A program made the position numbers and the translations under genes. The notes under the pieces are model-generated. The model worked only from the letters and a program-made list of their open reading frames with translations, did not search any database and was not told where the DNA came from. A stretch of DNA of 64,000 nt, from contig NZ_PCOZ01000006.1 of the NCBI RefSeq assembly GCF_002979555.1, positions 186,001 to 250,000 on the forward strand, given 5' to 3'. Origin of the DNA: Pseudomonas sp. MYb60 (GTDB lineage: Bacteria > Pseudomonadota > Gammaproteobacteria > Pseudomonadales > Pseudomonadaceae). Positions 1-64,000 of the stretch are shown piece after piece; position 1 is the stretch's first letter; each line of letters opens with the position of its first letter.

Positions 1-13
1 TGCCACGACGGAA

Positions 14-970
14 ATGAAGATGAAAAATCTCGCCAAACTGTCCTCGATGCTACTGACCTTCGGCTTACCGTTGACCGCTCAGGCGTACTGCGACCGGTAC
101 CCGAACTCCACGCTAACCCTCAACCTGCCGGCCTCTATTACCGTGCCGGATAGTCTTCCCATCGGCGGCGTCATCACCAGCCAGGCGTTCACCGGTTCAG
201 CGCCGGCCTTTTTCACCACGTGCACCAGTGCAGTCAGTCGAAAATTCACCGGGCGATATCCGGATGACCGATACCCCGGCTCACTCATTTACAAAACCGA
301 AGTCCCAGGCGTCGGCCTGCGCATTCAGATGACCTGGGCCGATGGTACTGGCTCGTCTTTTTTCTCAATTCATAGCTCGCCCTACCATCAGGTGTGGGGA
401 AAGATCCCCAGCTTCACCTCTGCCACCGCTACGTTCTACAAGATGGCTCAGGTGACCACCGGGACGATACCGGCCGGAAACATCTGGGATTACCGATGGG
501 TGCACACGCCCGAAGTTTTTCGCCTGAACTTCGGCACCTCAACACGCTTTGTCAGACCGTTGGCCACCTGCGACCTGGCAGCCGGTGACGTCAACCGCAC
601 CATTACGCTCCCGCCGATCAAGGCCAGTGCTTTGAAGGACGCCGACTACGCTGGCGCGATCAACTTCGACCTGACCGCCAATTGCACGGGCGCGACTGCT
701 GTCACCTATTACTTCAGCGGCACCCCCGCTCCCGTGAACTTCGGTCTCTTTGCCAATACCGGCACTGCCCGCGGCGTAGGCCTGTGGCTGTACTCGCGCA
801 TCAACGGCCTGGTCCAGACGGTAACGCCTACAGGGGCTGACGCATGGCGCTGGATACCCATTTCCGGCAACCGTGCCGTACTTCCGCTCACCGCCGCCTA
901 TGGCAAAAACGGCACCGTGAGTGCTGGCACGCTCGTCAGCACGGCCACCATCAACATCACCTACAACTAA
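14..970 (+). CDS. Two-domain fimbrial adhesin-like protein (chaperone-usher)
   Basis: The 318-residue protein begins with a signal peptide ending near AQA (residues 22-24). An N-terminal domain of about 160 residues follows, then a pilin-like C-terminal domain from about residue 190 that starts CDLAAGDVNRTITLPP. The last 14 residues run from Gly to a penultimate Tyr (GTLVSTATINITYN), the donor-strand/chaperone recognition pattern of chaperone-usher subunits. The two genes downstream share the pilin domain, so I read this as the tip adhesin or a large adaptor, with the N-terminal domain as the receptor-binding part. Export and assembly need a chaperone and usher, which must lie upstream of the window. 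The ligand cannot be guessed from sequence. ATG codons at 14 and 20 are both possible starts. Confidence 0.8.
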   Translation: MKMKNLAKLSSMLLTFGLPLTAQAYCDRYPNSTLTLNLPASITVPDSLPIGGVITSQAFTGSAPAFFTTCTSAVSRKFTGRYPDDRYPGSLIYKTEVPGVGLRIQMTWADGTGSSFFSIHSSPYHQVWGKIPSFTSATATFYKMAQVTTGTIPAGNIWDYRWVHTPEVFRLNFGTSTRFVRPLATCDLAAGDVNRTITLPPIKASALKDADYAGAINFDLTANCTGATAVTYYFSGTPAPVNFGLFANTGTARGVGLWLYSRINGLVQTVTPTGADAWRWIPISGNRAVLPLTAAYGKNGTVSAGTLVSTATINITYN

Positions 971-988
971 AACCCTGAGGAGTAAACA

Positions 989-1504
989 ATGAAGACCCCA
1001 CTACTGCCATTCCTGTTGGCAATCACAGCAAGTCTCGCCGCCGCAACGAGTCAAGCTGCTTCGGTAGGGACATTGCGCTTTAGCGGCGTGGTCAACGGCG
1101 GCACGTGTGATCTCGCAGCGGGCGATGTGAGCCGAAACATTCCCCTGCCGGAGGTCAAAATCTCGGATTTTGATTCCGCCGTGTTCGCAGGTGAAACTGA
1201 ATTCAGCATCTCTGCCGATTGCGACTCGGACATCCGCAACGTGATCTTTGAGTTTGCCGGCACACCCGCCAGTGGCAATGGATTGCTGTACAGCAACACC
1301 GGCACCTCAGCCGGCACCGCGCTCTGGCTGAGATCTGGCGCCACCCTCCCCGCCAACGGAACCCCAGCCGAGCGCAGCCGCACGGTGGCTACCAGCGGCA
1401 AGAAAGCCGAACTGCCACTCAAGGCCGCTTACCATAAATCCAGTGGAGCAATCACTAAAGGCACCTTGGCCAGCGCTGTGACGGTTTCCATCACTTACAA
1501 CTGA
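989..1504 (+). CDS. Fimbrial pilin subunit
   Basis: This is a 171-residue single-domain pilin with a signal peptide ending near SQA (residues 21-23). The mature part contains GTCDLAAGDVSRNIPLP with the first conserved Cys and a second Cys in SADCDSD, which would form the usual pilin disulphide. It ends GTLASAVTVSITYN, so Gly at -14 and the penultimate Tyr are present for chaperone binding and donor-strand exchange. It lies 18 bases after the adhesin-like gene and has a good ribosome site (GAGGAG, about 976-981). It is clearly paralogous to the next gene and to the C-terminal domain of the previous one, so it is probably a minor or major shaft subunit. Confidence 0.82.
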   Translation: MKTPLLPFLLAITASLAAATSQAASVGTLRFSGVVNGGTCDLAAGDVSRNIPLPEVKISDFDSAVFAGETEFSISADCDSDIRNVIFEFAGTPASGNGLLYSNTGTSAGTALWLRSGATLPANGTPAERSRTVATSGKKAELPLKAAYHKSSGAITKGTLASAVTVSITYN

Positions 1505-1520
1505 TATCCAAGGACCGTTG

Positions 1521-2039
1521 ATGAAACTTCATGCCCTTCTACTCCTATTGCCGATCACCGCTGGACTGGCCAATACGGTGCAGGCCGCCACTACCGGAAT
1601 CCTCACTTTCAGAGGCCAGATAAACGCCGGAACGTGCGACTTATCCGCCGGTGATGTGAGCCGCACCATCACGTTGCCTCCGGTCAAAGTCTCAGACTTT
1701 GCCAGCTCACAGACCCCGGGCACAATTCAATTCAACCTGACCGCCGACTGCGAATCCGACATCAAAAACGTGTACTTCCTGTTCACAGGTACCCCTTCTA
1801 CCGGGAATGCTGCACTTTTTGCCAATACAGGCACTTCAGCAGGGACGGCACTCGCATTTGCCCACCACGGGTATGCGTGGATTCCCGCCAACGGCACCCC
1901 CGCACAGCGCACTCGGCAGATCGCAACTACCGGCGGCAAAGCGGTAATAGGAATGTCCGCGAGCTACTCCGCAACCGGTGCAGCGATCACAAAGGGTACG
2001 TTGATCAGTACCATGACCGTCTCCATCACTTACAACTGA
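1521..2039 (+). CDS. Fimbrial pilin subunit, paralogue of the preceding gene
   Basis: This 172-residue protein has a signal peptide (to about VQA) and a pilin domain beginning GTCDLSAGDVSRTITLPPVK. The second Cys is in TADCESD, and the C-terminus GTLISTMTVSITYN carries the Gly(-14)/penultimate Tyr motif. The ATG at 1521 is chosen over the in-frame TTG at 1518 because AAGGA at 1510-1514 is then correctly spaced. It is the last recognisable gene of the fimbrial operon and lies 16 bases after the previous pilin. The close similarity of the two pilins points to tandem duplication. Which one forms the shaft cannot be told. Confidence 0.82.
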   Translation: MKLHALLLLLPITAGLANTVQAATTGILTFRGQINAGTCDLSAGDVSRTITLPPVKVSDFASSQTPGTIQFNLTADCESDIKNVYFLFTGTPSTGNAALFANTGTSAGTALAFAHHGYAWIPANGTPAQRTRQIATTGGKAVIGMSASYSATGAAITKGTLISTMTVSITYN

Positions 2040-2042
2040 TGA

Positions 2043-2160
2043 CGACCAAGGAGAAAAGCCCCTAACGGGCCCCGGCGCTTGAACAATTTGGACAACGGTG
2101 TCTGGTGGGCGCTCTCGTGCTTGAACTGGTTCTATGTTGCATGAAGAACCGAGCCACCAT
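2043..2160 (+). other. Unexplained tail of the fimbrial operon
   Basis: After the last pilin there is a ribosome-site-like AAGGAG (2048-2053) with no gene behind it. A frame open from 2043 to a TGA at about 2139 ends in a hydrophobic, Trp-rich stretch (NNLDNGVWWALSCLNWFYVA), whose only start candidate is a TTG at 2079. The same stretch contains nested inverted repeats: TGGTGG 2103-2108 with CCACCA 2154-2159, and GGTTCT 2128-2133 with AGAACC 2145-2150. It may be a relic of a lost gene, a very small membrane peptide or an RNA fold before the terminator. I cannot choose between these. Confidence 0.25.
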
Positions 2161-2175
2161 GTGGGACAGCAGGCC

Positions 2176-2212
2176 AAAAAAAGCCCGACCTTGATAGGCC
2201 GGGCTCTTTTTA
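2176..2212. terminator. Bidirectional rho-independent terminator between the fimbrial operon and phaF
   Basis: AGCCCG and CGGGCT form a GC-rich stem, flanked by an A-run on the left and a T-run on the right. It therefore reads as a terminator in both directions and serves the convergent fimbrial operon and phaF. Confidence 0.88.
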
Positions 2213-2224
2213 TCCTGGGAACAA

Positions 2225-3142
2225 TCAGGACTGACTGGATGGCGTCGGGGTTGCCGGCGTTGCAGTCGAGGTAGCGGCAGGTGTTGGTGCCGACACCGAG
2301 TTGGCTGTCGAAGCAGTTGGCGCCGGCGTGGCAGGCTTGGCCGCTACGGCGGGCTTGGGCGCTGCTGGTTTTTTGGCAACCGCTGGCTTTTTCGCGGCAG
2401 CGGGTTTTGCAGCAGGCTTGGCAGCCGCAGGTTTTGCCGCAGGTTTTGCGGCTGCGGTTTTGGCGGCGGGTTTTGCGGCGGCCTTGGCTGCGGGTTTGGC
2501 AGCAGGCTTGGCAGCCGCTTTAGCGGCGACCGGTTTGGCGGCAGCCTTGGCTGCGGGCTTGGCCGCTGCGGTTTTAGCAGCAGGCTTGGCGGCTGGCTTG
2601 GCGGCAGTTTTGGCCGGCGCCTTGGCCGCAGGTTTTGCAGCCGGTTTGGCCGCCGCTTTTACCAGAGGCTTGGCCGCAGGTTTCGCTGCGGGTTTGGCTG
2701 CTGCGGTCTTAGCAGCAGGCTTGGCCGCGGCTGTTTTCACGGGGGCCACTTTGGCGCCGGTGAGTTTTTCGATTTGCTTGGTCAGGGTATCGACCTTGCT
2801 GTGCAGCGTCTTCAGCTCGGCCTTGCTCGGCACGCCCAGTCGCGAAATGGCACTGTTGAGGCGCTTGTCGAAGGTTTCTTCCAACTTGCCCCAAGTGTCA
2901 GAAATGCTCGACTTGGCAGAACCGGCCGTTGCCTTGGCCGCTTCAACTTTCTTGCCAACCGTAGTCTTGGTCAACTTCTCGGCCTTCTCGCCGTCCTTGA
3001 CCAACGTCTCGAAGTATTTACCGCCGTCACTGCTCACCTTCGAGTACACGCCTAAACCAGCCAGCCAGATCTTTCGGGAATATTTTTCAACTTCCCCGAC
3101 CCACGAGCTGCCTTCTTTCTGAGTAGTCTTTTTAACAGCCAT
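2225..3142 (-). CDS. phaF: Polyhydroxyalkanoate granule protein PhaF (phasin with histone-H1-like tail)
   Basis: The 305-residue protein has an N-terminal phasin domain (about residues 15-110, with SRKIWLAGLGVYSKV shared with PhaI). A heptad-like segment follows at about 108-128. A long low-complexity tail from about residue 137 is built of AAKP/AAK units and is strongly basic. In the family the phasin part coats PHA granules, and the basic tail binds DNA non-specifically and helps distribute granules at cell division. It is the third gene of a minus-strand cluster, 12 bases after phaI. No PHA synthase gene is in the window. The repeats are slippage-prone, so length is likely to vary between strains. 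Confidence 0.95.
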   Translation of the reverse strand: MAVKKTTQKEGSSWVGEVEKYSRKIWLAGLGVYSKVSSDGGKYFETLVKDGEKAEKLTKTTVGKKVEAAKATAGSAKSSISDTWGKLEETFDKRLNSAISRLGVPSKAELKTLHSKVDTLTKQIEKLTGAKVAPVKTAAAKPAAKTAAAKPAAKPAAKPLVKAAAKPAAKPAAKAPAKTAAKPAAKPAAKTAAAKPAAKAAAKPVAAKAAAKPAAKPAAKAAAKPAAKTAAAKPAAKPAAAKPAAKPAAAKKPAVAKKPAAPKPAVAAKPATPAPTASTANSVSAPTPAATSTATPATPTPSSQS

Positions 3143-3154
3143 CCCGATGTCTCC

Positions 3155-3577
3155 TTAGTGTTTACGCGCGACACGTTCGAGCAATGCCGTCAGCTCTTCG
3201 AGCTTAGCAGAGAGTGTCTCCACGTCATGTTTAGACGCAATGCCGATCCGATTCAAGGCACTTGCAACTCGCGTGTCAAAGGCTTTTTCAACTTTATCCA
3301 GCTGAACTTCAACCACGCCTTTCACCGAGGAGACATTACTCTTTACTTGGTCTATCTGACTGTTGGCCGCCTCAAGTTGTTCAACTGCAACTTTTTTGCC
3401 TTTACTTTCAACATGTTGACCGGTCTTAACGAGTTCCTTGAAGTACTCGCTGCCCTCGCTTCCCACCTTGGCGTAGGCACCCAGACCCGCCAGCCAGATC
3501 TTGCGAGCGTAGGTTTTAACGTCGCTCAGGGTAGTTGTCTGGGCGTCGATTTTTTTCTTCAGAATAACTTTGGCCAT
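3155..3577 (-). CDS. phaI: Phasin PhaI
   Basis: The protein is 140 residues from the ATG at 3577 (MAKVILKKKIDAQ), which has GAGG just upstream. An earlier in-frame start at 3637 would add 20 residues with no phasin similarity. Residues about 20-110 match the phasin domain (YARKIWLAGLGAYAKVGSEG), and the C-terminal part is predicted helical with leucine heptads. There is no AAKP tail, unlike PhaF. It coats medium-chain-length PHA granules and stabilises their surface. It lies immediately before phaF and is probably co-transcribed with it. Confidence 0.94.
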   Translation of the reverse strand: MAKVILKKKIDAQTTTLSDVKTYARKIWLAGLGAYAKVGSEGSEYFKELVKTGQHVESKGKKVAVEQLEAANSQIDQVKSNVSSVKGVVEVQLDKVEKAFDTRVASALNRIGIASKHDVETLSAKLEELTALLERVARKH

Positions 3578-3682
3578 GGTGCACCTCACGCAGAATAGGG
3601 TGGAGGAACGGCCCGCAGGAGTTGAGGGCTTGGGCACAAAGTAGGAGGAAAAATTAGAATCGGCACCCTAACAACAGAGGGG

Positions 3683-3958
3683 TCAGGCCAATGCCTTGTC
3701 CAGGGCCTTTTCGATTTCTGCCTTGACGGTGCCACTCATGGCCGACATCAACAGACCCAGCTCCACATCAATACGCAGCGAATCTTCCCCGACCACGACC
3801 GCACCTTTAACCCCCGAACGCTTGAGGTTCAAGGTATCGCCGGACCACGACGACGCCAGGCCATATTGCGCCTTGAGTTTATCCGCCAACTTGTCGGCCT
3901 TCGCCCGCGCCCCTTCTTTACCCAAGGAATGTGCACGCTCAACGGTTATACGGGCCAT
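3683..3958 (-). CDS. Polyhydroxyalkanoic acid system family protein (PHA granule region)
   Basis: This is a 91-residue protein (MARITVERAHSLGKEGAR...) resembling the small PHA_gran_rgn family encoded beside phaI/phaF in pseudomonads. No enzymatic motif is visible. The sequence is compact alpha/beta with a lysine-rich first half. It is the first gene of the minus-strand cluster, with 105 bases before phaI, so it may be co-transcribed with the phasins or have a separate promoter. Its molecular role is not established, and a granule-associated function is inferred from position. Confidence 0.8.
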   Translation of the reverse strand: MARITVERAHSLGKEGARAKADKLADKLKAQYGLASSWSGDTLNLKRSGVKGAVVVGEDSLRIDVELGLLMSAMSGTVKAEIEKALDKALA

Positions 3959-4101
3959 TGCAATGACTCCTCTTTATAGGTTTTGACGACCTTCCATGTG
4001 GCAAAAGGTCTCGGTGTCCGCCTATCTTACCTTCAGCCTTGCCAAGACAAAGCAGGCCTTGGGGATTATCATGTCCCGCATTCTCTTTTGGTGACAGCGA
4101 T

Positions 4102-4872
4102 ATGACTGATCAGCGCAAAGGCAGCGATGCCGAACCCACCACTCACTTCGGCTTCAAGAACGTCCCGGAAAGCCAAAAGGCGGAAAAAGTCGCTGAGGTG
4201 TTTCACTCCGTTGCGGCCAAGTACGACCTGATGAACGACGTCCTCTCCGGCGGCATGCACCGCCTGTGGAAGCGCTTCACCATCGAACTGTCGGGCGTAC
4301 GTACCGGCAACCGCGTGCTGGATATCGCCGGTGGCACGGGCGACCTCGCGGCCAAGTTCTCCAAGCTCGTCGGCCCGACTGGCCAGGTGGTCCTGGCCGA
4401 CATCAACGGCTCGATGCTCAAGGTCGGCCGCGACCGCCTGCTGGATAAAGGCGTGGCTGGCAACATCGAGTTCGTTCAGGCCGACGCTGAAAAGCTGCCG
4501 TTCCCCGACAACCATTTCGACTGCGTGACCATCGCCTTCGGCCTGCGCAACGTCACCCACAAGGAAGACGCGATCCGCTCCATGCTGCGCGTACTCAAGC
4601 CGGGTGGCCGCCTGTTAGTCCTGGAGTTCTCCAAGCCGACCAACGCGGTGATGTCCAAGGTCTACGACACCTACTCCTTCGCCTTCATGCCGCTGATGGG
4701 CAAGCTGATCACCAATGACGCCGAGAGCTACCGCTACCTGGCTGAATCGATCCGCATGCACCCCGACCAGGAAACCCTGAAGTCGATGATGGTAGAGGCC
4801 GGTTTTGACCGCGTGACCTACCACAACATGACGTCGGGCATCGTCGCCCTGCACCGCGGCATCAAGCCCTGA
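4102..4872 (+). CDS. ubiE: Bifunctional demethylmenaquinone / 2-polyprenyl-6-methoxybenzoquinol C-methyltransferase UbiE
   Basis: This 256-residue class I SAM-dependent methyltransferase performs the C-methylation in ubiquinone synthesis. The SAM-binding motif [15 protein letters not shown] lies at about residues 72-86, followed by the family signatures [17 protein letters not shown] and [13 protein letters not shown]. The start is ATG 4102 (MTDQRKGSD). An upstream in-frame ATG at 4039 would add 21 residues unlike the family. It is the first gene of ubiE-ubiJ-ubiB, and its stop overlaps the ubiJ start by one base (TGATG). Pseudomonads use ubiquinone, so the menaquinone activity is probably not relevant here. 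Confidence 0.97.
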
Positions 4873-5495
4873 TGTTGCTCGCAGGCCTACTCGCCAGCGT
4901 CGAACACGGCCTCAACCGTGTACTGCGCCTGGACAGCACAGCCCTGGCACGGCTCGCGCACCTGAACGGCAAGGTGATTGCCGTCGATTGCACGAGCCCC
5001 GCCTTGCAGCTGTTCATCCTGCCCAGCGACGAAGGCCTGATGCTCGCGACCCAGTGGGCCGCCGAGGCCGACTGCACGCTGCGCGCACCGGCGTCGAGCC
5101 TGCTGCACCTGGCTTTGAGCCGCAACAAGACCGCGATCCTGCACGGCCCCGAAGTGACGCTGGAAGGCGACAGTTCGGTGCTCATGGACCTGGCCGCCGT
5201 GCTGCAAGACCTGGAGTTGGACTGGGAATACGAGCTGTCACGCTGGATCGGCCCGGTGGCCACCCAGTTGATCAGCGGGCACCTGCGCAGCCGCACGCGC
5301 TGGTACCAGCAAGGCTTCGCCAGCCTCAACCAGAACCTTGCCGAATACCTGAGCGAAGAATCGCGCACCCTGGTCGGACAACGGGAAGCGCAAGCGCGCT
5401 TTCGTGAACTCGACAAGGCCAAAATCGACCTGGAACGCCTCGAGGCTCGCTTCGAGCGCCTGAGCCGTTCCCTTGATCCAAGCGATAACGCATGA
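4872..5495 (+). CDS. ubiJ: Ubiquinone biosynthesis accessory factor UbiJ (SCP2 domain)
   Basis: The 207-residue protein has an N-terminal SCP2-type lipid-binding domain (about residues 15-115). A charged, probably coiled-coil C-terminus ([20 protein letters not shown]) follows. UbiJ is a non-enzymatic member of the soluble Ubi complex that holds hydrophobic ubiquinone intermediates. It shares a base with the ubiE stop and overlaps ubiB by four bases (ATGA), so the three genes are probably translationally coupled. The older misannotation as a sterol-binding domain protein refers to the same fold. Confidence 0.92.
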
Positions 5496-7096
5496 AGCTG
5501 CTCGCCGTCCGCCGTTTGTTTCGTATCCAGCGCGTCGTCATCCGCTATCAACTCGATGACTTGCTGTTCGCCCTGCCGCTGCCGTGGTTCCTGCTCGCCG
5601 TGCGCTACGTGCTGCCGTGGCGCTGGTTCCCGCGCAAAAAGCTGGAGCTGAACCGTGGCGCGCGCCTGCGCCTGGCGCTGCAGGACCTGGGGCCGATCTT
5701 CATCAAGTTCGGGCAGATCCTGTCAACGCGCCGCGACCTGCTGCCCGAAGACATCGCCGACGAGCTGATGCTGTTGCAGGACCGCGTGCCGCCGTTCGAT
5801 CCGCAGCTGTCGATGAAGCTCATCGAAGAACAGCTGGGCAAGAAGATCAGCGAGGTGTTCAGCCGCTTCGACGTCGAGCCTCTCGCCTCGGCGTCCGTAG
5901 CCCAAGTGCACGCGGCGCAGCTCAAGACCGGCGAAGAAGTGGTGGTGAAAGTGATCCGCCCCGGCCTCAAGCCGATCATCGGCCAGGACCTTGCGTGGCT
6001 GTTCATCCTCGCCCGCGCCGCCGAGCGGTTCAGCGCCGATGCACGTTTGCTGCACCCGGTGGATGTGGTCGCCGACTACGAAAAAACCATCTACGACGAA
6101 CTCGACCTGCTGCGCGAAGCCGCCAACGCCAGCCAGCTCAAGCGGAACTTCGAAGGCTCGCCACTGCTGTACGTGCCGCAAGTGTATTGGGACTGGTGCC
6201 GCCCGAAAGTGCTGGTGATGGAGCGCATCTACGGCGTACAGGTTACCGACCTCGCGACCCTGGCTGACCAGCGCACCGACATGAAGATGCTCGCCGAGCG
6301 CGGCGTAGAGATCTTCTTCACCCAGGTGTTCCGCGACAGCTTCTTCCACGCCGACATGCACCCGGGCAACATCTTCGTCAGCACGGTCAACCCGTGGAGC
6401 CCGCAGTACATCGCGATCGACTGCGGCATCGTCGGCAGCCTGACCCCGGAAGACCAGGACTACCTGGCACGCAACCTGTTCGCTTTCTTCAAGCGCGATT
6501 ATCGTCGCGTGGCGCAGTTGCACATCGATTCTGGATGGGTCCCGGCCGAGACCAAGCTCAACGAATTCGAAGCGGCGATCCGTACCGTGTGCGAGCCGAT
6601 CTTCGAAAAACCGTTAAAAGATATTTCGTTCGGCCAGGTGCTGATGCGTCTGTTCCAGACGGCGCGACGCTTCAACATGGAAGTGCAGCCCCAGCTTGTT
6701 CTATTGCAGAAAACCCTGCTGAACATCGAGGGCCTGGGCCGCCAGCTGTACCCGGACCTGGACTTGTGGAATACCGCCCAGCCGTTCCTCGAACGCTGGA
6801 TGCGCGAGCGCATGAGCCCGAAAACCGTGCTGGGCAACCTGCATAGCCAGATGGAGCAACTGCCACACCTGGCCAACATGACCCGCGACCTGCTGGAGCG
6901 CATGTCCCAACCCCATGCCAAGGACCCGGCGCCGCCCTGGAAAGAGCGCAAGGACGACTGGTTCCTGCGCCTGCTGGGCGCTGCGCACCTGGTTGGCGGG
7001 GTGATGCTGGCCATCGGCGGGCCGTTGAACTCACTGGGCCACTGGCCGGCTGGCGTCATGGTTGCCGTAGGTGTTTATCTGATCGTGCGTCGATAG
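5492..7096 (+). CDS. ubiB: Ubiquinone biosynthesis regulatory protein kinase-like UbiB
   Basis: The 534-residue protein belongs to the ABC1/ADCK atypical kinase family. The diagnostic KxGQ motif is visible ([17 protein letters not shown], from about residue 70), as are the Ala-rich loop (ASVAQVH), the HADMHPGN catalytic loop and the IDCGIVG metal-binding loop. Two hydrophobic segments at the C-terminus (about 495-530) anchor it in the inner membrane. It is needed for ubiquinone synthesis and probably acts as an ATPase that helps extract lipid intermediates. It completes the ubiE-ubiJ-ubiB operon. hisI follows after a 41-base gap. Confidence 0.96.
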
Positions 7097-7137
7097 CCAA
7101 TCCGGTTATACACTGTCGCAATTTGCCGGAGCCGAAC

Positions 7138-7530
7138 ATGAAAGACTGGCTGGACGAGATCAAGTGGGACAGTGACGGCCTGGTGCCGGCCATTGCCCAG
7201 GACTACAAGACCGGGCGCGTGTTGATGATGGCCTGGATGAACCGCGAGGCCCTGAGCCTCACTGCCGCTGAGCAGCGCGCCATTTACTGGTCACGTTCGC
7301 GTGGCAAACTGTGGCGCAAGGGTGAAGAGTCCGGCCATGTGCAGACCCTGCACGAGCTGCGCCTGGACTGTGATGCCGACGTGGTGATCCTCAAGGTCGA
7401 GCAGATCGGTGGCATTGCGTGCCACACCGGTCGTCACAGCTGCTTCTACCGGGTATTCGAGAACGGCGAGTGGAAAATCGTCGAGCCTGTACTCAAGGAT
7501 CCGGACGCCATCTATTCGGCAGGACACTAG
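7138..7530 (+). CDS. hisI: Phosphoribosyl-AMP cyclohydrolase HisI
   Basis: The protein is 130 residues from ATG 7138 ([10 protein letters not shown]), with GGAG at 7128-7131. It catalyses ring opening of phosphoribosyl-AMP, the third step of histidine biosynthesis. The zinc/magnesium-binding signature is present: [10 protein letters not shown] followed by [12 protein letters not shown]. hisE follows two bases after the stop, so the two activities that are fused in enterics are separate, adjacent genes here. Confidence 0.97.
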
Positions 7531-7532
7531 AC

Positions 7533-7865
7533 ATGAGCGATACCCTTAACCGCGTGGCCCAGGTACTGGAAGAGCGCAAAGGCGCGGACGCCGACAGTTC
7601 TTATGTCGCCAGCCTGTACCACAAGGGCCTGAACAAGATCCTGGAAAAGCTCGGCGAAGAATCCGTCGAGACGATCATCGCCGCCAAGGACGCGCAAATC
7701 AGCGGCGACTGCAGCGATGTGATCTACGAAACCGCTGACTTGTGGTTCCACAGCCTGGTCATGCTCGCCCAACTGGGGCAGCATCCGCAGGCCGTGCTGG
7801 ATGAACTGGACCGTCGCTTTGGCTTGTCCGGGCACGCCGAAAAGGCCTCGCGCCCGACTACCTGA
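7533..7865 (+). CDS. hisE: Phosphoribosyl-ATP pyrophosphatase HisE
   Basis: The 110-residue all-helical MazG-like pyrophosphohydrolase catalyses the second step of histidine biosynthesis. The motif [14 protein letters not shown] with its acidic metal ligands and the later [14 protein letters not shown] match the family. The start is ATG 7533, three bases after the hisI stop codon. A longer reading from inside hisI has no support. tatA begins 25 bases downstream, so hisIE and tatABC may share transcripts, as in other pseudomonads. Confidence 0.96.
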
Positions 7866-7890
7866 ATAACTTTTACTGAGGATTGGCAGC

Positions 7891-8169
7891 ATGGGCATTT
7901 TTGACTGGAAACACTGGATCGTCATTCTCGTGGTCGTGGTACTGGTATTCGGTACCAAGAAGCTGAAAAACCTGGGCACCGACGTCGGTGAGTCGATCAA
8001 GGGCTTTCGCAAGGCCATGAACGACGACGAAAAGCCTGCCGACCCGGCTGCCAATCCGGTCCCACCGGCCCAGCCTGTGCACCCGCAGGCCGCCCAGCCG
8101 ATCACCGAGCGTCGCACCTTCGACGTGCAGGCTGAGAAAGTCGAAGAGCCGACCCGCAAAGACTCGTGA
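7891..8169 (+). CDS. tatA: Sec-independent protein translocase TatA
   Basis: The 92-residue protein has one N-terminal membrane helix ([20 protein letters not shown]). The [20 protein letters not shown] segment is the conserved hinge and amphipathic helix of TatA. The C-terminal tail is Pro/Ala-rich and disordered. TatA forms the pore or membrane-thinning assembly that exports folded twin-arginine substrates. GAGG lies 10 bases upstream of the ATG. It is followed by tatB and tatC in the standard order. Confidence 0.96.
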
Positions 8170-8179
8170 GCACTGACTA

Positions 8180-8581
8180 ATGTTTGGTATCAGCTTCTCT
8201 GAACTGCTGCTCGTCGGCCTCGTGGCCCTGCTGGTACTGGGGCCGGAACGCCTGCCCGGTGCCGCGCGCACGGCCGGCCTGTGGATCGGGCGCCTGAAAC
8301 GCAGTTTCAACGCGATCAAACAGGAAGTTGAACGGGAAATCGGCGCCGACGAAATCCGCCGGCAGCTGCACAACGAGCACATCCTGTCGTTGGAGCAGGA
8401 AGCCCGCAAGATCCTCTCCCCGGACCAGCAGCCGGCCAAGCCGGTCGAGCCTGTCGCCGAGCAGAGCATCGCCCCCGCGCCGCCCGTCGAAGCCACCCCT
8501 GTTGTGCCCACCGAGCCTGCGCCGACGCCCGTCGCGTCGCCCGCGCCCCATGACCCTACATTGCCGCCGCGAGCCCCATGA
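8180..8581 (+). CDS. tatB: Sec-independent protein translocase TatB
   Basis: The 133-residue protein has an N-terminal membrane helix ([20 protein letters not shown]) followed by [21 protein letters not shown], the TatB-type hinge and amphipathic helix. A Pro/Ala-rich tail of about 50 residues follows. TatB together with TatC binds the twin-arginine signal. It starts 10 bases after tatA and overlaps tatC by four bases (ATGA), so coupling is likely. Confidence 0.96.
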
Positions 8582-9369
8582 GCGCTGATAAACCGGAAAA
8601 CGACCAGCACATGCCGCTGGTCTCGCACCTCACCGAGTTGCGTACCCGCCTGCTGCGTTGCGTAGCGGCGATCTTCATCATCTTTGCCGGGTTGTTCGCC
8701 TTTACCCAGCAGATCTACACCTTCGTCTCGACGCCGCTGCGCCAGTACCTGCCGGCCGGCGCGACGATGATCGCCACCGATGTGTCGTCGCCGTTCCTGA
8801 CGCCGTTGAAGCTGACGATGATGGTCTCGCTGTTCCTGGCGATCCCGGTGATCCTGCACCAGATCTGGGGCTTTATCGCACCGGGCCTGTACAAGCATGA
8901 AAAGCGCATCGCCGTGCCGTTGCTGGTGTCGAGCATCCTGCTGTTCTACACCGGCATGGCGTTTGCCTACTTCCTGGTGTTCCCGCTGATCTTCAAGTTC
9001 TTCGCCGCCGCCACCCCGGCCGGCGTGGAAATGATGACCGACATCACCAGCTACCTCGACTTCGTGATGACGCTGTTCTTCGCCTTTGGCGTGGCCTTCG
9101 AAATCCCGGTGGCCGTGGTGCTGCTGGTGTGGATCGGCGTGGTCAACGTGGCGTACCTGAAGAAGATCCGCCCTTACGTGATCATCGGCTGCTTTGTGGT
9201 CGGCATGATCCTCACCCCGCCGGACATCTTCTCCCAGACCCTGCTGGCCGTGCCGATGTGGATGCTGTTCGAGATCGGCATCCTGTTCAGCGGCCTGATC
9301 AGCAAGCGCGGCGAACACCCGGATGACCAACCCGCCGACGACGACCAGCCGCCAGCGACCCAGCCGTGA
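8578..9369 (+). CDS. tatC: Sec-independent protein translocase TatC
   Basis: This 263-residue polytopic inner-membrane protein has six predicted membrane helices. The conserved N-terminal region [12 protein letters not shown] and the periplasmic/loop motif [29 protein letters not shown] are present. It is the primary receptor for twin-arginine signal peptides. It overlaps tatB (ATGA) and rsmE (GTGA), each by four bases. The acidic tail after the last helix is typical of pseudomonad TatC. Confidence 0.97.
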
Positions 9370-10073
9370 ACCTGCTGCTGCTTGAAGCGGCCGACTTTAT
9401 CGCGGCCGACCGCGTGGTGCTGCGTGACCGGCGCCTGGTGCACATGCAGGACGTGCACCGCGCCGCCGTCGGCGACAGCCTGCGTGTGGGGCGTATCGGC
9501 GGCCTGATGGGCAATGCCCGGTTGCTGCGCCTGGAAGCCACCGAAGCCGAGCTGCAAGTGAGCTTCGACCAGCCACCGCCGGCCAAACTGCCCCTGACCC
9601 TGCTGCTGGCCCTGCCCCGCCCGAAGATGCTGCGCCGGGTGCTGCAGACCGTCGCCGCCATGGGCGTGCCCAAGGTGGTGCTGGTCAACAGCTACCGGGT
9701 CGAGAAAAGCTTTTGGCAGACCCCTTTCCTGGAGCCCGAGGCGATTCGTGAGCAGTTGGTGCTCGGCCTGGAACAGGCACGGGACACGGTGCTGCCCGAG
9801 ATCATCATCGAGAAGCGCTTCAAACCTTTCGTCGAAGACCGGCTGCCGGCCATGGCCGCGGGCAGCCTCGGCCTGATCGGCCACCCTGGCGACTACCCGG
9901 CGTGCCCTCGCGGCCTGGATGAACCGGTGACCCTCGCCATCGGCCCGGAAGGCGGCTGGATCCCCTACGAAGTCGACCTGCTGGCCAAGGCGGGGCTGCA
10001 ACCGGTGCAACTGGGTGCACGCATCCTGCGTGTCGAAACCGCCGTCACCGCCCTGCTCGCGCGCCTGTTCTGA
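9366..10073 (+). CDS. rsmE: 16S rRNA (uracil-1498-N3)-methyltransferase RsmE
   Basis: The 235-residue SPOUT-family methyltransferase has an N-terminal PUA-like domain. The C-terminal knotted domain carries LAIGPEGGW (about residue 195) and [11 protein letters not shown], the SAM-binding signatures of RsmE. It methylates U1498 in the 16S rRNA decoding region. The start is GTG 9366, overlapping the tatC stop as GTGA; no better start exists. It is the last gene of the ubi-his-tat run and is followed by a REPIN. Confidence 0.95.
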
Positions 10074-10100
10074 CCCAACCAGAACAACCCCGCCACACCA

Positions 10101-10200
10101 CTGTAGGAGCGGGCTTGCCCGCGAAGACCGAATGTCAGTCACAGCCTGGTGGCTGACCTAACGCCTTCGCAGGCAAGCCACCGCTTACATTCCGACCGGT
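10101..10200. repeat. REPIN (degenerate right half)
   Basis: Left REP at about 10101-10125 (TGTAGGAGCGGGCTTGCCC core) and a degenerate inverted partner at about 10174-10200 are separated by about 48 bases. This is the variant with a GTAGGAGC(G)GGCTTGC core, distinct from the GGGAGGGGGCTTGCCCCC type elsewhere in the window. Confidence 0.8.
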
Positions 10201-10248
10201 GCCACGTCGGGAAACTGAGTACATCCGCGCACTATTTGATCCATTTCC

Positions 10249-10275
10249 TACAGTACGGTCCTACGCAGCCGATAA
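10249..10275 (+). promoter_or_regulatory. Candidate FliA (sigma-28) promoter for the first chemoreceptor gene
   Basis: GCCGATAA at 10268-10275 is an exact match to the sigma-28 -10 consensus. TACAGTAC at 10249-10256 lies 11 bases upstream and matches 5 of 8 bases of TAAAGTTT. It is 43 bases before the start of a chemoreceptor gene, the expected kind of target. No equivalent is seen before the second receptor. Confidence 0.6.
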
Positions 10276-10317
10276 CCCCGGAATAAGTCCAAGCCTTGTT
10301 CCAGGGGAGTTTGCAGC

Positions 10318-12234
10318 ATGTATCGTGGGTTAGCCGAAAAGCTGGGAAATGTCAGCGTAAAAACCAAATTGGCGTTGGGCTTTGGCCTGGTGCTGCTGCT
10401 GACACTGATGACCACCGTCACCGGCTGGACCGGCCTGGGCGATGTGACCAGCCGCGGTGACAAGCTGGGTTATATCTCCAGCATGGGCGCCCTCACCAAG
10501 GACCTGCGCATCGCCCGGCTGGCCTACGAGATGCACCGTGGCGACCAGGGTCCCGGCGCGGTCAGCGACTTGCTGAGCAAACTGGACAACGGCCTCAAGA
10601 CCGCCCGCACCCTGATTGAACAGCCTGCCGACGTTGCTCTGATCGACGAGCAACTGGCCGCCGTGGACCAATACAAGCGTGCGTTCAGCGCCATGGTCCA
10701 GGCCGGTGCCAACCGCGAGGATGCGCGTAGCAAGCTGGGCGACACGGCCGACAACGCCGTGGCCAAGACCCGCGAGATCGAGAAGACCCTGCTGCAAGGT
10801 GACAGCGTCAGCCAGTTCAACAGCGTGGTGGACCTGAGTAAGCTGATCCAGCAGGCGCGCTTCCAGGTGCGCGGCTACACCTACAGCGCCAAGGTCGAGG
10901 CCGAGCAGCCCGCCCTCGACGCCATCGACAATGCCCTGAAGAAAATCAGCGACCTGCAAGACCAACTGCCGAGCGATTACCAGGCCAACCTGCAACAGGC
11001 CGGCGTGTCGCTGCAAGCCTACCGTGCCGCCGTCAGCCAGTTCCGCGACTCCCAAACGACCAGCGCCGCGACCTTGAAAATCATGGCGGCCCAAGGTGAC
11101 ATACTGCTGGCCAACAGCGACAAACTCACCCTGTCCCAGACGGCAGTGCGCGACCACGATGCGGCGCAAGCCAAATACTTCCTGCTGATGGCGACCGTAC
11201 TGGCGCTGCTTTTCGGCCTCGTGGCGGCCTGGGCCATCACTCGCCAGATCATCATCCCGCTGAATCAGACCCTGGAAGTGGCCCAGCGTGTGGCCTCGGG
11301 CGACCTGAGCCACAACCTAAACTCCGCGCGCCAGGACGAACTGGGCCAACTGCAACGCGCCATGCAGAGCATGACCGTGGGCCTGCGCGAACTGATCGGC
11401 GGCATCAGCGACGGTGTCACCCAGATCGCCAGCGCCGCCGAGCAACTGTCCGCCGTGACCGAGCAGACCAGCGCCGGGGTCAACAGCCAGAAGGTCGAGA
11501 CTGACCAGGTCGCCACCGCCATGAACGAGATGGCCGCCACCGTGCAGGAAGTGGCGCGCAATGCCGAAGAAGCGTCCGAAGCGGCTGTGGCCGCCGACCA
11601 GCAGGCCCGCGAAGGCGACAAGGTGGTTGGCGAGGCCATCGCCCAGATCGAACGCCTGGCCACCGAGGTCGGCCACTCCACCGAAGCCATGGGCCACCTG
11701 CAGCGCGAAAGCGACAAGATCGGCAGCGTGCTCGACGTGATCAAGTCCGTGGCCCAGCAAACCAACCTGCTGGCCCTCAATGCCGCGATCGAAGCGGCGC
11801 GTGCCGGTGAGGCCGGCCGCGGTTTCGCGGTGGTGGCCGACGAGGTGCGCAGCCTGGCCCAGCGCACGCAAAAATCCACCGAAGAGATCGAAGAGCTGAT
11901 TGTCGGCCTGCAAAGCGGCACCCAGCAGGTGGCGACCATCATGGACAACAGCCGTGGCCTCACCAACAGCAGCGTCGAACTGACCCGCCGCGCCGGCAGC
12001 GCCCTGGAGAGCATCACCCGGACGGTATCGACCATCCAGGCGATGAACTCCCAGATTGCCACCGCCGCCGAGCAACAGAGCGCCGTGGCCGAGGAGATCA
12101 ACCGCAGCGTGTTGAACGTGCGGGATGTGTCAGAGCAAACCTCCGCCGCCAGTGAAGAAACCGCTGCGTCCAGTGCAGAATTGGCCCGCCTGGGCGTCTA
12201 CCTGCAAAGCCTGGTCGGGCGTTTCCGCATCTGA
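10318..12234 (+). CDS. Methyl-accepting chemotaxis protein with a large helical sensor domain (McpK-like)
   Basis: The 638-residue chemoreceptor has a first membrane helix at about residues 18-40. A helical periplasmic domain of about 245 residues follows, the size of a helical bimodular (HBM) sensor. The second membrane helix is at about 286-306, then a HAMP domain and a long signalling domain. The hairpin tip [36 protein letters not shown] is given here only by its ends (about residues 481-520); it docks CheA/CheW. No C-terminal CheR-tethering pentapeptide is present. Position next to the amino acid ABC genes and opgGH corresponds, as I recall, to PA5072 (McpK, alpha-ketoglutarate). The ligand here is inferred only. 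Confidence 0.92.
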
Positions 12235-12243
12235 CCGACCATC

Positions 12244-12273
12244 GCGGCGGCTCATCGAGGCCGCCGCAATTTG
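12244..12273 (+). terminator. Hairpin after the first chemoreceptor gene
   Basis: GCGGCGGC (12244-12251) pairs perfectly with GCCGCCGC (12260-12267) across an 8-base loop, followed by AATTTG. It starts 9 bases after the stop codon. The T-run is weak, so termination may be partial. Confidence 0.55.
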
Positions 12274-12361
12274 TGAAATTTCCTACGCAGTTATCAGCCC
12301 GCCATCACCTCGAATCGATTTAGCGTTGGTCCACGCGCTTTTGCAGATTTGGAGGTGCACC

Positions 12362-14269
12362 ATGTTCCCCCGCCTGACCCGTTTGCTCGACAACGCCAGC
12401 GTCCGCCTCAAGCTCGCCCTGGGTTTCGGGCAAGTGCTGCTGCTCAGCTTCGCCATCGCCGTCACCGGCTGGCAAGCCCTCAGCGCCGTGCTGTACCGCT
12501 CCACCAGCCTGACGACCCTGGGGCAGTTGTCGGTCGAGGCCGAGGCCATGCGTGCGGACCGCATTGTCTATCGAACCCTGACCGACACCAGCAGCCTGGG
12601 CCGTCTCAGCGCGCAGATCGAAAAAATAGACCACCACCTGGCCACCCTTTCACTGCGCCTGAGGGACTCGGCAGACAACGAGCGTATTGAGGTGGCAAAA
12701 CGCCTGGTCACCGGTTTCAAAGCAGCGCTCACCGAACTTCCGCCACTGATCGAACACCGCGAGCGCACCCGCGCGCCGCTCAGGAAGCTTGCACTCCAGG
12801 CCAGCGACACCCTGGCCCAATTGGCCAGTGAGTTGCCCGACCAGCAAGACCAGCAGGCCCTCGATGCCATCGAAAACCTGCGCCAGGCCATGGCCCACGC
12901 CGATGACGACACCCAGAAACCTGCCTGGGCTGCCGAGTCCCTGCAAGCCTATGCCGAGACCGTCGGCAACACACTGGGCGCACTGGAGACCGCACTGGCG
13001 ACCGTGCAAACGCTGGCGGTGGATTCAACCGTGATCAAGACCGATATAGTCGGCTATCGCGAGCAATTGCTACGGCTCAAACAGGCCCAGCTCGAGACAG
13101 AAGCCGTGCAGAACCGCTTCGAACAACAACTCGACCAACTGTTGGAACAAGGCGACCTGCTCAGCCAGGGTCAAACCCTCAAGCGCGAAGTGGAAGCCGG
13201 TCAGACGCGCACGCTGCTCATCAGCGTCAGCCTGGTCGCCCTGCTGCTCGGCACCCTAGCGGCCTGGTGGATCGCCCGGCAGATAGCCGTTCCACTGCGC
13301 CAGGCACTGGCCTGCGCCAACCGCATCGCCGACGGCGACCTGAGCCACGATAACCAGACAGAGCGGCGTGATGAACTGGGCCAATTGCAGCGCAGCATCG
13401 GCGACATGACGCGCAACCTGCGCAACCTGATCAGTGGCATCGGCGACAGCGCCCGGCAAATCGCCAGCGCCGCCACCCAACTGACGGACGTTACCGAGCA
13501 GACCCGTAGCGGTATCAACCAGCAACGGGAGGAAACGGATCAGGTCGCCACTGCCATGAACGAAATGCTCGCCACCGCGCAGGAGGTTGCCCGGCATGCG
13601 GAGCAGGCCTCGGTTGCGGCGAACGAAGCCGATCGACAAGCCAGCGCCGGGGACAAAGTGGTGACGCAGGCGGTCGAGCACATCGGCCAACTGGCGGAAG
13701 AAATGGCCCTCTCGGGCCGCGCGATGCTGACGTTGCAGCAGGAGAGCCAGAAGATCGGCAGCGTGCTGGACGTGATCAAGTCCGTCTCTCAACAAACCAA
13801 CCTGCTGGCGTTGAATGCCGCCATCGAAGCCGCACGCGCGGGCAATGCGGGCGAAGGCTTCGCGGTGGTGGCGGACGAAGTGCGCAGCCTGGCCCAACGC
13901 ACACAAGCGTCTGCCGAAGAGATCGAGCAACTGATCAAGGGCCTGCACAGCGGCACCCAGCAAGTCGCCGACATCATGGACAGCAGCCGCAGCCTGACCG
14001 ACCACAGTGTCGAACTCACGCGCGATGCTGGTGACGCCCTGGCGGCCATCGCCCGAACGGTGTCGGTGATCCAGGAGATGAACCCACAGATTGCCGCGGC
14101 CGCCGAGCAACAGAGCGCAGTGGCCGAGGAAATCAATCGCAGCGTATTGAAAGTGCGAGACGTGTCAGAACAAACCGCCGCCGCCAGTGAAGACACAGCA
14201 GCGGCGAGCGCCCAATTGACCCGATTGAGCCTGGACCTGCAAACGCTGGTAGGAAAATTCAAACTGTAG
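12362..14269 (+). CDS. Methyl-accepting chemotaxis protein, tandem paralogue
   Basis: The protein is 635 residues from ATG 12362 ([17 protein letters not shown]), with GGAGG at 12351-12355. An earlier in-frame ATG inside the previous gene is rejected. The architecture matches the first receptor: membrane helix, about 240-residue helical periplasmic domain, second membrane helix at about 283-305, HAMP, and a signalling domain that is nearly the same through the hairpin tip. The periplasmic halves differ much more than the cytoplasmic halves, consistent with duplication followed by ligand divergence. Its stop codon lies inside a REP half-site. No CheR-binding pentapeptide is seen. The ligand is unknown. 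Confidence 0.9.
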
Positions 14270-14343
14270 GAGCGAGCGTGCTCGCGAAAATCTTCAACGA
14301 TAATCCGGGCAACCAGGAGAAATGCGCTGCCCTCCTACAGTTT
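14261..14343. repeat. REPIN-like inverted repeat spanning the chemoreceptor stop codon
   Basis: AAACTGTAGGAG (14261-14272) and CTCCTACAGTTT (14332-14343) are exact inverted copies. The left half continues into a GCGAGCGTGCTCGC palindrome. The left half contains the TAG stop of the second chemoreceptor, and the whole lies between convergent genes, so it may also act as a terminator. Confidence 0.75.
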
Positions 14344-14352
14344 CAATCAGTG

Positions 14353-15108
14353 CTATAGGACCTGACGCAGGAACGCCTGGGCGCGAGGGTCTTTGGGCGC
14401 GTCGAAGAACTCGGCCGGGGCGGCGTCTTCGAGCAGTTTGCCGTGATCGAAGAACAGCACTCGGTCGGCCACTTCGCGGGCAAAACCCATTTCGTGGGTG
14501 ACGCAGACCATCGTCATGCCTTCCAGCGCCAGTGTCTTCATCACATCCAGCACTTCGCCGACCATTTCCGGGTCGAGCGCCGAGGTGGGCTCATCGAACA
14601 GCATCACCTTGGGCTCCATCGCCAGCGCGCGGGCGATCGCCACACGTTGTTGCTGCCCCCCGGAAAGGCGTGATGGAAATTCGTTGGCCTTTTGCGCAAT
14701 GCCGACCTTTTCCAGCAACGCCAGGGCTTTGGCCTCACGTTCCTTCTTGCCGCGCTTGCGCACGACTTTCTGGGCCAGGCACAGGTTTTCCAGCACCGTC
14801 ATGTGGGGGAACAGGTTGAAGTGCTGGAACACCATGCCGACTTCGCGGCGATAGGCATTCACATCGGTTTTCGGGTCGGCCAGTTGCAGGCCGTCGATGC
14901 TCACCGAGCCCGAATCAAACTCTTCCAGGCCGTTAAGGCAGCGCAGGAAGGTGGACTTGCCGGAACCCGAAGGGCCGATCACCACCAGCACTTCGCCCTT
15001 GGCGACTTGGGTGGTGACGTGGTCCACCGCGCGCACCACATGGCCACGGGTGTCGAAGACTTTTACCAGATCGCGGACTTCAATCACTTTGCGCGAGCCT
15101 CCGCTCAA
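14353..15108 (-). CDS. Polar amino acid ABC transporter, ATP-binding protein
   Basis: The 251-residue ATPase is of the HisP/GlnQ type. Walker A is GPSGSGKST at about residue 45, the Q-loop is [13 protein letters not shown], the ABC signature [15 protein letters not shown], Walker [15 protein letters not shown], and the switch His is in [10 protein letters not shown]. It energises uptake with the permease encoded just upstream, whose stop lies inside the first codons of this gene (29-base overlap from ATG 15108; a GTG at 15087 is an alternative start). Together with the binding protein gene at 16175-16972 it makes a minus-strand three-gene operon. The substrate is probably a polar or charged amino acid. 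Confidence 0.93.
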
Positions 15109-16039
15109 GCCGGCTGGCCATTTTCGACAGCGGCAGGTTGATCAGCAGGTACAGGCCTGCCACGCAGAACAGGATTTCAAACGGCGAGAACGAGGTGGTG
15201 ATCACTTCGCGACCGCTCTTGAGCAGTTCGGTAATCGCAATCACCGAGACCAGCGAGGTGTCTTTCACCAGGCTGATGAATTGTCCCGCCAGCGGCGGCA
15301 GCACGCGCTTGAACGCCTGTGGCAACACCACGTGGCGCATCGACTGGCTGGCGCTCAGGCCCAGCGAGCGAGCGGCTTCGTTCTGGCCACGGGTGATGGA
15401 CTGCACGCCGGCACGGACGATTTCGGCCACATAGGCGCCGGTAAACAGCGACAGCGCGGCGATCCCGGCGAATTCCCGTGACAGGTTGAGCACCGTGCCG
15501 ATAAAGAAATAGAAAATGAAGATCTGCACCAGCAGCGGCGTACCGCGCACCAGTTCGACGTAGATCGTCGACAGGTCCCGCAGGGTCGGGTTGCTGGACA
15601 AGCGACACAAACCGGTCGCCAGGCCGATCACCAGGCCGAGGATGCCGGACACCACCGACAGCCACAACGTGGTCCACAAGCCCCACATCAACGGCCCCAG
15701 CGCCCAATGCCGGGTCACGCCGACCACATCGCCCTCGGCCACGTCATCGCCGCGCGCCACTTGCAGGCTGTTGTCGGCGACGGTGAGCGTCTGCTCGACA
15801 CCCGCATCGTTACGCAGGGTCACTTCGGCCACATCGCCTTTGCGCACCAGTTCGACAACGGTGGAGATGTCTTCGGCGCGCTGGGACACTTCGGCCTGAT
15901 AGGCGAAGTACTGCGGCACACGGTTCCAGCGCCACTCGTAGGACATCAGCGAGGTGGCGTAGTACAACGCGCCAGCCAGGCCGACCAGCACGACCACGGT
16001 CAGCAGATGCCAGGGCCATTGGGCTTTTTTCTGTTTCAT
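15080..16039 (-). CDS. Polar amino acid ABC transporter, permease
   Basis: The 319-residue inner-membrane protein has an N-terminal helix, then a periplasmic insert of about 70 residues ([17 protein letters not shown] onward). Five more helices belong to the HisMQ-type permease domain (from [16 protein letters not shown]). The coupling-helix region [30 protein letters not shown] is described by its ends (about residues 231-260). A single permease gene suggests a homodimer. The large insert after the first helix is a known feature of one GltK/GlnP-like subgroup. It lies between the binding protein and ATPase genes. Confidence 0.92.
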
Positions 16040-16074
16040 TTCACTTTCCGGGATTGATGTCGCTTGTCAGGCCG

Positions 16075-16150
16075 TCATCGCGGGCAAACCCGCCCCCATA
16101 TTTTGATGTGTGAACACCGTCAAATGTGGGAGCGGGCTTGCCTGCGATGG
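16075..16150. repeat. REPIN between the binding protein and permease genes
   Basis: CATCGCGGGCAAACCCGC at about 16075-16092 and the inverted partner GTGGGAGCGGGCTTGCCTGC with GATG at about 16126-16149 enclose a short spacer. It sits inside the ABC operon, in the 135-base gap between the first and second genes, where it could lower expression of the distal genes. Confidence 0.82.
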
Positions 16151-16174
16151 GAGCGACTCGGTATTCAGCCAGCC

Positions 16175-16972
16175 TTATTCCATGTCCTTGAGCCACTCGG
16201 AGCTCTTGAACCACTTGTCATGAATGCGATCGTAGGTGCCGTCGTTACGAATCTGGTGCAGGAAGTTGTTGATGAAGTTGATGCTGTCGTAGTCGCCCTT
16301 CTTCAGGCCGAATGCCAGCGGCTCGAAGGTGAACGGTTCGTCGAGGAACACCAACTTGCCGTTGCCGACTTTCTTCTCGGCCACCACGTTGTACGGCGCG
16401 TCATACACAAAGGCATCGGCCTTGCCGTTGACCACATCCAGCACGCCTTCCTGCTCGTTGTCGTAGCCGTGGTACTTGGCTTTGGAGATCAGCTTCTTGG
16501 CGACCATCTCGCCGGTGGTACCGAGCTTGGAGGTCAGACGGTATTTCTCGTCATTCAGGTCTTTGTAGGACTTGATAGTGCCTTCAAGCTCCTTGCGGAT
16601 CAGCAAAGTCTGGCCGACCACGATGAACGGTTCGCTGAAATTCAGGCGCAGGTTGCGTTCCTGGGTCAGGGTCATGCCGCTGCCGATCATGTCGAACTTG
16701 CCGGTGAGGAAAGCCGGGATGATGCCGTCGTAGCCGGTGGAGACCAGCTCCAGCTTGACGCCCATGGACTTGGCCATGGCCTTGAGGATGTCGACTTCGA
16801 AGCCGATGATTTCACCGCGTTTGTCGGTCATTTCGAACGGCATGTAAGTCGGGTCCATGCCGACTTTCAGCGTGCCGCGCTTGACCGCATCGTCAATCGC
16901 GCCGGCTTGGGCCGCATTCGCCGCGACCAGCGCGGTGACGCCTAGCAGCAGCATCGAAAGATACTTTTTCAT
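16175..16972 (-). CDS. Periplasmic amino acid-binding protein of the ABC transporter
   Basis: This is a 265-residue family 3 solute-binding protein. The signal peptide MKKYLSMLLLGVTALVAANA is cleaved near AQA-GAIDDAVKRG. The mature protein has the SBP_bac_3 pattern: LKVGMDPTYMPFEMTDKRGEIIGFEVDI is given by its ends at about residues 34-61, then LVSTGYDGIIPAF and the ligand-contact region LTQERNLRLNFS. Three in-frame starts are adjacent (TTG 16978, ATG 16975, ATG 16972). AGGGGA at 16980-16985 best fits ATG 16972. It is the first gene of the transporter operon and closely similar to the orphan at 17182. Confidence 0.92.
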   Translation of the reverse strand: MKKYLSMLLLGVTALVAANAAQAGAIDDAVKRGTLKVGMDPTYMPFEMTDKRGEIIGFEVDILKAMAKSMGVKLELVSTGYDGIIPAFLTGKFDMIGSGMTLTQERNLRLNFSEPFIVVGQTLLIRKELEGTIKSYKDLNDEKYRLTSKLGTTGEMVAKKLISKAKYHGYDNEQEGVLDVVNGKADAFVYDAPYNVVAEKKVGNGKLVFLDEPFTFEPLAFGLKKGDYDSINFINNFLHQIRNDGTYDRIHDKWFKSSEWLKDME

Positions 16973-17181
16973 CATCAAGTCCCCTGAACGATTCTTATAA
17001 GGTCGGCGCGCAAACGGGCTGCACCATTTCGGGATGCGATCCTAACCCACTCGTTGCCCGTCACAAAGGTTTCACGGGTATTTGTTGTCGGCGTATGTCG
17101 GATAATCCCCACAACTGCGCGCTTGAACGCAGACGTAGACAGGCATGCAGGGGCAGACTGATGTGTAAGCAGTTATGAATT

Positions 17182-17982
17182 TCAGTCGAGTTCCGCCAGC
17201 CAGCCAGTGTCCTTGAACCACTTGTCGTGCAACTGATCGTAGGTGCCGTCCTGGGCCACTTGGTTGAGGAAGTGGTTGATCCAGTTGAGGCTGTCGAAAT
17301 CGCCTTTTTTCACCCCAAACGCCAGCGGTTCGAACGTAAAGGGCTGCTCCAGCGCCAGCAATTGGCTGTTTTCTGGTCGACTCAGGGCAATCACGTTGTA
17401 CGGCGCATCGTGAATAAACGCATCGGCCCGGCCGTCCACTACGTGACGCACGCCTTCCTCGGGCGTGGCGAAGCTGCTCAACCGCGCCGCGCCGAGAAAC
17501 CGGCGTGCCGCGGCCTGGCCGGTAGTGCCATCAATTGTGGCAACCCGATAACTGGCATCGTCGAGGTCTTCCACGCTGTTGACCTTGCCCAACAGGCTTG
17601 GGTGCAGCAACACACTCTGGCCCACGACCATGAAGGAGTCGCTGAAGTTGAGCTTGAGGTTGCGCTCCTGGGTGACAGTCATGCCGCTGCCGATCAGGTC
17701 GAATTTGTTTTCCAGCAGACCTGGCACCAAATCGGTGTAAGGCACGACGACCAGCTCCAACTGGACGCCGAGGGCCTGGCTCATCACGTTGAGCAGGTCA
17801 ATTTCGAAACCGACAATGCGCCCCTGCTTATCGGTCATTTCGAAGGGCACATAGGTGGGCGTGGTGCCGACTTTCAGCACGCCGCGTCGAACGGCATCAT
17901 CCAGCGCGCCGGCCTGCGCCAGGCCGATGTGAATCAATGTGACAGCGCCGAGCAGCAACGCCGAACCATAACGTTTGAACAT
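17182..17982 (-). CDS. Orphan amino acid-binding protein, paralogue of the adjacent ABC binding protein
   Basis: The 266-residue family 3 solute-binding protein has a signal peptide to about AQA (residues 23-25). It matches the neighbour at 16175 along its whole length: GALDDAVRRGVLKVG, TYVPFEMTDKQG, GSGMTVTQERNLKLNFSDSF and a shared ending with DKWFKDTGWL. It has no permease or ATPase of its own and lies 209 bases upstream of the first transporter gene, in the same orientation. The simplest reading is a duplicated binding protein feeding the same permease with a different ligand range. It could also signal to a chemoreceptor. The binding-site residues differ enough that ligand identity should not be assumed. 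Confidence 0.88.
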   Translation of the reverse strand: MFKRYGSALLLGAVTLIHIGLAQAGALDDAVRRGVLKVGTTPTYVPFEMTDKQGRIVGFEIDLLNVMSQALGVQLELVVVPYTDLVPGLLENKFDLIGSGMTVTQERNLKLNFSDSFMVVGQSVLLHPSLLGKVNSVEDLDDASYRVATIDGTTGQAAARRFLGAARLSSFATPEEGVRHVVDGRADAFIHDAPYNVIALSRPENSQLLALEQPFTFEPLAFGVKKGDFDSLNWINHFLNQVAQDGTYDQLHDKWFKDTGWLAELD

Positions 17983-18136
17983 GAATGCCCCTGTGGTCTA
18001 ACTCCGATTGGGGGGCGATGCTAACGCAGCCACGGGCACGGCAATACGCCTCTGTCGAGGGACTTTTGTTTCGAAATAACAAGGAGTTAGCGCGCTCAGG
18101 AAGAGACGCAAAACGCTGTAGGACCAGCGCTTCAAG

Positions 18137-18163
18137 CGCCCCCGGGGAGAACCCCCGGGGGCG
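18137..18163 (-). terminator. Strong GC hairpin after opgH
   Basis: CGCCCCCGGGG (18137-18147) and CCCCGGGGGCG (18153-18163) form a perfect 11-base stem with a 5-base loop, 6 bases after the opgH stop. No T-run follows in the opgH direction, so it may act as an mRNA 3' end stabiliser as much as a terminator. Confidence 0.65.
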
Positions 18164-18169
18164 TCTGAA

Positions 18170-20740
18170 TCAGGCCGGTTGGGCCTGGGAGACCAGCGGT
18201 TGCAGAGGCAGCAACGGCGCGTGCGGATCGTTCTTGACCGAATCACGCCATGCCGCCAGCCACTCGGCATGCCCTTCGCTCCAGACCTGCTCGTGCAGGC
18301 GGGCCAAGGCCACCGGGTCGCTGAGCAAGGCCACACGCTCGCCGTTGTTGAGGCCGGCCGGGCCGACTTTCAACGCGTGACGCACACGCTCGGTACGCAG
18401 GTACTCGATCGGTTCCGCCTCACGGTGACGAGAGGTCGCCAGGGCGCAAGCCAGCGCGTTCTGCTGCGGGTCGACCACCGACCGCACGAAGCCGTCGTTG
18501 AGCGCATGCCAACGGTTTTCGTGGGTGTACTTCTCGGTGGAGAGCAACGCCTGCGGCGGATTGTATTCCTCAGGAATCAGGAACAGGCTCTCGTCACGGG
18601 ACTTGAGGCCCAGCCCGACGCGGCTGGAAATCACCGACACCGGAATCGACAGCATCAGCGAACCGACGATTGGCACCAGCCACCACAGGAAGCTCGGGTT
18701 CAACCACACCACCAGCAGGGCCCACAGGAAGCCCAGCACGGTTTGTGGACCGTGGCGCTTGACCGCCTCGCTCCATGGGGTGGAGTCGTCGTCACGCTGC
18801 GGCGAGTTCCAGGTAGCGGCCCAGCCGAGGAACGCGGCGAGCACGAAACGGGTGTGGAAGATCATCCGCACCGGCGCCAGCAGCATGGAGAACAACATCT
18901 CCAGCAGCATCGACAAGGTCACCTTGAACTTGCCGCCGAACTCTTTCGCGCCCTTGGCCCAGATCAGGATGATGCTCAGCAGTTTTGGCAGGAACAACAG
19001 CACGATGGTGGTGGAGAACAGTGCCACCGCCTTGTCCGGATGCCATTGCGGCCACAGCGGATACAACTGGCGCGGCGCCAGGAAGTATTGCGGCTCCATC
19101 AGGGTGTTCACCGCCAGCAACGCGGTGGACAGCACCAGGAACAGGAACCACAACGGCGCCGACAAGTAGGACATCACGCCAGTCAGGAACACCGCGCGGT
19201 GCACCGGGTGCATGCCCTTGACCAGGAACAGCCGGAAGTTCATCAGGTTGCCGTGGCACCAGCGACGGTCACGCTTGAGTTCGTCCAGCAGGTTCGGCGG
19301 CAGTTCTTCGTAGCTGCCCGGCAGGTCGTAGGCAATCCACACGCCCCAGCCGGCACGGCGCATCAGCGCAGCTTCGACGAAGTCGTGGGAGAGGATCGCA
19401 CCGGCGAAGGCACCTTTACCCGGCAACGGCGCCAAGGCGCAGTGCTCGATAAACGGCTTCATGCGGATAATCGCGTTGTGACCCCAGTAATGGGATTCAC
19501 CCAACTGCCAGAAGTGCAGGCCGGCGGTAAACAGCGGGCCGTACACGCGGGTAGCAAACTGCTGCATGCGCGCATACAGAGTGTCCATGCCCGACGCACG
19601 CGGCGCGGTCTGGATGATCCCGGCGTCCGGCGTGGCTTCCATCAGGCGCACCAGGCTGGTCAGGCATTCGCCGCTCATTACGCTGTCGGCGTCGAGGACG
19701 ACCATGTACTTGTAGTCACTGCCCCAGCGACGGCAGAAGTCGTCGAGGTTGCCGCTCTTGCGTTTTACGCGACGGCGACGGCGGCGATAGAAGATCTTGC
19801 CAAAACCGCCGGCTTCACGGCACACGTCGAGCCAGGCTTGCTGTTCGGCGATGCAGATGTCGGCGTCATTACTGTCGCTGAGCACGAAGAAGTCGAAGCG
19901 GTCCAGGTCACCAGTGGCGGCTACCGATTCGAACGTCGCGCGCAGGCCGGCGAACACCCGTGGCACGTCTTCGTTGCAGATCGGCATCACCAGCGCGGTG
20001 CGCGCGTCCTTCGGAATCGGCTCGTCGCCGGCACTTTTACCGGAGATCCGGTATTTATCGTGGCCGGTGAGCAGCTCCAGGAAGCCCATCAAGGCGGTCC
20101 AGAAACCCGCCGATACCCAACAGAACAAGATCCCGAACATGATCAGGATGCTGGTCTGCAACGCATACGGCAGTACCTGAGTGGCGGTCTGCAGCAGGGT
20201 CTGGTTGCGGATTTCGTCGAAGTCCACCAGCGACCAACCCTGGTACGGCATGATGCCTTTCATATACCAGCCGGCGACGATGGTCTGGCCGAGCATCAGC
20301 ACCAGCAGGATGTAGCGGCGGATCGAACCCACGGTACGCCAGCGCGCAGCCGGCAGGACGCGTTCGTCCTTCGGCGGCTTCGGCGGGTTGGTACGACCGG
20401 TGAGCCGACGCCAGCCGCGCACCAGGATATTGGTGCGCCACGGCTCCGGCACCACGCGGGTGCGACGAATCGGCGGCGTGGCCTTGAGGCAGATGCGGCC
20501 AGCGGCGTCCACCGCGAGCATTTCGGCGTCCTGCAGGTCTTCGGCCGTGCTCAGTTTCAAGCGGCTGCCAACCGATGCCTGGGCGGCATCGGTCGGCGCG
20601 TCGAAGGTCTTGGACGACAAACGCTCGTGCAGTTCGGTGAAAGATGTGCAGCCCGCCAGTTCGGCGCGCTGCTCAGCGGTCATCGGTAAATGCGCCAGGT
20701 ACTCGGACAGCGTCTCTGGCGTGACTTGGGAATTACTCAT
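18170..20740 (-). CDS. opgH: Osmoregulated periplasmic glucan glucosyltransferase OpgH (MdoH)
   Basis: The 856-residue inner-membrane glycosyltransferase (GT2) polymerises UDP-glucose into the beta-1,2 glucan backbone and passes it to the periplasm. The cytoplasmic catalytic domain (about residues 240-500) shows the acidic motifs [31 protein letters not shown] and [17 protein letters not shown], then DRRWCHGN as the R/QxxRW motif. It is flanked by about eight membrane helices. Its start ATGAGTAA contains the opgG stop, an 8-base overlap that couples translation. The glucan supports osmotic adaptation, motility and plant interaction in pseudomonads. Confidence 0.97.
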
Positions 20741-22469
20741 CGGCAGGCAACTGATAGCTCCAGGTCTCGGTCAGGACTTGTTCGGTCTTGATCGGTTCCG
20801 GCGTGGCTGGGGCAGCTTCTGGCTGCTTGGCTTCCTTGTCTTTTGCGTCTTTCTTGGCCTGTTTTTCGTGTTGCTTGGCCAGGACTTTGTCAGCCTTGAG
20901 GACGTGGCTTGAGTCCTGCACAGCGGCGGGCGGAGCGACGTCCTGCACCAGGGCTGCGCGCATTTCGGTCGGCTTGCCTGCGTCCTTGATCTTCATGCGC
21001 AGGGTCAGGCGCCAGCCTTTGGTGTGCTCGTTGTAGCGCACGCTGTTTTCAACCAGCTCGGCGTTGTCGCCAACACTCACCTGGCTGCGTACCGGGGCAT
21101 CCGAAGGCAGGGCCTTGAGGGACGGGCCCTCGAAGTCCACCAGGTAGGCCACGCTGCCGTCAGGCTGGCGGATCAGGTTCGATTGCTTCACGTCACCGGT
21201 GGAACGCAGGGTCTGCTTGACCCAGGCGCTGTCGGCCGGGTGCAGGGCTTTCTCGTCCATGGTCCAGTGCAGGCGGTAGGCGACGTCCAGCGGCTGGCCG
21301 ACTTCCGGCAGTTTTTCCGGGCTCCAGAACGCAACGATGTTGTCGTTGGTTTCGTCGGCAGTCGGGATCTCCACCAGGTTGACGGTGCCTTTGCCCCAGT
21401 CGCCCTCAGGCTCGATCCAGGCGCTCGGACGCTTGTCGTAGTTGTCGTCCAGGTCTTCGTAGTGGCTGAAATCGCGACCGCGTTGCAGCAGGCCAAAACC
21501 TTTCGGGTTCTCGACGGTGAAGTTGCTGACCGACAGGTGTTTAGGGTTGTTCAACGGACGCCAGATCCACTCGCCATTGCCGGCGTGGATCGACAGACCG
21601 CTGGAATCGTGCAGCTCGCGACGGTAGTTGAGCACCTTGGACGGCTGGTTGGCGCCGAACAGGAACATGCTGGTCAACGGGGCAACGCCCAGCTTGCTGA
21701 CCTTGTCACGCAGGAACATCTGGGATTTCACGTCGACAATGGTGTCCGAGCCCGGACGCAGGATCAGGCGGTAGGCGCCGGTCGCGCGTGGCGAGTCGAG
21801 CAGGGCGAAGATCACCAGGTGCTTGTCACCCTCTTTCGGACGTTCGATCCAGAATTCGGTGAAACGCGGGAACTCTTCGCCGGACGGCAGCGCTGTGTCG
21901 ATCGCCATGCCACGGGCGGACAGGCCATATGCCTGGCCCTTGCCAACGACGCGGAAATAGCTGGCGCCGAGCATGGTCATGATTTCGTCTTGCTTGTCGG
22001 CCTTGTTGATCGGGTACAGCACACGGAAGCCGGCATAACCCAGCTGTTCGGTGGCTTTAGGATCAAATTTCACATCGCCGAAATCGAAACGAGTAGGGTC
22101 GTACTTGATTTCATTGACGCTGTTGGCGGTGACTTCGTTGATTTTCACCGGGGTATCGAAGTGCATACCCTGGTGATAGAAGGACAGCTTGAACGGTGTG
22201 TTCTGATCGGCCCACTCGGCTTTTTCGTTGCGGAAACGAATCTTCTGGTAGTCCGCGAACTTCATTTCACGGAATTCGTTCGGCAGATTGCTGCGCGGAG
22301 CTTCGTATTTCTGTCCGGCCAGCTCTTTTGCCTTGGCCGACACATCATCCAGACTGAATGCCCACAGTTGACCCGCGCCGAACAGGCAAAACAGGGCTGA
22401 GCCCGTCACCAGTGCGTTTCGTAACCGTTTGGCAGACAATTTTGGTGCATTACAGGGACTAACAATCAC
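20733..22469 (-). CDS. opgG: Periplasmic glucan biosynthesis protein OpgG (MdoG)
   Basis: The protein is 578 residues from the GTG at 22469 ([18 protein letters not shown]), preceded by GAGGG at good spacing. A TTG at 22496 would add nine residues without a ribosome site. A signal peptide ends near LWAFS. The mature beta-sandwich domains carry the family signatures [30 protein letters not shown] and FTEFWIERP. OpgG acts in the periplasm in making the branches or shaping the glucan from OpgH. The lysine/alanine-rich segment near the C-terminus (about 535-560) is a pseudomonad-type extension. Confidence 0.95.
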
Positions 22470-22736
22470 GAGCAACCCTCGCCGAAAACAGATCAAAAAA
22501 CCAACGGCCAGCTATCTATATGCCAGGTTGGCGAGCAATGTTCCGACTCCCAAGGGTCAAAATGATTCCCCAAGGGTCGTCGGACAACACTCTACCTAAG
22601 TCAAAAATGGACCAATCAACGCTGATCCCCGTAGCGCGCGATTATCTAGTAGCCCGCGAGACAACGCATCAGGGGCAGCGAAGTATTTGTAGCGAAAACC
22701 TGCGTTTTTAAGCATTAAAAGTCGTTTTCAATACAT
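22470..22736. other. Gap between opgG and dtd: nothing identified
   Basis: This 267-base, noticeably AT-richer stretch should hold the opgG promoter and the 3' end of the dtd transcript. I see no convincing hairpin, no -24/-12 element and no credible small gene. Confidence 0.5.
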
Positions 22737-23174
22737 TCAGGTCTGCAGCAGGAAGGTCACGGGGCCATCATTGACCAAATGCACCTGCATGTCGGCGCCA
22801 AAACGCCCTGACGCCACCTTGCCATGCAATTGTTGCGCTTGTAACAACAAATGATCGAAAAGCGCGGCTCCCAATGCCGGCGCAGCGGCTGTGGAAAAGC
22901 TCGGCCGCAGCCCGCTCTTGGTGTCAGCCGCCAGTGTGAACTGGGACACCAGCAGCAAACCGCCGCCGATGTCCTTGAGGGACAGGTTCATCTTGCCCTC
23001 GTCGTCGCTGAACACCCGGTAATTGAGCAGCTTGTGCAGCAATTTATTGGCGCTCTCCGGGGTATCGTCGGGTTCGACCGCGACCAGCACCAACAACCCT
23101 TGGTCAATCGCCCCGACGATTTCGCCCGCCACCTCGACCCGGGCGCCACGCACCCGTTGCAACAGGCCCTTCAT
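22737..23174 (-). CDS. dtd: D-aminoacyl-tRNA deacylase
   Basis: The 145-residue protein removes D-amino acids (and misattached glycine) from tRNA. Both family signatures are visible: [17 protein letters not shown] (about residues 77-93), which contributes the active site, and the C-terminal [11 protein letters not shown] with the cross-subunit Gly-Pro. The length is standard. It overlaps the pip stop by four bases (ATGA), so pip-dtd form a coupled minus-strand pair. Confidence 0.97.
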
Positions 23175-24142
23175 GCTTCTTCAGGCGGCAAATCAAGCAG
23201 GCGCCGTGCCATCTCGCCGGTCGCGCGCACCAGTGCGTCGGTAATTCCCGGCTCGGACGCTGCGTGCCCCGCCTCGCGGATCACCTGCAACTCACTGTTG
23301 GGCCAGGCCTGGTGCAGCTCCCAGGCGTTGTCCAGGGTGCAGATCATATCGTAGCGCCCGTGGATGATTACGCCAGGCAGATGGGCGATCTTGTGCATGT
23401 CGCGGATCAGCTGGTTGGGTTCCAGGAACGAATTGTTGGTGAAGTAGTGGCACTCGATGCGCGCGATGGACAGCGCACGCTGCGGTTCGGAAAACCGCTC
23501 CACATGGGCGGGGCTCGGGCACAGGCCGAGCATGCGCCCTTCCCAGCCGGACCAGGCCTTGGCCGCATGCATCTGGGCAATCTGATCGTTGCCGGTGAGG
23601 CGCTTGTGGTAGGCCGCGATCATGTCGTGGCGCTCCTCGACCGGGATGGGCGCGAGGTAGTCCTGCCAGTAATCCGGGAACAGGCGGCTGGCGCCAGCCT
23701 GGTAGAACCATTCGATGTCCTGGGGGCGGGCCAGGAAAATGCCGCGCACGATCAGGCCGTGCACACGCTCGGGGTGGGTTTGCGCGTAGGCCAGGGACAG
23801 GGTGGAACCCCATGACCCACCGAACAGCACCCATTTTTCGATGCCCAGGTGTTCGCGGATACGCTCGAGGTCGGCGACCAGGTCCCAGGTGGTGTTGTTC
23901 TCCAGGCTCGCACGCGGGGTGGAACGACCACAGCCGCGCTGGTCGAAGGTGACGATGCGGTAGAGGTTCGGGTCGAAATAGCAGCGGCTCTGGGCATCGC
24001 ACCCGGAACCGGGGCCGCCGTGGATGAAGACAACGGGCAAGCCTTCGGGAGAGCCACTTTCATCGACGTACAGGGTATGGATGTCATCGACGGCCAGATC
24101 GTGCCGGGCGTAGGGTTTGATCTGCGGGTACCAAGTCTGCAT
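23171..24142 (-). CDS. pip: Proline iminopeptidase
   Basis: The 323-residue alpha/beta hydrolase of family S33 releases N-terminal proline from peptides in the cytoplasm. The oxyanion motif HGGPGSGCD is at about residues 41-49. The nucleophile elbow [13 protein letters not shown] has its Ser at about residue 110. The Asp and His of the triad lie in [12 protein letters not shown] and REAGHAASE. It has no signal peptide. It is the first gene of the pip-dtd pair. Confidence 0.96.
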
Positions 24143-24230
24143 TGCGCGCTCCGTAGGGGTTCGGGTTCATCCCTGGGGGGACGTCTATTATTCTGCCGTC
24201 TGGCACTATAAACCCGAATGGCGCGATGAG

Positions 24231-24285
24231 CATGTCCCTCCCACACTTGGAATGCATTCACCTGTGGGAGGGGGCTCCATGTCAG
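24231..24285. repeat. REP-type inverted repeat downstream of hutG
   Basis: CCCTCCCACA at about 24238-24247 and TGTGGGAGGG at about 24264-24273 are inverted with a short spacer. The element lies 9 bases past the hutG stop and may serve as the 3' end of the hut transcript. Confidence 0.6.
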
Positions 24286-24293
24286 GCTCAGGA

Positions 24294-25094
24294 TTAGGCG
24301 TAACGCTTGTTACCCCAGGCTAAGAACTGCTGCAGCAATTGCTTCAGGACCACCCGCGTCGGCGCGGCCAAATCCTCGCGATAGCGGAACGGCTCAACCT
24401 CTTCCATATAGGTGCTCTGGCACAACTCCAGTTGCACCGCATGAATGTCCTGAGCCGGGTCGCCGTAATGGCGGGTGATATGCCCACCCTTGAAGCGCCC
24501 ATTGAGCACATGGGTGTATTGAGGATGCTGCGCGCAGACGGCTTCCAGCTGGCTGGCCAACTGTGGATCGCACGCCGCACCGTTGAAGGTGCCGAGGTTG
24601 AAGTCCGGCAGCTTGCCGTCGAACAGGTGCGGGATCACCGAACGGATCGAATGCGCATCGAACAGCAAGGCGTAGCCGAACTCGGCCTTGAGGCGTGCCA
24701 GTTCCTCTTGCAGGCTGCGGTGGTACGGGCCCCAGATTTTTTGCAGGTAACTGGCGCGCTCGGTTTCGCTCGGGGCGAGCCCGTCCTGGAATAAACGCAC
24801 GCCGTCGAACAGCGTCGCCGGGTACAGGCCGGTGGTGGCGCCAGCGTACAGCGGCGTGTCGTCAGAAGGTCGGTTCAGGTCGATGACGAAGCGCGAATAC
24901 TCCGCCGACAGGGTGCTGGCACCCAGTTCTTCAGCAAAGTCATACAGCGTGGGGATGTGCCAGTCGGTGTCCGGCAGGCTTTGCGCGTCGGGGATCAACC
25001 CGGCCTCGACGGCGGGCGTGAGGCGCAGGCCGGCGTGGGGCATGCTGATCAGCAGCGGCACGCGGCCTTGTTTGAAGTTCAGAACCTTATCCAC
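24294..25094 (-). CDS. hutG: N-formylglutamate deformylase HutG
   Basis: The protein is 266 residues from the GTG at 25094, which has AAGGAG at ideal spacing; longer in-frame starts enter hutI. It hydrolyses N-formylglutamate to glutamate and formate, the last step of the five-step histidine route. The family pattern is visible: ISMPHAGLRLTP, DTDWHIPTLYDF, FVIDLNRPSDDTPLY and LLFDAHSIRS, which supply the metal ligands. It is the last gene of the hut operon, 10 bases after hutI. Confidence 0.95.
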   Translation of the reverse strand: MDKVLNFKQGRVPLLISMPHAGLRLTPAVEAGLIPDAQSLPDTDWHIPTLYDFAEELGASTLSAEYSRFVIDLNRPSDDTPLYAGATTGLYPATLFDGVRLFQDGLAPSETERASYLQKIWGPYHRSLQEELARLKAEFGYALLFDAHSIRSVIPHLFDGKLPDFNLGTFNGAACDPQLASQLEAVCAQHPQYTHVLNGRFKGGHITRHYGDPAQDIHAVQLELCQSTYMEEVEPFRYREDLAAPTRVVLKQLLQQFLAWGNKRYA

Positions 25095-25104
25095 AACGCA
25101 CTCC

Positions 25105-26310
25105 TTATACGTTGACGTCGACGCCATGGCGCACGACGCGTTTATCCAATTCGCCACCCAGCCAGTAAGCCAGGTCAGCCGGGCGATCGATCTGCCAGGC
25201 GACAAAGTCCGCGACCTTGCCCACTTCCAGCGAACCGTGGGTGTCTCCCATGCCCAATGCGTTAGCCGCGTGTTGGGTGGCGCCGGCGAGCGCTTCTTCC
25301 GGGGTCATGCGGAACAGGGTGCAGGCCATGTTCAGCATCAGGCGCAGCGACAGCGCCGGCGAGGTGCCGGGGTTGAGGTCGCTGGCGATGGCGATTTTCA
25401 CGCCGTGCTTGCGCAGGGCATCCATCGGCGGCAACTGGGTTTCCCGCAGGAAGTAGAACGCCCCCGGCAACAACACCGCGACCGTGCCGGACGCGGCCAT
25501 GGCGACGGCGTCCTCTTCGGTCATGAACTCCAGGTGATCCGCCGACAACGCCTGGTACCGCGCCGCCAGGCTGGAGCCGTGCAGCGACGAGAGTTGCTCG
25601 GCGTGCAGTTTCACCGGCAGGCCGAGTTGCCGAGCAACCTTGAACACACGCTCTACCTGCTCAGTGGAAAACGCCAGGTATTCGCAGAACGCATCCACCG
25701 CGTCCACCAGCCCTTCGGCCGCCAGGGCCGGCAGCATTTCGGTGCAAATGTGGTCGATGTAATCGTCAGCGCGGTCCTTGTATTCGGGCGGCAACGCATG
25801 GGCCGCCAGGCAGGTGGCGCGCACGCTCACCGGCAGTGCCTCGCCGAGACGCCGGGCGACCCGCAGCATCTTGCGTTCGTTGGCCAGGTCCAGGCCGTAG
25901 CCGGATTTGATCTCTACCGTGGTCACGCCGTCGCGCAGCAGACTGCGCAAGCGCTTATGGGCGCTTGCGAACAGTTCATCTTCACTGGCGGCTCGGGTAG
26001 CGCGCACGGTGCTGGCGATACCGCCACCCTGGGCGGCGATCTCGGCGTAGCTCACGCCTTGAAGGCGTTGCTCGAACTCGCCGCTGCGGTTGCCTCCGAA
26101 CACGGTGTGGGTGTGGCAGTCGATCAGGCCGGGGGTGACCCAGGCGCCTTGCAAGTCGTGGGTAGCGCTGTAATCCGCTGCAGGCACGTCGCTGCGCGGA
26201 CCGATCCATTCAATCAGCGGACCCGTCGTGACGATGGCGGCGTCCTCGATGATCGAGTACTGCCCACCGGCCATGGTCGCAATGTGACAGTGTTGCCATA
26301 GGATTTTCAT
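25105..26310 (-). CDS. hutI: Imidazolonepropionase HutI
   Basis: The 401-residue metal-dependent amidohydrolase opens the imidazolone ring to give N-formimidoylglutamate. The metal site HTH is at residues 66-68 ([15 protein letters not shown]). Later ligands are in KLHAEQLSS and [14 protein letters not shown] 26310 is chosen over the GTG at 26316 because AGAGG is placed for it. It lies between hutH and hutG with gaps of 15 and 10 bases. Confidence 0.96.
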
Positions 26311-26325
26311 CAACACCTCTTCAGC

Positions 26326-27858
26326 TTACAGGCTCGGCAGCAACTGGGCCGGCACCAGTTCGTTCAGGCAGCGGCTGGCGAGCAGTTCGCTGGCGGCGAT
26401 GATGTCGGGCGCAAAGAAGCGGTCCTTGTCATAGAACGCCACTTTGCTGCGCAGGATGCCCCGGGCCTGTTCCAGTTTCGGCGAGGTTTTCAGGCCTTCG
26501 CGCAGGTCCAGGCCCTGGCACGCCGCCAGCCATTCCACAGCTAGAATCCCACGGGTGTTCTCGGCCATTTCCCACAGGCGCTTGCCCGCCGCCGGGGCCA
26601 TGGACACGTGGTCTTCCTGGTTGGCGGAGGTGGGCAGGCTGTCGACGCTATGGGGATGGGCCAGCGCCTTGTTCTCGCTGGCAAGTGCCGCGGCGGTGAC
26701 CTGAGCGATCATGAACCCGGAGTTGACCCCCCCGTTGCCCACCAGGAACGGCGGCAGCTGGGACATGTGCTTGTCCATCATCAGCGAAATACGCCGCTCG
26801 CTCAGGGAGCCGATCTCGGCGATCGCCAGCGCCATGTTGTCGGCGGCCATGGCCACCGGTTCGGCGTGGAAGTTGCCGCCGGAGATCACGTCACCTTCGG
26901 CGGCAAATACCAACGGGTTGTCCGACACGGCGTTGGCTTCCACGACCAGCACGTCAGCGGCCTGGCGGAACTGGGTCAGGCAGGCGCCCATGACTTGTGG
27001 CTGGCAGCGCAGGGAGTACGGGTCCTGCACCTTGTCGCAGTTCTGATGCGACTGGGATACCTGGCTGCTCTCGCCCAGCAGCGCGCGATAGGCCGCAGCG
27101 GCGTCGATCTGCCCGCGCTGGCCACGGGCGGCGTGAATACGCGCATCGAAGGGCGAGCGTGAGCCCAGCACGGCTTCAACGGTGAGGCCGCCGCACGCCA
27201 ACGCGCCGGCGAACAGGTCTTCGCCTTCGAACAGACCACGCAGGGCATAGGCGGTGGACACCTGGGTGCCGTTGAGCAGCGCCAGGCCTTCCTTGGCGGC
27301 GAGGGTCAGCGGCGTCAGGCCAGCGACCTTCAGTGCGTCGGTGGCGTCCAGCCATTCGCCCTTGTAGCGCGCCTTGCCTTCGCCCAGCAGCACCAGGGAC
27401 ATGTGCGCCAAGGGCGCCAGATCCCCCGACGCCCCCACCGAGCCTTTAAGCGGAATGTGCGGATACACCTCGGCGTTGATCAGCGCGATCAACGCATCGA
27501 TCACCTGGCGACGGATCCCGGAGAACCCACGGCTGAGGCTGTTGACCTTGAGCACCATGACCAGCCGCACCAGCGCATCGCTGATCGGCTCACCGACGCC
27601 CGCAGCGTGGGACAGCACCAGGGAACGCTGGAGGTTTTCCAGGTCTTCGCTGGCGATGCGGGTCGAGGCCAACAGACCGAAGCCGGTGTTGATACCGTAG
27701 GCGGTGCGGTTCTCGGCGAGAATCTGCTCCACGCAGGCCACACTGGCTTCGATCTGCGCCGAGGCGCTGTCATCCAGGCTGAGGGCCACCGGCTGCTGGT
27801 AGATGGCTCGCAGTTGGGCAAGGCTCAGTTGGCCTGGGATCAGGTTTAGCGCAGTCAC
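26326..27858 (-). CDS. hutH: Histidine ammonia-lyase HutH
   Basis: The 510-residue lyase converts histidine to urocanate and ammonia. The Ala-Ser-Gly that cyclises to the MIO cofactor is intact ([18 protein letters not shown] at residues 143-145). Other catalytic elements are [31 protein letters not shown] (Tyr and Arg) and NQEDHVSM (Glu). The start is GTG 27858 with AGGAG eight bases upstream. An AAGAAGAA motif lies about 20 bases before the start. This is the functional histidase of the locus. The neighbouring paralogue lacks the MIO residues. Confidence 0.97.
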
Positions 27859-27876
27859 ATTCCTACTCCTTTTGAA

Positions 27877-27884
27877 TTCTTCTT
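27877..27884 (-). promoter_or_regulatory. Candidate Hfq/Crc target (CA-type motif) before hutH
   Basis: On the coding strand AAGAAGAA fits the AAnAAnAA pattern bound by Hfq with Crc in catabolite repression. It sits 19-26 bases upstream of the hutH GTG and just before its ribosome site. One short motif could arise by chance. Confidence 0.4.
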
Positions 27885-27896
27885 TTAAATAAATGT

Positions 27897-29405
27897 TCAG
27901 TGCACGTTCGGCAAGGCGGTGTCTTTGATCAGCTGGGCGGCGACGGCAATATCCGGCGCCAGCCAGCGGTCTTGTTCGTAAGCCGGCACGACGTCACGCA
28001 ACCGTCGCCAGGCGCGGTCGGTGCCGGCGCCGAAGCGCTGGTCCTTCAGGAATTCGAAGGCCTGTGCCGCCAGCAGGTACTCGATGGCGAGGATCTGGGT
28101 GACGTTGGCCAGCAGTTGCTGCAGCTTGAGCGCAGCGTTGGTGCCCATGCTCAAGTGGTCCTCCTGCAGGCCCGAGGTGACGAAGTTGTCGAGCACCGCC
28201 GGCTGCGCCAATTGACGATTCTGCCCACACAGTGAAGCGGCGACGTACTGCACGATCATCATCCCGGAGTTGACCCCGGGGTTGCTCACCAGGAACGCCG
28301 GCAAGCCGCTGACGTGAGGGTTGATCAGGCGGTCCAGGCGGCGTTCGGCCACCGAGCCGATTTCGGCCATGGCGATGGCCAGCAGGTCGGCGGCCAGCGC
28401 CACCGATTGCCCGTGAGGGTTGGCCTGGGACATCACGCGGTAGCTGTCCGGCGTGCCGAGCAACAGCGGGTTGTCGGTGGCGCTGTTGAGCTCGGTCTCG
28501 ATCTGGCGGGAGGCGTGTGCCCACTGGTCGCGGGCAGCGCCGTGGATCTGCGGGATCGAGCGCAGGCTCAGGGCGTCCTGGGTGCGGACGCCTTTGCTGC
28601 TGGCGATGACTTCGCTGCCATCGAGCAAGGTGCGCAGGTTGCTGCCGACGAGCTGCATGCCAGGGTGTGGCTTGAGGGCGATGATTGCTTCATCGAACGC
28701 GTCGATCTGGCCGCGCAGGGCCTCGAAACTCATGGCGCCGACCACGTCGGCCCATTGCAGCAGATGGTGGGCATCGGCCAGGGCCAGGCAGCTCAGGCCA
28801 GTCATGCACGGCGTGCCGTTGACCAGGCACAGGCCGTCCTTGGCACCGAGCGCCACGGGCTGCAAGCCTTCGGCACTTAACGCCTGTTGCGCCGGAACGA
28901 TCTGACCCTTGTAACTCACATTGCCTACACCCAACAGCGCCACGCCGACATGGGCCATGTGGGTCAGGTAGCCCACCGAACCCTGGGACGGCACTTGCGG
29001 GGTGATGCCGTGGTTGAGCAGCGCGAGCAACGCGCGCACGACCTGCGGATGCAGACCGGATTTGCCGTGGCTGTAGTTGATGACCGTGGCGCAGATGATT
29101 GCGCGGGTTTGCTCGTCACTGAGCATCGGGCCGACACCGCAGGCGTGGCTCAACAGCGTATTGCGCGACAACTGGCTGAGCTGTTCGCCCTCAAGCGATA
29201 CGTTGCACAAGGCACCCAGGCCGGTGTTGACGCCGTAGGCGCGTTCGCCGCTGGCGACGATGCGTTGCACGATGGCTTGAGCATTGTCGATGCGCGCCCA
29301 GGCTTGGGGCGAGAGCTCAAGGGTTGCGCCGTGGCGGGCGACGGCGGCGACGTCCTGCCAGCGTAAGGGGGTATCGGCAAGAGTGATTGTTGTTGGCTGG
29401 GGCAT
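27897..29405 (-). CDS. HAL/PAL-family lyase paralogue lacking the MIO tripeptide
   Basis: The 502-residue protein clearly belongs to the aromatic amino acid lyase family ([54 protein letters not shown] given by its ends, LQEDHLSMG). Where HutH has [15 protein letters not shown], this protein has GSVG-YLT-HM (residues 142-150), so the Ala-Ser-Gly that forms the MIO electrophile and six residues overall are missing. The QDPYSLR motif is QDALSLR, so the catalytic Tyr is also gone. The reading frame is intact with normal codon use, which argues against decay. It may be a regulatory or structural partner of HutH, or have other chemistry. As I recall, P. fluorescens SBW25 has two hutH copies and only one was functional. 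Confidence 0.85.
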
Positions 29406-29446
29406 CTTTATACCTTCTTGAATGCTTGTGTGGCTGTGCTGGCCCT

Positions 29447-29546
29447 ATCGGGGGCAAGCCCCCTCCCACACTGACCGAATTCCAACGTTGAAATGTGGAC
29501 AAGTGTAGGCGGAGGCTGGCCCCTGATAGGGCCAGCAGCCTCACCA
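29447..29546. repeat. REP element with degenerate partner between hutV and the lyase paralogue
   Basis: CTATCGGGGGCAAGCCCC with CTCCCACA at about 29448-29473 is a full REP. A degenerate inverted partner with GGCGGAGGCTGGCCCC and CTGATAG lies at about 29509-29537. The spacing matches other REPINs in the window. It lies inside the hut operon. Confidence 0.75.
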
Positions 29547-29557
29547 CAAAACCGGGC

Positions 29558-30378
<821 letters not shown>

Positions 30379-30382
<4 letters not shown>

Positions 30383-31230
30383 TTGCTCGCCTCATGCCGT
30401 GGACGACCATAGGCCTGGGTTATGCGGTCGATGACCACTGCAAGAATCACAATCGCCAGCCCGGCTTCGAGGCCACGGCCGACGTTGAGGGTCTGGATGC
30501 CGACGAGTACGTCTTCACCCAGGCCGCGGGCGCCAATCATCGAGGCGATCACCACCATCGACAAGGCCATCATGGTGGTCTGGTTGATACCCGCCATGAT
30601 GCTCGGCAACGCCAGCGGCAGTTGCACGCCGAACAGCTGCTGCCAGCGGTTGGCGCCGAAGGCGTTGATAGCTTCCATGACTTCGCCGTCGACCTGGCGG
30701 ATGCCCAGGTCGGTGAGACGAATCAGCGGCGGCGCGGCGTAGATCACTGTGGCGAAGATCGCCGGGACCTTGCCCAGGCCGAACAGCATCAGCACCGGGA
30801 TCAGGTACACGAAGCTCGGCATGGTCTGCATGATGTCCAGCAGCGGCATCAGCACCGAACGCAGGCGATTGCTGCGCGCCGACAGAATGCCCAGCGGAAT
30901 GCCGATCAGCACCGAAATCACCGTGGCGACCATCATCAGCGCAAGCGTCTGCATGAGCTTGTCCCACAGGCCCACCGCGCCCACCAGGAACAGCAAGCCG
31001 ACGATCACCGCCGTGGTCACCACTTTGCGGGTGGCGTGCCAGGCGACGCCGCCGACAATGGCCAGCATCAGCCACCAGGGCGCTGCGCGCAGCAGCCCTT
31101 CCAGGTTGACGATGGCCCATAGCAGGGTGTCGGAAATGTGCCGGAACACATCACCGTAGTTGGTAACCAGCGAGTCCACCCAACCGTTGACCCAGTCGGC
31201 GATGGAAAACGTAAAACTCTCAGGAAACAT
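30379..31230 (-). CDS. hutW: Histidine ABC transporter permease (HutW)
   Basis: The 283-residue inner-membrane permease of the ProW/QAT type has about seven predicted helices. The coupling motif [21 protein letters not shown] lies around residues 182-202 (ends given). It pairs with the ATPase whose start overlaps its stop (ATGA). The SBP gene hutX precedes it, separated by a 72-base gap that holds a strong hairpin. Substrate assignment rests on operon position. Confidence 0.9.
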
Positions 31231-31264
31231 AGCGTGCTCTCGATCCAGTGGGTTGTGGCCAGGC

Positions 31265-31293
31265 GCCCGGCTTGCCCCTCAGGGTAGCCGGGC
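31265..31293 (-). terminator. Intercistronic hairpin between hutX and hutW
   Basis: GCCCGGCT (31265-31272) and AGCCGGGC (31286-31293) are exact inverted repeats with a 13-base loop and no T-run. In binding-protein operons such a hairpin after the binding protein gene usually protects its mRNA or partly terminates, giving more binding protein than permease. Confidence 0.6.
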
Positions 31294-31302
31294 CCGCTTG
31301 AC

Positions 31303-32268
31303 CTACAAGGCCGCGTCGATTTTCTTGGCTGCGTCTTCACTTACCCAGGAGTGCCAGACTTCAGGATGTTCCTTGAGGAAGATCTTCGCCAGTTTCGGCG
31401 ACTCAATGCGCTCCTTGGCCATGCGGCCCAGGTTCTGGTTGAGCAGGTCGATGGGCAGGTTGACCTTTTCCAGCACGGCCACCAGTTCCGGGGCTTGCTC
31501 GTGGAAGGTCTTGGACAGGCCGACCTTGATGCTCACGCTTTTATCCACGCCGGGTTTCTCGTCCAGCTTGACCAGGTCGACCTGCCCCATCAGCGGGGTG
31601 GGCGACCAGTAGTAGAACAGGATCGGCTCGCCGCGCTTGTAGCTCGACAGCACTGCCGCATCCAGCGCCGGGCCGGTGCCTGGGCGGAAGTTGGTGTAGG
31701 TTTTTTCCAGGCCGTAGCTTTTGAGCATTTCGCTGTTGTCCAGCTCGCAGGTCCAGCCTGCCGGGCAGTTGTAGAAGCGCCCCTTGGACGGTTCTTCCTG
31801 GTCCTTGAACACCGCAGCGTACTTGGCCAGGTCGGCGATGTTCTTGAGGTCGGGCGCCTTGGCTTCCAGCTTGCGCTTGGCGTCGCCTTCGATCACATAG
31901 CGCGGCACATACCAACCTTCGATTGCACCGACGACCGGCGCACCGACGCCCACGACTTTGCCGGCCTTCTCGGCCTTGTTCCAGACCTCACTGCGGCCCA
32001 CCCATTCTTCGGCAAACACCTGGATGTCGTTGCTGCTCAGGGCGTTCTCCATGGTGATGGAATTACCCGGCAGGCTATCGGTTTTGCAGTCGTAGCCTTT
32101 TTCCAGCACGGTTTGCAGGATGTCGGTAAGCAACATGCCGCTTTCCCAGTTCAGGCCCGCGAATTTTACCGGCTTGCCGGACTCGCACCAACCGGCCGCC
32201 TGGGCGCCAGCGCTGGCCAGCAAACCCGCGCAGAGCGTGGCGGCCAACAGGGTCTTATGCATTTTCAT
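31303..32268 (-). CDS. hutX: Histidine ABC transporter substrate-binding protein (HutX)
   Basis: The protein is 321 residues from ATG 32268 (MKMHKTLLAATLCAGLLASA), with a signal peptide cleaved near AQA-AGWCESG. It belongs to the OpuAC/ProX class (LNWESGMLLTDILQTVLEKGY and EEWVGRSEVWNKA, NCPAGWTCELDNSEM), which matches the class of its ATPase and permease. A longer reading from 32439 lacks a signal peptide. The SD-like GGGAG is about 12 bases upstream, so ATG 32262 is an alternative start. It is the periplasmic receptor for the HutXWV importer. Confidence 0.9.
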   Translation of the reverse strand: MKMHKTLLAATLCAGLLASAGAQAAGWCESGKPVKFAGLNWESGMLLTDILQTVLEKGYDCKTDSLPGNSITMENALSSNDIQVFAEEWVGRSEVWNKAEKAGKVVGVGAPVVGAIEGWYVPRYVIEGDAKRKLEAKAPDLKNIADLAKYAAVFKDQEEPSKGRFYNCPAGWTCELDNSEMLKSYGLEKTYTNFRPGTGPALDAAVLSSYKRGEPILFYYWSPTPLMGQVDLVKLDEKPGVDKSVSIKVGLSKTFHEQAPELVAVLEKVNLPIDLLNQNLGRMAKERIESPKLAKIFLKEHPEVWHSWVSEDAAKKIDAAL

Positions 32269-32336
32269 TGTTGTGACGCTCCCAATCTTGAAATGGATTA
32301 CGGCAGTCAGTAGGCATCCAGCCTGTCTACGTCCCG

Positions 32337-33785
32337 TCAGGCTTGTGCAGTCAGCCCGTTTGTCGTCATAGAGGCGCTGCCCTGCTCTTCCGGCAGGATC
32401 AGGTGATCGGGCACCGTGCCGTGCCATTTTTTCGCACACAGGTAATACAGGGCGGCAGGCAGTACCAGGCCGATGATCCAGGAGATATCCACATCGCCCA
32501 GCGCCGCCACCAGCGGACCGGTGTAGAACTTGGTGGAGATGAACGGCAGCTGCACCAGCACGCCGAAGACATACACACTGATGCCCAGCAGGTTCCAGCG
32601 GCCATAGCGGCCGTTGGGATCGGCCAGCGCTGGCACGTCATAACGGTCGCGGGTGATGCAGTAGTAGTCCACCAGGTTGATCGCGCTCCACGGCGTGAAG
32701 AACGCCAGCAGGAACAAGATGAAGGACTTGAACGCACCGAGGAACGAATGCTGGCCGAGCAGTGCGATCAGCGTCGCCGTACCGACGATGGCCAACACAA
32801 ACACCAGGCGCTGCATCCGCGTGACCTCCAGGCGACCTCGAAAGCCGCTGATGATGGTGGCAATGCACATGAAGCTGCCGTAGGAGTTCAGCGTGGAAAT
32901 CGTCACCTTGCCGAACGCGATGCTGAAATAAAGCAGGGCCGCAGTGGCGCCGGTACCGCTCAAGCCAACGATGTAGGCCACTTCGTGACCGGCGAACTGC
33001 CCGTTGGACATGGCGGCGGCAAACACGCCGAGGATCATCGCCACCTGGGCGCCAATGACCGAGCCCGCGCCAGCAGCCAGGAAGGTTTTCACCGACGACG
33101 TGCGACTCGGCAGGTAGCGCGAATAGTCCGCCACGTAGGGGCCGAAGGCGATCTGCCAGGAAGCCGCGAGCGACACCGCCAGCAGGAAACTGCTCCAGCT
33201 GAAATGCCGGATTTGCAGAAGCGCGCCGACATCGGTCTGGCTCATCAGGCGACTGAACAGGTAGACGAAGGCAATCACGCCAATGACGCTGGCGACGCGG
33301 CCGATGAAGTGGATCACGCGATAACCCAGCACCGTGACCAGCACAATCACGCTGGCGAAGATCAGGATGCCGACGCTGTCGCTGACGCCAAACAACTGCC
33401 CCAGCGCCTGCCCCGACAACACCGTGCCGGTGGCGGTGAACCCGAGGTACATCAGGCACACCAGCACGATCGGGATTGCCGCGCCATACACGCCGAACTG
33501 CACCCGGCTGGAAATCATCTGCGGCAGGCCCAGTCGCGGCCCCTGCGCCGCGTGCAACGCCATCACCCCACCGCCCAGCAATTGGCCGATCAACAGGCCG
33601 ATCAATGACCAGAACACATCACCTCCCAGCACCACGGCCAGGGCCCCGGTAACGATGGCGGTGATCTGCAGGTTGGCGCCCATCCACAGGGTGAATTGGC
33701 TCAAGAGACGACCGTGTCTTTCCGCTTCCGGGATGTAGTCGATCGAGCGTTTTTCGATCAGCGGGGTGGTGTCATTTGCAGCCAT
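32337..33785 (-). CDS. NCS1-family permease in the hut operon (candidate urocanate transporter)
   Basis: This 482-residue protein with about twelve membrane helices belongs to the nucleobase:cation symporter-1 (cytosine/purine/allantoin) family. The early segment GANLQITAIVTGAL and the mid-protein FGPYVADYSRYLP are typical. Its place directly after hutU suggests that it carries an imidazole compound of the pathway. As I recall, the SBW25 urocanate transporter HutTu occupies this position. Cytosine transport cannot be excluded from sequence alone. Confidence 0.85.
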   Translation of the reverse strand: MAANDTTPLIEKRSIDYIPEAERHGRLLSQFTLWMGANLQITAIVTGALAVVLGGDVFWSLIGLLIGQLLGGGVMALHAAQGPRLGLPQMISSRVQFGVYGAAIPIVLVCLMYLGFTATGTVLSGQALGQLFGVSDSVGILIFASVIVLVTVLGYRVIHFIGRVASVIGVIAFVYLFSRLMSQTDVGALLQIRHFSWSSFLLAVSLAASWQIAFGPYVADYSRYLPSRTSSVKTFLAAGAGSVIGAQVAMILGVFAAAMSNGQFAGHEVAYIVGLSGTGATAALLYFSIAFGKVTISTLNSYGSFMCIATIISGFRGRLEVTRMQRLVFVLAIVGTATLIALLGQHSFLGAFKSFILFLLAFFTPWSAINLVDYYCITRDRYDVPALADPNGRYGRWNLLGISVYVFGVLVQLPFISTKFYTGPLVAALGDVDISWIIGLVLPAALYYLCAKKWHGTVPDHLILPEEQGSASMTTNGLTAQA

Positions 33786-33830
33786 GGGTATTCAACCTCT
33801 GATGGATTGTTTTGTGTGCAGCCTTGCTCT

Positions 33831-33920
33831 TCTGTAGGAACTGGCTTGCCTGCGATGGCATCACCTCGGTCATTCTCATAGACCGCATCGTCTGCATCGC
33901 AGGCAAGCCAGCTCCCACAA
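33831..33920. repeat. REPIN between hutU and the NCS1 permease gene
   Basis: TGTAGGAACTGGCTTGCCTG at about 33832-33851 and its inverted partner CAGGCAAGCCAGCTCCCACA at about 33900-33919 flank a spacer containing ATGGC/GCATC-type arms. It is inside the operon, directly after hutU. Confidence 0.85.
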
Positions 33921-33935
33921 GGACCAAGCCAGTCC

Positions 33936-35606
33936 TTACTTGATCATCGGGAGATTGAGGCCCTGTTCCTTGGCGCAATCGATCGCGATCTGGTAGCCGG
34001 CGTCCGCATGACGCATCACCCCGGTGGCCGGGTCGTTGTGCAGCACGCGGGCAATGCGCTCGGCCGCTTCGTCGGTACCGTCGCAGACGATCACCATGCC
34101 GGAGTGCTGGGAGAAGCCCATGCCCACGCCACCGCCGTGGTGCAGCGAAACCCAGGTCGCGCCGCTGGCGGTGTTGAGCAAGGCGTTCAGCAACGGCCAG
34201 TCGGACACGGCGTCGGAACCGTCCTGCATGGCTTCGGTCTCGCGGTTGGGGCTTGCGACCGAGCCGGAGTCCAGGTGGTCGCGACCGATCACCACCGGTG
34301 CCGACAATTCGCCGCTGCGCACCATTTCGTTGAACGCCAGGCCAAGCTTGGCGCGCTGGCCCAGGCCGACCCAGCAGATACGTGCCGGCAAGCCCTGGAA
34401 GCTGATGCGTTCGCGGGCCATGTCCAGCCAGTTGTGCAGGTGGGCGTCGTCGGGGATCAGCTCTTTGACCTTGGCGTCGGTCTTGTAGATGTCCTGCGGG
34501 TCGCCGGACAGCGCCGCCCAGCGGAACGGGCCGATGCCACGGCAGAACAGCGGGCGGATGTAGGCCGGTACGAAGCCGGGGAAGTCGAAGGCATTTTCCA
34601 CGCCTTCTTCCTGGGCCATCTGGCGGATGTTGTTGCCATAGTCGAAGGTCGGAATGCCTTGCTTCTGGAAGTCCAGCATGGCTTTGACGTGCACGGCCAT
34701 CGACTGCTTGGCGGCCTTGATCACGGCAGCGGGCTCGGTCTTGGCGCGGGCGCGGTATTCGTCCCAGGTCCAGCCGGCCGGCAGGTAGCCGTTGAGCGGG
34801 TCGTGGGCGCTGGTCTGGTCGGTGACCATGTCGGGGCGCACGCCGCGCTTGACCAGTTCCGGCAGGATCTCGGCGGCGTTGCCCAGCAGGGCGATGGAGA
34901 TCGCCTTGCCTTCCTGGGTGTATTTCTCGATGCGCGCCAAGGCATCGTCGAGGTCGGTGGCTTGTTCGTCGACATAACGGCTGTTCAAGCGGAAATCGAT
35001 GCTGACCTGCTGGCATTCAATGTTCAGCGAGCAGGCGCCGGCCAGGGTCGCGGCCAATGGCTGTGCGCCACCCATGCCGCCGAGGCCGGCGGTGAGGACC
35101 CAGCGACCGGTGAGGTTGCTGTCGTAATGCTGGCGACCAGCCTCGACGAAAGTTTCGTAGGTGCCTTGGACGATGCCTTGGCTGCCGATGTAGATCCAGC
35201 TGCCGGCGGTCATCTGGCCGTACATGGCCAGGCCCTTGGCGTCCAGTTCGTTGAAGTGTTCCCAACTGGCCCAGTGCGGCACCAGGTTGGAGTTGGCGAT
35301 CAGTACGCGGGGCGCGTTGGTGTGGGTCTTGAACACGCCGACCGGCTTGCCGGATTGCACCAGCAGGGTTTCGTCGTCGTTCAGATGGGTGAGGCTTTCG
35401 ACGATCTGGTCGTAGCACTCCCAGTTGCGCGCCGCACGGCCGATGCCGCCGTACACCACCAGCTCTTTCGGGTTCTCGGCCACTTGTGGGTCGAGGTTGT
35501 TCATCAGCATGCGCAGTGGCGCTTCGGTCAGCCAGCTTTTGGCAGTGAGCTTGTTACCGTGGGCGGCGCGGATTTCGACATCACGGTATTTAGTAGGCTT
35601 GGTCAC
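33936..35606 (-). CDS. hutU: Urocanate hydratase HutU
   Basis: The 556-residue NAD-dependent urocanase adds water to urocanate to give imidazolonepropionate. Full length and family patterns are present: [12 protein letters not shown] near the start, the NAD-binding region around [20 protein letters not shown] (ends given), and the Cys motif [12 protein letters not shown]. The start is GTG 35606 with GGAG upstream. It is the first gene of the long hut operon, with the predicted sigma-54 promoter and HutC site about 75-105 bases upstream. Confidence 0.98.
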
Positions 35607-35676
35607 AGCAAGAACTCCTCAGCGATCGATGCGCATGCTTGGTGGGTGCGAAGGGACTCTTACGCACACATCTTTA

Positions 35677-35690
35677 CTTGTACATACAAG
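35677..35690. promoter_or_regulatory. HutC operator at the hutU promoter
   Basis: CTTGTACATACAAG is an inverted repeat (CTTGTA/TACAAG around CA), matching the HutC operator type known from pseudomonads. It lies directly downstream of the -12 element and over the predicted transcription start (about 35684), so bound HutC would block initiation until urocanate releases it. Confidence 0.82.
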
Positions 35691-35694
35691 CATA

Positions 35695-35712
35695 TGCAAT
35701 CGAGCGGCCAAC
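35695..35712 (-). promoter_or_regulatory. Sigma-54 promoter of the hutU operon
   Basis: On the minus strand the sequence reads TTGGCCGCTCGATTGCA. The -24 GG and -12 GC are separated by exactly 10 bases, as required. In pseudomonads hut expression depends on RpoN with CbrB (or NtrC) as activator, which fits. Confidence 0.75.
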
Positions 35713-35917
35713 TTGCTGAGGGCGTCGTTAAGATTTTTTTGGAAAGCATTCGCAAGCCTTGGAAATCAAGGCTTCGAGACTTGATGAAATTTCTCAGGGG
35801 AGAGTTTTACAGCGCGGGGGGTTTGTCATGACAGCGTGGTTTTGCGCCACGCTGGGGCATTCGGTAACAAATTGGTGCGCAGCCTGGAAACAGATCTTAT
35901 GAACAATGAGAAACAAC

Positions 35918-35945
35918 TGTGGGAGGGGCCTTTCCCCCTCCCACA
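35918..35945 (-). terminator. REP-type hairpin acting as hutCD terminator
   Basis: TGTGGGAGGGG and CCCCTCCCACA form a perfect 11-base stem beginning about five bases after the hutD stop. The T-rich GTTGTTTCTC follows in the hutD direction. The stem is a REP core, so this is a REP placed as a terminator. Confidence 0.7.
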
Positions 35946-35949
35946 TTTT

Positions 35950-36510
35950 TTAACCGAGCTGAGTCAGTTCGATTACACAGCTGCGGCCGGCTACGGAAAT
36001 ATCCAGCAAGCCGGTGTTACCGTCGATTTGCAGGCAGTCGTGATGACCCAGCTTCTCGCCCAGCACCTTCACTTCATCCGCCACGCTGAACACCAGCACC
36101 GTCTGCGCCGTGGTGAAGAACCGCTGCTCACCGTCGATCCACTGTAACCGCGCGTGATAACGCGCTGGCGAATAGATCAAGTTGAAATCGCGGATCGGCC
36201 CGGTGATCAAGCGGCACGCCACCTGGCTGTCACCCTTGAAGGCGAAGGCCTGCAGCGGCAGCAACCCGCGCTGCTCCTCGCCGTCCACGGTCAACACCAT
36301 GCCTGCGCCCTTGATCACGGTGATCACACGCTGGTACCCGGCGAACGTGGAAAACCCGCCCGACTCGGCGATGTCGGCAATCGACAGGCGCCAGCCAAAG
36401 CCATCCAGCCCGGTGCCGGCATCACGGCTGATTTCTTCAGTGCTGCCGCCGCCGTTTTTCCACGGCATGCGCACGTACTCGGCGGCGCGCCAGACGTTCA
36501 CACGGCTCAT
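35950..36510 (-). CDS. hutD: HutD, governor of hut expression
   Basis: The 186-residue protein from ATG 36510 (MSRVNVWRAAEYVRMPWKNGGGSTEEI) belongs to the bicupin HutD/Ves family, with the conserved MPWKNGGG motif and FGWRLSIADIAESGGFS (residues about 38-54). In P. fluorescens HutD is reported to set an upper limit on hut transcription, probably by binding formylglutamate. The start overlaps the hutC stop (ATGA), so hutCD are coupled. A longer frame upstream lies within hutC and is rejected. Confidence 0.93.
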   Translation of the reverse strand: MSRVNVWRAAEYVRMPWKNGGGSTEEISRDAGTGLDGFGWRLSIADIAESGGFSTFAGYQRVITVIKGAGMVLTVDGEEQRGLLPLQAFAFKGDSQVACRLITGPIRDFNLIYSPARYHARLQWIDGEQRFFTTAQTVLVFSVADEVKVLGEKLGHHDCLQIDGNTGLLDISVAGRSCVIELTQLG

Positions 36511-37256
36511 TTGCTGAACCGTCCTTCGAGGCTGTGGCGCGAACCGGGGTGGATCAGCCGCGCCGCAGTCACCGGCTGGCGACCGGACCAGGTGCGACGG
36601 CGAATCAACAGGCAGGGTTCGGTCGGGTCGATCTGCAACAGCTTGCACTCGGCTGCGTCGGCGAGGATGGCTTCGACCACGTGCTCGCCTTCGGTCAGCG
36701 GCGCCACCTGGTTCAAGTAGGCGTAGGGCGTCTGCTGGGTGAAATCCTGTTGCAGGTATTCCGGGGCAACCAGGGCGTTGACGAAGCGGTCTTCGATTTG
36801 CACCGGGATATCGTTTTCGAAATGCACGATCAGCGAGTGAAACACCCGCCCGCCTTCGCGCATTTCCAGGGCGACCGCACGTTCGGAGCCGGCCGCTTCT
36901 TCGCCCAGGTGGATGACCTGGCAGGTGTGCCGATGACCACGGGAGGCGATCTCATCGGCAATGTTGTGCACTTCAAACAGCGCCGATTGGCTCTTGGGCT
37001 CGGCGACGAACGTGCCGACGCCCTGCATGCGCACCAGCAAGCCTTCGGCGGTGAGCTCGCGCAGGGCGCGATTGATGGTCATGCGGCTGAAGCCGAGCTG
37101 GCTGACCAGTTCGCTTTCCGATGGCACGCGGTAATGGGGTGGCCAGTTGCCGTTGAGGATCTGCTGGCTGATCATCTGTTTGACGCGGGCATACAAGGGC
37201 GCCGGACTTTCGTCCATGTGGGCAGCCAGCGAAGACTTGGCGGGCGGAGTCGGCAC
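36507..37256 (-). CDS. hutC: Histidine utilisation repressor HutC (GntR family)
   Basis: The protein is 249 residues from the GTG at 37256 (MPTPPAKSSLAAHMDESP), preceded by AAGGA six bases upstream. An ATG at 37286 lacks a ribosome site. The N-terminal GntR winged helix (about residues 20-85: PLYARVKQMISQQI, RVPSESELVSQLGFSRMTINRAL by its ends) is followed by a UTRA ligand domain. HutC represses hutU, hutCD and hutF and is released by urocanate. The gene faces hutF across a 108-base gap that contains a palindromic operator. Confidence 0.95.
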   Translation of the reverse strand: MPTPPAKSSLAAHMDESPAPLYARVKQMISQQILNGNWPPHYRVPSESELVSQLGFSRMTINRALRELTAEGLLVRMQGVGTFVAEPKSQSALFEVHNIADEIASRGHRHTCQVIHLGEEAAGSERAVALEMREGGRVFHSLIVHFENDIPVQIEDRFVNALVAPEYLQQDFTQQTPYAYLNQVAPLTEGEHVVEAILADAAECKLLQIDPTEPCLLIRRRTWSGRQPVTAARLIHPGSRHSLEGRFSK

Positions 37257-37319
37257 GGGGAATCCTTGCAGGTGGAAAAGAGGCATAGATTGCCGGAGTT
37301 TACCGAGCAGGCAAACGTC

Positions 37320-37335
37320 TGTATATGTATATACA
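37320..37335. promoter_or_regulatory. HutC operator between hutC and hutF
   Basis: TGTATATGTATATACA is a near-perfect 16-base palindrome (TGTATAT/ATATACA) between the divergent genes, 29 bases before hutF and about 64 before hutC. It shares the TGTA...TACA ends with the hutU operator and would let HutC control both genes and itself. Confidence 0.75.
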
Positions 37336-37364
37336 AATAAACACACGACCGGAGTGTTCTGATC

Positions 37365-38729
37365 ATGTCCGCTTTTTTTGCCGAGCGCGCGCTGCTGCCT
37401 GATGGATGGGCCCATGATGTACGTCTTGAAGTCAGTGCCGATGGCCTGCTGACAAAGGTTGAGGCCAATGCCAGCGCAGAGGCTGCCGAGCGGCTGAAAG
37501 GCCCGGTGTTGGCGGGCATGCCCAACCTGCACTCCCATGCGTTCCAACGCGCGATGGCAGGTTTGGCGGAAGTGGCGGGCAACCCGAATGACAGTTTCTG
37601 GACCTGGCGCGAGCTGATGTATCGCATGGTCGGCAAAGTCAGCCCGGAGCAATTGCAGGTGATCGCGCGCCAGCTGTATATCGAGATGCTCAAGGCCGGA
37701 TACACCTCAGTGGCGGAATTTCACTACGTGCACCACGATGTCAGTGGCCGGCCGTATGACGATCGCACCGAATTGTCGCGGCAGGTCAGCCAGGCTGCCG
37801 CCAGCAGCGGCATCGGCCTGACGTTGCTGCCCGTGCTCTACACCCATTCAGGGTTTGGCGGCCAGGCGCCGAATGAAGGCCAGCGACGGTTTATCAACAG
37901 CACTGAACATTATCTGGAACTGCAGTCCCGCCTCGAACCGATCCTCGCCGCACAACCGGCGCAGCGACTGGGCCTGTGTTTCCACTCGCTGCGCGCTGTG
38001 ACACCGCAACAGATCAACGAAGTACTGGCGGCCAGCGACAAGGCTTGCCCGGTGCATATCCACATTGCCGAGCAGCAGAAGGAAGTCGACGACTGCCTGG
38101 CCTGGAGCGGCAAGCGCCCGCTGCAATGGCTGTACGACAACGCCCCGGTGGATGAGCGCTGGTGCCTGGTGCATGCCACTCATGCCGATGCCGATGAAGT
38201 CACGCGCATGGCCAAGAGCCGTGCGATTGCCGGCCTGTGCCTGACTACCGAAGCCAACCTGGGTGATGGAATCTTCCCGGCCGTGGACTTCCTGGCTCAG
38301 GGCGGGCGCATGGGGATCGGCTCGGACAGCCATGTGTCGTTGAGCGTGGTCGAGGAATTGCGCTGGTTGGAATATGGCCAGCGGCTGCGGGATCAACGGC
38401 GTAACCGGCTGTACCGCAGTGACCAGCCGATGGTCGGGCGGACTTTGTTCGATGCCGCGCTGGAGGGCGGCGCCCAGGCGCTGGGACAGCCGATTGCTCG
38501 ATTGGAAGTGGGCAAGCGTGCAGATTGGATCGTGCTGGATGGCAGTGATCCTTACCTGGCCACGGCGACGGCGGATGGGATTCTCAATCGCTGGTTGTTT
38601 GCCGGTGGGGATCGGCAGGTGCGGGATGTGCTGGTGAACGGGAAGTGGGTGGTGCGCGATGGGCATCATGCTGGCGAAGAAGATAGCAATCGGGCGTTCA
38701 CCCAAGTCCTGAAGGACCTACTCGGTTAA
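37365..38729 (+). CDS. hutF: Formimidoylglutamate deiminase HutF
   Basis: The 454-residue amidohydrolase removes ammonia from N-formimidoylglutamate to give N-formylglutamate for HutG. The metal site HSH is at residues 56-58 (MPNLHSHAFQRAM). Other ligands are in CPVHIHIAEQ, LVHATHADADE and GSDSHVSLS. Its presence together with hutG and the absence of a formimidoylglutamase confirms the five-step pathway. It is transcribed divergently from hutC behind the shared operator. Confidence 0.97.
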   Translation: MSAFFAERALLPDGWAHDVRLEVSADGLLTKVEANASAEAAERLKGPVLAGMPNLHSHAFQRAMAGLAEVAGNPNDSFWTWRELMYRMVGKVSPEQLQVIARQLYIEMLKAGYTSVAEFHYVHHDVSGRPYDDRTELSRQVSQAAASSGIGLTLLPVLYTHSGFGGQAPNEGQRRFINSTEHYLELQSRLEPILAAQPAQRLGLCFHSLRAVTPQQINEVLAASDKACPVHIHIAEQQKEVDDCLAWSGKRPLQWLYDNAPVDERWCLVHATHADADEVTRMAKSRAIAGLCLTTEANLGDGIFPAVDFLAQGGRMGIGSDSHVSLSVVEELRWLEYGQRLRDQRRNRLYRSDQPMVGRTLFDAALEGGAQALGQPIARLEVGKRADWIVLDGSDPYLATATADGILNRWLFAGGDRQVRDVLVNGKWVVRDGHHAGEEDSNRAFTQVLKDLLG

Positions 38730-38765
38730 AAAATGTGGGAGGGGAGCTGCCCCCTCCCACATTTT
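38730..38765. terminator. Bidirectional hairpin (REP-type) between hutF and blc
   Basis: AAAATGTGGGAGGGG pairs perfectly with CCCCTCCCACATTTT across a short loop, with A-run and T-run ends. It separates the convergent hutF and blc genes and again uses a REP core. Confidence 0.8.
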
Positions 38766-38784
38766 GATCCCGGTTGACTCAAGA

Positions 38785-39354
38785 CTACTGCGAGGTTTTC
38801 GCCATCTGCTTGTCCGACGTACGCCAGATCAACCGCGTGGTGTCGTACCCCTGCTGGCGCGCGCGGCTCAGCAGGTCTTCGCGAGTATCGGCACTGACCG
38901 TCGGCGTGCGCGACAGGATCCACATGTAGCGCCGGCTCGGGCTGCCGACGATCGCGGTCTTGTAGTCATCGCTGACATACAGCACCCAGTAATCGCCCTT
39001 GGCAACGCCCGGCAGCAGCGCCGTGAACCAGTTGTTGAATTCCACCCAGAGCTTGTCAGTCTTGCCCGGCACTTGCGCGGTTGCCGTCCCCTTGGCCTCT
39101 TCCCACTTCCACTCGGTGGTCAGGCAGCGGTTGAACACCGACATGTCGCCATCGGGCAGCAGGGTATAGCGGGCTTCGGACTGCGCGCAGTTGCGCTGGA
39201 AGTACATCGGCAATCGCGCCAATTCGTACCAGGTGCCCTGGTAACGCTTGAGATTGACGTTACCGGCAGTCTTGGGCTGCAGATCGTCGCCAGAATGGCT
39301 GGCGCAGCCTGCCAAAAACAGGCTGGCGCAAAGGAACAAAACAAAACGCATCAT
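38785..39354 (-). CDS. blc: Outer membrane lipoprotein Blc (bacterial lipocalin)
   Basis: The 189-residue protein has a lipoprotein signal (LFLAGC, Cys about 17). The lipocalin signature GTWYELARLPMYFQ is followed by the strands of the eight-stranded barrel (GDYWVLYVSDDYKTAIVGSP by its ends) and YMWILSRTP. It should bind fatty acids or lysophospholipids at the outer membrane. Two adjacent ATG codons (39354, 39351) can serve as start. A small lipoprotein gene lies 30 bases upstream, so the two may share a promoter. Confidence 0.95.
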   Translation of the reverse strand: MMRFVLFLCASLFLAGCASHSGDDLQPKTAGNVNLKRYQGTWYELARLPMYFQRNCAQSEARYTLLPDGDMSVFNRCLTTEWKWEEAKGTATAQVPGKTDKLWVEFNNWFTALLPGVAKGDYWVLYVSDDYKTAIVGSPSRRYMWILSRTPTVSADTREDLLSRARQQGYDTTRLIWRTSDKQMAKTSQ

Positions 39355-39384
39355 TCTTCTTCTCCCGCAGGCTCTCGCCCCGGT

Positions 39385-39639
39385 TTACTTCAGGCCTTGC
39401 CCGGAAAACATCAGAACCTTGTCACCGGCATATTGCACGCTGATAAAGCTGGTTTTATCGCCCCAGGTGCAGCTGGACATGCCCAGTGCGCCGGAACAAT
39501 CGGTCGGCTTGCCCAACAACGACTCCACCTCGGCCTTGGCCATGCCAGCCGAGAGCTTCGCGTAATTTTCTTGGTTAACCTTGCTGCAAGCGGCCAACAG
39601 CACGCAAAAAGTCAGCAAAGCGAGACGGCGTAACGACAT
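39385..39639 (-). CDS. Small lipoprotein of SmpA/DUF3862-like fold
   Basis: The protein is 84 residues from ATG 39639 (MSLRRLALLTFCVLLAACSK) with AGGAG upstream. The lipobox is LLAAC. The mature part (YAKLSAGMAKAEVESLLGKPTDCSGALGMSSCTWG by its ends) resembles the helix-helix-strand fold of SmpA/BamE-like small lipoproteins, with two further Cys that could pair. The function is unknown. It lies between fbp and blc on the same strand. Confidence 0.85.
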   Translation of the reverse strand: MSLRRLALLTFCVLLAACSKVNQENYAKLSAGMAKAEVESLLGKPTDCSGALGMSSCTWGDKTSFISVQYAGDKVLMFSGQGLK

Positions 39640-39727
39640 GGAAAACTCCTGGAGGGACGAAGCAGCGTGGGTATCTGCCAGAAGCTTAGAAGGGAAAAGA
39701 GGTGTCTGGTTCCCGATGAACAAAAAC

Positions 39728-39770
39728 AAAAAAGCCCCGTAAACGCTGAAACGTTTCGGGGCTTCTTTTA
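39728..39770 (-). terminator. Terminator of fbp
   Basis: GCCCCG and CGGGGC form the core of a stem extended by AAACG/CGTTT around CTGA, with a long T-run in the fbp direction. It isolates fbp from the downstream lipoprotein genes. Confidence 0.88.
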
Positions 39771-39814
39771 GGGTGAACCGGCTCACAACACTGCCGATCA
39801 CCTGTCGCAGCAAT

Positions 39815-40825
39815 TTACTGCTTGTGGTACGCGGTCACGCGCTCAACTTCTTCCTTCGAACCCAGGAACACTGCCACACGCTGGTGCAGGCCTTCCGGCT
39901 GGATGTCGAGGATGCGCTGGTGGCCGTCGGTCGAAGCGCCGCCAGCCTGCTCGACCAGGAACGACATCGGGTTGGCTTCGTACATCAGGCGCAGTTTGCC
40001 CGGTTTGGAAGGCTCGCGGCCGTCACGCGGGTACATGAACAGGCCACCACGGGTCAGGATGCGGTGCACGTCAGCCACCATCGCGGCCACCCAGCGCATG
40101 TTGAAGTTTTTCTTCAACGGGCCTTCTTCGCCTGCCATCAGCTCGCCGACATAACGGGTCACTGGCGCTTCCCAGTGGCGCTGGTTGGACATGTTGATCG
40201 CGAATTCCTGGGTGGACGCCGGAATGGTGATGTCTTCGTGGGTCAGCACGAAGCTGCCCATTTCGCGGTCCAGGGTGAAGCCCTTGACGCCATCGCCCAA
40301 GGTCAGCACCAGCATGGTCTGCGGGCCGTAGATCGCGTAACCGGCTGCAACCTGCTGGGTGCCTGGCTGCAGGAAGGCCTTTTCGTTCAGCGGCTCGTTC
40401 TGGCTCAGGTATTCGTTCGGGCAGCGCAGTACCGAGAAGATGGTGCCAACCGGCGCGTTGATGTCGATGTTGGACGAACCGTCCAGTGGGTCGAACACCA
40501 GCAGGTAGGCGCCTTTAGGGTATTTGCCCGGGATCTGGTAGGCGTTGTCCATTTCTTCGGACGCCATGCCGGCCAGGTGACCGCCCCATTCGTTGGCTTC
40601 GAGCAGGATCTCGTTGGAGATCACGTCGAGTTTCTTCTGCACTTCGCCCTGCACGTTCTCGGTACCCATGCTGCCCAGGACACCACCCAGCGCGCCTTTG
40701 GACACGGCGTGGCTGATTTCCTTGCACGCACGCGCCACCACTTCGATAAGGAAGCGCAGATCGGCAGGCGTGTTGTTGCTGCGGGTCTGCTCAATCAGAT
40801 AGCGACTCAAAGTAACGCGGGACAT
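39815..40825 (-). CDS. fbp: Fructose-1,6-bisphosphatase class I
   Basis: The 336-residue enzyme dephosphorylates fructose-1,6-bisphosphate in gluconeogenesis, essential in pseudomonads, which lack a complete Embden-Meyerhof glycolysis. The metal- and substrate-binding motif [20 protein letters not shown] is at about residues 110-129. [10 protein letters not shown] and the C-terminal [14 protein letters not shown] complete the signature. The start is ATG 40825. It is monocistronic between a terminator and a promoter gap of 97 bases. Confidence 0.97.
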
Positions 40826-40889
40826 GTAAGGCTCCGGAGAATGGGGGGGGCTGAAAACCCGCGCAGTTTAGCGCGAGTCGGGGCTGATT

Positions 40890-40905
40890 TCCTCTAATCA
40901 GAGGA
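40890..40905 (-). terminator. Short hairpin after the DUF3999 gene
   Basis: TCCTCT and AGAGGA pair around AATC, with flanking A/T runs, 18 bases past the DUF3999 gene stop. A weak terminator is possible. Confidence 0.4.
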
Positions 40906-40922
40906 TTTTACGCCAATAGAGT

Positions 40923-42275
40923 TCACGGTTTGCCCTGGGGTTTGCGCAACAAACTGTAGGCCATGGCCCCCAGCACCGCCACGCCCAGCAGAAGCACGGC
41001 CCAGAGCCCGAGCTTTTTCCAGTCTGGCCCGGCATTCTTGGCTGCTACGGCCACGGGCGAATTGACCGCGACTTCTCCCTCTACCCTCGCCTGCCCCAAA
41101 GCCTTGAGACGCTCGGCGCTGTAGTCAGGAATCAGGGTCGACAGCGGCAGGCTGGCCGCCTTGGCCGACGCATTACCGAGCACCAGGGTGAACGGCGGTT
41201 CGCCCCGCGCCAGGAACACCAGGTGCGTGGCGCGCACGGCAAACCGCAGGGCTGGCGCTTCAACACCCAGGCCACCGCCGCGCTCGTCCACCTGCAACTT
41301 CAGTTCGCTAACGGCCCGGCCCGGCAGTTGCAACTCATCCTGCACCACGTCCTGGCCGTCTTGGGCCAGGCGATACAGCAGACCATTGCTCAACGGCTGC
41401 CAGGCCTGCTTGCTGTCGCGACGACCGGCCAACGTCACCGGCGCCAAGGTATTGGGCTGCTTCAACTCGATGCGCAGGCGCTCGATAACCACGTCGGTGG
41501 GCAACTGCCAGCTGTACTCGCCCGCGTTGAGGCGCGCGCCTGCCAGCGGCTGCGACCACACCAGCGGCGTCGGCAGGCTGGTACTGGTCGCACTCACCAG
41601 CTTGGCCGACGTCAGCAACGGTGCCGCCCGCCCCTGCCACACCAGACGCAGGTACCGCGCCGATTGACCGGGCAAGCTCACGTCATGCTGCTCAACCCGC
41701 TCGTTGTCGGCAAACGACAGGCGCGCCACTTGCCCATCGCCCCAGGCTTTCCAGTGCTGCAAATCATCGCTGGCCTCAATGCTGAAACGCTGGAAACCGT
41801 CCTGCTCAAGGCTCCAGTCCAGGGTCAGCTGCTGCAACGGCGCCTTGATCGCACTGGCATCCAGCACCCAGCCGCGCAGCACTTGCTGGCCCTTGACCGA
41901 GGACGGGCGAACCTCCAGCAAGGTGCCTTCGGCGGTGGATTTCATCACCACCCCCGGCAACGCTTCCTGCGTATCGGCGGCGTACAGGGGGAACCACTTC
42001 ACCTCAGTGACGTTGCGGCTCTCGGTGCGCTGTGAGGCCTGGCGCGAGAGCGAATAGGCCTGGGGCTCACCCGCCGCGTTGAAAACGCGCACGTCACTGA
42101 GATCGGCCTGACGGGCGTTCAACTGCACCGCCAATGGCAACTCCAAACGATACCAAGGGCCATTGCCACTCACGGCCAGCGGTACCTGGGTGGCAAAGTC
42201 AGCCGGGCCTTCTTGAGCGAAGGCCACCGAACATATCCCCCATACCGCCAACCCACTCAAACTCAGCTTACTCAT
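40923..42275 (-). CDS. DUF3999 domain protein
   Basis: The 450-residue protein has a signal peptide (cleaved near VAFAQEG), a long periplasmic region rich in beta strands, and one C-terminal membrane helix (LGLWAVLLLGVAVLGAMAYSLL) with a short basic tail. It matches the uncharacterised DUF3999 family, which I know as a partner of DUF2339 proteins. Its ATG 42275 shares one base with the stop of the upstream DUF2339 gene (TGATG), so the two are coupled. A TTG at 42278 is rejected. No enzymatic motif is seen. The Trp-rich, discoidin-like segments (QHWKAWGDGQVARLSF) suggest carbohydrate or envelope contact, but this is speculation. Confidence 0.88.
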   Translation of the reverse strand: MSKLSLSGLAVWGICSVAFAQEGPADFATQVPLAVSGNGPWYRLELPLAVQLNARQADLSDVRVFNAAGEPQAYSLSRQASQRTESRNVTEVKWFPLYAADTQEALPGVVMKSTAEGTLLEVRPSSVKGQQVLRGWVLDASAIKAPLQQLTLDWSLEQDGFQRFSIEASDDLQHWKAWGDGQVARLSFADNERVEQHDVSLPGQSARYLRLVWQGRAAPLLTSAKLVSATSTSLPTPLVWSQPLAGARLNAGEYSWQLPTDVVIERLRIELKQPNTLAPVTLAGRRDSKQAWQPLSNGLLYRLAQDGQDVVQDELQLPGRAVSELKLQVDERGGGLGVEAPALRFAVRATHLVFLARGEPPFTLVLGNASAKAASLPLSTLIPDYSAERLKALGQARVEGEVAVNSPVAVAAKNAGPDWKKLGLWAVLLLGVAVLGAMAYSLLRKPQGKP

Positions 42276-45200
42276 CAAGAAGACGCTCCCTCAGCTTCAA
42301 CACGCTTGGGCGGCAGCGGTGCGAAGTAGCCCACTACCAGCAACAGCCCACCCACGCCAATAAACGATACGATACGCGCTAGCCCGCCTCGGTTACTCAG
42401 CTCGACAAAGAACAGCTTGGCCACCACCACGGCAATCAGCGCCGCACCGATCAGCCACACTTCGCGACGATGGCGCAGGTGACCACCGATCATCAGGCCG
42501 AGGGCGATCAGGGTCCACACGATCGACAAGCCGGCTTGCACCAGCATCGACTCAAGCAACGTATCCAGGTGAAACGGCACGCCGCCCCAATGGTGCGCAG
42601 TGCGCATCACCAAGGCCGTGAAGAACGCAAACAGCGACAGCCCCGCCACACCCTGGGCGATCTGTTCGTGTTGTGGTGCGACGCTGCGTGACCACAAGTA
42701 CACGCCCAACAGCGCGAACAGTAAGCCCACGTCCAACGGATTGAGCAGCGGTACGTAGGACAGCGGCTCAGCCGTGCCGTCGCTGAAGGTATTGGCCAGC
42801 CAGAACCAGCCAAGCATCAGTGCCGCCAACGGCAAGCCGGCGAGTACGCGGTATTCCCTTGGATGCGCCGACACCGGCCAAGGCCAACTGCGCAGCGTGG
42901 CAGCCAGCACCAGATACAGGCTGGGCAGAACCGCCCAACCCAACCAGCGCCAGGCGTTGTATTGATCCGACAACCACATCAGGCCGTAACGCAGTTCCAA
43001 CGCCAATACGCCGATCAGCATCCAGCAGCCTAAAACGTGGGCAGCGCTCAACACTTTTTCGGGCACCAACGTCGCCAAGCGCCGCAGCGAGATGAAATGC
43101 ACGGCGAACACCACCCACCAGGCCAGCCAGCCGAACTGCGCCGCCGGGTGGTAGTGCTCGCTCCAGGCCTTCAGCAACACCAAGCCTGTCGCGGGTATCA
43201 ACAACGTGCTGGCAATGCCCAAGGCAGCCCAGCGCAAACGCAGCGCCAGCACCGTCCAGATCGCCGCGCTCAGCGCCGCTGCGATCAGCAACAGCGGTGT
43301 ATTCCAGCCCGCAGGCGCTGTGCGCCACACTTCAATGATCACTGCCAGCGCCCACCAGGCCACGCCCCAGGCGAGCAGACCCTCGGACACACGGCCACGG
43401 GGCAAGCGCCAGGCGCCGAGCATGGCCGCCAAGGCGATGATCAGCGGTGTCCACGCATTGTTCGCAAGGTCGAGCACAAACAGCACGCCGGCCAGCACCT
43501 GCACCGCGATAGCGCAGCGCACTACTGCAGGCGAACCGATGCGCTGGCCTGCCCACAGCGTTGCAAGACCCGCCATTGCCCAACTGATGATGCTGCCCTG
43601 GGTGGAAAACAACATCGGCCCCAGCAGGTAGACACAGCCCAAGCCTGACGCGGCGAGCCATGGTGCGCCAACCCGCTCCCATCGCCGGGTGAGTTCCGGC
43701 GCAGTACTGTGTATTTGATAAAAGCTGAACAGCAGTGCCGCGCCCAGCAAAAAAGCCTCCAAGGGCACGTCTTGCAGCAAGGTGTCATGGCCATCGCGCA
43801 GTTCGCTGAGGAAGGCGAGCAGCGAACCCAGTTGCAGCAACAGAGCAAATGCCCGTGCCAAAGGACGCTGTTGACGGATGCCGAGCCAGAAGATGCCGGC
43901 ACCTTCGACAGCCCACGCAGCCGCCGTCCAGCGCGCGTCCAGACCCAAGGGGATCGCCAGGCTGGCGAAGATCACGCCCAGGGCCAGGCAGGTTTCCGCC
44001 AACAGCAACGCGCGCCCACTGCTGAGCACGCGGGCCAGCACCATATAAATGATGCCCAGGCCCAGCGCACTGAGCGCAGCGGCGAATTCCAGGTGCTGTA
44101 CGAGCGCAAACTGCAAGCCAAAACCCACCAGCGGCGGCCCGAACAATAAGGTGCCGTCGACATAGTCGCCCTTACGCAACTGCGCACCCAGGCTGTCGCC
44201 CCCACCCGACTCCAGCAGTTTGCGGCGGGCGAACAAAAGGCCGATGGCCAGGTACATCACGAAGAACAGAATCAGGAAGGGCTCGGTGCTCCACAGCAGT
44301 TCTGGCGTATAGGAACGCGAGCCCCAGGCGAAGCCAATACCAAAGGTGCCGACAAACCCGATCACGTTCAGCGGGCGCCAGGCCTTGAACCAGGCAATCG
44401 TGAGGATGCCGGCGTTGAGCAGCGCAAAGTAGCTGAACAATGCTACATGGCTACCCGCGCCGGTCGACACCAGAATCGGCGCTGCAAAACCGCCCAACGC
44501 CGCCGCACAGGCCAGCGCCAGTGCATCCTGGGTGATCGCCAGGATCGCCGAAAACACCGTGACCGCAACCAGCAACCCCATCGCGACCCCGGGGTCGATC
44601 AGCGGGTGCAAACGCATCGCCGCAAACACCGTTAGGTAAAACACAGCAATGCCTGCGCCTTGCAGCATCAAGCCGTAGCTGCCATTACGCAGCCTCAGCC
44701 ACCAACCCAAGCCCAGCAGGCCAACGGCCGCCGCCGCAACCCCGGCGTAGCGCAGTTCAATGGGCACCACCATGCCTTCGGTGGCATAACGCAGCAGGAA
44801 CGCCAGGCCAAGGAACAACAGCACCACGCCGACCCGCAGCACGGTATTGCCACCCAGCAGCCAGTGGCGCGCAGCGTTGAATGCACGCTCAAACAGGTCC
44901 GGTTCGCGGGGGGTAGCAGGTTGTTCAACACGCGGTTGGGGGGCCGGCGCCCGTATGTCTGCCGGTAGCGGTTGGCTGGCTTCAGCGGCCATGGGTGCGG
45001 GTGCCAAATCGACAGGCAACTCCCAGACAAGGTCGGAGGCCTTGGCGACGGGTGTGGGTTCTGGAATGGAGGGTTCTTCAATAACACTGCTTGTGGGCTC
45101 CGGCACTTCCAGCTGCCGCAAGCGATCACCGAGGGCGATCAGCGCCTTTTGTGCGGTTTCCAGCTGAGCCGCCTGCGTGTGGGCTTGGGCCGCCAGTTGT

Positions 45201-45319
45201 GACAGGCGAAGGGCTTGACCCACGCCCAAGCCCAGTAGCGCGCCAATGCCCGCATCACTGAACGACCCGTTGAGCGTCCAGCCGAGCACCAGGCCAATCA
45301 GCATGAAGATCCATTGCAT
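42275..45319 (-). CDS. DUF2339 giant membrane protein
   Basis: The 1014-residue protein begins with a short glycine-rich membrane segment (MLIGLVLGWTLNGSFSDAG). A coiled segment and a Pro/Glu-rich linker of about 60 residues follow, then more than twenty predicted membrane helices from about residue 155 to the end. Such helix numbers without transporter or transferase signatures fit the DUF2339 family. It is encoded directly before, and coupled to, the DUF3999 gene. Its function is unknown; a role in envelope maintenance is only a guess from topology. Confidence 0.88.
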   Translation of the reverse strand: MQWIFMLIGLVLGWTLNGSFSDAGIGALLGLGVGQALRLSQLAAQAHTQAAQLETAQKALIALGDRLRQLEVPEPTSSVIEEPSIPEPTPVAKASDLVWELPVDLAPAPMAAEASQPLPADIRAPAPQPRVEQPATPREPDLFERAFNAARHWLLGGNTVLRVGVVLLFLGLAFLLRYATEGMVVPIELRYAGVAAAAVGLLGLGWWLRLRNGSYGLMLQGAGIAVFYLTVFAAMRLHPLIDPGVAMGLLVAVTVFSAILAITQDALALACAAALGGFAAPILVSTGAGSHVALFSYFALLNAGILTIAWFKAWRPLNVIGFVGTFGIGFAWGSRSYTPELLWSTEPFLILFFVMYLAIGLLFARRKLLESGGGDSLGAQLRKGDYVDGTLLFGPPLVGFGLQFALVQHLEFAAALSALGLGIIYMVLARVLSSGRALLLAETCLALGVIFASLAIPLGLDARWTAAAWAVEGAGIFWLGIRQQRPLARAFALLLQLGSLLAFLSELRDGHDTLLQDVPLEAFLLGAALLFSFYQIHSTAPELTRRWERVGAPWLAASGLGCVYLLGPMLFSTQGSIISWAMAGLATLWAGQRIGSPAVVRCAIAVQVLAGVLFVLDLANNAWTPLIIALAAMLGAWRLPRGRVSEGLLAWGVAWWALAVIIEVWRTAPAGWNTPLLLIAAALSAAIWTVLALRLRWAALGIASTLLIPATGLVLLKAWSEHYHPAAQFGWLAWWVVFAVHFISLRRLATLVPEKVLSAAHVLGCWMLIGVLALELRYGLMWLSDQYNAWRWLGWAVLPSLYLVLAATLRSWPWPVSAHPREYRVLAGLPLAALMLGWFWLANTFSDGTAEPLSYVPLLNPLDVGLLFALLGVYLWSRSVAPQHEQIAQGVAGLSLFAFFTALVMRTAHHWGGVPFHLDTLLESMLVQAGLSIVWTLIALGLMIGGHLRHRREVWLIGAALIAVVVAKLFFVELSNRGGLARIVSFIGVGGLLLVVGYFAPLPPKRVEAEGASS

Positions 45320-45428
45320 GGTCGATATTCCCTAGGCAAACCGGGGCCCAGTATATCGACGCAGACCTAATGCGGGAGGGCGATATGACGATTCGACATC
45401 CCCCCTCACACATCGGGTAGTGCGGTGC

Positions 45429-47879
<2,451 letters not shown>

Positions 47880-48118
47880 CAATTGCGACCTCGGGCGAGA
47901 TAGAAGGAGTTGCTAGAGCCTAGACGGTCTGACAGACGGTGACCGCTCTGGTTCGGCACTTTTTTAACGCATTTACCTGTGCGGATTTAGATGCAGGGCT
48001 CGTGCCTGCTTTTCACGGGGGCGCACCTTCTGGCCGAAACCCGCAAAATATTGTTCAAAAAATCACCAATCCCGGTATGATCGCGCGCCCGGATACCGCC
48101 CCACCTTTTGGAACCCTG

Positions 48119-48553
48119 ATGAAGCCTCAACTGATCGCCGCCGCGGAACTCGACCGTCTTGAAACGTGGCAGAAATATTCCGCGCATATGTGCGGTGGCT
48201 GCGTGTCCAGCTGCTGCACGCTGCCGGTGGAAGTGAAGGTCAAGGACCTGATCCGCATCGGCCTGGTCGATGAGTTCGAGCTGGGCGACCCGGCGAAGAA
48301 CATCGCCAAGCGGTTGCAGAAGGAAGGCATCGTCGAGCGCTTCAATTCCAAGTCCGAGATTTTTACCTTGCAGCGCATGAGCAACAACGACTGCCTGTTC
48401 CTGGATCGTAAGACGCGCTTCTGCACTATTTATGACAAGCGCCCGGATACCTGCCGCAACCACCCGAAGATCGGGCCGCGTCCGGGGTATTGCGCGTATA
48501 AGCCCAAAGAAGTGGTGCGCGAGACCAAGTTCAAGACCCTCGATAAGTTCTGA
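48119..48553 (+). CDS. YkgJ-family cysteine cluster protein
   Basis: The protein is 144 residues from ATG 48119 (MKPQLIAAAELDRL). A Cys-rich N-terminal cluster (CGGCVSSCC, residues about 25-33) and later single Cys in NNDCLFLD, TRFCTIYDKRPDTC and PGYCAYKP form the CxxCxxxCC-type metal-binding pattern of the YkgJ/UPF0153 family, a putative zinc or iron-sulphur site. The function is unknown. It is divergent from glgP and followed by a REPIN. An upstream in-frame start at 47939 has no family similarity. Confidence 0.88.
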   Translation: MKPQLIAAAELDRLETWQKYSAHMCGGCVSSCCTLPVEVKVKDLIRIGLVDEFELGDPAKNIAKRLQKEGIVERFNSKSEIFTLQRMSNNDCLFLDRKTRFCTIYDKRPDTCRNHPKIGPRPGYCAYKPKEVVRETKFKTLDKF

Positions 48554-48580
48554 TCCGTTTTTTGTGCGGCCCTTGAGGGC

Positions 48581-48654
48581 CTATCGGGGGCAAGCCCCCT
48601 CCCACATTTGAATGTGTTCACAGATCAAAGGTGGGAGGGGGCTTGCCCCCGATG
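48581..48654. repeat. REPIN downstream of the cysteine cluster gene
   Basis: CTATCGGGGGCAAGCCCC with CTCCCACATTT (48581-48609) and the inverted AAAGGTGGGAGGGGGCTTGC with CCCCGAT (48628-48654) enclose an 18-base spacer, the shortest in the window. Confidence 0.9.
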
Positions 48655-48688
48655 AAGCCTGCACAATCACTGCACAATCTGCAGGCAT

Positions 48689-48726
48689 AAAAAAACGCCC
48701 CCGGCCTTTCGACCGGGGGCGTTTTT
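48689..48726. terminator. Bidirectional terminator between typA and the cysteine cluster gene
   Basis: ACGCCCCCGG and CCGGGGGCGT make a perfect 10-base stem with A-run left and T-run right, 18 bases past the typA stop. It works in both directions. Confidence 0.92.
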
Positions 48727-48744
48727 CATTCAGCCTGAGTTAAC

Positions 48745-50565
48745 TCAGTTCTTGGCTTTCTTGGCAGCGCGGGTACGCTCGCCTTCGTCCAGGATCTTCT
48801 TACGCAGGCGGATCGACTTAGGCGTGACTTCGCACAGCTCGTCGTCCTGGATGAATTCCAGGGCCTGTTCCAGGGTGAAGCGAACAGGTGGAACCAGAGC
48901 GATGGTTTCGTCTTTGCCGGAAGCACGCATGTTGTCGAGCTTCTTGCCTTTGGTTGGGTTGACGCCCATGTCGTTGTCACGGCTGTTCAGACCAACGATC
49001 TGACCGTTGTAGATCTCTTGACCGTGTTCAACGAACAGCTTGCCACGCGCCTGGAGGGTTTCCAGGGAGTAGGTCAGCGCCTTGCCGGTTTCTACCGATA
49101 CCAGAACACCGTTCTGACGGCCGGACATGTCGCCGGACTTCATGGTGTCGTAGCGATCGAAGATCGAGGTCAGGATGCCAGCACCGTTGGTCAGGGTCAG
49201 GAACTGGTTACGGAAACCAATCAGGCCACGAGCAGGGATGTTGTATTCCAGACGCACACGGCCTTTGCCATCCGGCACCATGTTGGTCAGGTCGCCTTTA
49301 CGCAGACCCATCTCTTCCATCACCTTGCCCTGGGATTCTTCCGGGGTGTCGATGGTGACGTTTTCGAACGGTTCCTGCTTCACGCCGTCAACCTGACGGA
49401 TGATCACTTCTGGACGACCAACGCCCATTTCGAAGCCTTCGCGACGCATGGTTTCGATCAGTACCGAGAGGTGCAGCTCACCACGGCCGGAAACCTTGAA
49501 CTTGTCAGCCGAGTCGCCTTCTTCAACGCGCAGTGCAACGTTGTACAGCAGCTCTTTGTCCAGACGCTCCTTGATGTTACGGGAGGTCACGAACTTGCCT
49601 TCTTTACCGCAGAAAGGCGAGTCGTTTACCTGGAAGGTCATGGAAACGGTTGGCTCGTCAACGGTCAGAGGCTTCATCGCCTCGACGGTGTCCGGGTGGC
49701 ACAGGGTGTCGGAGATGAACAGCGAGTCCATACCGCTGATGCACACGATGTCGCCAGCTGCAGCTTCTTCAACGTCGATGCGGTGCAGGCCGTGGTGACC
49801 CATCAGCTTCAGGATACGACCATTGCGCTTCTTGCCGTCGGCGCCGATAGCGACAACCGGGGTGTTCGGCTTGACGCGACCACGAGCGATACGGCCAACG
49901 CCGATAACACCCAGGAAGCTGTTGTAGTCCAGTGCGGAGATCTGCATCTGGAACGCGCCGTCACGGTCAACAGCCGGGGCTGGTACGTTGTCGACGATCG
50001 ACTGGTACAGCGGGGTCATGTCTTCAGCCATGTCGGTGTGGTCCAGACCGGCAATACCGTTCAGGGCCGAGGCGTAGACGACTTTGAAGTCCAGCTGTTC
50101 TTCGGTGGCACCCAGGTTGTCGAACAGGTCGAAGATCTGGTCCAGAACCCAGTCCGGACGCGCGCCTGGACGGTCAACCTTGTTGATGCACACGATCGGA
50201 CGCAGGCCGGCTTCGAAAGCCTTCTTGGTCACGAAACGGGTTTGCGGCATAGGGCCGTCTTGAGCGTCAACCAGCAGCAGAACGGAGTCAACCATCGACA
50301 TTACGCGTTCTACTTCGCCGCCGAAGTCGGCGTGGCCCGGGGTATCCACGATGTTGATGTGGTAGCCGTTCCAGTTGATAGCGGTGTTTTTTGCCAGGAT
50401 GGTAATACCGCGCTCTTTTTCCTGGTCGTTGGAGTCCATCACGCGCTCGTCGTTGAGCTCGTTGCGCTCCAGGGTGCCGGATTGACGCAGGAGTTTGTCT
50501 ACCAGGGTGGTTTTACCATGGTCAACGTGAGCAATGATGGCGATGTTACGTAGATTTTCGATCAC
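48745..50565 (-). CDS. typA: Ribosome-binding GTPase TypA/BipA
   Basis: The 606-residue translational GTPase of the EF-G/LepA class binds the ribosome and aids 50S assembly and stress adaptation. The G-domain motifs are intact: [17 protein letters not shown] and NKVD. EF-Tu-like domain 2, an EF-G-like domain V and the family-specific C-terminus ([17 protein letters not shown] by its ends) follow. The length is typical. It is monocistronic between its own terminator and a 139-base gap before thiI. Confidence 0.98.
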
Positions 50566-50704
50566 TTGTGTATCTCGATCAGAGGATTCGGTGTGCTGAC
50601 AGGTCGTGGCAGCGATTAACAGTAGAGTCAGGCCTTGCCGTTACAGCTTGACGGCAGAGTCGGGGGGCCGGTGACGCAGGCCACAGGCAAACAGCCCCGG
50701 GCTC

Positions 50705-52159
50705 TTAGCTCGGTCGATAAACGCGCACATTGGCATGCCCCTCACTGAGCAAATGGTGGGCATGCAGGCGACTCATCACGCCTTTGTCGCAATACAGCAG
50801 GTACTGACGGCTGTTATCCAGTTCCTTGAAACGCGCGTTCAGTGCGTAGAACGGCAGCGTTTGCACGTCGATGCCAGCGATTTCCAGCGGCTCGTCTTCA
50901 GCGGCATCCGGGTGACGGATGTCGATGACGATCTGGCCAGCCAGGGCTTCGCCGACTTCTTCGATCTTCACGTCCTGGCCCAATTCGTCGATCACGCGGT
51001 CGATTGGCACCAGTTTGGCGTTCTCGAGCGCACGCTCCAGAATCGCCATGTCGAATTCTTTCTCTTCATGCTCCACGCGGTGACGCTTGGCGTGGGTCTT
51101 GGGGTTCACCGAGATGACCCCGCAGTACTCGGGCATGTGCTTGGCGAAGTCGGCGGTGCCGATTTCTTCTGCCAGGTCGATGATGTCCTGCTTGTGGCTG
51201 GCGATCAGCGGGCGCAATACCAGCTTCTCGGTAACGCAGTCGATGATCGACAGGTTCGGCAGCGTCTGGCTGGACACCTGGGAGATCGCCTCGCCGGTCA
51301 CCAGCGCGTCGATCTGCAAGCGGTCGGCAATCTGCGACGCAGCGCGCAACATCATACGCTTCAATACGACGCCCATATGACCGTTATCGACTTTACCGAG
51401 AATTTCTCCCAGCACTTCCTCGAACGGCACGCTTACAAATAGCACGCGTTGGGAGCTGCCGTACTTCTTCCAGATAAAGTGCGCGACTTCCATCACGCCC
51501 AATTCGTGTGCACGCCCGCCCAGGTTGAAGAAGCAGAAGTGGCTCATCAGGCCGCGCCGCATGATCTGGTAGGCCGCCACCGTGGAATCGAAACCGCCGG
51601 ACATCAAGACCAGGGTCTGCTCCAGGGCGCCCAGCGGGTAGCCGCCGATGCTGTTGTGCTGGCTGTGGATCACAAACAACCGTTGGTCGCGAATTTCCAT
51701 GCGCACTTCAATTTGCGGCGCTTTCAAGGAAATTCCGGCGGCGCCGCACTCGCGACGCAGCTTGCTGCCGACGTATTTCTCGACATCCATGGAGCTGAAA
51801 GTGTGCTTGCCGGCGCGCTTGCAACGCACCGAAAAAATCTTGCCTTCCAGCTCGCTGCCGTAGTGCTGCTTGCACTTTTCGGTGATGTCGTCGAAGTCGC
51901 CCAGCGGGTACTCATCGACCTGCAGGAAGTGCGCGATGCCCGGCATGCAGCTCAGGCGCTCGGTCATGTCCTTCAAGGCTTTGGCGTCGGTAAGGCGGGT
52001 TTCCAGCTCGAGATTGTCCCACACGCCGTTCACCACCACAGCCGGGTCCAGGTCTCGGAGAACGGCACGGATGTTCTTGGCCAACTGACGGATGAAACGC
52101 GTCCGTACCGGTCGGCTTTTAATGGTGATCTCGGGGAAGACTTTGACGATTAATTTCAT
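50705..52159 (-). CDS. thiI: tRNA 4-thiouridine synthase ThiI with C-terminal rhodanese domain
   Basis: The 484-residue enzyme makes 4-thiouridine at position 8 of tRNA and supplies sulphur for thiazole. The THUMP domain is at about residues 60-165 and the PP-loop [13 protein letters not shown] at about 185. A conserved Cys lies in [17 protein letters not shown], and a rhodanese domain carries the active Cys in [11 protein letters not shown] (about residue 456). ATG 52159 gives [19 protein letters not shown], the usual start. It is divergent from glnA. Confidence 0.97.
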
Positions 52160-52256
52160 GGAAACAGCGCGCGCCGGGCCTGCCGAAAAAGGGGGGCGCG
52201 GATTATAGCGGAAATCGCTCAAGGTTTAACCAGTTAATATGCAAAGGAGTCGCCAC

Positions 52257-52271
52257 GCACTAAAGAGGTGC
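52257..52271. promoter_or_regulatory. NtrC-type enhancer site 1 of glnA
   Basis: GCACTAAAGAGGTGC matches GCACC-N5-GGTGC at 9 of 10 positions. Its centre is about 138 bases before the predicted start site, the same place as the distal strong NtrC site of E. coli glnAp2. Confidence 0.75.
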
Positions 52272-52287
52272 GCCTGACCGCTTCGGC

Positions 52288-52302
52288 GCCACATTGCGGT
52301 GC
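52288..52302. promoter_or_regulatory. NtrC-type enhancer site 2 of glnA
   Basis: GCCACATTGCGGTGC has an exact right half and a degenerate left half at the correct spacing. Its centre is 31 bases (three helical turns) from site 1 and about 107 before the predicted start site. Confidence 0.6.
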
Positions 52303-52375
52303 GCCTTTTTTGCGCATTTGTCGCAATGCACCTTTATAGGGGCGTTTTTGGACCAAAAAACCCATGTTGGCGCAC

Positions 52376-52390
52376 TGGCATGCAATTTGC
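52376..52390 (+). promoter_or_regulatory. Sigma-54 promoter of glnA
   Basis: TGGCATGCAATTTGC contains the -24 GG and -12 GC with 10 bases between them and matches TGGCAC-N5-TTGC at all but one position. The predicted start is near 52402, about 90 bases before the ATG. Confidence 0.88.
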
Positions 52391-52492
52391 TCTCTTGTGA
52401 GGCAGGTTGCCATGGCGGAGTATCCGCGCCGGCATCACCCACATTCTAAGGGCTACTCCACTACCCCAGCCCGAAGCCACCCGGAGGACACT

Positions 52493-53899
52493 ATGTCGAA
52501 GTCGGTTCAACTCATCAAAGATCATGACGTTAAATGGATTGATCTGCGCTTCACGGACACCAAAGGCACGCAGCACCACGTGACCATGCCGGCTCGCGAC
52601 GCGCTGGAAGACGACTTCTTCGAAGTCGGCAAGATGTTCGACGGTTCCTCCATCGCTGGCTGGAAAGGCATCGAAGCCTCCGACATGATCCTGCTGCCGG
52701 ACGACGACAGTGCCGTTCTGGACCCGTTCACCGAAGAGCCGACCCTGATCCTGGTCTGCGACATCATCGAACCTTCGACCATGCAGGGCTACGATCGCGA
52801 CCCACGCGCCATCGCCCACCGTGCCGAGGAATACCTGAAGACCACCGGTATCGGCGACACCGTTTTCTGCGGTCCTGAGCCAGAGTTCTTCATCTTCGAC
52901 GAAGTGAAGTTCAAGTCCGACATCTCCGGTTCGATGTTCAAGATTTTCTCCGAGCAAGGCTCGTGGATGTCCGACCAGGACGTGGAAGGCGGCAACAAAG
53001 GCCACCGTCCAGGCATCAAAGGCGGCTACTTCCCGGTTCCACCGTTCGACCACGACCACGAAATCCGTACCGCCATGTGCAACGCACTGGAAGAAATGGG
53101 CCAGGTCGTTGAAGTTCACCACCACGAAGTGGCAACTGCCGGCCAGAACGAAATCGGCGTCAAGTTCAACACCCTGGTGAAGAAAGCTGACGAAGTCCAA
53201 ACCCTGAAGTACGTTGTACACAACGTTGCTGATGCATACGGCCGCACTGCGACCTTCATGCCTAAGCCTCTGTACGGCGACAACGGTTCGGGCATGCACG
53301 TGCACATGTCGATCGCCAAAGACGGCAAGAACACCTTCGCAGGTGAAGGCTATGCCGGCCTGTCGGAAACTGCCCTGTACTTCATCGGCGGTATCATCAA
53401 GCACGGTAAGGCCCTGAACGGCTTCACCAACCCGGCGACCAACTCCTACAAGCGTCTGGTGCCAGGCTTCGAAGCTCCGGTAATGCTGGCCTACTCGGCT
53501 CGCAACCGTTCCGCCTCGATCCGTATTCCTTACGTCAACAGCCCACGTGGCCGTCGTATCGAAGCACGCTTCCCGGACCCGGCTGCCAACCCGTACCTGG
53601 CGTTCGCAGCCCTGCTGATGGCCGGCTTGGACGGTATCCAGAACAAGATCCACCCAGGCGACGCCGCCGACAAAAACTTGTACGACCTGCCGCCTGAAGA
53701 GGCCAAAGAGATCCCACAAGTGTGCGGCAGCCTGAAAGAAGCCCTGGAAGAGCTGGACAAGGGCCGTGCGTTCCTGACCAAAGGCGGCGTGTTCAGCGAC
53801 GACTTCATCGATGCCTACATCGCCCTGAAAAGCGAAGAAGAAATCAAGGTCCGCACCTTCGTACACCCACTGGAATACGAGCTGTACTACAGCTGCTGA
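52493..53899 (+). CDS. glnA: Glutamine synthetase type I
   Basis: The protein is 468 residues from ATG 52493 ([17 protein letters not shown]) with GGAGGA upstream. It makes glutamine from glutamate and ammonia. The signature [17 protein letters not shown], the ATP-site region [16 protein letters not shown] and the adenylylation Tyr in NLYDLPPEE (about residue 398) are present, so GlnE control is expected. The leader carries sigma-54 and NtrC elements. A strong terminator follows, before ntrB. Confidence 0.98.
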
Positions 53900-53928
53900 T
53901 CCGGTAGCGCTGCTTAACGTGGCGTGAC

Positions 53929-53960
53929 AAAAAAGACCTCCTCCGGGAGGTCTTTTTTTT
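53929..53960 (+). terminator. Terminator of glnA
   Basis: AAAAAAGACCTC and GAGGTCTTTTTT form a stem around a CTCCGG-centred loop and end in an eight-base T-run, 29 bases past the stop. It largely separates glnA from ntrBC. Confidence 0.95.
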
Positions 53961-54080
53961 GCCCGGAATTTACAGCCCTGCGCCGAGCAGCAGTCGGAAG
54001 CCGGCTCGGCTGCTCCCACCGTTGAACAGAGTGCCTCCCGGCACCCAATTACAGTCTTCCTGAACACGCTTCACAAAACC

Positions 54081-54095
54081 GCACTATATTGGTGC
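54081..54095. promoter_or_regulatory. NtrC-type site upstream of ntrB
   Basis: GCACTATATTGGTGC matches GCACC-N5-GGTGC at 9 of 10 positions. It implies autoregulation of ntrBC, either activating the candidate promoter at 54223 or repressing a promoter overlapping it. Confidence 0.75.
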
Positions 54096-54222
54096 GATAG
54101 GCTGCACCCTTCCCGCCGGCCAGCCCATTTTGGTTCGAAACTTCCCGAGCAAGCTGGCAGAACGCCACAGTTTCGCGCTTCAAACGCCTATTTCAGGGCT
54201 CGCGCGCTTCTTTTCGGAGCCT

Positions 54223-54237
54223 TGGTTTGGTTTTTGC
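54223..54237 (+). promoter_or_regulatory. Candidate sigma-54 promoter of ntrBC
   Basis: TGGTTTGGTTTTTGC has GG and GC spaced by 10 bases, but the -24 element lacks the usual CAC. It lies about 58 bases before the ntrB ATG and about 160 downstream of an NtrC-type site. Confidence 0.5.
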
Positions 54238-54294
54238 ATTTTCCTTGTATCAGCGTGTGCCTCAAGCCCGCGCCTTGCTCCAAAAGAGGTCCCG

Positions 54295-55380
54295 ATGACC
54301 ATCAGCGATGCACTGCACCGTTTGCTACTCGACAACCTGACCACCGCGACCATCCTGCTCAATGCCGACCTGCGCCTTGAGTACATGAACCCGGCGGCGG
54401 AGATGCTCCTGGCCATCAGCGGCCAGCGCAGCCATGGGCAGTTCATCAGCGAATTGTTCACCGAGTCGGCCGAAGCCTTGAGTTCGCTGCGCCAGGCCGT
54501 GGAGCAGGCACACCCGTTCACCAAGCGCGAAGCGATGCTCACCGCCCTCACCGGCCAGACACTCACCGTGGACTACGCCGTGACCCCGATCCTGAGCAAC
54601 GGCGCCACCCTGCTGCTGCTCGAAGTGCACCCGCGTGACCGCTTGCTGCGCATCACCAAGGAAGAGGCCCAGCTGTCCAAGCAGGAGACCAGCAAGATGC
54701 TGGTGCGCGGCCTGGCGCACGAAATCAAGAACCCCCTCGGCGGGATTCGCGGCGCCGCCCAGTTGCTGGCCCGCGAGCTCCCCGAAGAGAGCCTCAAGGA
54801 CTACACCAACGTCATCATCGAGGAAGCCGACCGCCTGCGTAACCTGGTGGACCGCATGCTCGGTTCGAATAAATTGCCTTCGCTGGCGATGACCAACGTG
54901 CACGAAGTGCTGGAGCGCGTCTGCCAACTGGTCGAGGCCGAAAGCCAGGGCTGCATCAACCTGGTGCGCGACTACGACCCGAGCATCCCCGACGTCCTGA
55001 TCGACCGCGAGCAGATGATCCAGGCGGTGCTCAATATCGTGCGCAACGCCATGCAGGCCATCAGCAGCCAGAACGAGCTGCGCCTGGGCCGCATCAGCCT
55101 GCGCACCCGCGCCCTGCGCCAGTTCACCATTGGCCACGTGCGCCATCGCCTGGTGACCAAGGTCGAGATCATCGACAACGGCCCGGGCATTCCCGCGGAA
55201 CTCCAGGAAACCATTTTCTTTCCCATGGTCAGCGGCCGCCCGGACGGTACCGGGCTGGGCCTGGCCATTACCCAGAACATCATCAGCCAGCACCAGGGAC
55301 TGATCGAATGTGAGAGCCATCCTGGCCACACCACGTTCTCGATCTTTCTGCCTCTGGAACAAGGAGCCCCATCGACATGA
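54295..55380 (+). CDS. ntrB: Nitrogen regulation sensor kinase NtrB (GlnL)
   Basis: The 361-residue soluble kinase/phosphatase phosphorylates NtrC under nitrogen limitation and is controlled by PII. An N-terminal PAS domain (about 10-110) is followed by the H-box GLAHEIKNPLGGIRGAAQLL (His about 142). The ATP-binding N, G1 and G2 boxes are NIVRNAMQAI, DNGPGIP and GTGLGLAI. ATG 54295 has AGAGGT upstream; an earlier start at 54130 is rejected. It overlaps ntrC by four bases (ATGA). Confidence 0.97.
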   Translation: MTISDALHRLLLDNLTTATILLNADLRLEYMNPAAEMLLAISGQRSHGQFISELFTESAEALSSLRQAVEQAHPFTKREAMLTALTGQTLTVDYAVTPILSNGATLLLLEVHPRDRLLRITKEEAQLSKQETSKMLVRGLAHEIKNPLGGIRGAAQLLARELPEESLKDYTNVIIEEADRLRNLVDRMLGSNKLPSLAMTNVHEVLERVCQLVEAESQGCINLVRDYDPSIPDVLIDREQMIQAVLNIVRNAMQAISSQNELRLGRISLRTRALRQFTIGHVRHRLVTKVEIIDNGPGIPAELQETIFFPMVSGRPDGTGLGLAITQNIISQHQGLIECESHPGHTTFSIFLPLEQGAPST

Positions 55381-56813
55381 GCCGTAGTGAAACTGTCTGG
55401 ATCGTCGATGACGACCGTTCTATCCGCTGGGTCCTCGAGAAAGCCTTGCAACAGGAAGGCATGACCACCCAGAGCTTCGACAGCGCCGATGGCGTCATGA
55501 GCCGCCTCGCACGCCAGCAGCCGGACGTGATCATCTCCGACATTCGCATGCCCGGCGCCAGTGGCCTGGACCTGCTCGCGCGGATTCGCGAGCAGCACCC
55601 GCGCCTGCCGGTGATCATCATGACCGCGCACTCCGACCTGGACAGCGCTGTCGCGTCCTACCAGGGCGGCGCCTTTGAATACCTGCCCAAGCCGTTCGAC
55701 GTGGATGAGGCCGTGGCGCTGGTCAAGCGCGCCAACCAGCACGCCCAGGAACAGCAAAGCCAGGAAGCCCCCCCTGCCCTGACCCGCACCCCGGAAATCA
55801 TCGGCGAAGCGCCGGCGATGCAGGAAGTGTTTCGCGCCATCGGGCGCTTGAGCCATTCCAACATCACCGTGCTGATCAACGGCGAATCGGGTACCGGCAA
55901 AGAGCTGGTGGCCCACGCCCTGCACCGTCACAGCCCACGGGCGGCCTCGCCGTTCATTGCGCTGAACATGGCGGCGATTCCCAAGGACCTGATGGAGTCC
56001 GAGCTGTTCGGCCACGAAAAAGGCGCCTTCACGGGCGCGGCCAACCTGCGACGCGGGCGTTTCGAGCAAGCCGATGGCGGCACCTTGTTTCTGGACGAAA
56101 TCGGCGACATGCCGGCCGACACCCAGACTCGCCTGTTGCGGGTACTGGCGGACGGTGAGTTCTATCGCGTGGGCGGGCACACGCCGGTCAAGGTTGATGT
56201 GCGCATCATCGCGGCGACCCACCAGAACCTGGAAACCCTGGTACACGCGGGCAAGTTCCGTGAGGACTTGTTCCACCGCCTCAACGTAATCCGCATTCAT
56301 ATCCCACGCATGTCGGACCGTCGCGAAGACATCCCGACGCTGGCCCGTCATTTCCTCAGCCGTGCCGCCCAGGAGCTGGCCGTCGAGCCGAAGCTGCTGA
56401 AAAGCGAGACCGAGGAATACCTGAAGAACCTGCCGTGGCCGGGCAACGTGCGCCAGCTGGAGAACACCTGCCGCTGGATCACCGTGATGGCGTCCGGGCG
56501 CGAAGTGCACATCAGCGACCTGCCCCCGGAACTGTTGAGCCTGCCGCAGGATTCGGCACCGGTGACCAACTGGGAGCAGGCCCTGCGTCAGTGGGCCGAC
56601 CAGGCCCTGGCGCGCGGCCAATCGAGCCTGCTGGACAGCGCCGTGCCGGCGTTCGAGCGCATCATGATCGAGACCGCCCTGAAGCACACCGCCGGTCGCC
56701 GTCGCGATGCCGCTGTGTTGCTGGGTTGGGGGCGTAATACCCTGACACGCAAGATCAAGGAGCTGGGGATGAAGGTCGATGGTGGTGATGATGACGAGGG
56801 CGACGAGGCTTAA
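55377..56813 (+). CDS. ntrC: Nitrogen regulation response regulator NtrC (GlnG)
   Basis: The 478-residue sigma-54 activator has a receiver domain with phospho-Asp in ISDIRMPG (Asp about 54). The AAA+ domain carries Walker A GESGTGKE, the sigma-54 contact loop GAFTGA and Walker B GGTLFLDEIGDMP. The Fis-type helix-turn-helix is at the C-terminus (GRRRDAAVLLGWGRNTLTRKI by its ends). It activates glnA and, from the sites found, probably its own operon. An acidic Asp/Glu/Gly tail ends the protein. Confidence 0.98.
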   Translation: MSRSETVWIVDDDRSIRWVLEKALQQEGMTTQSFDSADGVMSRLARQQPDVIISDIRMPGASGLDLLARIREQHPRLPVIIMTAHSDLDSAVASYQGGAFEYLPKPFDVDEAVALVKRANQHAQEQQSQEAPPALTRTPEIIGEAPAMQEVFRAIGRLSHSNITVLINGESGTGKELVAHALHRHSPRAASPFIALNMAAIPKDLMESELFGHEKGAFTGAANLRRGRFEQADGGTLFLDEIGDMPADTQTRLLRVLADGEFYRVGGHTPVKVDVRIIAATHQNLETLVHAGKFREDLFHRLNVIRIHIPRMSDRREDIPTLARHFLSRAAQELAVEPKLLKSETEEYLKNLPWPGNVRQLENTCRWITVMASGREVHISDLPPELLSLPQDSAPVTNWEQALRQWADQALARGQSSLLDSAVPAFERIMIETALKHTAGRRRDAAVLLGWGRNTLTRKIKELGMKVDGGDDDEGDEA

Positions 56814-57208
56814 GGGTGCACCGCTTCAATGCACCATGAACCGGCATTGGGCATGGATCCAACCTATGAGACTTCGGCCTCACTGATAAAAATCTAAAAG
56901 CCTCAAACACCAAAGCCCCGTACTCCGGGGCTTTGCGCTTTCTGGATAAATTTTTCGGCCCACTTCGACGACTCTGGCACGCGCCCTGCAATAACCCCTG
57001 TACTACCCAGTTTCGGGGACCTTGGTACAGGCAGGCCGAGAATCCCCTCTTTACACCCGGGGTGCTTGATGCGAACCGCGTCGCGCCCCACAACCGTTTC
57101 GGGAACCTCGGTACAGGCAGGCCGGGGATTCCCTCTTTAACACCGAAGCCCTCGCGGCTTCACCCCGTTTTGGGAGCCCTGGTACAGGCAGGCCGGGAAC
57201 TCCCGCTT
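56814..57208. other. ntrC - unknown gene gap: terminator plus three-copy hairpin array
   Basis: The 395-base gap between convergent genes holds the ntrBC terminator and, from 57011, the repeat array. The interval 56950-57010 shows nothing I can name. No coding sequence is credible. Confidence 0.7.
56911..56945 (+). terminator. Terminator of ntrBC
   Basis: CAAAGCCCCG and CGGGGCTTTG pair perfectly over a 5-base loop and are followed by CGCTTTCT, about 100 bases past ntrC. The first half is A-rich, so it could also act on the minus strand. Confidence 0.85.
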
Positions 57209-57210
57209 TT
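57011..57210. repeat. Array of three 43-base hairpin elements with invariant loop
   Basis: Copies at 57011-57053, 57097-57139 and 57168-57210 share the exact core GGTACAGGCAGGCCG. Each folds into an outer stem of 5 pairs, a short internal bulge and an inner stem of 5 pairs closing the ten-base loop TACAGGCAGG. The stems change in paired fashion: outer GGGGA/TCCCC, GGGAA/TTCCC and GGGAG/CTCCC; inner CTTGG/CCGAG, CTCGG/CCGGG and CCTGG/CCGGG. Linkers contain smaller palindromes (GAAGCC-CTCGC-GGCTTC at 57145-57161). On the plus strand each copy ends in CTTTA or CTTTT. The last copy overlaps the stop codon of the minus-strand gene. Confidence 0.8.
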
Positions 57211-57649
57211 ATTGCTCCTGGAGATGGATCTCCACCCGCCAGCGGCCTTCGGCCTTCTCGCCATTCCATTCCCCGCGCAACGGCCGAGCGGCCACCAGGT
57301 TCAGCAACAGGCCGCCATCGGTCTTGCGCACGCGCCAATTCACATCCTTGTCGTTGACCTTGAGCTTGCCGCTCGCGGCCTTGCCCTGGGCGTCGAACAA
57401 CAGCGCCACGGTGCCGTCGATGTGCTCGCCGTGCAGCTTGGGTTCGCTGTTGAACCACACCACCACGCTGTCCGCTGCGGTCTCGACCTGTTGCAGTTCG
57501 ACCGGCTCCGGGGTGGTCAGGCGGCCGATCATCAGGCCGACCATTACGCCGACGATCGCCAATGAACCCATGACCTTCGGCATTAGCTTCGGTCTTGGGT
57601 CGTCTTCAGGGGTAGAATGCAGCGCATCTTTACCTTCGGAGCCGTGCAT
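57209..57649 (-). CDS. Unknown small membrane-anchored protein
   Basis: The 146-residue protein has a charged N-terminus (about 24 residues), one membrane helix (VMGSLAIVGVMVGLMIGRL, about 26-44) and a soluble beta-rich domain of about 90 residues (VVVWFNSEPKLHGEHIDGTV, WRVEIHLQEQ at the end). I know no function; its position between ntrC and trmL is conserved with PAO1 as I recall. The ATG at 57649 overlaps the trmL start on the other strand (CATG). A second in-frame ATG at 57583 just before the helix is the alternative, and neither has a clear ribosome site. The hairpin array lies directly at its 3' end. Confidence 0.75.
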   Translation of the reverse strand: MHGSEGKDALHSTPEDDPRPKLMPKVMGSLAIVGVMVGLMIGRLTTPEPVELQQVETAADSVVVWFNSEPKLHGEHIDGTVALLFDAQGKAASGKLKVNDKDVNWRVRKTDGGLLLNLVAARPLRGEWNGEKAEGRWRVEIHLQEQ

Positions 57650-58103
57650 GTTTCACGTCATCCTTTTTCAACCAGAAATTCCGCCGAATACCGGCAACGT
57701 TATCAGGCTGTGCGCCAACAGTGGCTGCCACCTGCATTTGATCGAACCCTTGGGCTTCGACATGGACGACAAGCGCCTGCGCCGCGCCGGGCTGGACTAC
57801 CACGAATACGCCACGCTCAAGCGCCACGCCGACCTGGCCAGCTGCCTGGAAAGCCTGGGGCACCCGCGGCTGTTCGCGTTCACCACCAAGGGTTCGCAGC
57901 CGTTCCATGATGTCAGCTTTACCGAAGGTGACGCCTTCCTGTTCGGCCCGGAAAGCCGTGGCCTGCCGGCTGACGTGCTCGACGCCCTGCCCGATGGCCA
58001 TCGCCTGCGTTTGCCGATGCGCGAAGGCTGCCGCAGCCTGAACCTGTCGAACACCGTGGCCGTCGCCGTCTACGAAGGCTGGCGCCAACTCGGTTTCAAG
58101 TAG
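57648..58103 (+). CDS. trmL: tRNA (cytidine/uridine-34-2'-O)-methyltransferase TrmL
   Basis: The 151-residue SPOUT methyltransferase modifies the wobble base of two tRNA-Leu species. The signatures are the N-terminal ILFQPEIPPNTGNVIRLCAN, then FGPESRGLP and the knot motif LPMREGCRSLNLSNTVAVAVYE (by its ends). ATG 57648 follows GGAG at 8 bases. The length is standard. The promoter must lie within the divergent gene at 57209-57649, because the start codons overlap. Confidence 0.96.
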   Translation: MFHVILFQPEIPPNTGNVIRLCANSGCHLHLIEPLGFDMDDKRLRRAGLDYHEYATLKRHADLASCLESLGHPRLFAFTTKGSQPFHDVSFTEGDAFLFGPESRGLPADVLDALPDGHRLRLPMREGCRSLNLSNTVAVAVYEGWRQLGFK

Positions 58104-58113
58104 CACCCATAAC

Positions 58114-58210
58114 AAATGTGGGAGGGGGCTTGCCCCCGATGACGGAGTGCCAGTCGACATCTATGTGACTGATACGCCGCTATCGGGGGCAAGCCCCCTC
58201 CCACATTTTT
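58114..58210. repeat. REPIN between trmL and secB
   Basis: AAATGTGGGAGGGGGCTTGC with CCCCGAT (58114-58140) and the inverted copy ending CTCCCACATTT (about 58180-58208) enclose a spacer of about 40 bases. It separates convergent genes and can act as their terminator. The spacer closely resembles the one at 61111-61205. Confidence 0.92.
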
Positions 58211-58221
58211 ACCACGTCGAC

Positions 58222-58701
58222 TTATTGAACCGTCGACGAACCTTCCTGTTGCATGCGCTGCAGCTCTTGCGCGTACAGAGCATCGAAGTTCACCGGAGCC
58301 AGCATCAGCGCCGGGAACGAGCCACGGGTAACCAGGCTGTCCAGGGTCTCACGGGCATACGGGAACAGGATGTTCGGGCAGAACGCGCCCAGGGTGTGGC
58401 TCATGGACTGCTCGTCCAGGCCCTGGATCAGGAAGATACCGGCTTGTTGCACTTCAGCGATGAAAGCCACTTCTTCGCCATTCTTGACGGTGACCGACAG
58501 GGTCAGCACGACTTCGTGGAAGTCACCTTCCAGGGCTTTCTGGCGGGTGTTCAGGTCCAGCGCAACGCTCGGGGTCCATTCCTGGCGGAAGATCGCCGGG
58601 CTTTTCGGCGCCTCGAAGGACAGGTCACGTACGTAGATGCGCTGCAGCGAGAACTGTGGGCCTTGGGCTTCTGCTGCTTCGGTGTTCTGTTGGTCAGTCA
58701 T
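58222..58701 (-). CDS. secB: Protein-export chaperone SecB
   Basis: The 159-residue SecB subunit (a tetramer) keeps precursors unfolded for Sec[23 protein letters not shown] is at the start (ends given). The middle region [25 protein letters not shown] and the C-terminal acidic-to-neutral tail fit the family. It is the last gene of a minus-strand cluster: rhodanese-domain protein, grxC, secB, with 41 bases from grxC. Confidence 0.97.
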
Positions 58702-58742
58702 CGCAGATCCTTGTGATCTTGAGGTCTTTTAGGGTTTAGGAG

Positions 58743-58997
58743 TCAGACGAGGAGCAGCGCATCGAGTTTACCGGCGCGCTCCAGGGCAAACAGGTCGTCG
58801 CAACCACCGATATGCCGGGTGCCGATCCAGATCTGCGGCACGGACGTGCGCCCCGCCTTCTGGGCCATTTCGGCACGCACCTGCGGTTTGCCGTCGACCT
58901 TGATCTCTTCAAAGGCAACGCCCTTCTTCTCCAGCAAGGCCTTGGCCCGCATGCAGTAAGGGCACCAATCGCTGGAATACACGACAACCTGGCTCAT
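58743..58997 (-). CDS. grxC: Glutaredoxin 3
   Basis: The 84-residue glutaredoxin has the dithiol active site CPYC (residues 11-14) and the glutathione-binding TSVPQIWIG and GGCDDL motifs. It reduces disulphides and glutathionylated proteins in the cytoplasm. One base separates it from the upstream rhodanese-domain gene, so the two are co-transcribed. Confidence 0.97.
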   Translation of the reverse strand: MSQVVVYSSDWCPYCMRAKALLEKKGVAFEEIKVDGKPQVRAEMAQKAGRTSVPQIWIGTRHIGGCDDLFALERAGKLDALLLV

Positions 58998-58998
58998 A

Positions 58999-59412
58999 TC
59001 ACTTCACCAGCGGCAGGTTATCGCCACGCCAGCTGCTGATGCCACCCGACAGCTTGGCAGCGGTGAAGCCGGTCTTGAGCATTTCGCGGGCGTGGGTGCC
59101 GGCGTGCTGGCCTTGGGAGTCCACCAGGATGATGGTCTTGGCCTTGTACTTTTCCAACTCGGCCAGGCGCGAAATCAGCTTGTCCTGAGGAATGTTCAGG
59201 GCGCCGACGATGTGGCCGGTGGCAAATTCCTTGGCCGGGCGGATGTCCACGACAACGGCCTCATCCTTGTTGACCAGGGCGGTCAGCTCCGCCGTGCTCA
59301 GGCTGCGGCCACCACGGCTCAATTCGTGAGCGATCAGCAGCGCCAGCAAGATGACGAAGGCACCCACGAGCAGGTAGTGGGCAGTGGCAAATGCAATCAG
59401 GTGATCAACCAT
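58999..59412 (-). CDS. Membrane-anchored rhodanese-domain protein without cysteine (YibN-like)
   Basis: The protein is 137 residues with one N-terminal membrane helix (LLVGAFVILLALLIAHEL, about 14-31) and a rhodanese fold (VVVDIRPAKEFATGHIVGALNIP by its ends, GGISSWRGDNLPLVK). The active-site loop reads LVDSQGQHAGTHA; the position of the catalytic Cys holds Asp or Ser, and the whole protein contains no Cys. It is therefore unlikely to be a sulphurtransferase and may be a structural or regulatory domain. ATG 59412 is preferred over a TTG at 59415. It shares the conserved yibN-grxC-secB arrangement. Confidence 0.9.
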   Translation of the reverse strand: MVDHLIAFATAHYLLVGAFVILLALLIAHELSRGGRSLSTAELTALVNKDEAVVVDIRPAKEFATGHIVGALNIPQDKLISRLAELEKYKAKTIILVDSQGQHAGTHAREMLKTGFTAAKLSGGISSWRGDNLPLVK

Positions 59413-59563
59413 CAAGGAGGTTCCAGGGCGTTAAAATGGCGGTAAGTATACACAGCCGTCAGGGGGGGCCAACCCCCGTAAAGCGGTGACGTGGTCGGAA
59501 CTTCGCTTTAAACTGCCACTCCCTTTTCAATTGCCTTCCTTTATTACCGCCGCGAGAGGATCT

Positions 59564-61090
59564 ATGACTACCACGCCTAAACCTTTGGTCCTGATAATTC
59601 TCGATGGCTTCGGACACAGCGAAAGCACCCACGACAACGCGGTGTACGCAGCGAAGAAGCCGGTCCTCGACCGCCTGGTAGCCACAGTCCCGAACGGTTT
59701 GATCTCGGGTTCGGGCATGGACGTCGGCCTGCCGGACGGCCAGATGGGCAACTCGGAAGTCGGCCACATGAATCTGGGCGCCGGACGAGTGGTCTATCAG
59801 GACTTCACCCGCGTGACCAAAGCGATCCGCGACGGCGAGTTCTTCGAGAACCCGACCATCTGCGCGGCCGTCGATAAAGCCGTGGCCGCCGGCAAGGCGG
59901 TGCACTTCATGGGCCTGCTGTCCGACGGCGGCGTCCACAGCCACCAGGACCACCTGGTCGCCATGGCCGAACTGGCGTTCAAGCGCGGCGCCGACAAAAT
60001 CTACCTGCACGCCTTCCTCGATGGCCGCGACACCCCGCCAAAAAGCGCGCAGTCGTCCATTGAACTGCTGGACGCCACCTTCGCCGCCCTGGGCAAGGGC
60101 CGTATCGCCAGCCTGATCGGCCGTTACTTCGCCATGGACCGCGACAACCGCTGGGACCGCGTGTCTCAGGCCTACAACCTGATTGTCGACGGCCAGGCCG
60201 AATTCAACGCCGCCACCGCCCAGGAAGGCCTGGAAGCGGCCTACGCCCGAGGCGAGAGCGACGAGTTCGTCAAGGCCACCAGCATCGGCGAGCCGGTGAA
60301 GGTTGAAGACGGCGACGCCGTGGTGTTCATGAACTTCCGCGCCGACCGCGCCCGCGAGCTGAGCCGCGTGTTTGTCGAAGACGGCTTCAGCGAATTCGAA
60401 CGCGCGCGCCAGCCGAAGGTGCAGTACGTGGGCCTGACCCAATACGCCAAGAGCATCCCCGCCCCCGCCGCGTTTGCGCCGGGCAGCCTGGACAACGTCC
60501 TGGGTGACTACCTGGCCAAGAACGGCAAGACCCAGTTGCGCATTGCCGAAACCGAGAAATACGCCCACGTGACCTTCTTCTTCTCTGGCGGCCGTGAAGA
60601 GCCGTTCCCGGGCGAAGAGCGCATCCTGATCCCATCGCCGAAGGTCGCCACCTACGACCTGCAGCCGGAAATGAGCGCGCCGGAAGTCACCGACAAGATC
60701 GTCGACGCCATCGACAACCTGCGTTACGACGTGATTGTGGTCAACTACGCCAACGGCGACATGGTCGGCCACAGCGGCAACCTGGAAGCGGCGACCAAGG
60801 CCGTTGAATGCCTGGACCTGTGCGTCGGCCGCATTGTCGAGGCCCTGGAAAAAGTCGGCGGCGAAGCGCTGATTACCGCTGACCACGGCAACTGCGAGCA
60901 GATGTCCGATGAATCCACCGGCCAAGCGCACACTGCACACACCACCGAGCCGGTGCCGTTCATCTATGTCGGCAAGCGTGATCTAAAGGTGCGTGAAGGC
61001 GGCGTGCTGGCGGACGTGGCGCCGACCATGCTGAAGCTGATGGGGCTGGAGAAGCCGGTGGAGATGACGGGGACTTCGATTCTGGTCTGA
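59564..61090 (+). CDS. gpmI: 2,3-bisphosphoglycerate-independent phosphoglycerate mutase
   Basis: The protein is 508 residues from ATG 59564 ([20 protein letters not shown]) with GAGAGGA upstream. It interconverts 3- and 2-phosphoglycerate using Mn. The catalytic Ser is in [16 protein letters not shown], with metal ligands in [30 protein letters not shown] and ITADHGNCE. It is divergent from the rhodanese-grxC-secB cluster and followed by a REPIN. Confidence 0.98.
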
Positions 61091-61110
61091 TCCCAGCATC
61101 ACAGAGAAAC

Positions 61111-61205
61111 CAATGTGGGAGGGGGCTTGCCCCCGATAGCGGAGTATCAGCCGACATTTATTTGACTGACCCACCGTCATCGGGGGCAAGCCCCCTCCCA
61201 CATTG
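61111..61205. repeat. REPIN between gpmI and envC
   Basis: CAATGTGGGAGGGGGCTTGC with CCCCGATA (61111-61138) and the inverted copy ending CTCCCACATTG (61179-61205) enclose a 40-base spacer. Arms are almost identical to those at 58114-58210. Confidence 0.92.
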
Positions 61206-61348
61206 GATCTTCGGTGCTTGATAGATATCGTTCTGCCATACCCCCGCCACTCGGCACCTATCTTGCCCACCACACCGAATTGGGCGTTTTTTTTGCCGCG
61301 CTTGCCGGGCATACTAGACCGTCCATTTCCCTGGTGTCGCCCGCCTCT

Positions 61349-62644
61349 ATGCTTCGCGCCTTGATTACCCTCGCTCTTGTCTGCCTGCTCCAACCGGCAT
61401 TTGCCGATGAGCGTGCACAAACCCAACAACAGTTGGACGCCACGCGTCAGGACATTACCGAGCTGAAAAAACTGCTCGGCAAGCTCCAGGAAGAAAAATC
61501 CGGGGTGCAGAAAGACCTGCGCGGCACCGAAACCGAGATGGGCAAGCTGGAGAAGCAGGTCCAGGAGCTGCAAAAAGAATTAAAGAAGAGCGAGTCGGAA
61601 CTGGAGCGACTCGACGCTGAGAAAAAAAAACTCCAGAGCGCACGCGTTGAACAGCAACGCCTGATCGCGATCCAGGCCCGCGCCGCCTACCAGAACGGCC
61701 GCCAGGAATACCTCAAGCTGCTGCTCAACCAGCAGAACCCCGAGAAATTCGCGCGCACCCTCACCTACTACGACTACCTGAGCAAGGCCCGCCTGGAGCA
61801 ACTGAAAAGCTTCAACGAGACCCTGCGCCAGTTGGTCAATGTCGAGCAGGAAATCGCCAACCAGCAGTCCCAGCTGCAAGACCAGCAAAATGCGCTCACC
61901 GCCCAGCGTGACGAACTGGACAAGGTGCGCAAGCAGCGCCAGCTGGCCCTGGCCAAGCTCAATGACGACGTGAAGGCCCGTGACGCCAAGCTCCAGGCCC
62001 GCGAACAGGACCAGGCCGACCTGGCCAAAGTCCTCAAGACCATCGAAGAAACCCTGGCGCGCCAGGCACGTGAGGCCGAAGAAGCGCGGCAGAAAGCGCT
62101 GATCGCCCAGCAGGAAGCCGAAAAAAAGCGCCAGCGCGAGGCCGAGCTGGCAGCCACTTCGGACGCTCCGGCACCGCGTAAACCGGCGCGTGCAGCACCT
62201 GGCCCACTGGTTTCCAGCGCCGGCGAAAACTTCGGCGGCCCTTTTGCGTCAGCCCGCGGCAAACTTCCATGGCCTGTTGATGGTCGATTACTGGCACGCT
62301 TCGGTGAAACCCGAGGCGATGACACCCGCGCCAAGTGGGACGGCGTGATGATCAGCGCCTCCGCCGGCAGCCAGGTGCATGCCGTTCACGGTGGGCGCGT
62401 GGTGTTTGCCGATTGGCTGCGAGGCGCCGGCTTGCTGGTGATTCTTGACCACGGTAATGGCTATTTGAGCCTTTACGGCCACAATCAGACATTACTCAAG
62501 TCGGCAGGTGATGTTGTAAAAGCCGGTGAATCCATCTCCACTGTCGGTAACAGTGGTGGCCAGGACACACCGGCGCTGTACTTCGCTATTCGTCAGCAGG
62601 GTCGCCCGAGCGATCCTGCACAATGGTGCCGTTCCCAAGGATAG
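61349..62644 (+). CDS. envC: Murein hydrolase activator EnvC
   Basis: The protein is 431 residues from ATG 61349 (MLRALITLALVCLLQPAFAD), with a signal peptide cleaved near AFA-DE. Two long coiled-coil segments (about 20-115 and 145-260) are followed by a Lys/Arg/Glu-rich linker. The degenerate LytM/M23 domain (about 300-431) lacks the HxH zinc ligands: SLYGHNQ and PALYFAIRQQG stand where active enzymes have His pairs. EnvC activates amidases at the division septum rather than cutting peptidoglycan. It lies 30 bases before ctpA. Confidence 0.95.
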   Translation: MLRALITLALVCLLQPAFADERAQTQQQLDATRQDITELKKLLGKLQEEKSGVQKDLRGTETEMGKLEKQVQELQKELKKSESELERLDAEKKKLQSARVEQQRLIAIQARAAYQNGRQEYLKLLLNQQNPEKFARTLTYYDYLSKARLEQLKSFNETLRQLVNVEQEIANQQSQLQDQQNALTAQRDELDKVRKQRQLALAKLNDDVKARDAKLQAREQDQADLAKVLKTIEETLARQAREAEEARQKALIAQQEAEKKRQREAELAATSDAPAPRKPARAAPGPLVSSAGENFGGPFASARGKLPWPVDGRLLARFGETRGDDTRAKWDGVMISASAGSQVHAVHGGRVVFADWLRGAGLLVILDHGNGYLSLYGHNQTLLKSAGDVVKAGESISTVGNSGGQDTPALYFAIRQQGRPSDPAQWCRSQG

Positions 62645-62674
62645 GGCCGCATCTACATTAGGAGTTCGTTCGAC

Positions 62675-63991
62675 ATGCTGCATTTGTCCCGCCTCACTTC
62701 GCTGGCCCTGACCATCGCCCTGGTGATCGGCGCGCCCCTGGCGTTTGCCGACCAGGCCGCCTCGGCTGCACCGGCGGCCTCGGCCGCGACCACCAAGGCG
62801 CCGTTGCCGCTGGACGAGCTGCGCACCTTTGCCGAGGTCATGGACCGGATCAAGGCTGCTTATGTCGAACCAGTGGACGACAAGACCCTGCTGGAGAATG
62901 CCATCAAGGGCATGCTCAGCAACCTCGACCCGCACTCCGCCTACCTGGGCCCGGAAGATTTCGCTGAGCTGCAGGAAAGCACCAGCGGCGAATTCGGTGG
63001 CCTGGGCATTGAAGTCGGCTCCGAAGACGGCAACGTCAAGGTGGTTTCGCCGATCGATGACACCCCGGCATCCAAGGCCGGCATCCAGGCCGGCGACTTT
63101 ATCGTCAAGATCAACGGCCAGCCGACCCGTGGCCAGACCATGACCGAAGCCGTCGACAAGATGCGCGGCAAGATCGGCCAGAAAATCACCCTGACCCTGG
63201 TGCGCGACGGCGGCAACCCGTTCGACGTGACGCTGACCCGCGCGACCATCGTGGTCAAGAGCGTGAAGAGCCAGCTGCTGGAGTCGGGCTACGGTTACAT
63301 CCGCATTACCCAGTTCCAGGTCAAGACCGGCGACGAAGTGGCCAAGGCCCTGGCCAAGCTGCGCAAGGACAACGGCAAGAAGCTCAACGGCATCGTGCTC
63401 GACCTGCGCAACAACCCGGGCGGCGTGTTGCAGTCGGCGGTGGAAGTGGTCGACCACTTCATCACCAAAGGCCTGATCGTGTACACCAAGGGCCGTATCG
63501 CCAACTCCGAGCTGCGTTTCTCGGCCACCGGCAACGACCTCAGCGAAAACGTGCCGCTGGCCGTGCTGATCAATGGCGGCAGCGCCTCGGCCTCGGAGAT
63601 CGTCGCCGGCGCCCTGCAAGACCAGAAGCGCGGCGTGGTGATGGGCACCAACAGCTTTGGCAAAGGCTCGGTGCAAACCGTGCTGCCGCTGAACAACGAG
63701 CGCGCGCTGAAGATCACCACTGCGCTGTACTACACGCCGAACGGCCGCTCGATCCAGGCCCAGGGCATCGTGCCGGATATCGAGGTACGCAAAGCCAAGA
63801 TCACCAATGAGATCGACAGTGAGTACTACAAAGAGGCGGACCTGCAAGGTCACCTGGGCAATGGCAACGGCGGTGCCGACCAGCCGACCGGCAGCGGCGC
63901 CAAAGCCAAGCCGATGCCACAGGACGACGATTATCAGCTGGCCCAGGCGCTGAGCCTGCTCAAGGGCTTGAGCATCACCCGTAGCCGTTGA
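62675..63991 (+). CDS. ctpA: Carboxy-terminal processing protease CtpA (S41)
   Basis: The 438-residue periplasmic protease has a signal peptide (LTSLALTIALVIGAPLAFA). A PDZ domain is at about residues 95-180 (LGIEVGSEDGNVKVVSPIDDTP by its ends). The S41 catalytic domain has the Ser in GGSASASEIVAGAL and the Lys in NSFGKGSVQTVLP. Such proteases degrade cell-wall hydrolases and cleave C-terminal tails. AGGAG lies 11 bases before the ATG. An ATG at 63993, just past the stop, may be the next gene (a divergent polysaccharide deacetylase family gene usually follows), cut by the window edge. Confidence 0.96.
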   Translation: MLHLSRLTSLALTIALVIGAPLAFADQAASAAPAASAATTKAPLPLDELRTFAEVMDRIKAAYVEPVDDKTLLENAIKGMLSNLDPHSAYLGPEDFAELQESTSGEFGGLGIEVGSEDGNVKVVSPIDDTPASKAGIQAGDFIVKINGQPTRGQTMTEAVDKMRGKIGQKITLTLVRDGGNPFDVTLTRATIVVKSVKSQLLESGYGYIRITQFQVKTGDEVAKALAKLRKDNGKKLNGIVLDLRNNPGGVLQSAVEVVDHFITKGLIVYTKGRIANSELRFSATGNDLSENVPLAVLINGGSASASEIVAGALQDQKRGVVMGTNSFGKGSVQTVLPLNNERALKITTALYYTPNGRSIQAQGIVPDIEVRKAKITNEIDSEYYKEADLQGHLGNGNGGADQPTGSGAKAKPMPQDDDYQLAQALSLLKGLSITRSR

Positions 63992-64000
63992 TATGCGTTT

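Follow-up and report, generated by a model that had tools for sequence, protein, structure and literature searches.

The region downstream of ntrC in the 64,000-nucleotide stretch of Pseudomonas sp. MYb60 DNA analyzed here (the window) contains three similar hairpins that share one loop, and the question raised by this locus is what these hairpins are. An initial annotation offered three options, namely a new family of palindromic repeats, an RNA derived from the 3' untranslated region of the neighbouring gene 57209-57649, or a DNA site for a protein. We are almost certain that the array is instead the nrsZ gene, encoding a plus-strand RNA of about 215 nt with three hairpins that would be activated by NtrC and sigma-54; the loop is likely the pairing element, and the third hairpin would end the transcript. 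The array is already known as NrsZ, and the observation is real although not new.

Three hairpins with an unchanged loop

The three copies were confirmed in a repeat search of the window at 57005-57052, 57091-57138 and 57162-57209, with spacings of 86 and 71 bases, and the second and third copies are each 81% identical to the first. The loop (TACAGGCAGG) is unchanged in all three, and the paired substitutions described for the stems were read from the sequence as claimed: the successive copies have G-C, A-T and A-T at the fourth outer pair, A-T, A-T and G-C at the fifth, and T-A, T-G and C-G at the second inner pair. The small palindromes reported for the linkers are also present, and linker stems likewise occur in the Rfam consensus structure of NrsZ.

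Folded singly, the plus-strand copies adopt the proposed hairpin at -16.4, -19.9 and -18.1 kcal/mol (copies 1, 2 and 3 respectively), whereas the minus-strand copies are weaker in folding (-11.6, -13.0 and -13.5 kcal/mol). The single-copy folds were found to be moderately better than those of shuffled sequences (z of -1.63, -1.94 and -1.17) and the fold of the whole array slightly better (z of -1.23). The minimum-energy structure of the whole array retains module 2 intact and the inner stem alone of module 1, with module 3 being lost. The hairpin of module 3 together with its tail is likely to be the terminator of the RNA. The features of the locus are listed in Table 1.

Table 1. Features annotated at the nrsZ locus, in window positions. 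The training set of the single-module model included these three copies.
Feature	Position	Strand	Basis or remark
ntrC, activator gene	55377..56813	+	Open reading frame; Pfam Sigma54_activat (242 bits), Response_reg, HTH_8
NtrC-like dyad TGCACC-N5-AATGCA	56817..56833	+	About 160 nt upstream of the promoter GG
Terminator-like hairpin with T-rich tail after ntrBC	56912..56945	+	Between dyad and promoter; read from sequence
Sigma-54-type promoter CTGGCACGCGCCCTGCAATA	56974..56993	+	GG at 56976, GC at 56988 (GG-N10-GC, 56976-56989)
NrsZ small RNA	57004..57219	+	Rfam RF02695
Hairpin module 1	57009..57058	+	Loop 57026-57035; 69.8 bits, single-module model
Hairpin module 2	57095..57144	+	Loop 57112-57121; 75.4 bits, single-module model
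Hairpin module 3	57166..57215	+	Loop 57183-57192; 67.9 bits, single-module model; tail CTTTTATT
Convergent gene, 146 aa	57209..57649	-	Open reading frame; stop codon overlaps the U tract of the sRNA

Assignment to the NrsZ family

When all 4227 Rfam families were searched for in the window, a sole match exceeded the cut-off, namely RF02695 (NrsZ, nitrogen-regulated sRNA) with 142.3 bits against a cut-off of 76.9 and E = 1.1e-35, aligned over the full length of the model (positions 1-236 of 236). This is far beyond chance and bears out the three covarying hairpins with an invariant loop. The copies thus match a catalogued family, although this is the sRNA family RF02695 and not a REP. Apart from the score above the gathering cut-off, membership in RF02695 agrees with the position downstream of ntrC, the sigma-54 motif and the loop motif ACAGGCAG, which is the same in all three loops of the window. 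Only one match to the NrsZ model, the array itself, was found in the MYb60 genome (5.58 Mb, 46 contigs).

In reviews, NrsZ of P. aeruginosa is described as arising from the ntrC-PA5126 spacer under the control of NtrB/C and RpoN upon nitrogen limitation, with a length of about 226 nt, and shorter forms (about 40 and 140 nt) are said to be abundant; its first 60 nt and its first hairpin are reported to be functional, and NrsZ to activate rhlA (PMC8395346, PMC9308961). The conserved motif given for NrsZ is ACAGGCAG (PMC9308961). The Hfq cross-linking study of PMC6890931 names NrsZ as one of the sRNAs whose enrichment was higher, though not significantly so, in planktonic P. aeruginosa. The MYb60 array resembles NrsZ of strain PAO1 (PA5125.1) in its place after ntrC, its sigma-54-type promoter motif, its ACAGGCAG motif and its three hairpins, and differs from the reference in the species and in linker lengths that deviate from the Rfam consensus. 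The assignment is based on the family match, the place, the promoter motif, the RNA-level covariation, the strand and the conservation observed for the window locus. By analogy with PAO1, the control by nitrogen, NtrBC and RpoN, the short forms, the function of the first 60 nt and the action on rhlA may also hold in MYb60.

Two other sRNAs offer a comparison. CrcZ of Pseudomonas, which has been linked to CbrA/B, is like NrsZ in being an sRNA under a nutrient-sensing two-component system and in adjoining the gene of the activator; it sequesters Hfq/Crc through A-rich motifs, and none were noticed by eye in the window array. GlnZ of Enterobacteriaceae, from the glnA 3' UTR, is likewise a nitrogen-regulated sRNA of the gln/ntr region, whereas it is described as being set free from an mRNA 3' UTR (PMC9731577) and NrsZ has its own promoter.

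Upstream elements and proposed activation

The name ntrC was assigned from domain architecture and place. The array begins at 57004, downstream of the end of ntrC at 56813, and this matches the place of NrsZ in the ntrC-PA5126 spacer of PAO1. Between the two lies a GG-N10-GC element. Such an element was found in 98 of 99 loci, at a distance of 46-69 nt upstream of the first loop, some genomes being represented by more than one locus; the one exception (L091) is a cut piece. The sigma-54 assignment rests on this cross-locus comparison in place of a degenerate sigma-54 pattern, which gave 82 matches over the window against 77.7 expected, i.e. a number at chance level, and missed the true site. 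From the promoter motif, the RNA would start near 57001.

The dyad at 56817-56833 fits 11 of 12 positions of the NtrC consensus, and is one of two dyads with this score in the 64-kb window. A dyad scoring 11/12 was also observed 150-161 nt upstream of the promoter GG in 21 of 30 loci of relatives (L002-L031), where the arms are conserved and the spacer varies; among the more distant loci, many show it less clearly. The terminator-like hairpin at 56912-56945 was absent from the list returned by a consensus terminator scan.

Taken together, these elements are consistent with a mechanism in which phosphorylated NtrC, bound some 160 bp upstream of the promoter, would activate sigma-54 RNA polymerase there when nitrogen is limiting. 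The product would be a plus-strand RNA of about 215 nt carrying three copies of one hairpin, the exposed loop ACAGGCAG would be the likely base-pairing element (seed) toward target mRNAs, and the third hairpin with its U tract would end the transcript. A catalogued nitrogen sRNA is hereby placed in the MYb60 genome with a promoter and a likely enhancer.

Two further NtrC-like dyads were noticed at 52256-52272 (CGCACTAAAGAGGTGCG) and 54080-54096 (CGCACTATATTGGTGCG), upstream of genes that by eye are glnA-like and ntrB-like respectively. Both match at 10/12 positions, a score reached by 19 sites in the window, and they are therefore weak when taken alone.

Covariation and coding strand

The 31 loci with strong NrsZ matches gave 125 modules, 82 of them distinct, and the latter were aligned for covariation. 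The 11-pair hairpin was found to be paired in 98.6% of the 902 cells, with two-sided changes at five pairs. None of 500 shuffles attained the paired percentage, either of the two-sided counts or the covariation score, a control that is lenient since the aligned rows are related, whereas the number of additional pair types was unremarkable (attained in 108 of 500). Controls in which the pairing was slid were paired to 71.5% at most.

The most telling position is pair 18-27, which is U.G in 82 of 82 modules, and U.G is also the commonest form at pairs 14-31 (56/82) and 15-30 (54/82). On the minus strand these conserved pairs would be A.C, so selection appears to act on the plus-strand RNA, and as far as the aligned sequences tell this speaks strongly against the selected entity being a DNA palindrome or an RNA of the minus strand. 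The initial interpretation therefore stands in part: the hairpins are RNA-like and selected and the loop is the conserved element, whereas a new repeat family and a 3' UTR of 57209-57649 do not hold.

The second of these, in which 57209-57649 on the minus strand would supply the RNA from its 3' UTR or be served by an array of terminators, draws on the position of the array just past the stop codon of that gene, which is as the initial annotation had it. However, the RNA indicated by the U.G pairs lies on the plus strand, opposite to the gene, so that it is not the 3' UTR of this convergent gene; read from the minus strand, the conserved U.G pairs become A.C mismatches and the folds are weaker. 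The array also has its own sigma-54-type promoter motif on the opposite strand, and several relatives carry a module with no homologue of the 146-aa gene found beside it. We consider this origin most improbable. A DNA site for a palindrome-reading protein would account for a central motif that is invariant and repeated, yet it fits poorly and is just as improbable, as the retained U.G positions break the DNA palindrome of the arms and the covariation preserves RNA pairs including G.U.

Distribution and variation in module number

With the NrsZ model, matches at E <= 0.001 were obtained in 291 of 298 genomes of the same genus, 203 of the 298 being above the cut-off, and in none of 14 control genomes. 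The module number was observed to vary between species from 1 to 7. Among the 31 strong loci, arrays of three modules were the most common (16 loci), followed by four (7), seven (4), five (3) and six (1). The 40 genomes picked for a weak match to the NrsZ model (E of 7e-18 or weaker) gave one strong module in 38 cases and two in the remaining 2, with an additional faint second match in 2 of the 38 single-module genomes. The three-hairpin Rfam model thus appears to give low scores to species that have a single hairpin, and a model of one module would yield a fuller annotation of NrsZ. Dose and redundancy could also be tested through the natural variation in module number.

Across the family, 117 of 148 genomes carry a module, as do 15 of 19 genera; among the genomes listed in this set, the 19 of the same genus have one (5), two (5), three (6) or four (3) modules. 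An order-wide draw of 293 genomes gave 15 with hits, 13 of these within the family. The other two hits, from another family (L085 and L086), were rejected as NrsZ since they fall within a reading frame of 421 codons that by eye codes for a phosphofructokinase-like protein. The ten named stretches with the motif pattern that were retrieved are labelled Pseudomonas (nine) or Pseudomonadaceae (one). NrsZ is thus an array of variable length that in these samples is confined to one family. These additions to what is known of NrsZ are modest, and we do not claim the variation in module number as unpublished.

The likeness of the units bears on a new dispersed palindromic (REP-like) family maintained by a copying mechanism. 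Copies are alike within a genome, and in all eight arrays of at least five modules the likeness within the array exceeds that between arrays, by 0.03 to 0.16 (for example 0.96 versus 0.80 in L005 and 0.79 versus 0.76 in L003), which fits tandem duplication or conversion. A dispersed family is nevertheless contradicted by the single locus in the MYb60 genome: a search of this genome with the single-module model recovered the three array copies alone, the next best hit having 15.9 bits (E 0.6). Furthermore, 38 of the 40 relatives with a weak NrsZ match have one strong module, and a catalogued RNA family, RF02695, spans the whole array. We give this explanation hardly any credence, and nrsZ remains the reading adopted for the array.

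Seven genomes of the same genus are without an NrsZ match and gave no convincing module, with one faint hit of 21.4 bits. Three of the same genus (G037, G157 and G273; 99-100% complete) have neither an NrsZ nor a single-module match; they are assembled in about 80, 270 and 1200 contigs respectively, and both assembly gaps and true loss are possible.

Possible termination at the modules

The rule that the last module alone acts as a terminator was clear in a first set of loci and failed in a second one, and it was rejected. In the first set, which comprises 61 loci (31 strong and 30 weak NrsZ matches), last modules had a T run of at least four in 31 of 32 cases and sole modules in 29 of 29, the figure for non-last modules being 8 of 95. 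The second set comprises 39 loci with 85 modules placed by the covariance model, and with L094 (a piece of a split array) omitted it provides 38 arrays; here such a run is present in 11 of 19 last modules versus 22 of 46 non-last ones (Fisher p 0.59). An earlier version of this set, made by motif search (36 arrays, three cut pieces dropped), had given 11/17 versus 16/39 (p 0.15) and is superseded by the covariance placement since the motif search overlooked the divergent last modules of L082-L084. The rule is kept in L067-L070, L072 and L075-L077 (8 of 8 last and 0 of 16 non-last modules), all of which belong to the genus of the window, with one genome shared with the first set. It is broken in L080 of the same genus and in L082-L084, L087, L088, L091-L093, L096 and L105, and being kept in some loci and broken in others it is a clade trait at most.

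For the window, the ends predicted after modules 1, 2 and 3 are at about 53, 138 and 215 nt. These lie near the 40, 140 and 226 nt of PAO1, which, as a guess, would allow for partial termination in addition to the processing that has been reported. A broader proposal would be that NrsZ gains and loses copies of one terminator-like hairpin bearing the seed, that the short RNAs come from partial termination at internal modules and not from cleavage alone, and that the module number sets the dose of the seed; we put this forward tentatively and regard it as rather unlikely.

Search for targets of the loop

The antisense of the loop (CCTGCCTGT) occurs 48 times in the MYb60 genome, three of these being the array itself, and the other 45 were all inspected. 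No convincing leader target of the loop was found among these 45 sites or among the matches listed in a leader search in 15 genomes, and no target is claimed; NrsZ may base-pair with targets other than rhlA. The best leader site lies 39 nt before a gene that by eye is KefB/KefC-like, and it was rejected as it is altered in the two closest homologues and missing from seven others (ten loci including that of MYb60). One site is common to the MYb60 genome and G005; it is located 37-40 nt upstream of the start of an mdcC-like gene, where it falls within the final codons of an mdcB-like gene (names by eye). Codon conservation explains this recurrence equally well as pairing does, and the site was not retained as a target.

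Among the matches listed in the leader-pattern search of the 15 genomes, sites precede benA-like, iscS-like and ABC-permease-like genes in two genomes each. The matched letters of these sites are not among the 11 of the MYb60 genome, and the ABC-permease-like sites fall at the end of the upstream gene (names by eye). In L188 (G009) and L190 (G013), the loop-antisense sequence CCTGCCTG is located just before the ribosome-binding region of the iscS-like gene, and in L184 (G005) and L185 (G002) it precedes the benA-like gene, which has an A-rich leader (names by eye). The iscS-like and benA-like genes are possible NrsZ targets in those relatives.

Convergent gene and neighbourhood

The 3' end of the RNA would probably fall in the U tract (about 57207-57215), which overlaps the stop codon of 57209-57649, the convergent gene. 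No Pfam match was found for this gene, and its homologues adjoin nrsZ in the loci of many relatives. A SpoU-type methylase gene on the plus strand, called trmL by eye, is located downstream of the start of 57209-57649.

In thirteen loci (L048-L050, L071, L098, L099, L106, L038, L056, L062, L089, L090 and L095) the module was observed beside a gene that by eye is MshQ/PilX-like, and homologues of the 146-aa gene and of trmL were not found within the retrieved pieces of these loci. In L038, L056, L062, L089, L090 and L095 ntrC still adjoins the module. It looks as if a pilus-type cluster was inserted after nrsZ in these relatives. In G310, a genome of a sister genus, two NrsZ modules are located on separate contigs (L097, 2008-2057, and L098, 1855-1904), one of them some 0.7 kb upstream of a trmL homologue, the other near an MshQ/PilX-like gene (name by eye), and this is possibly a duplicated NrsZ locus.
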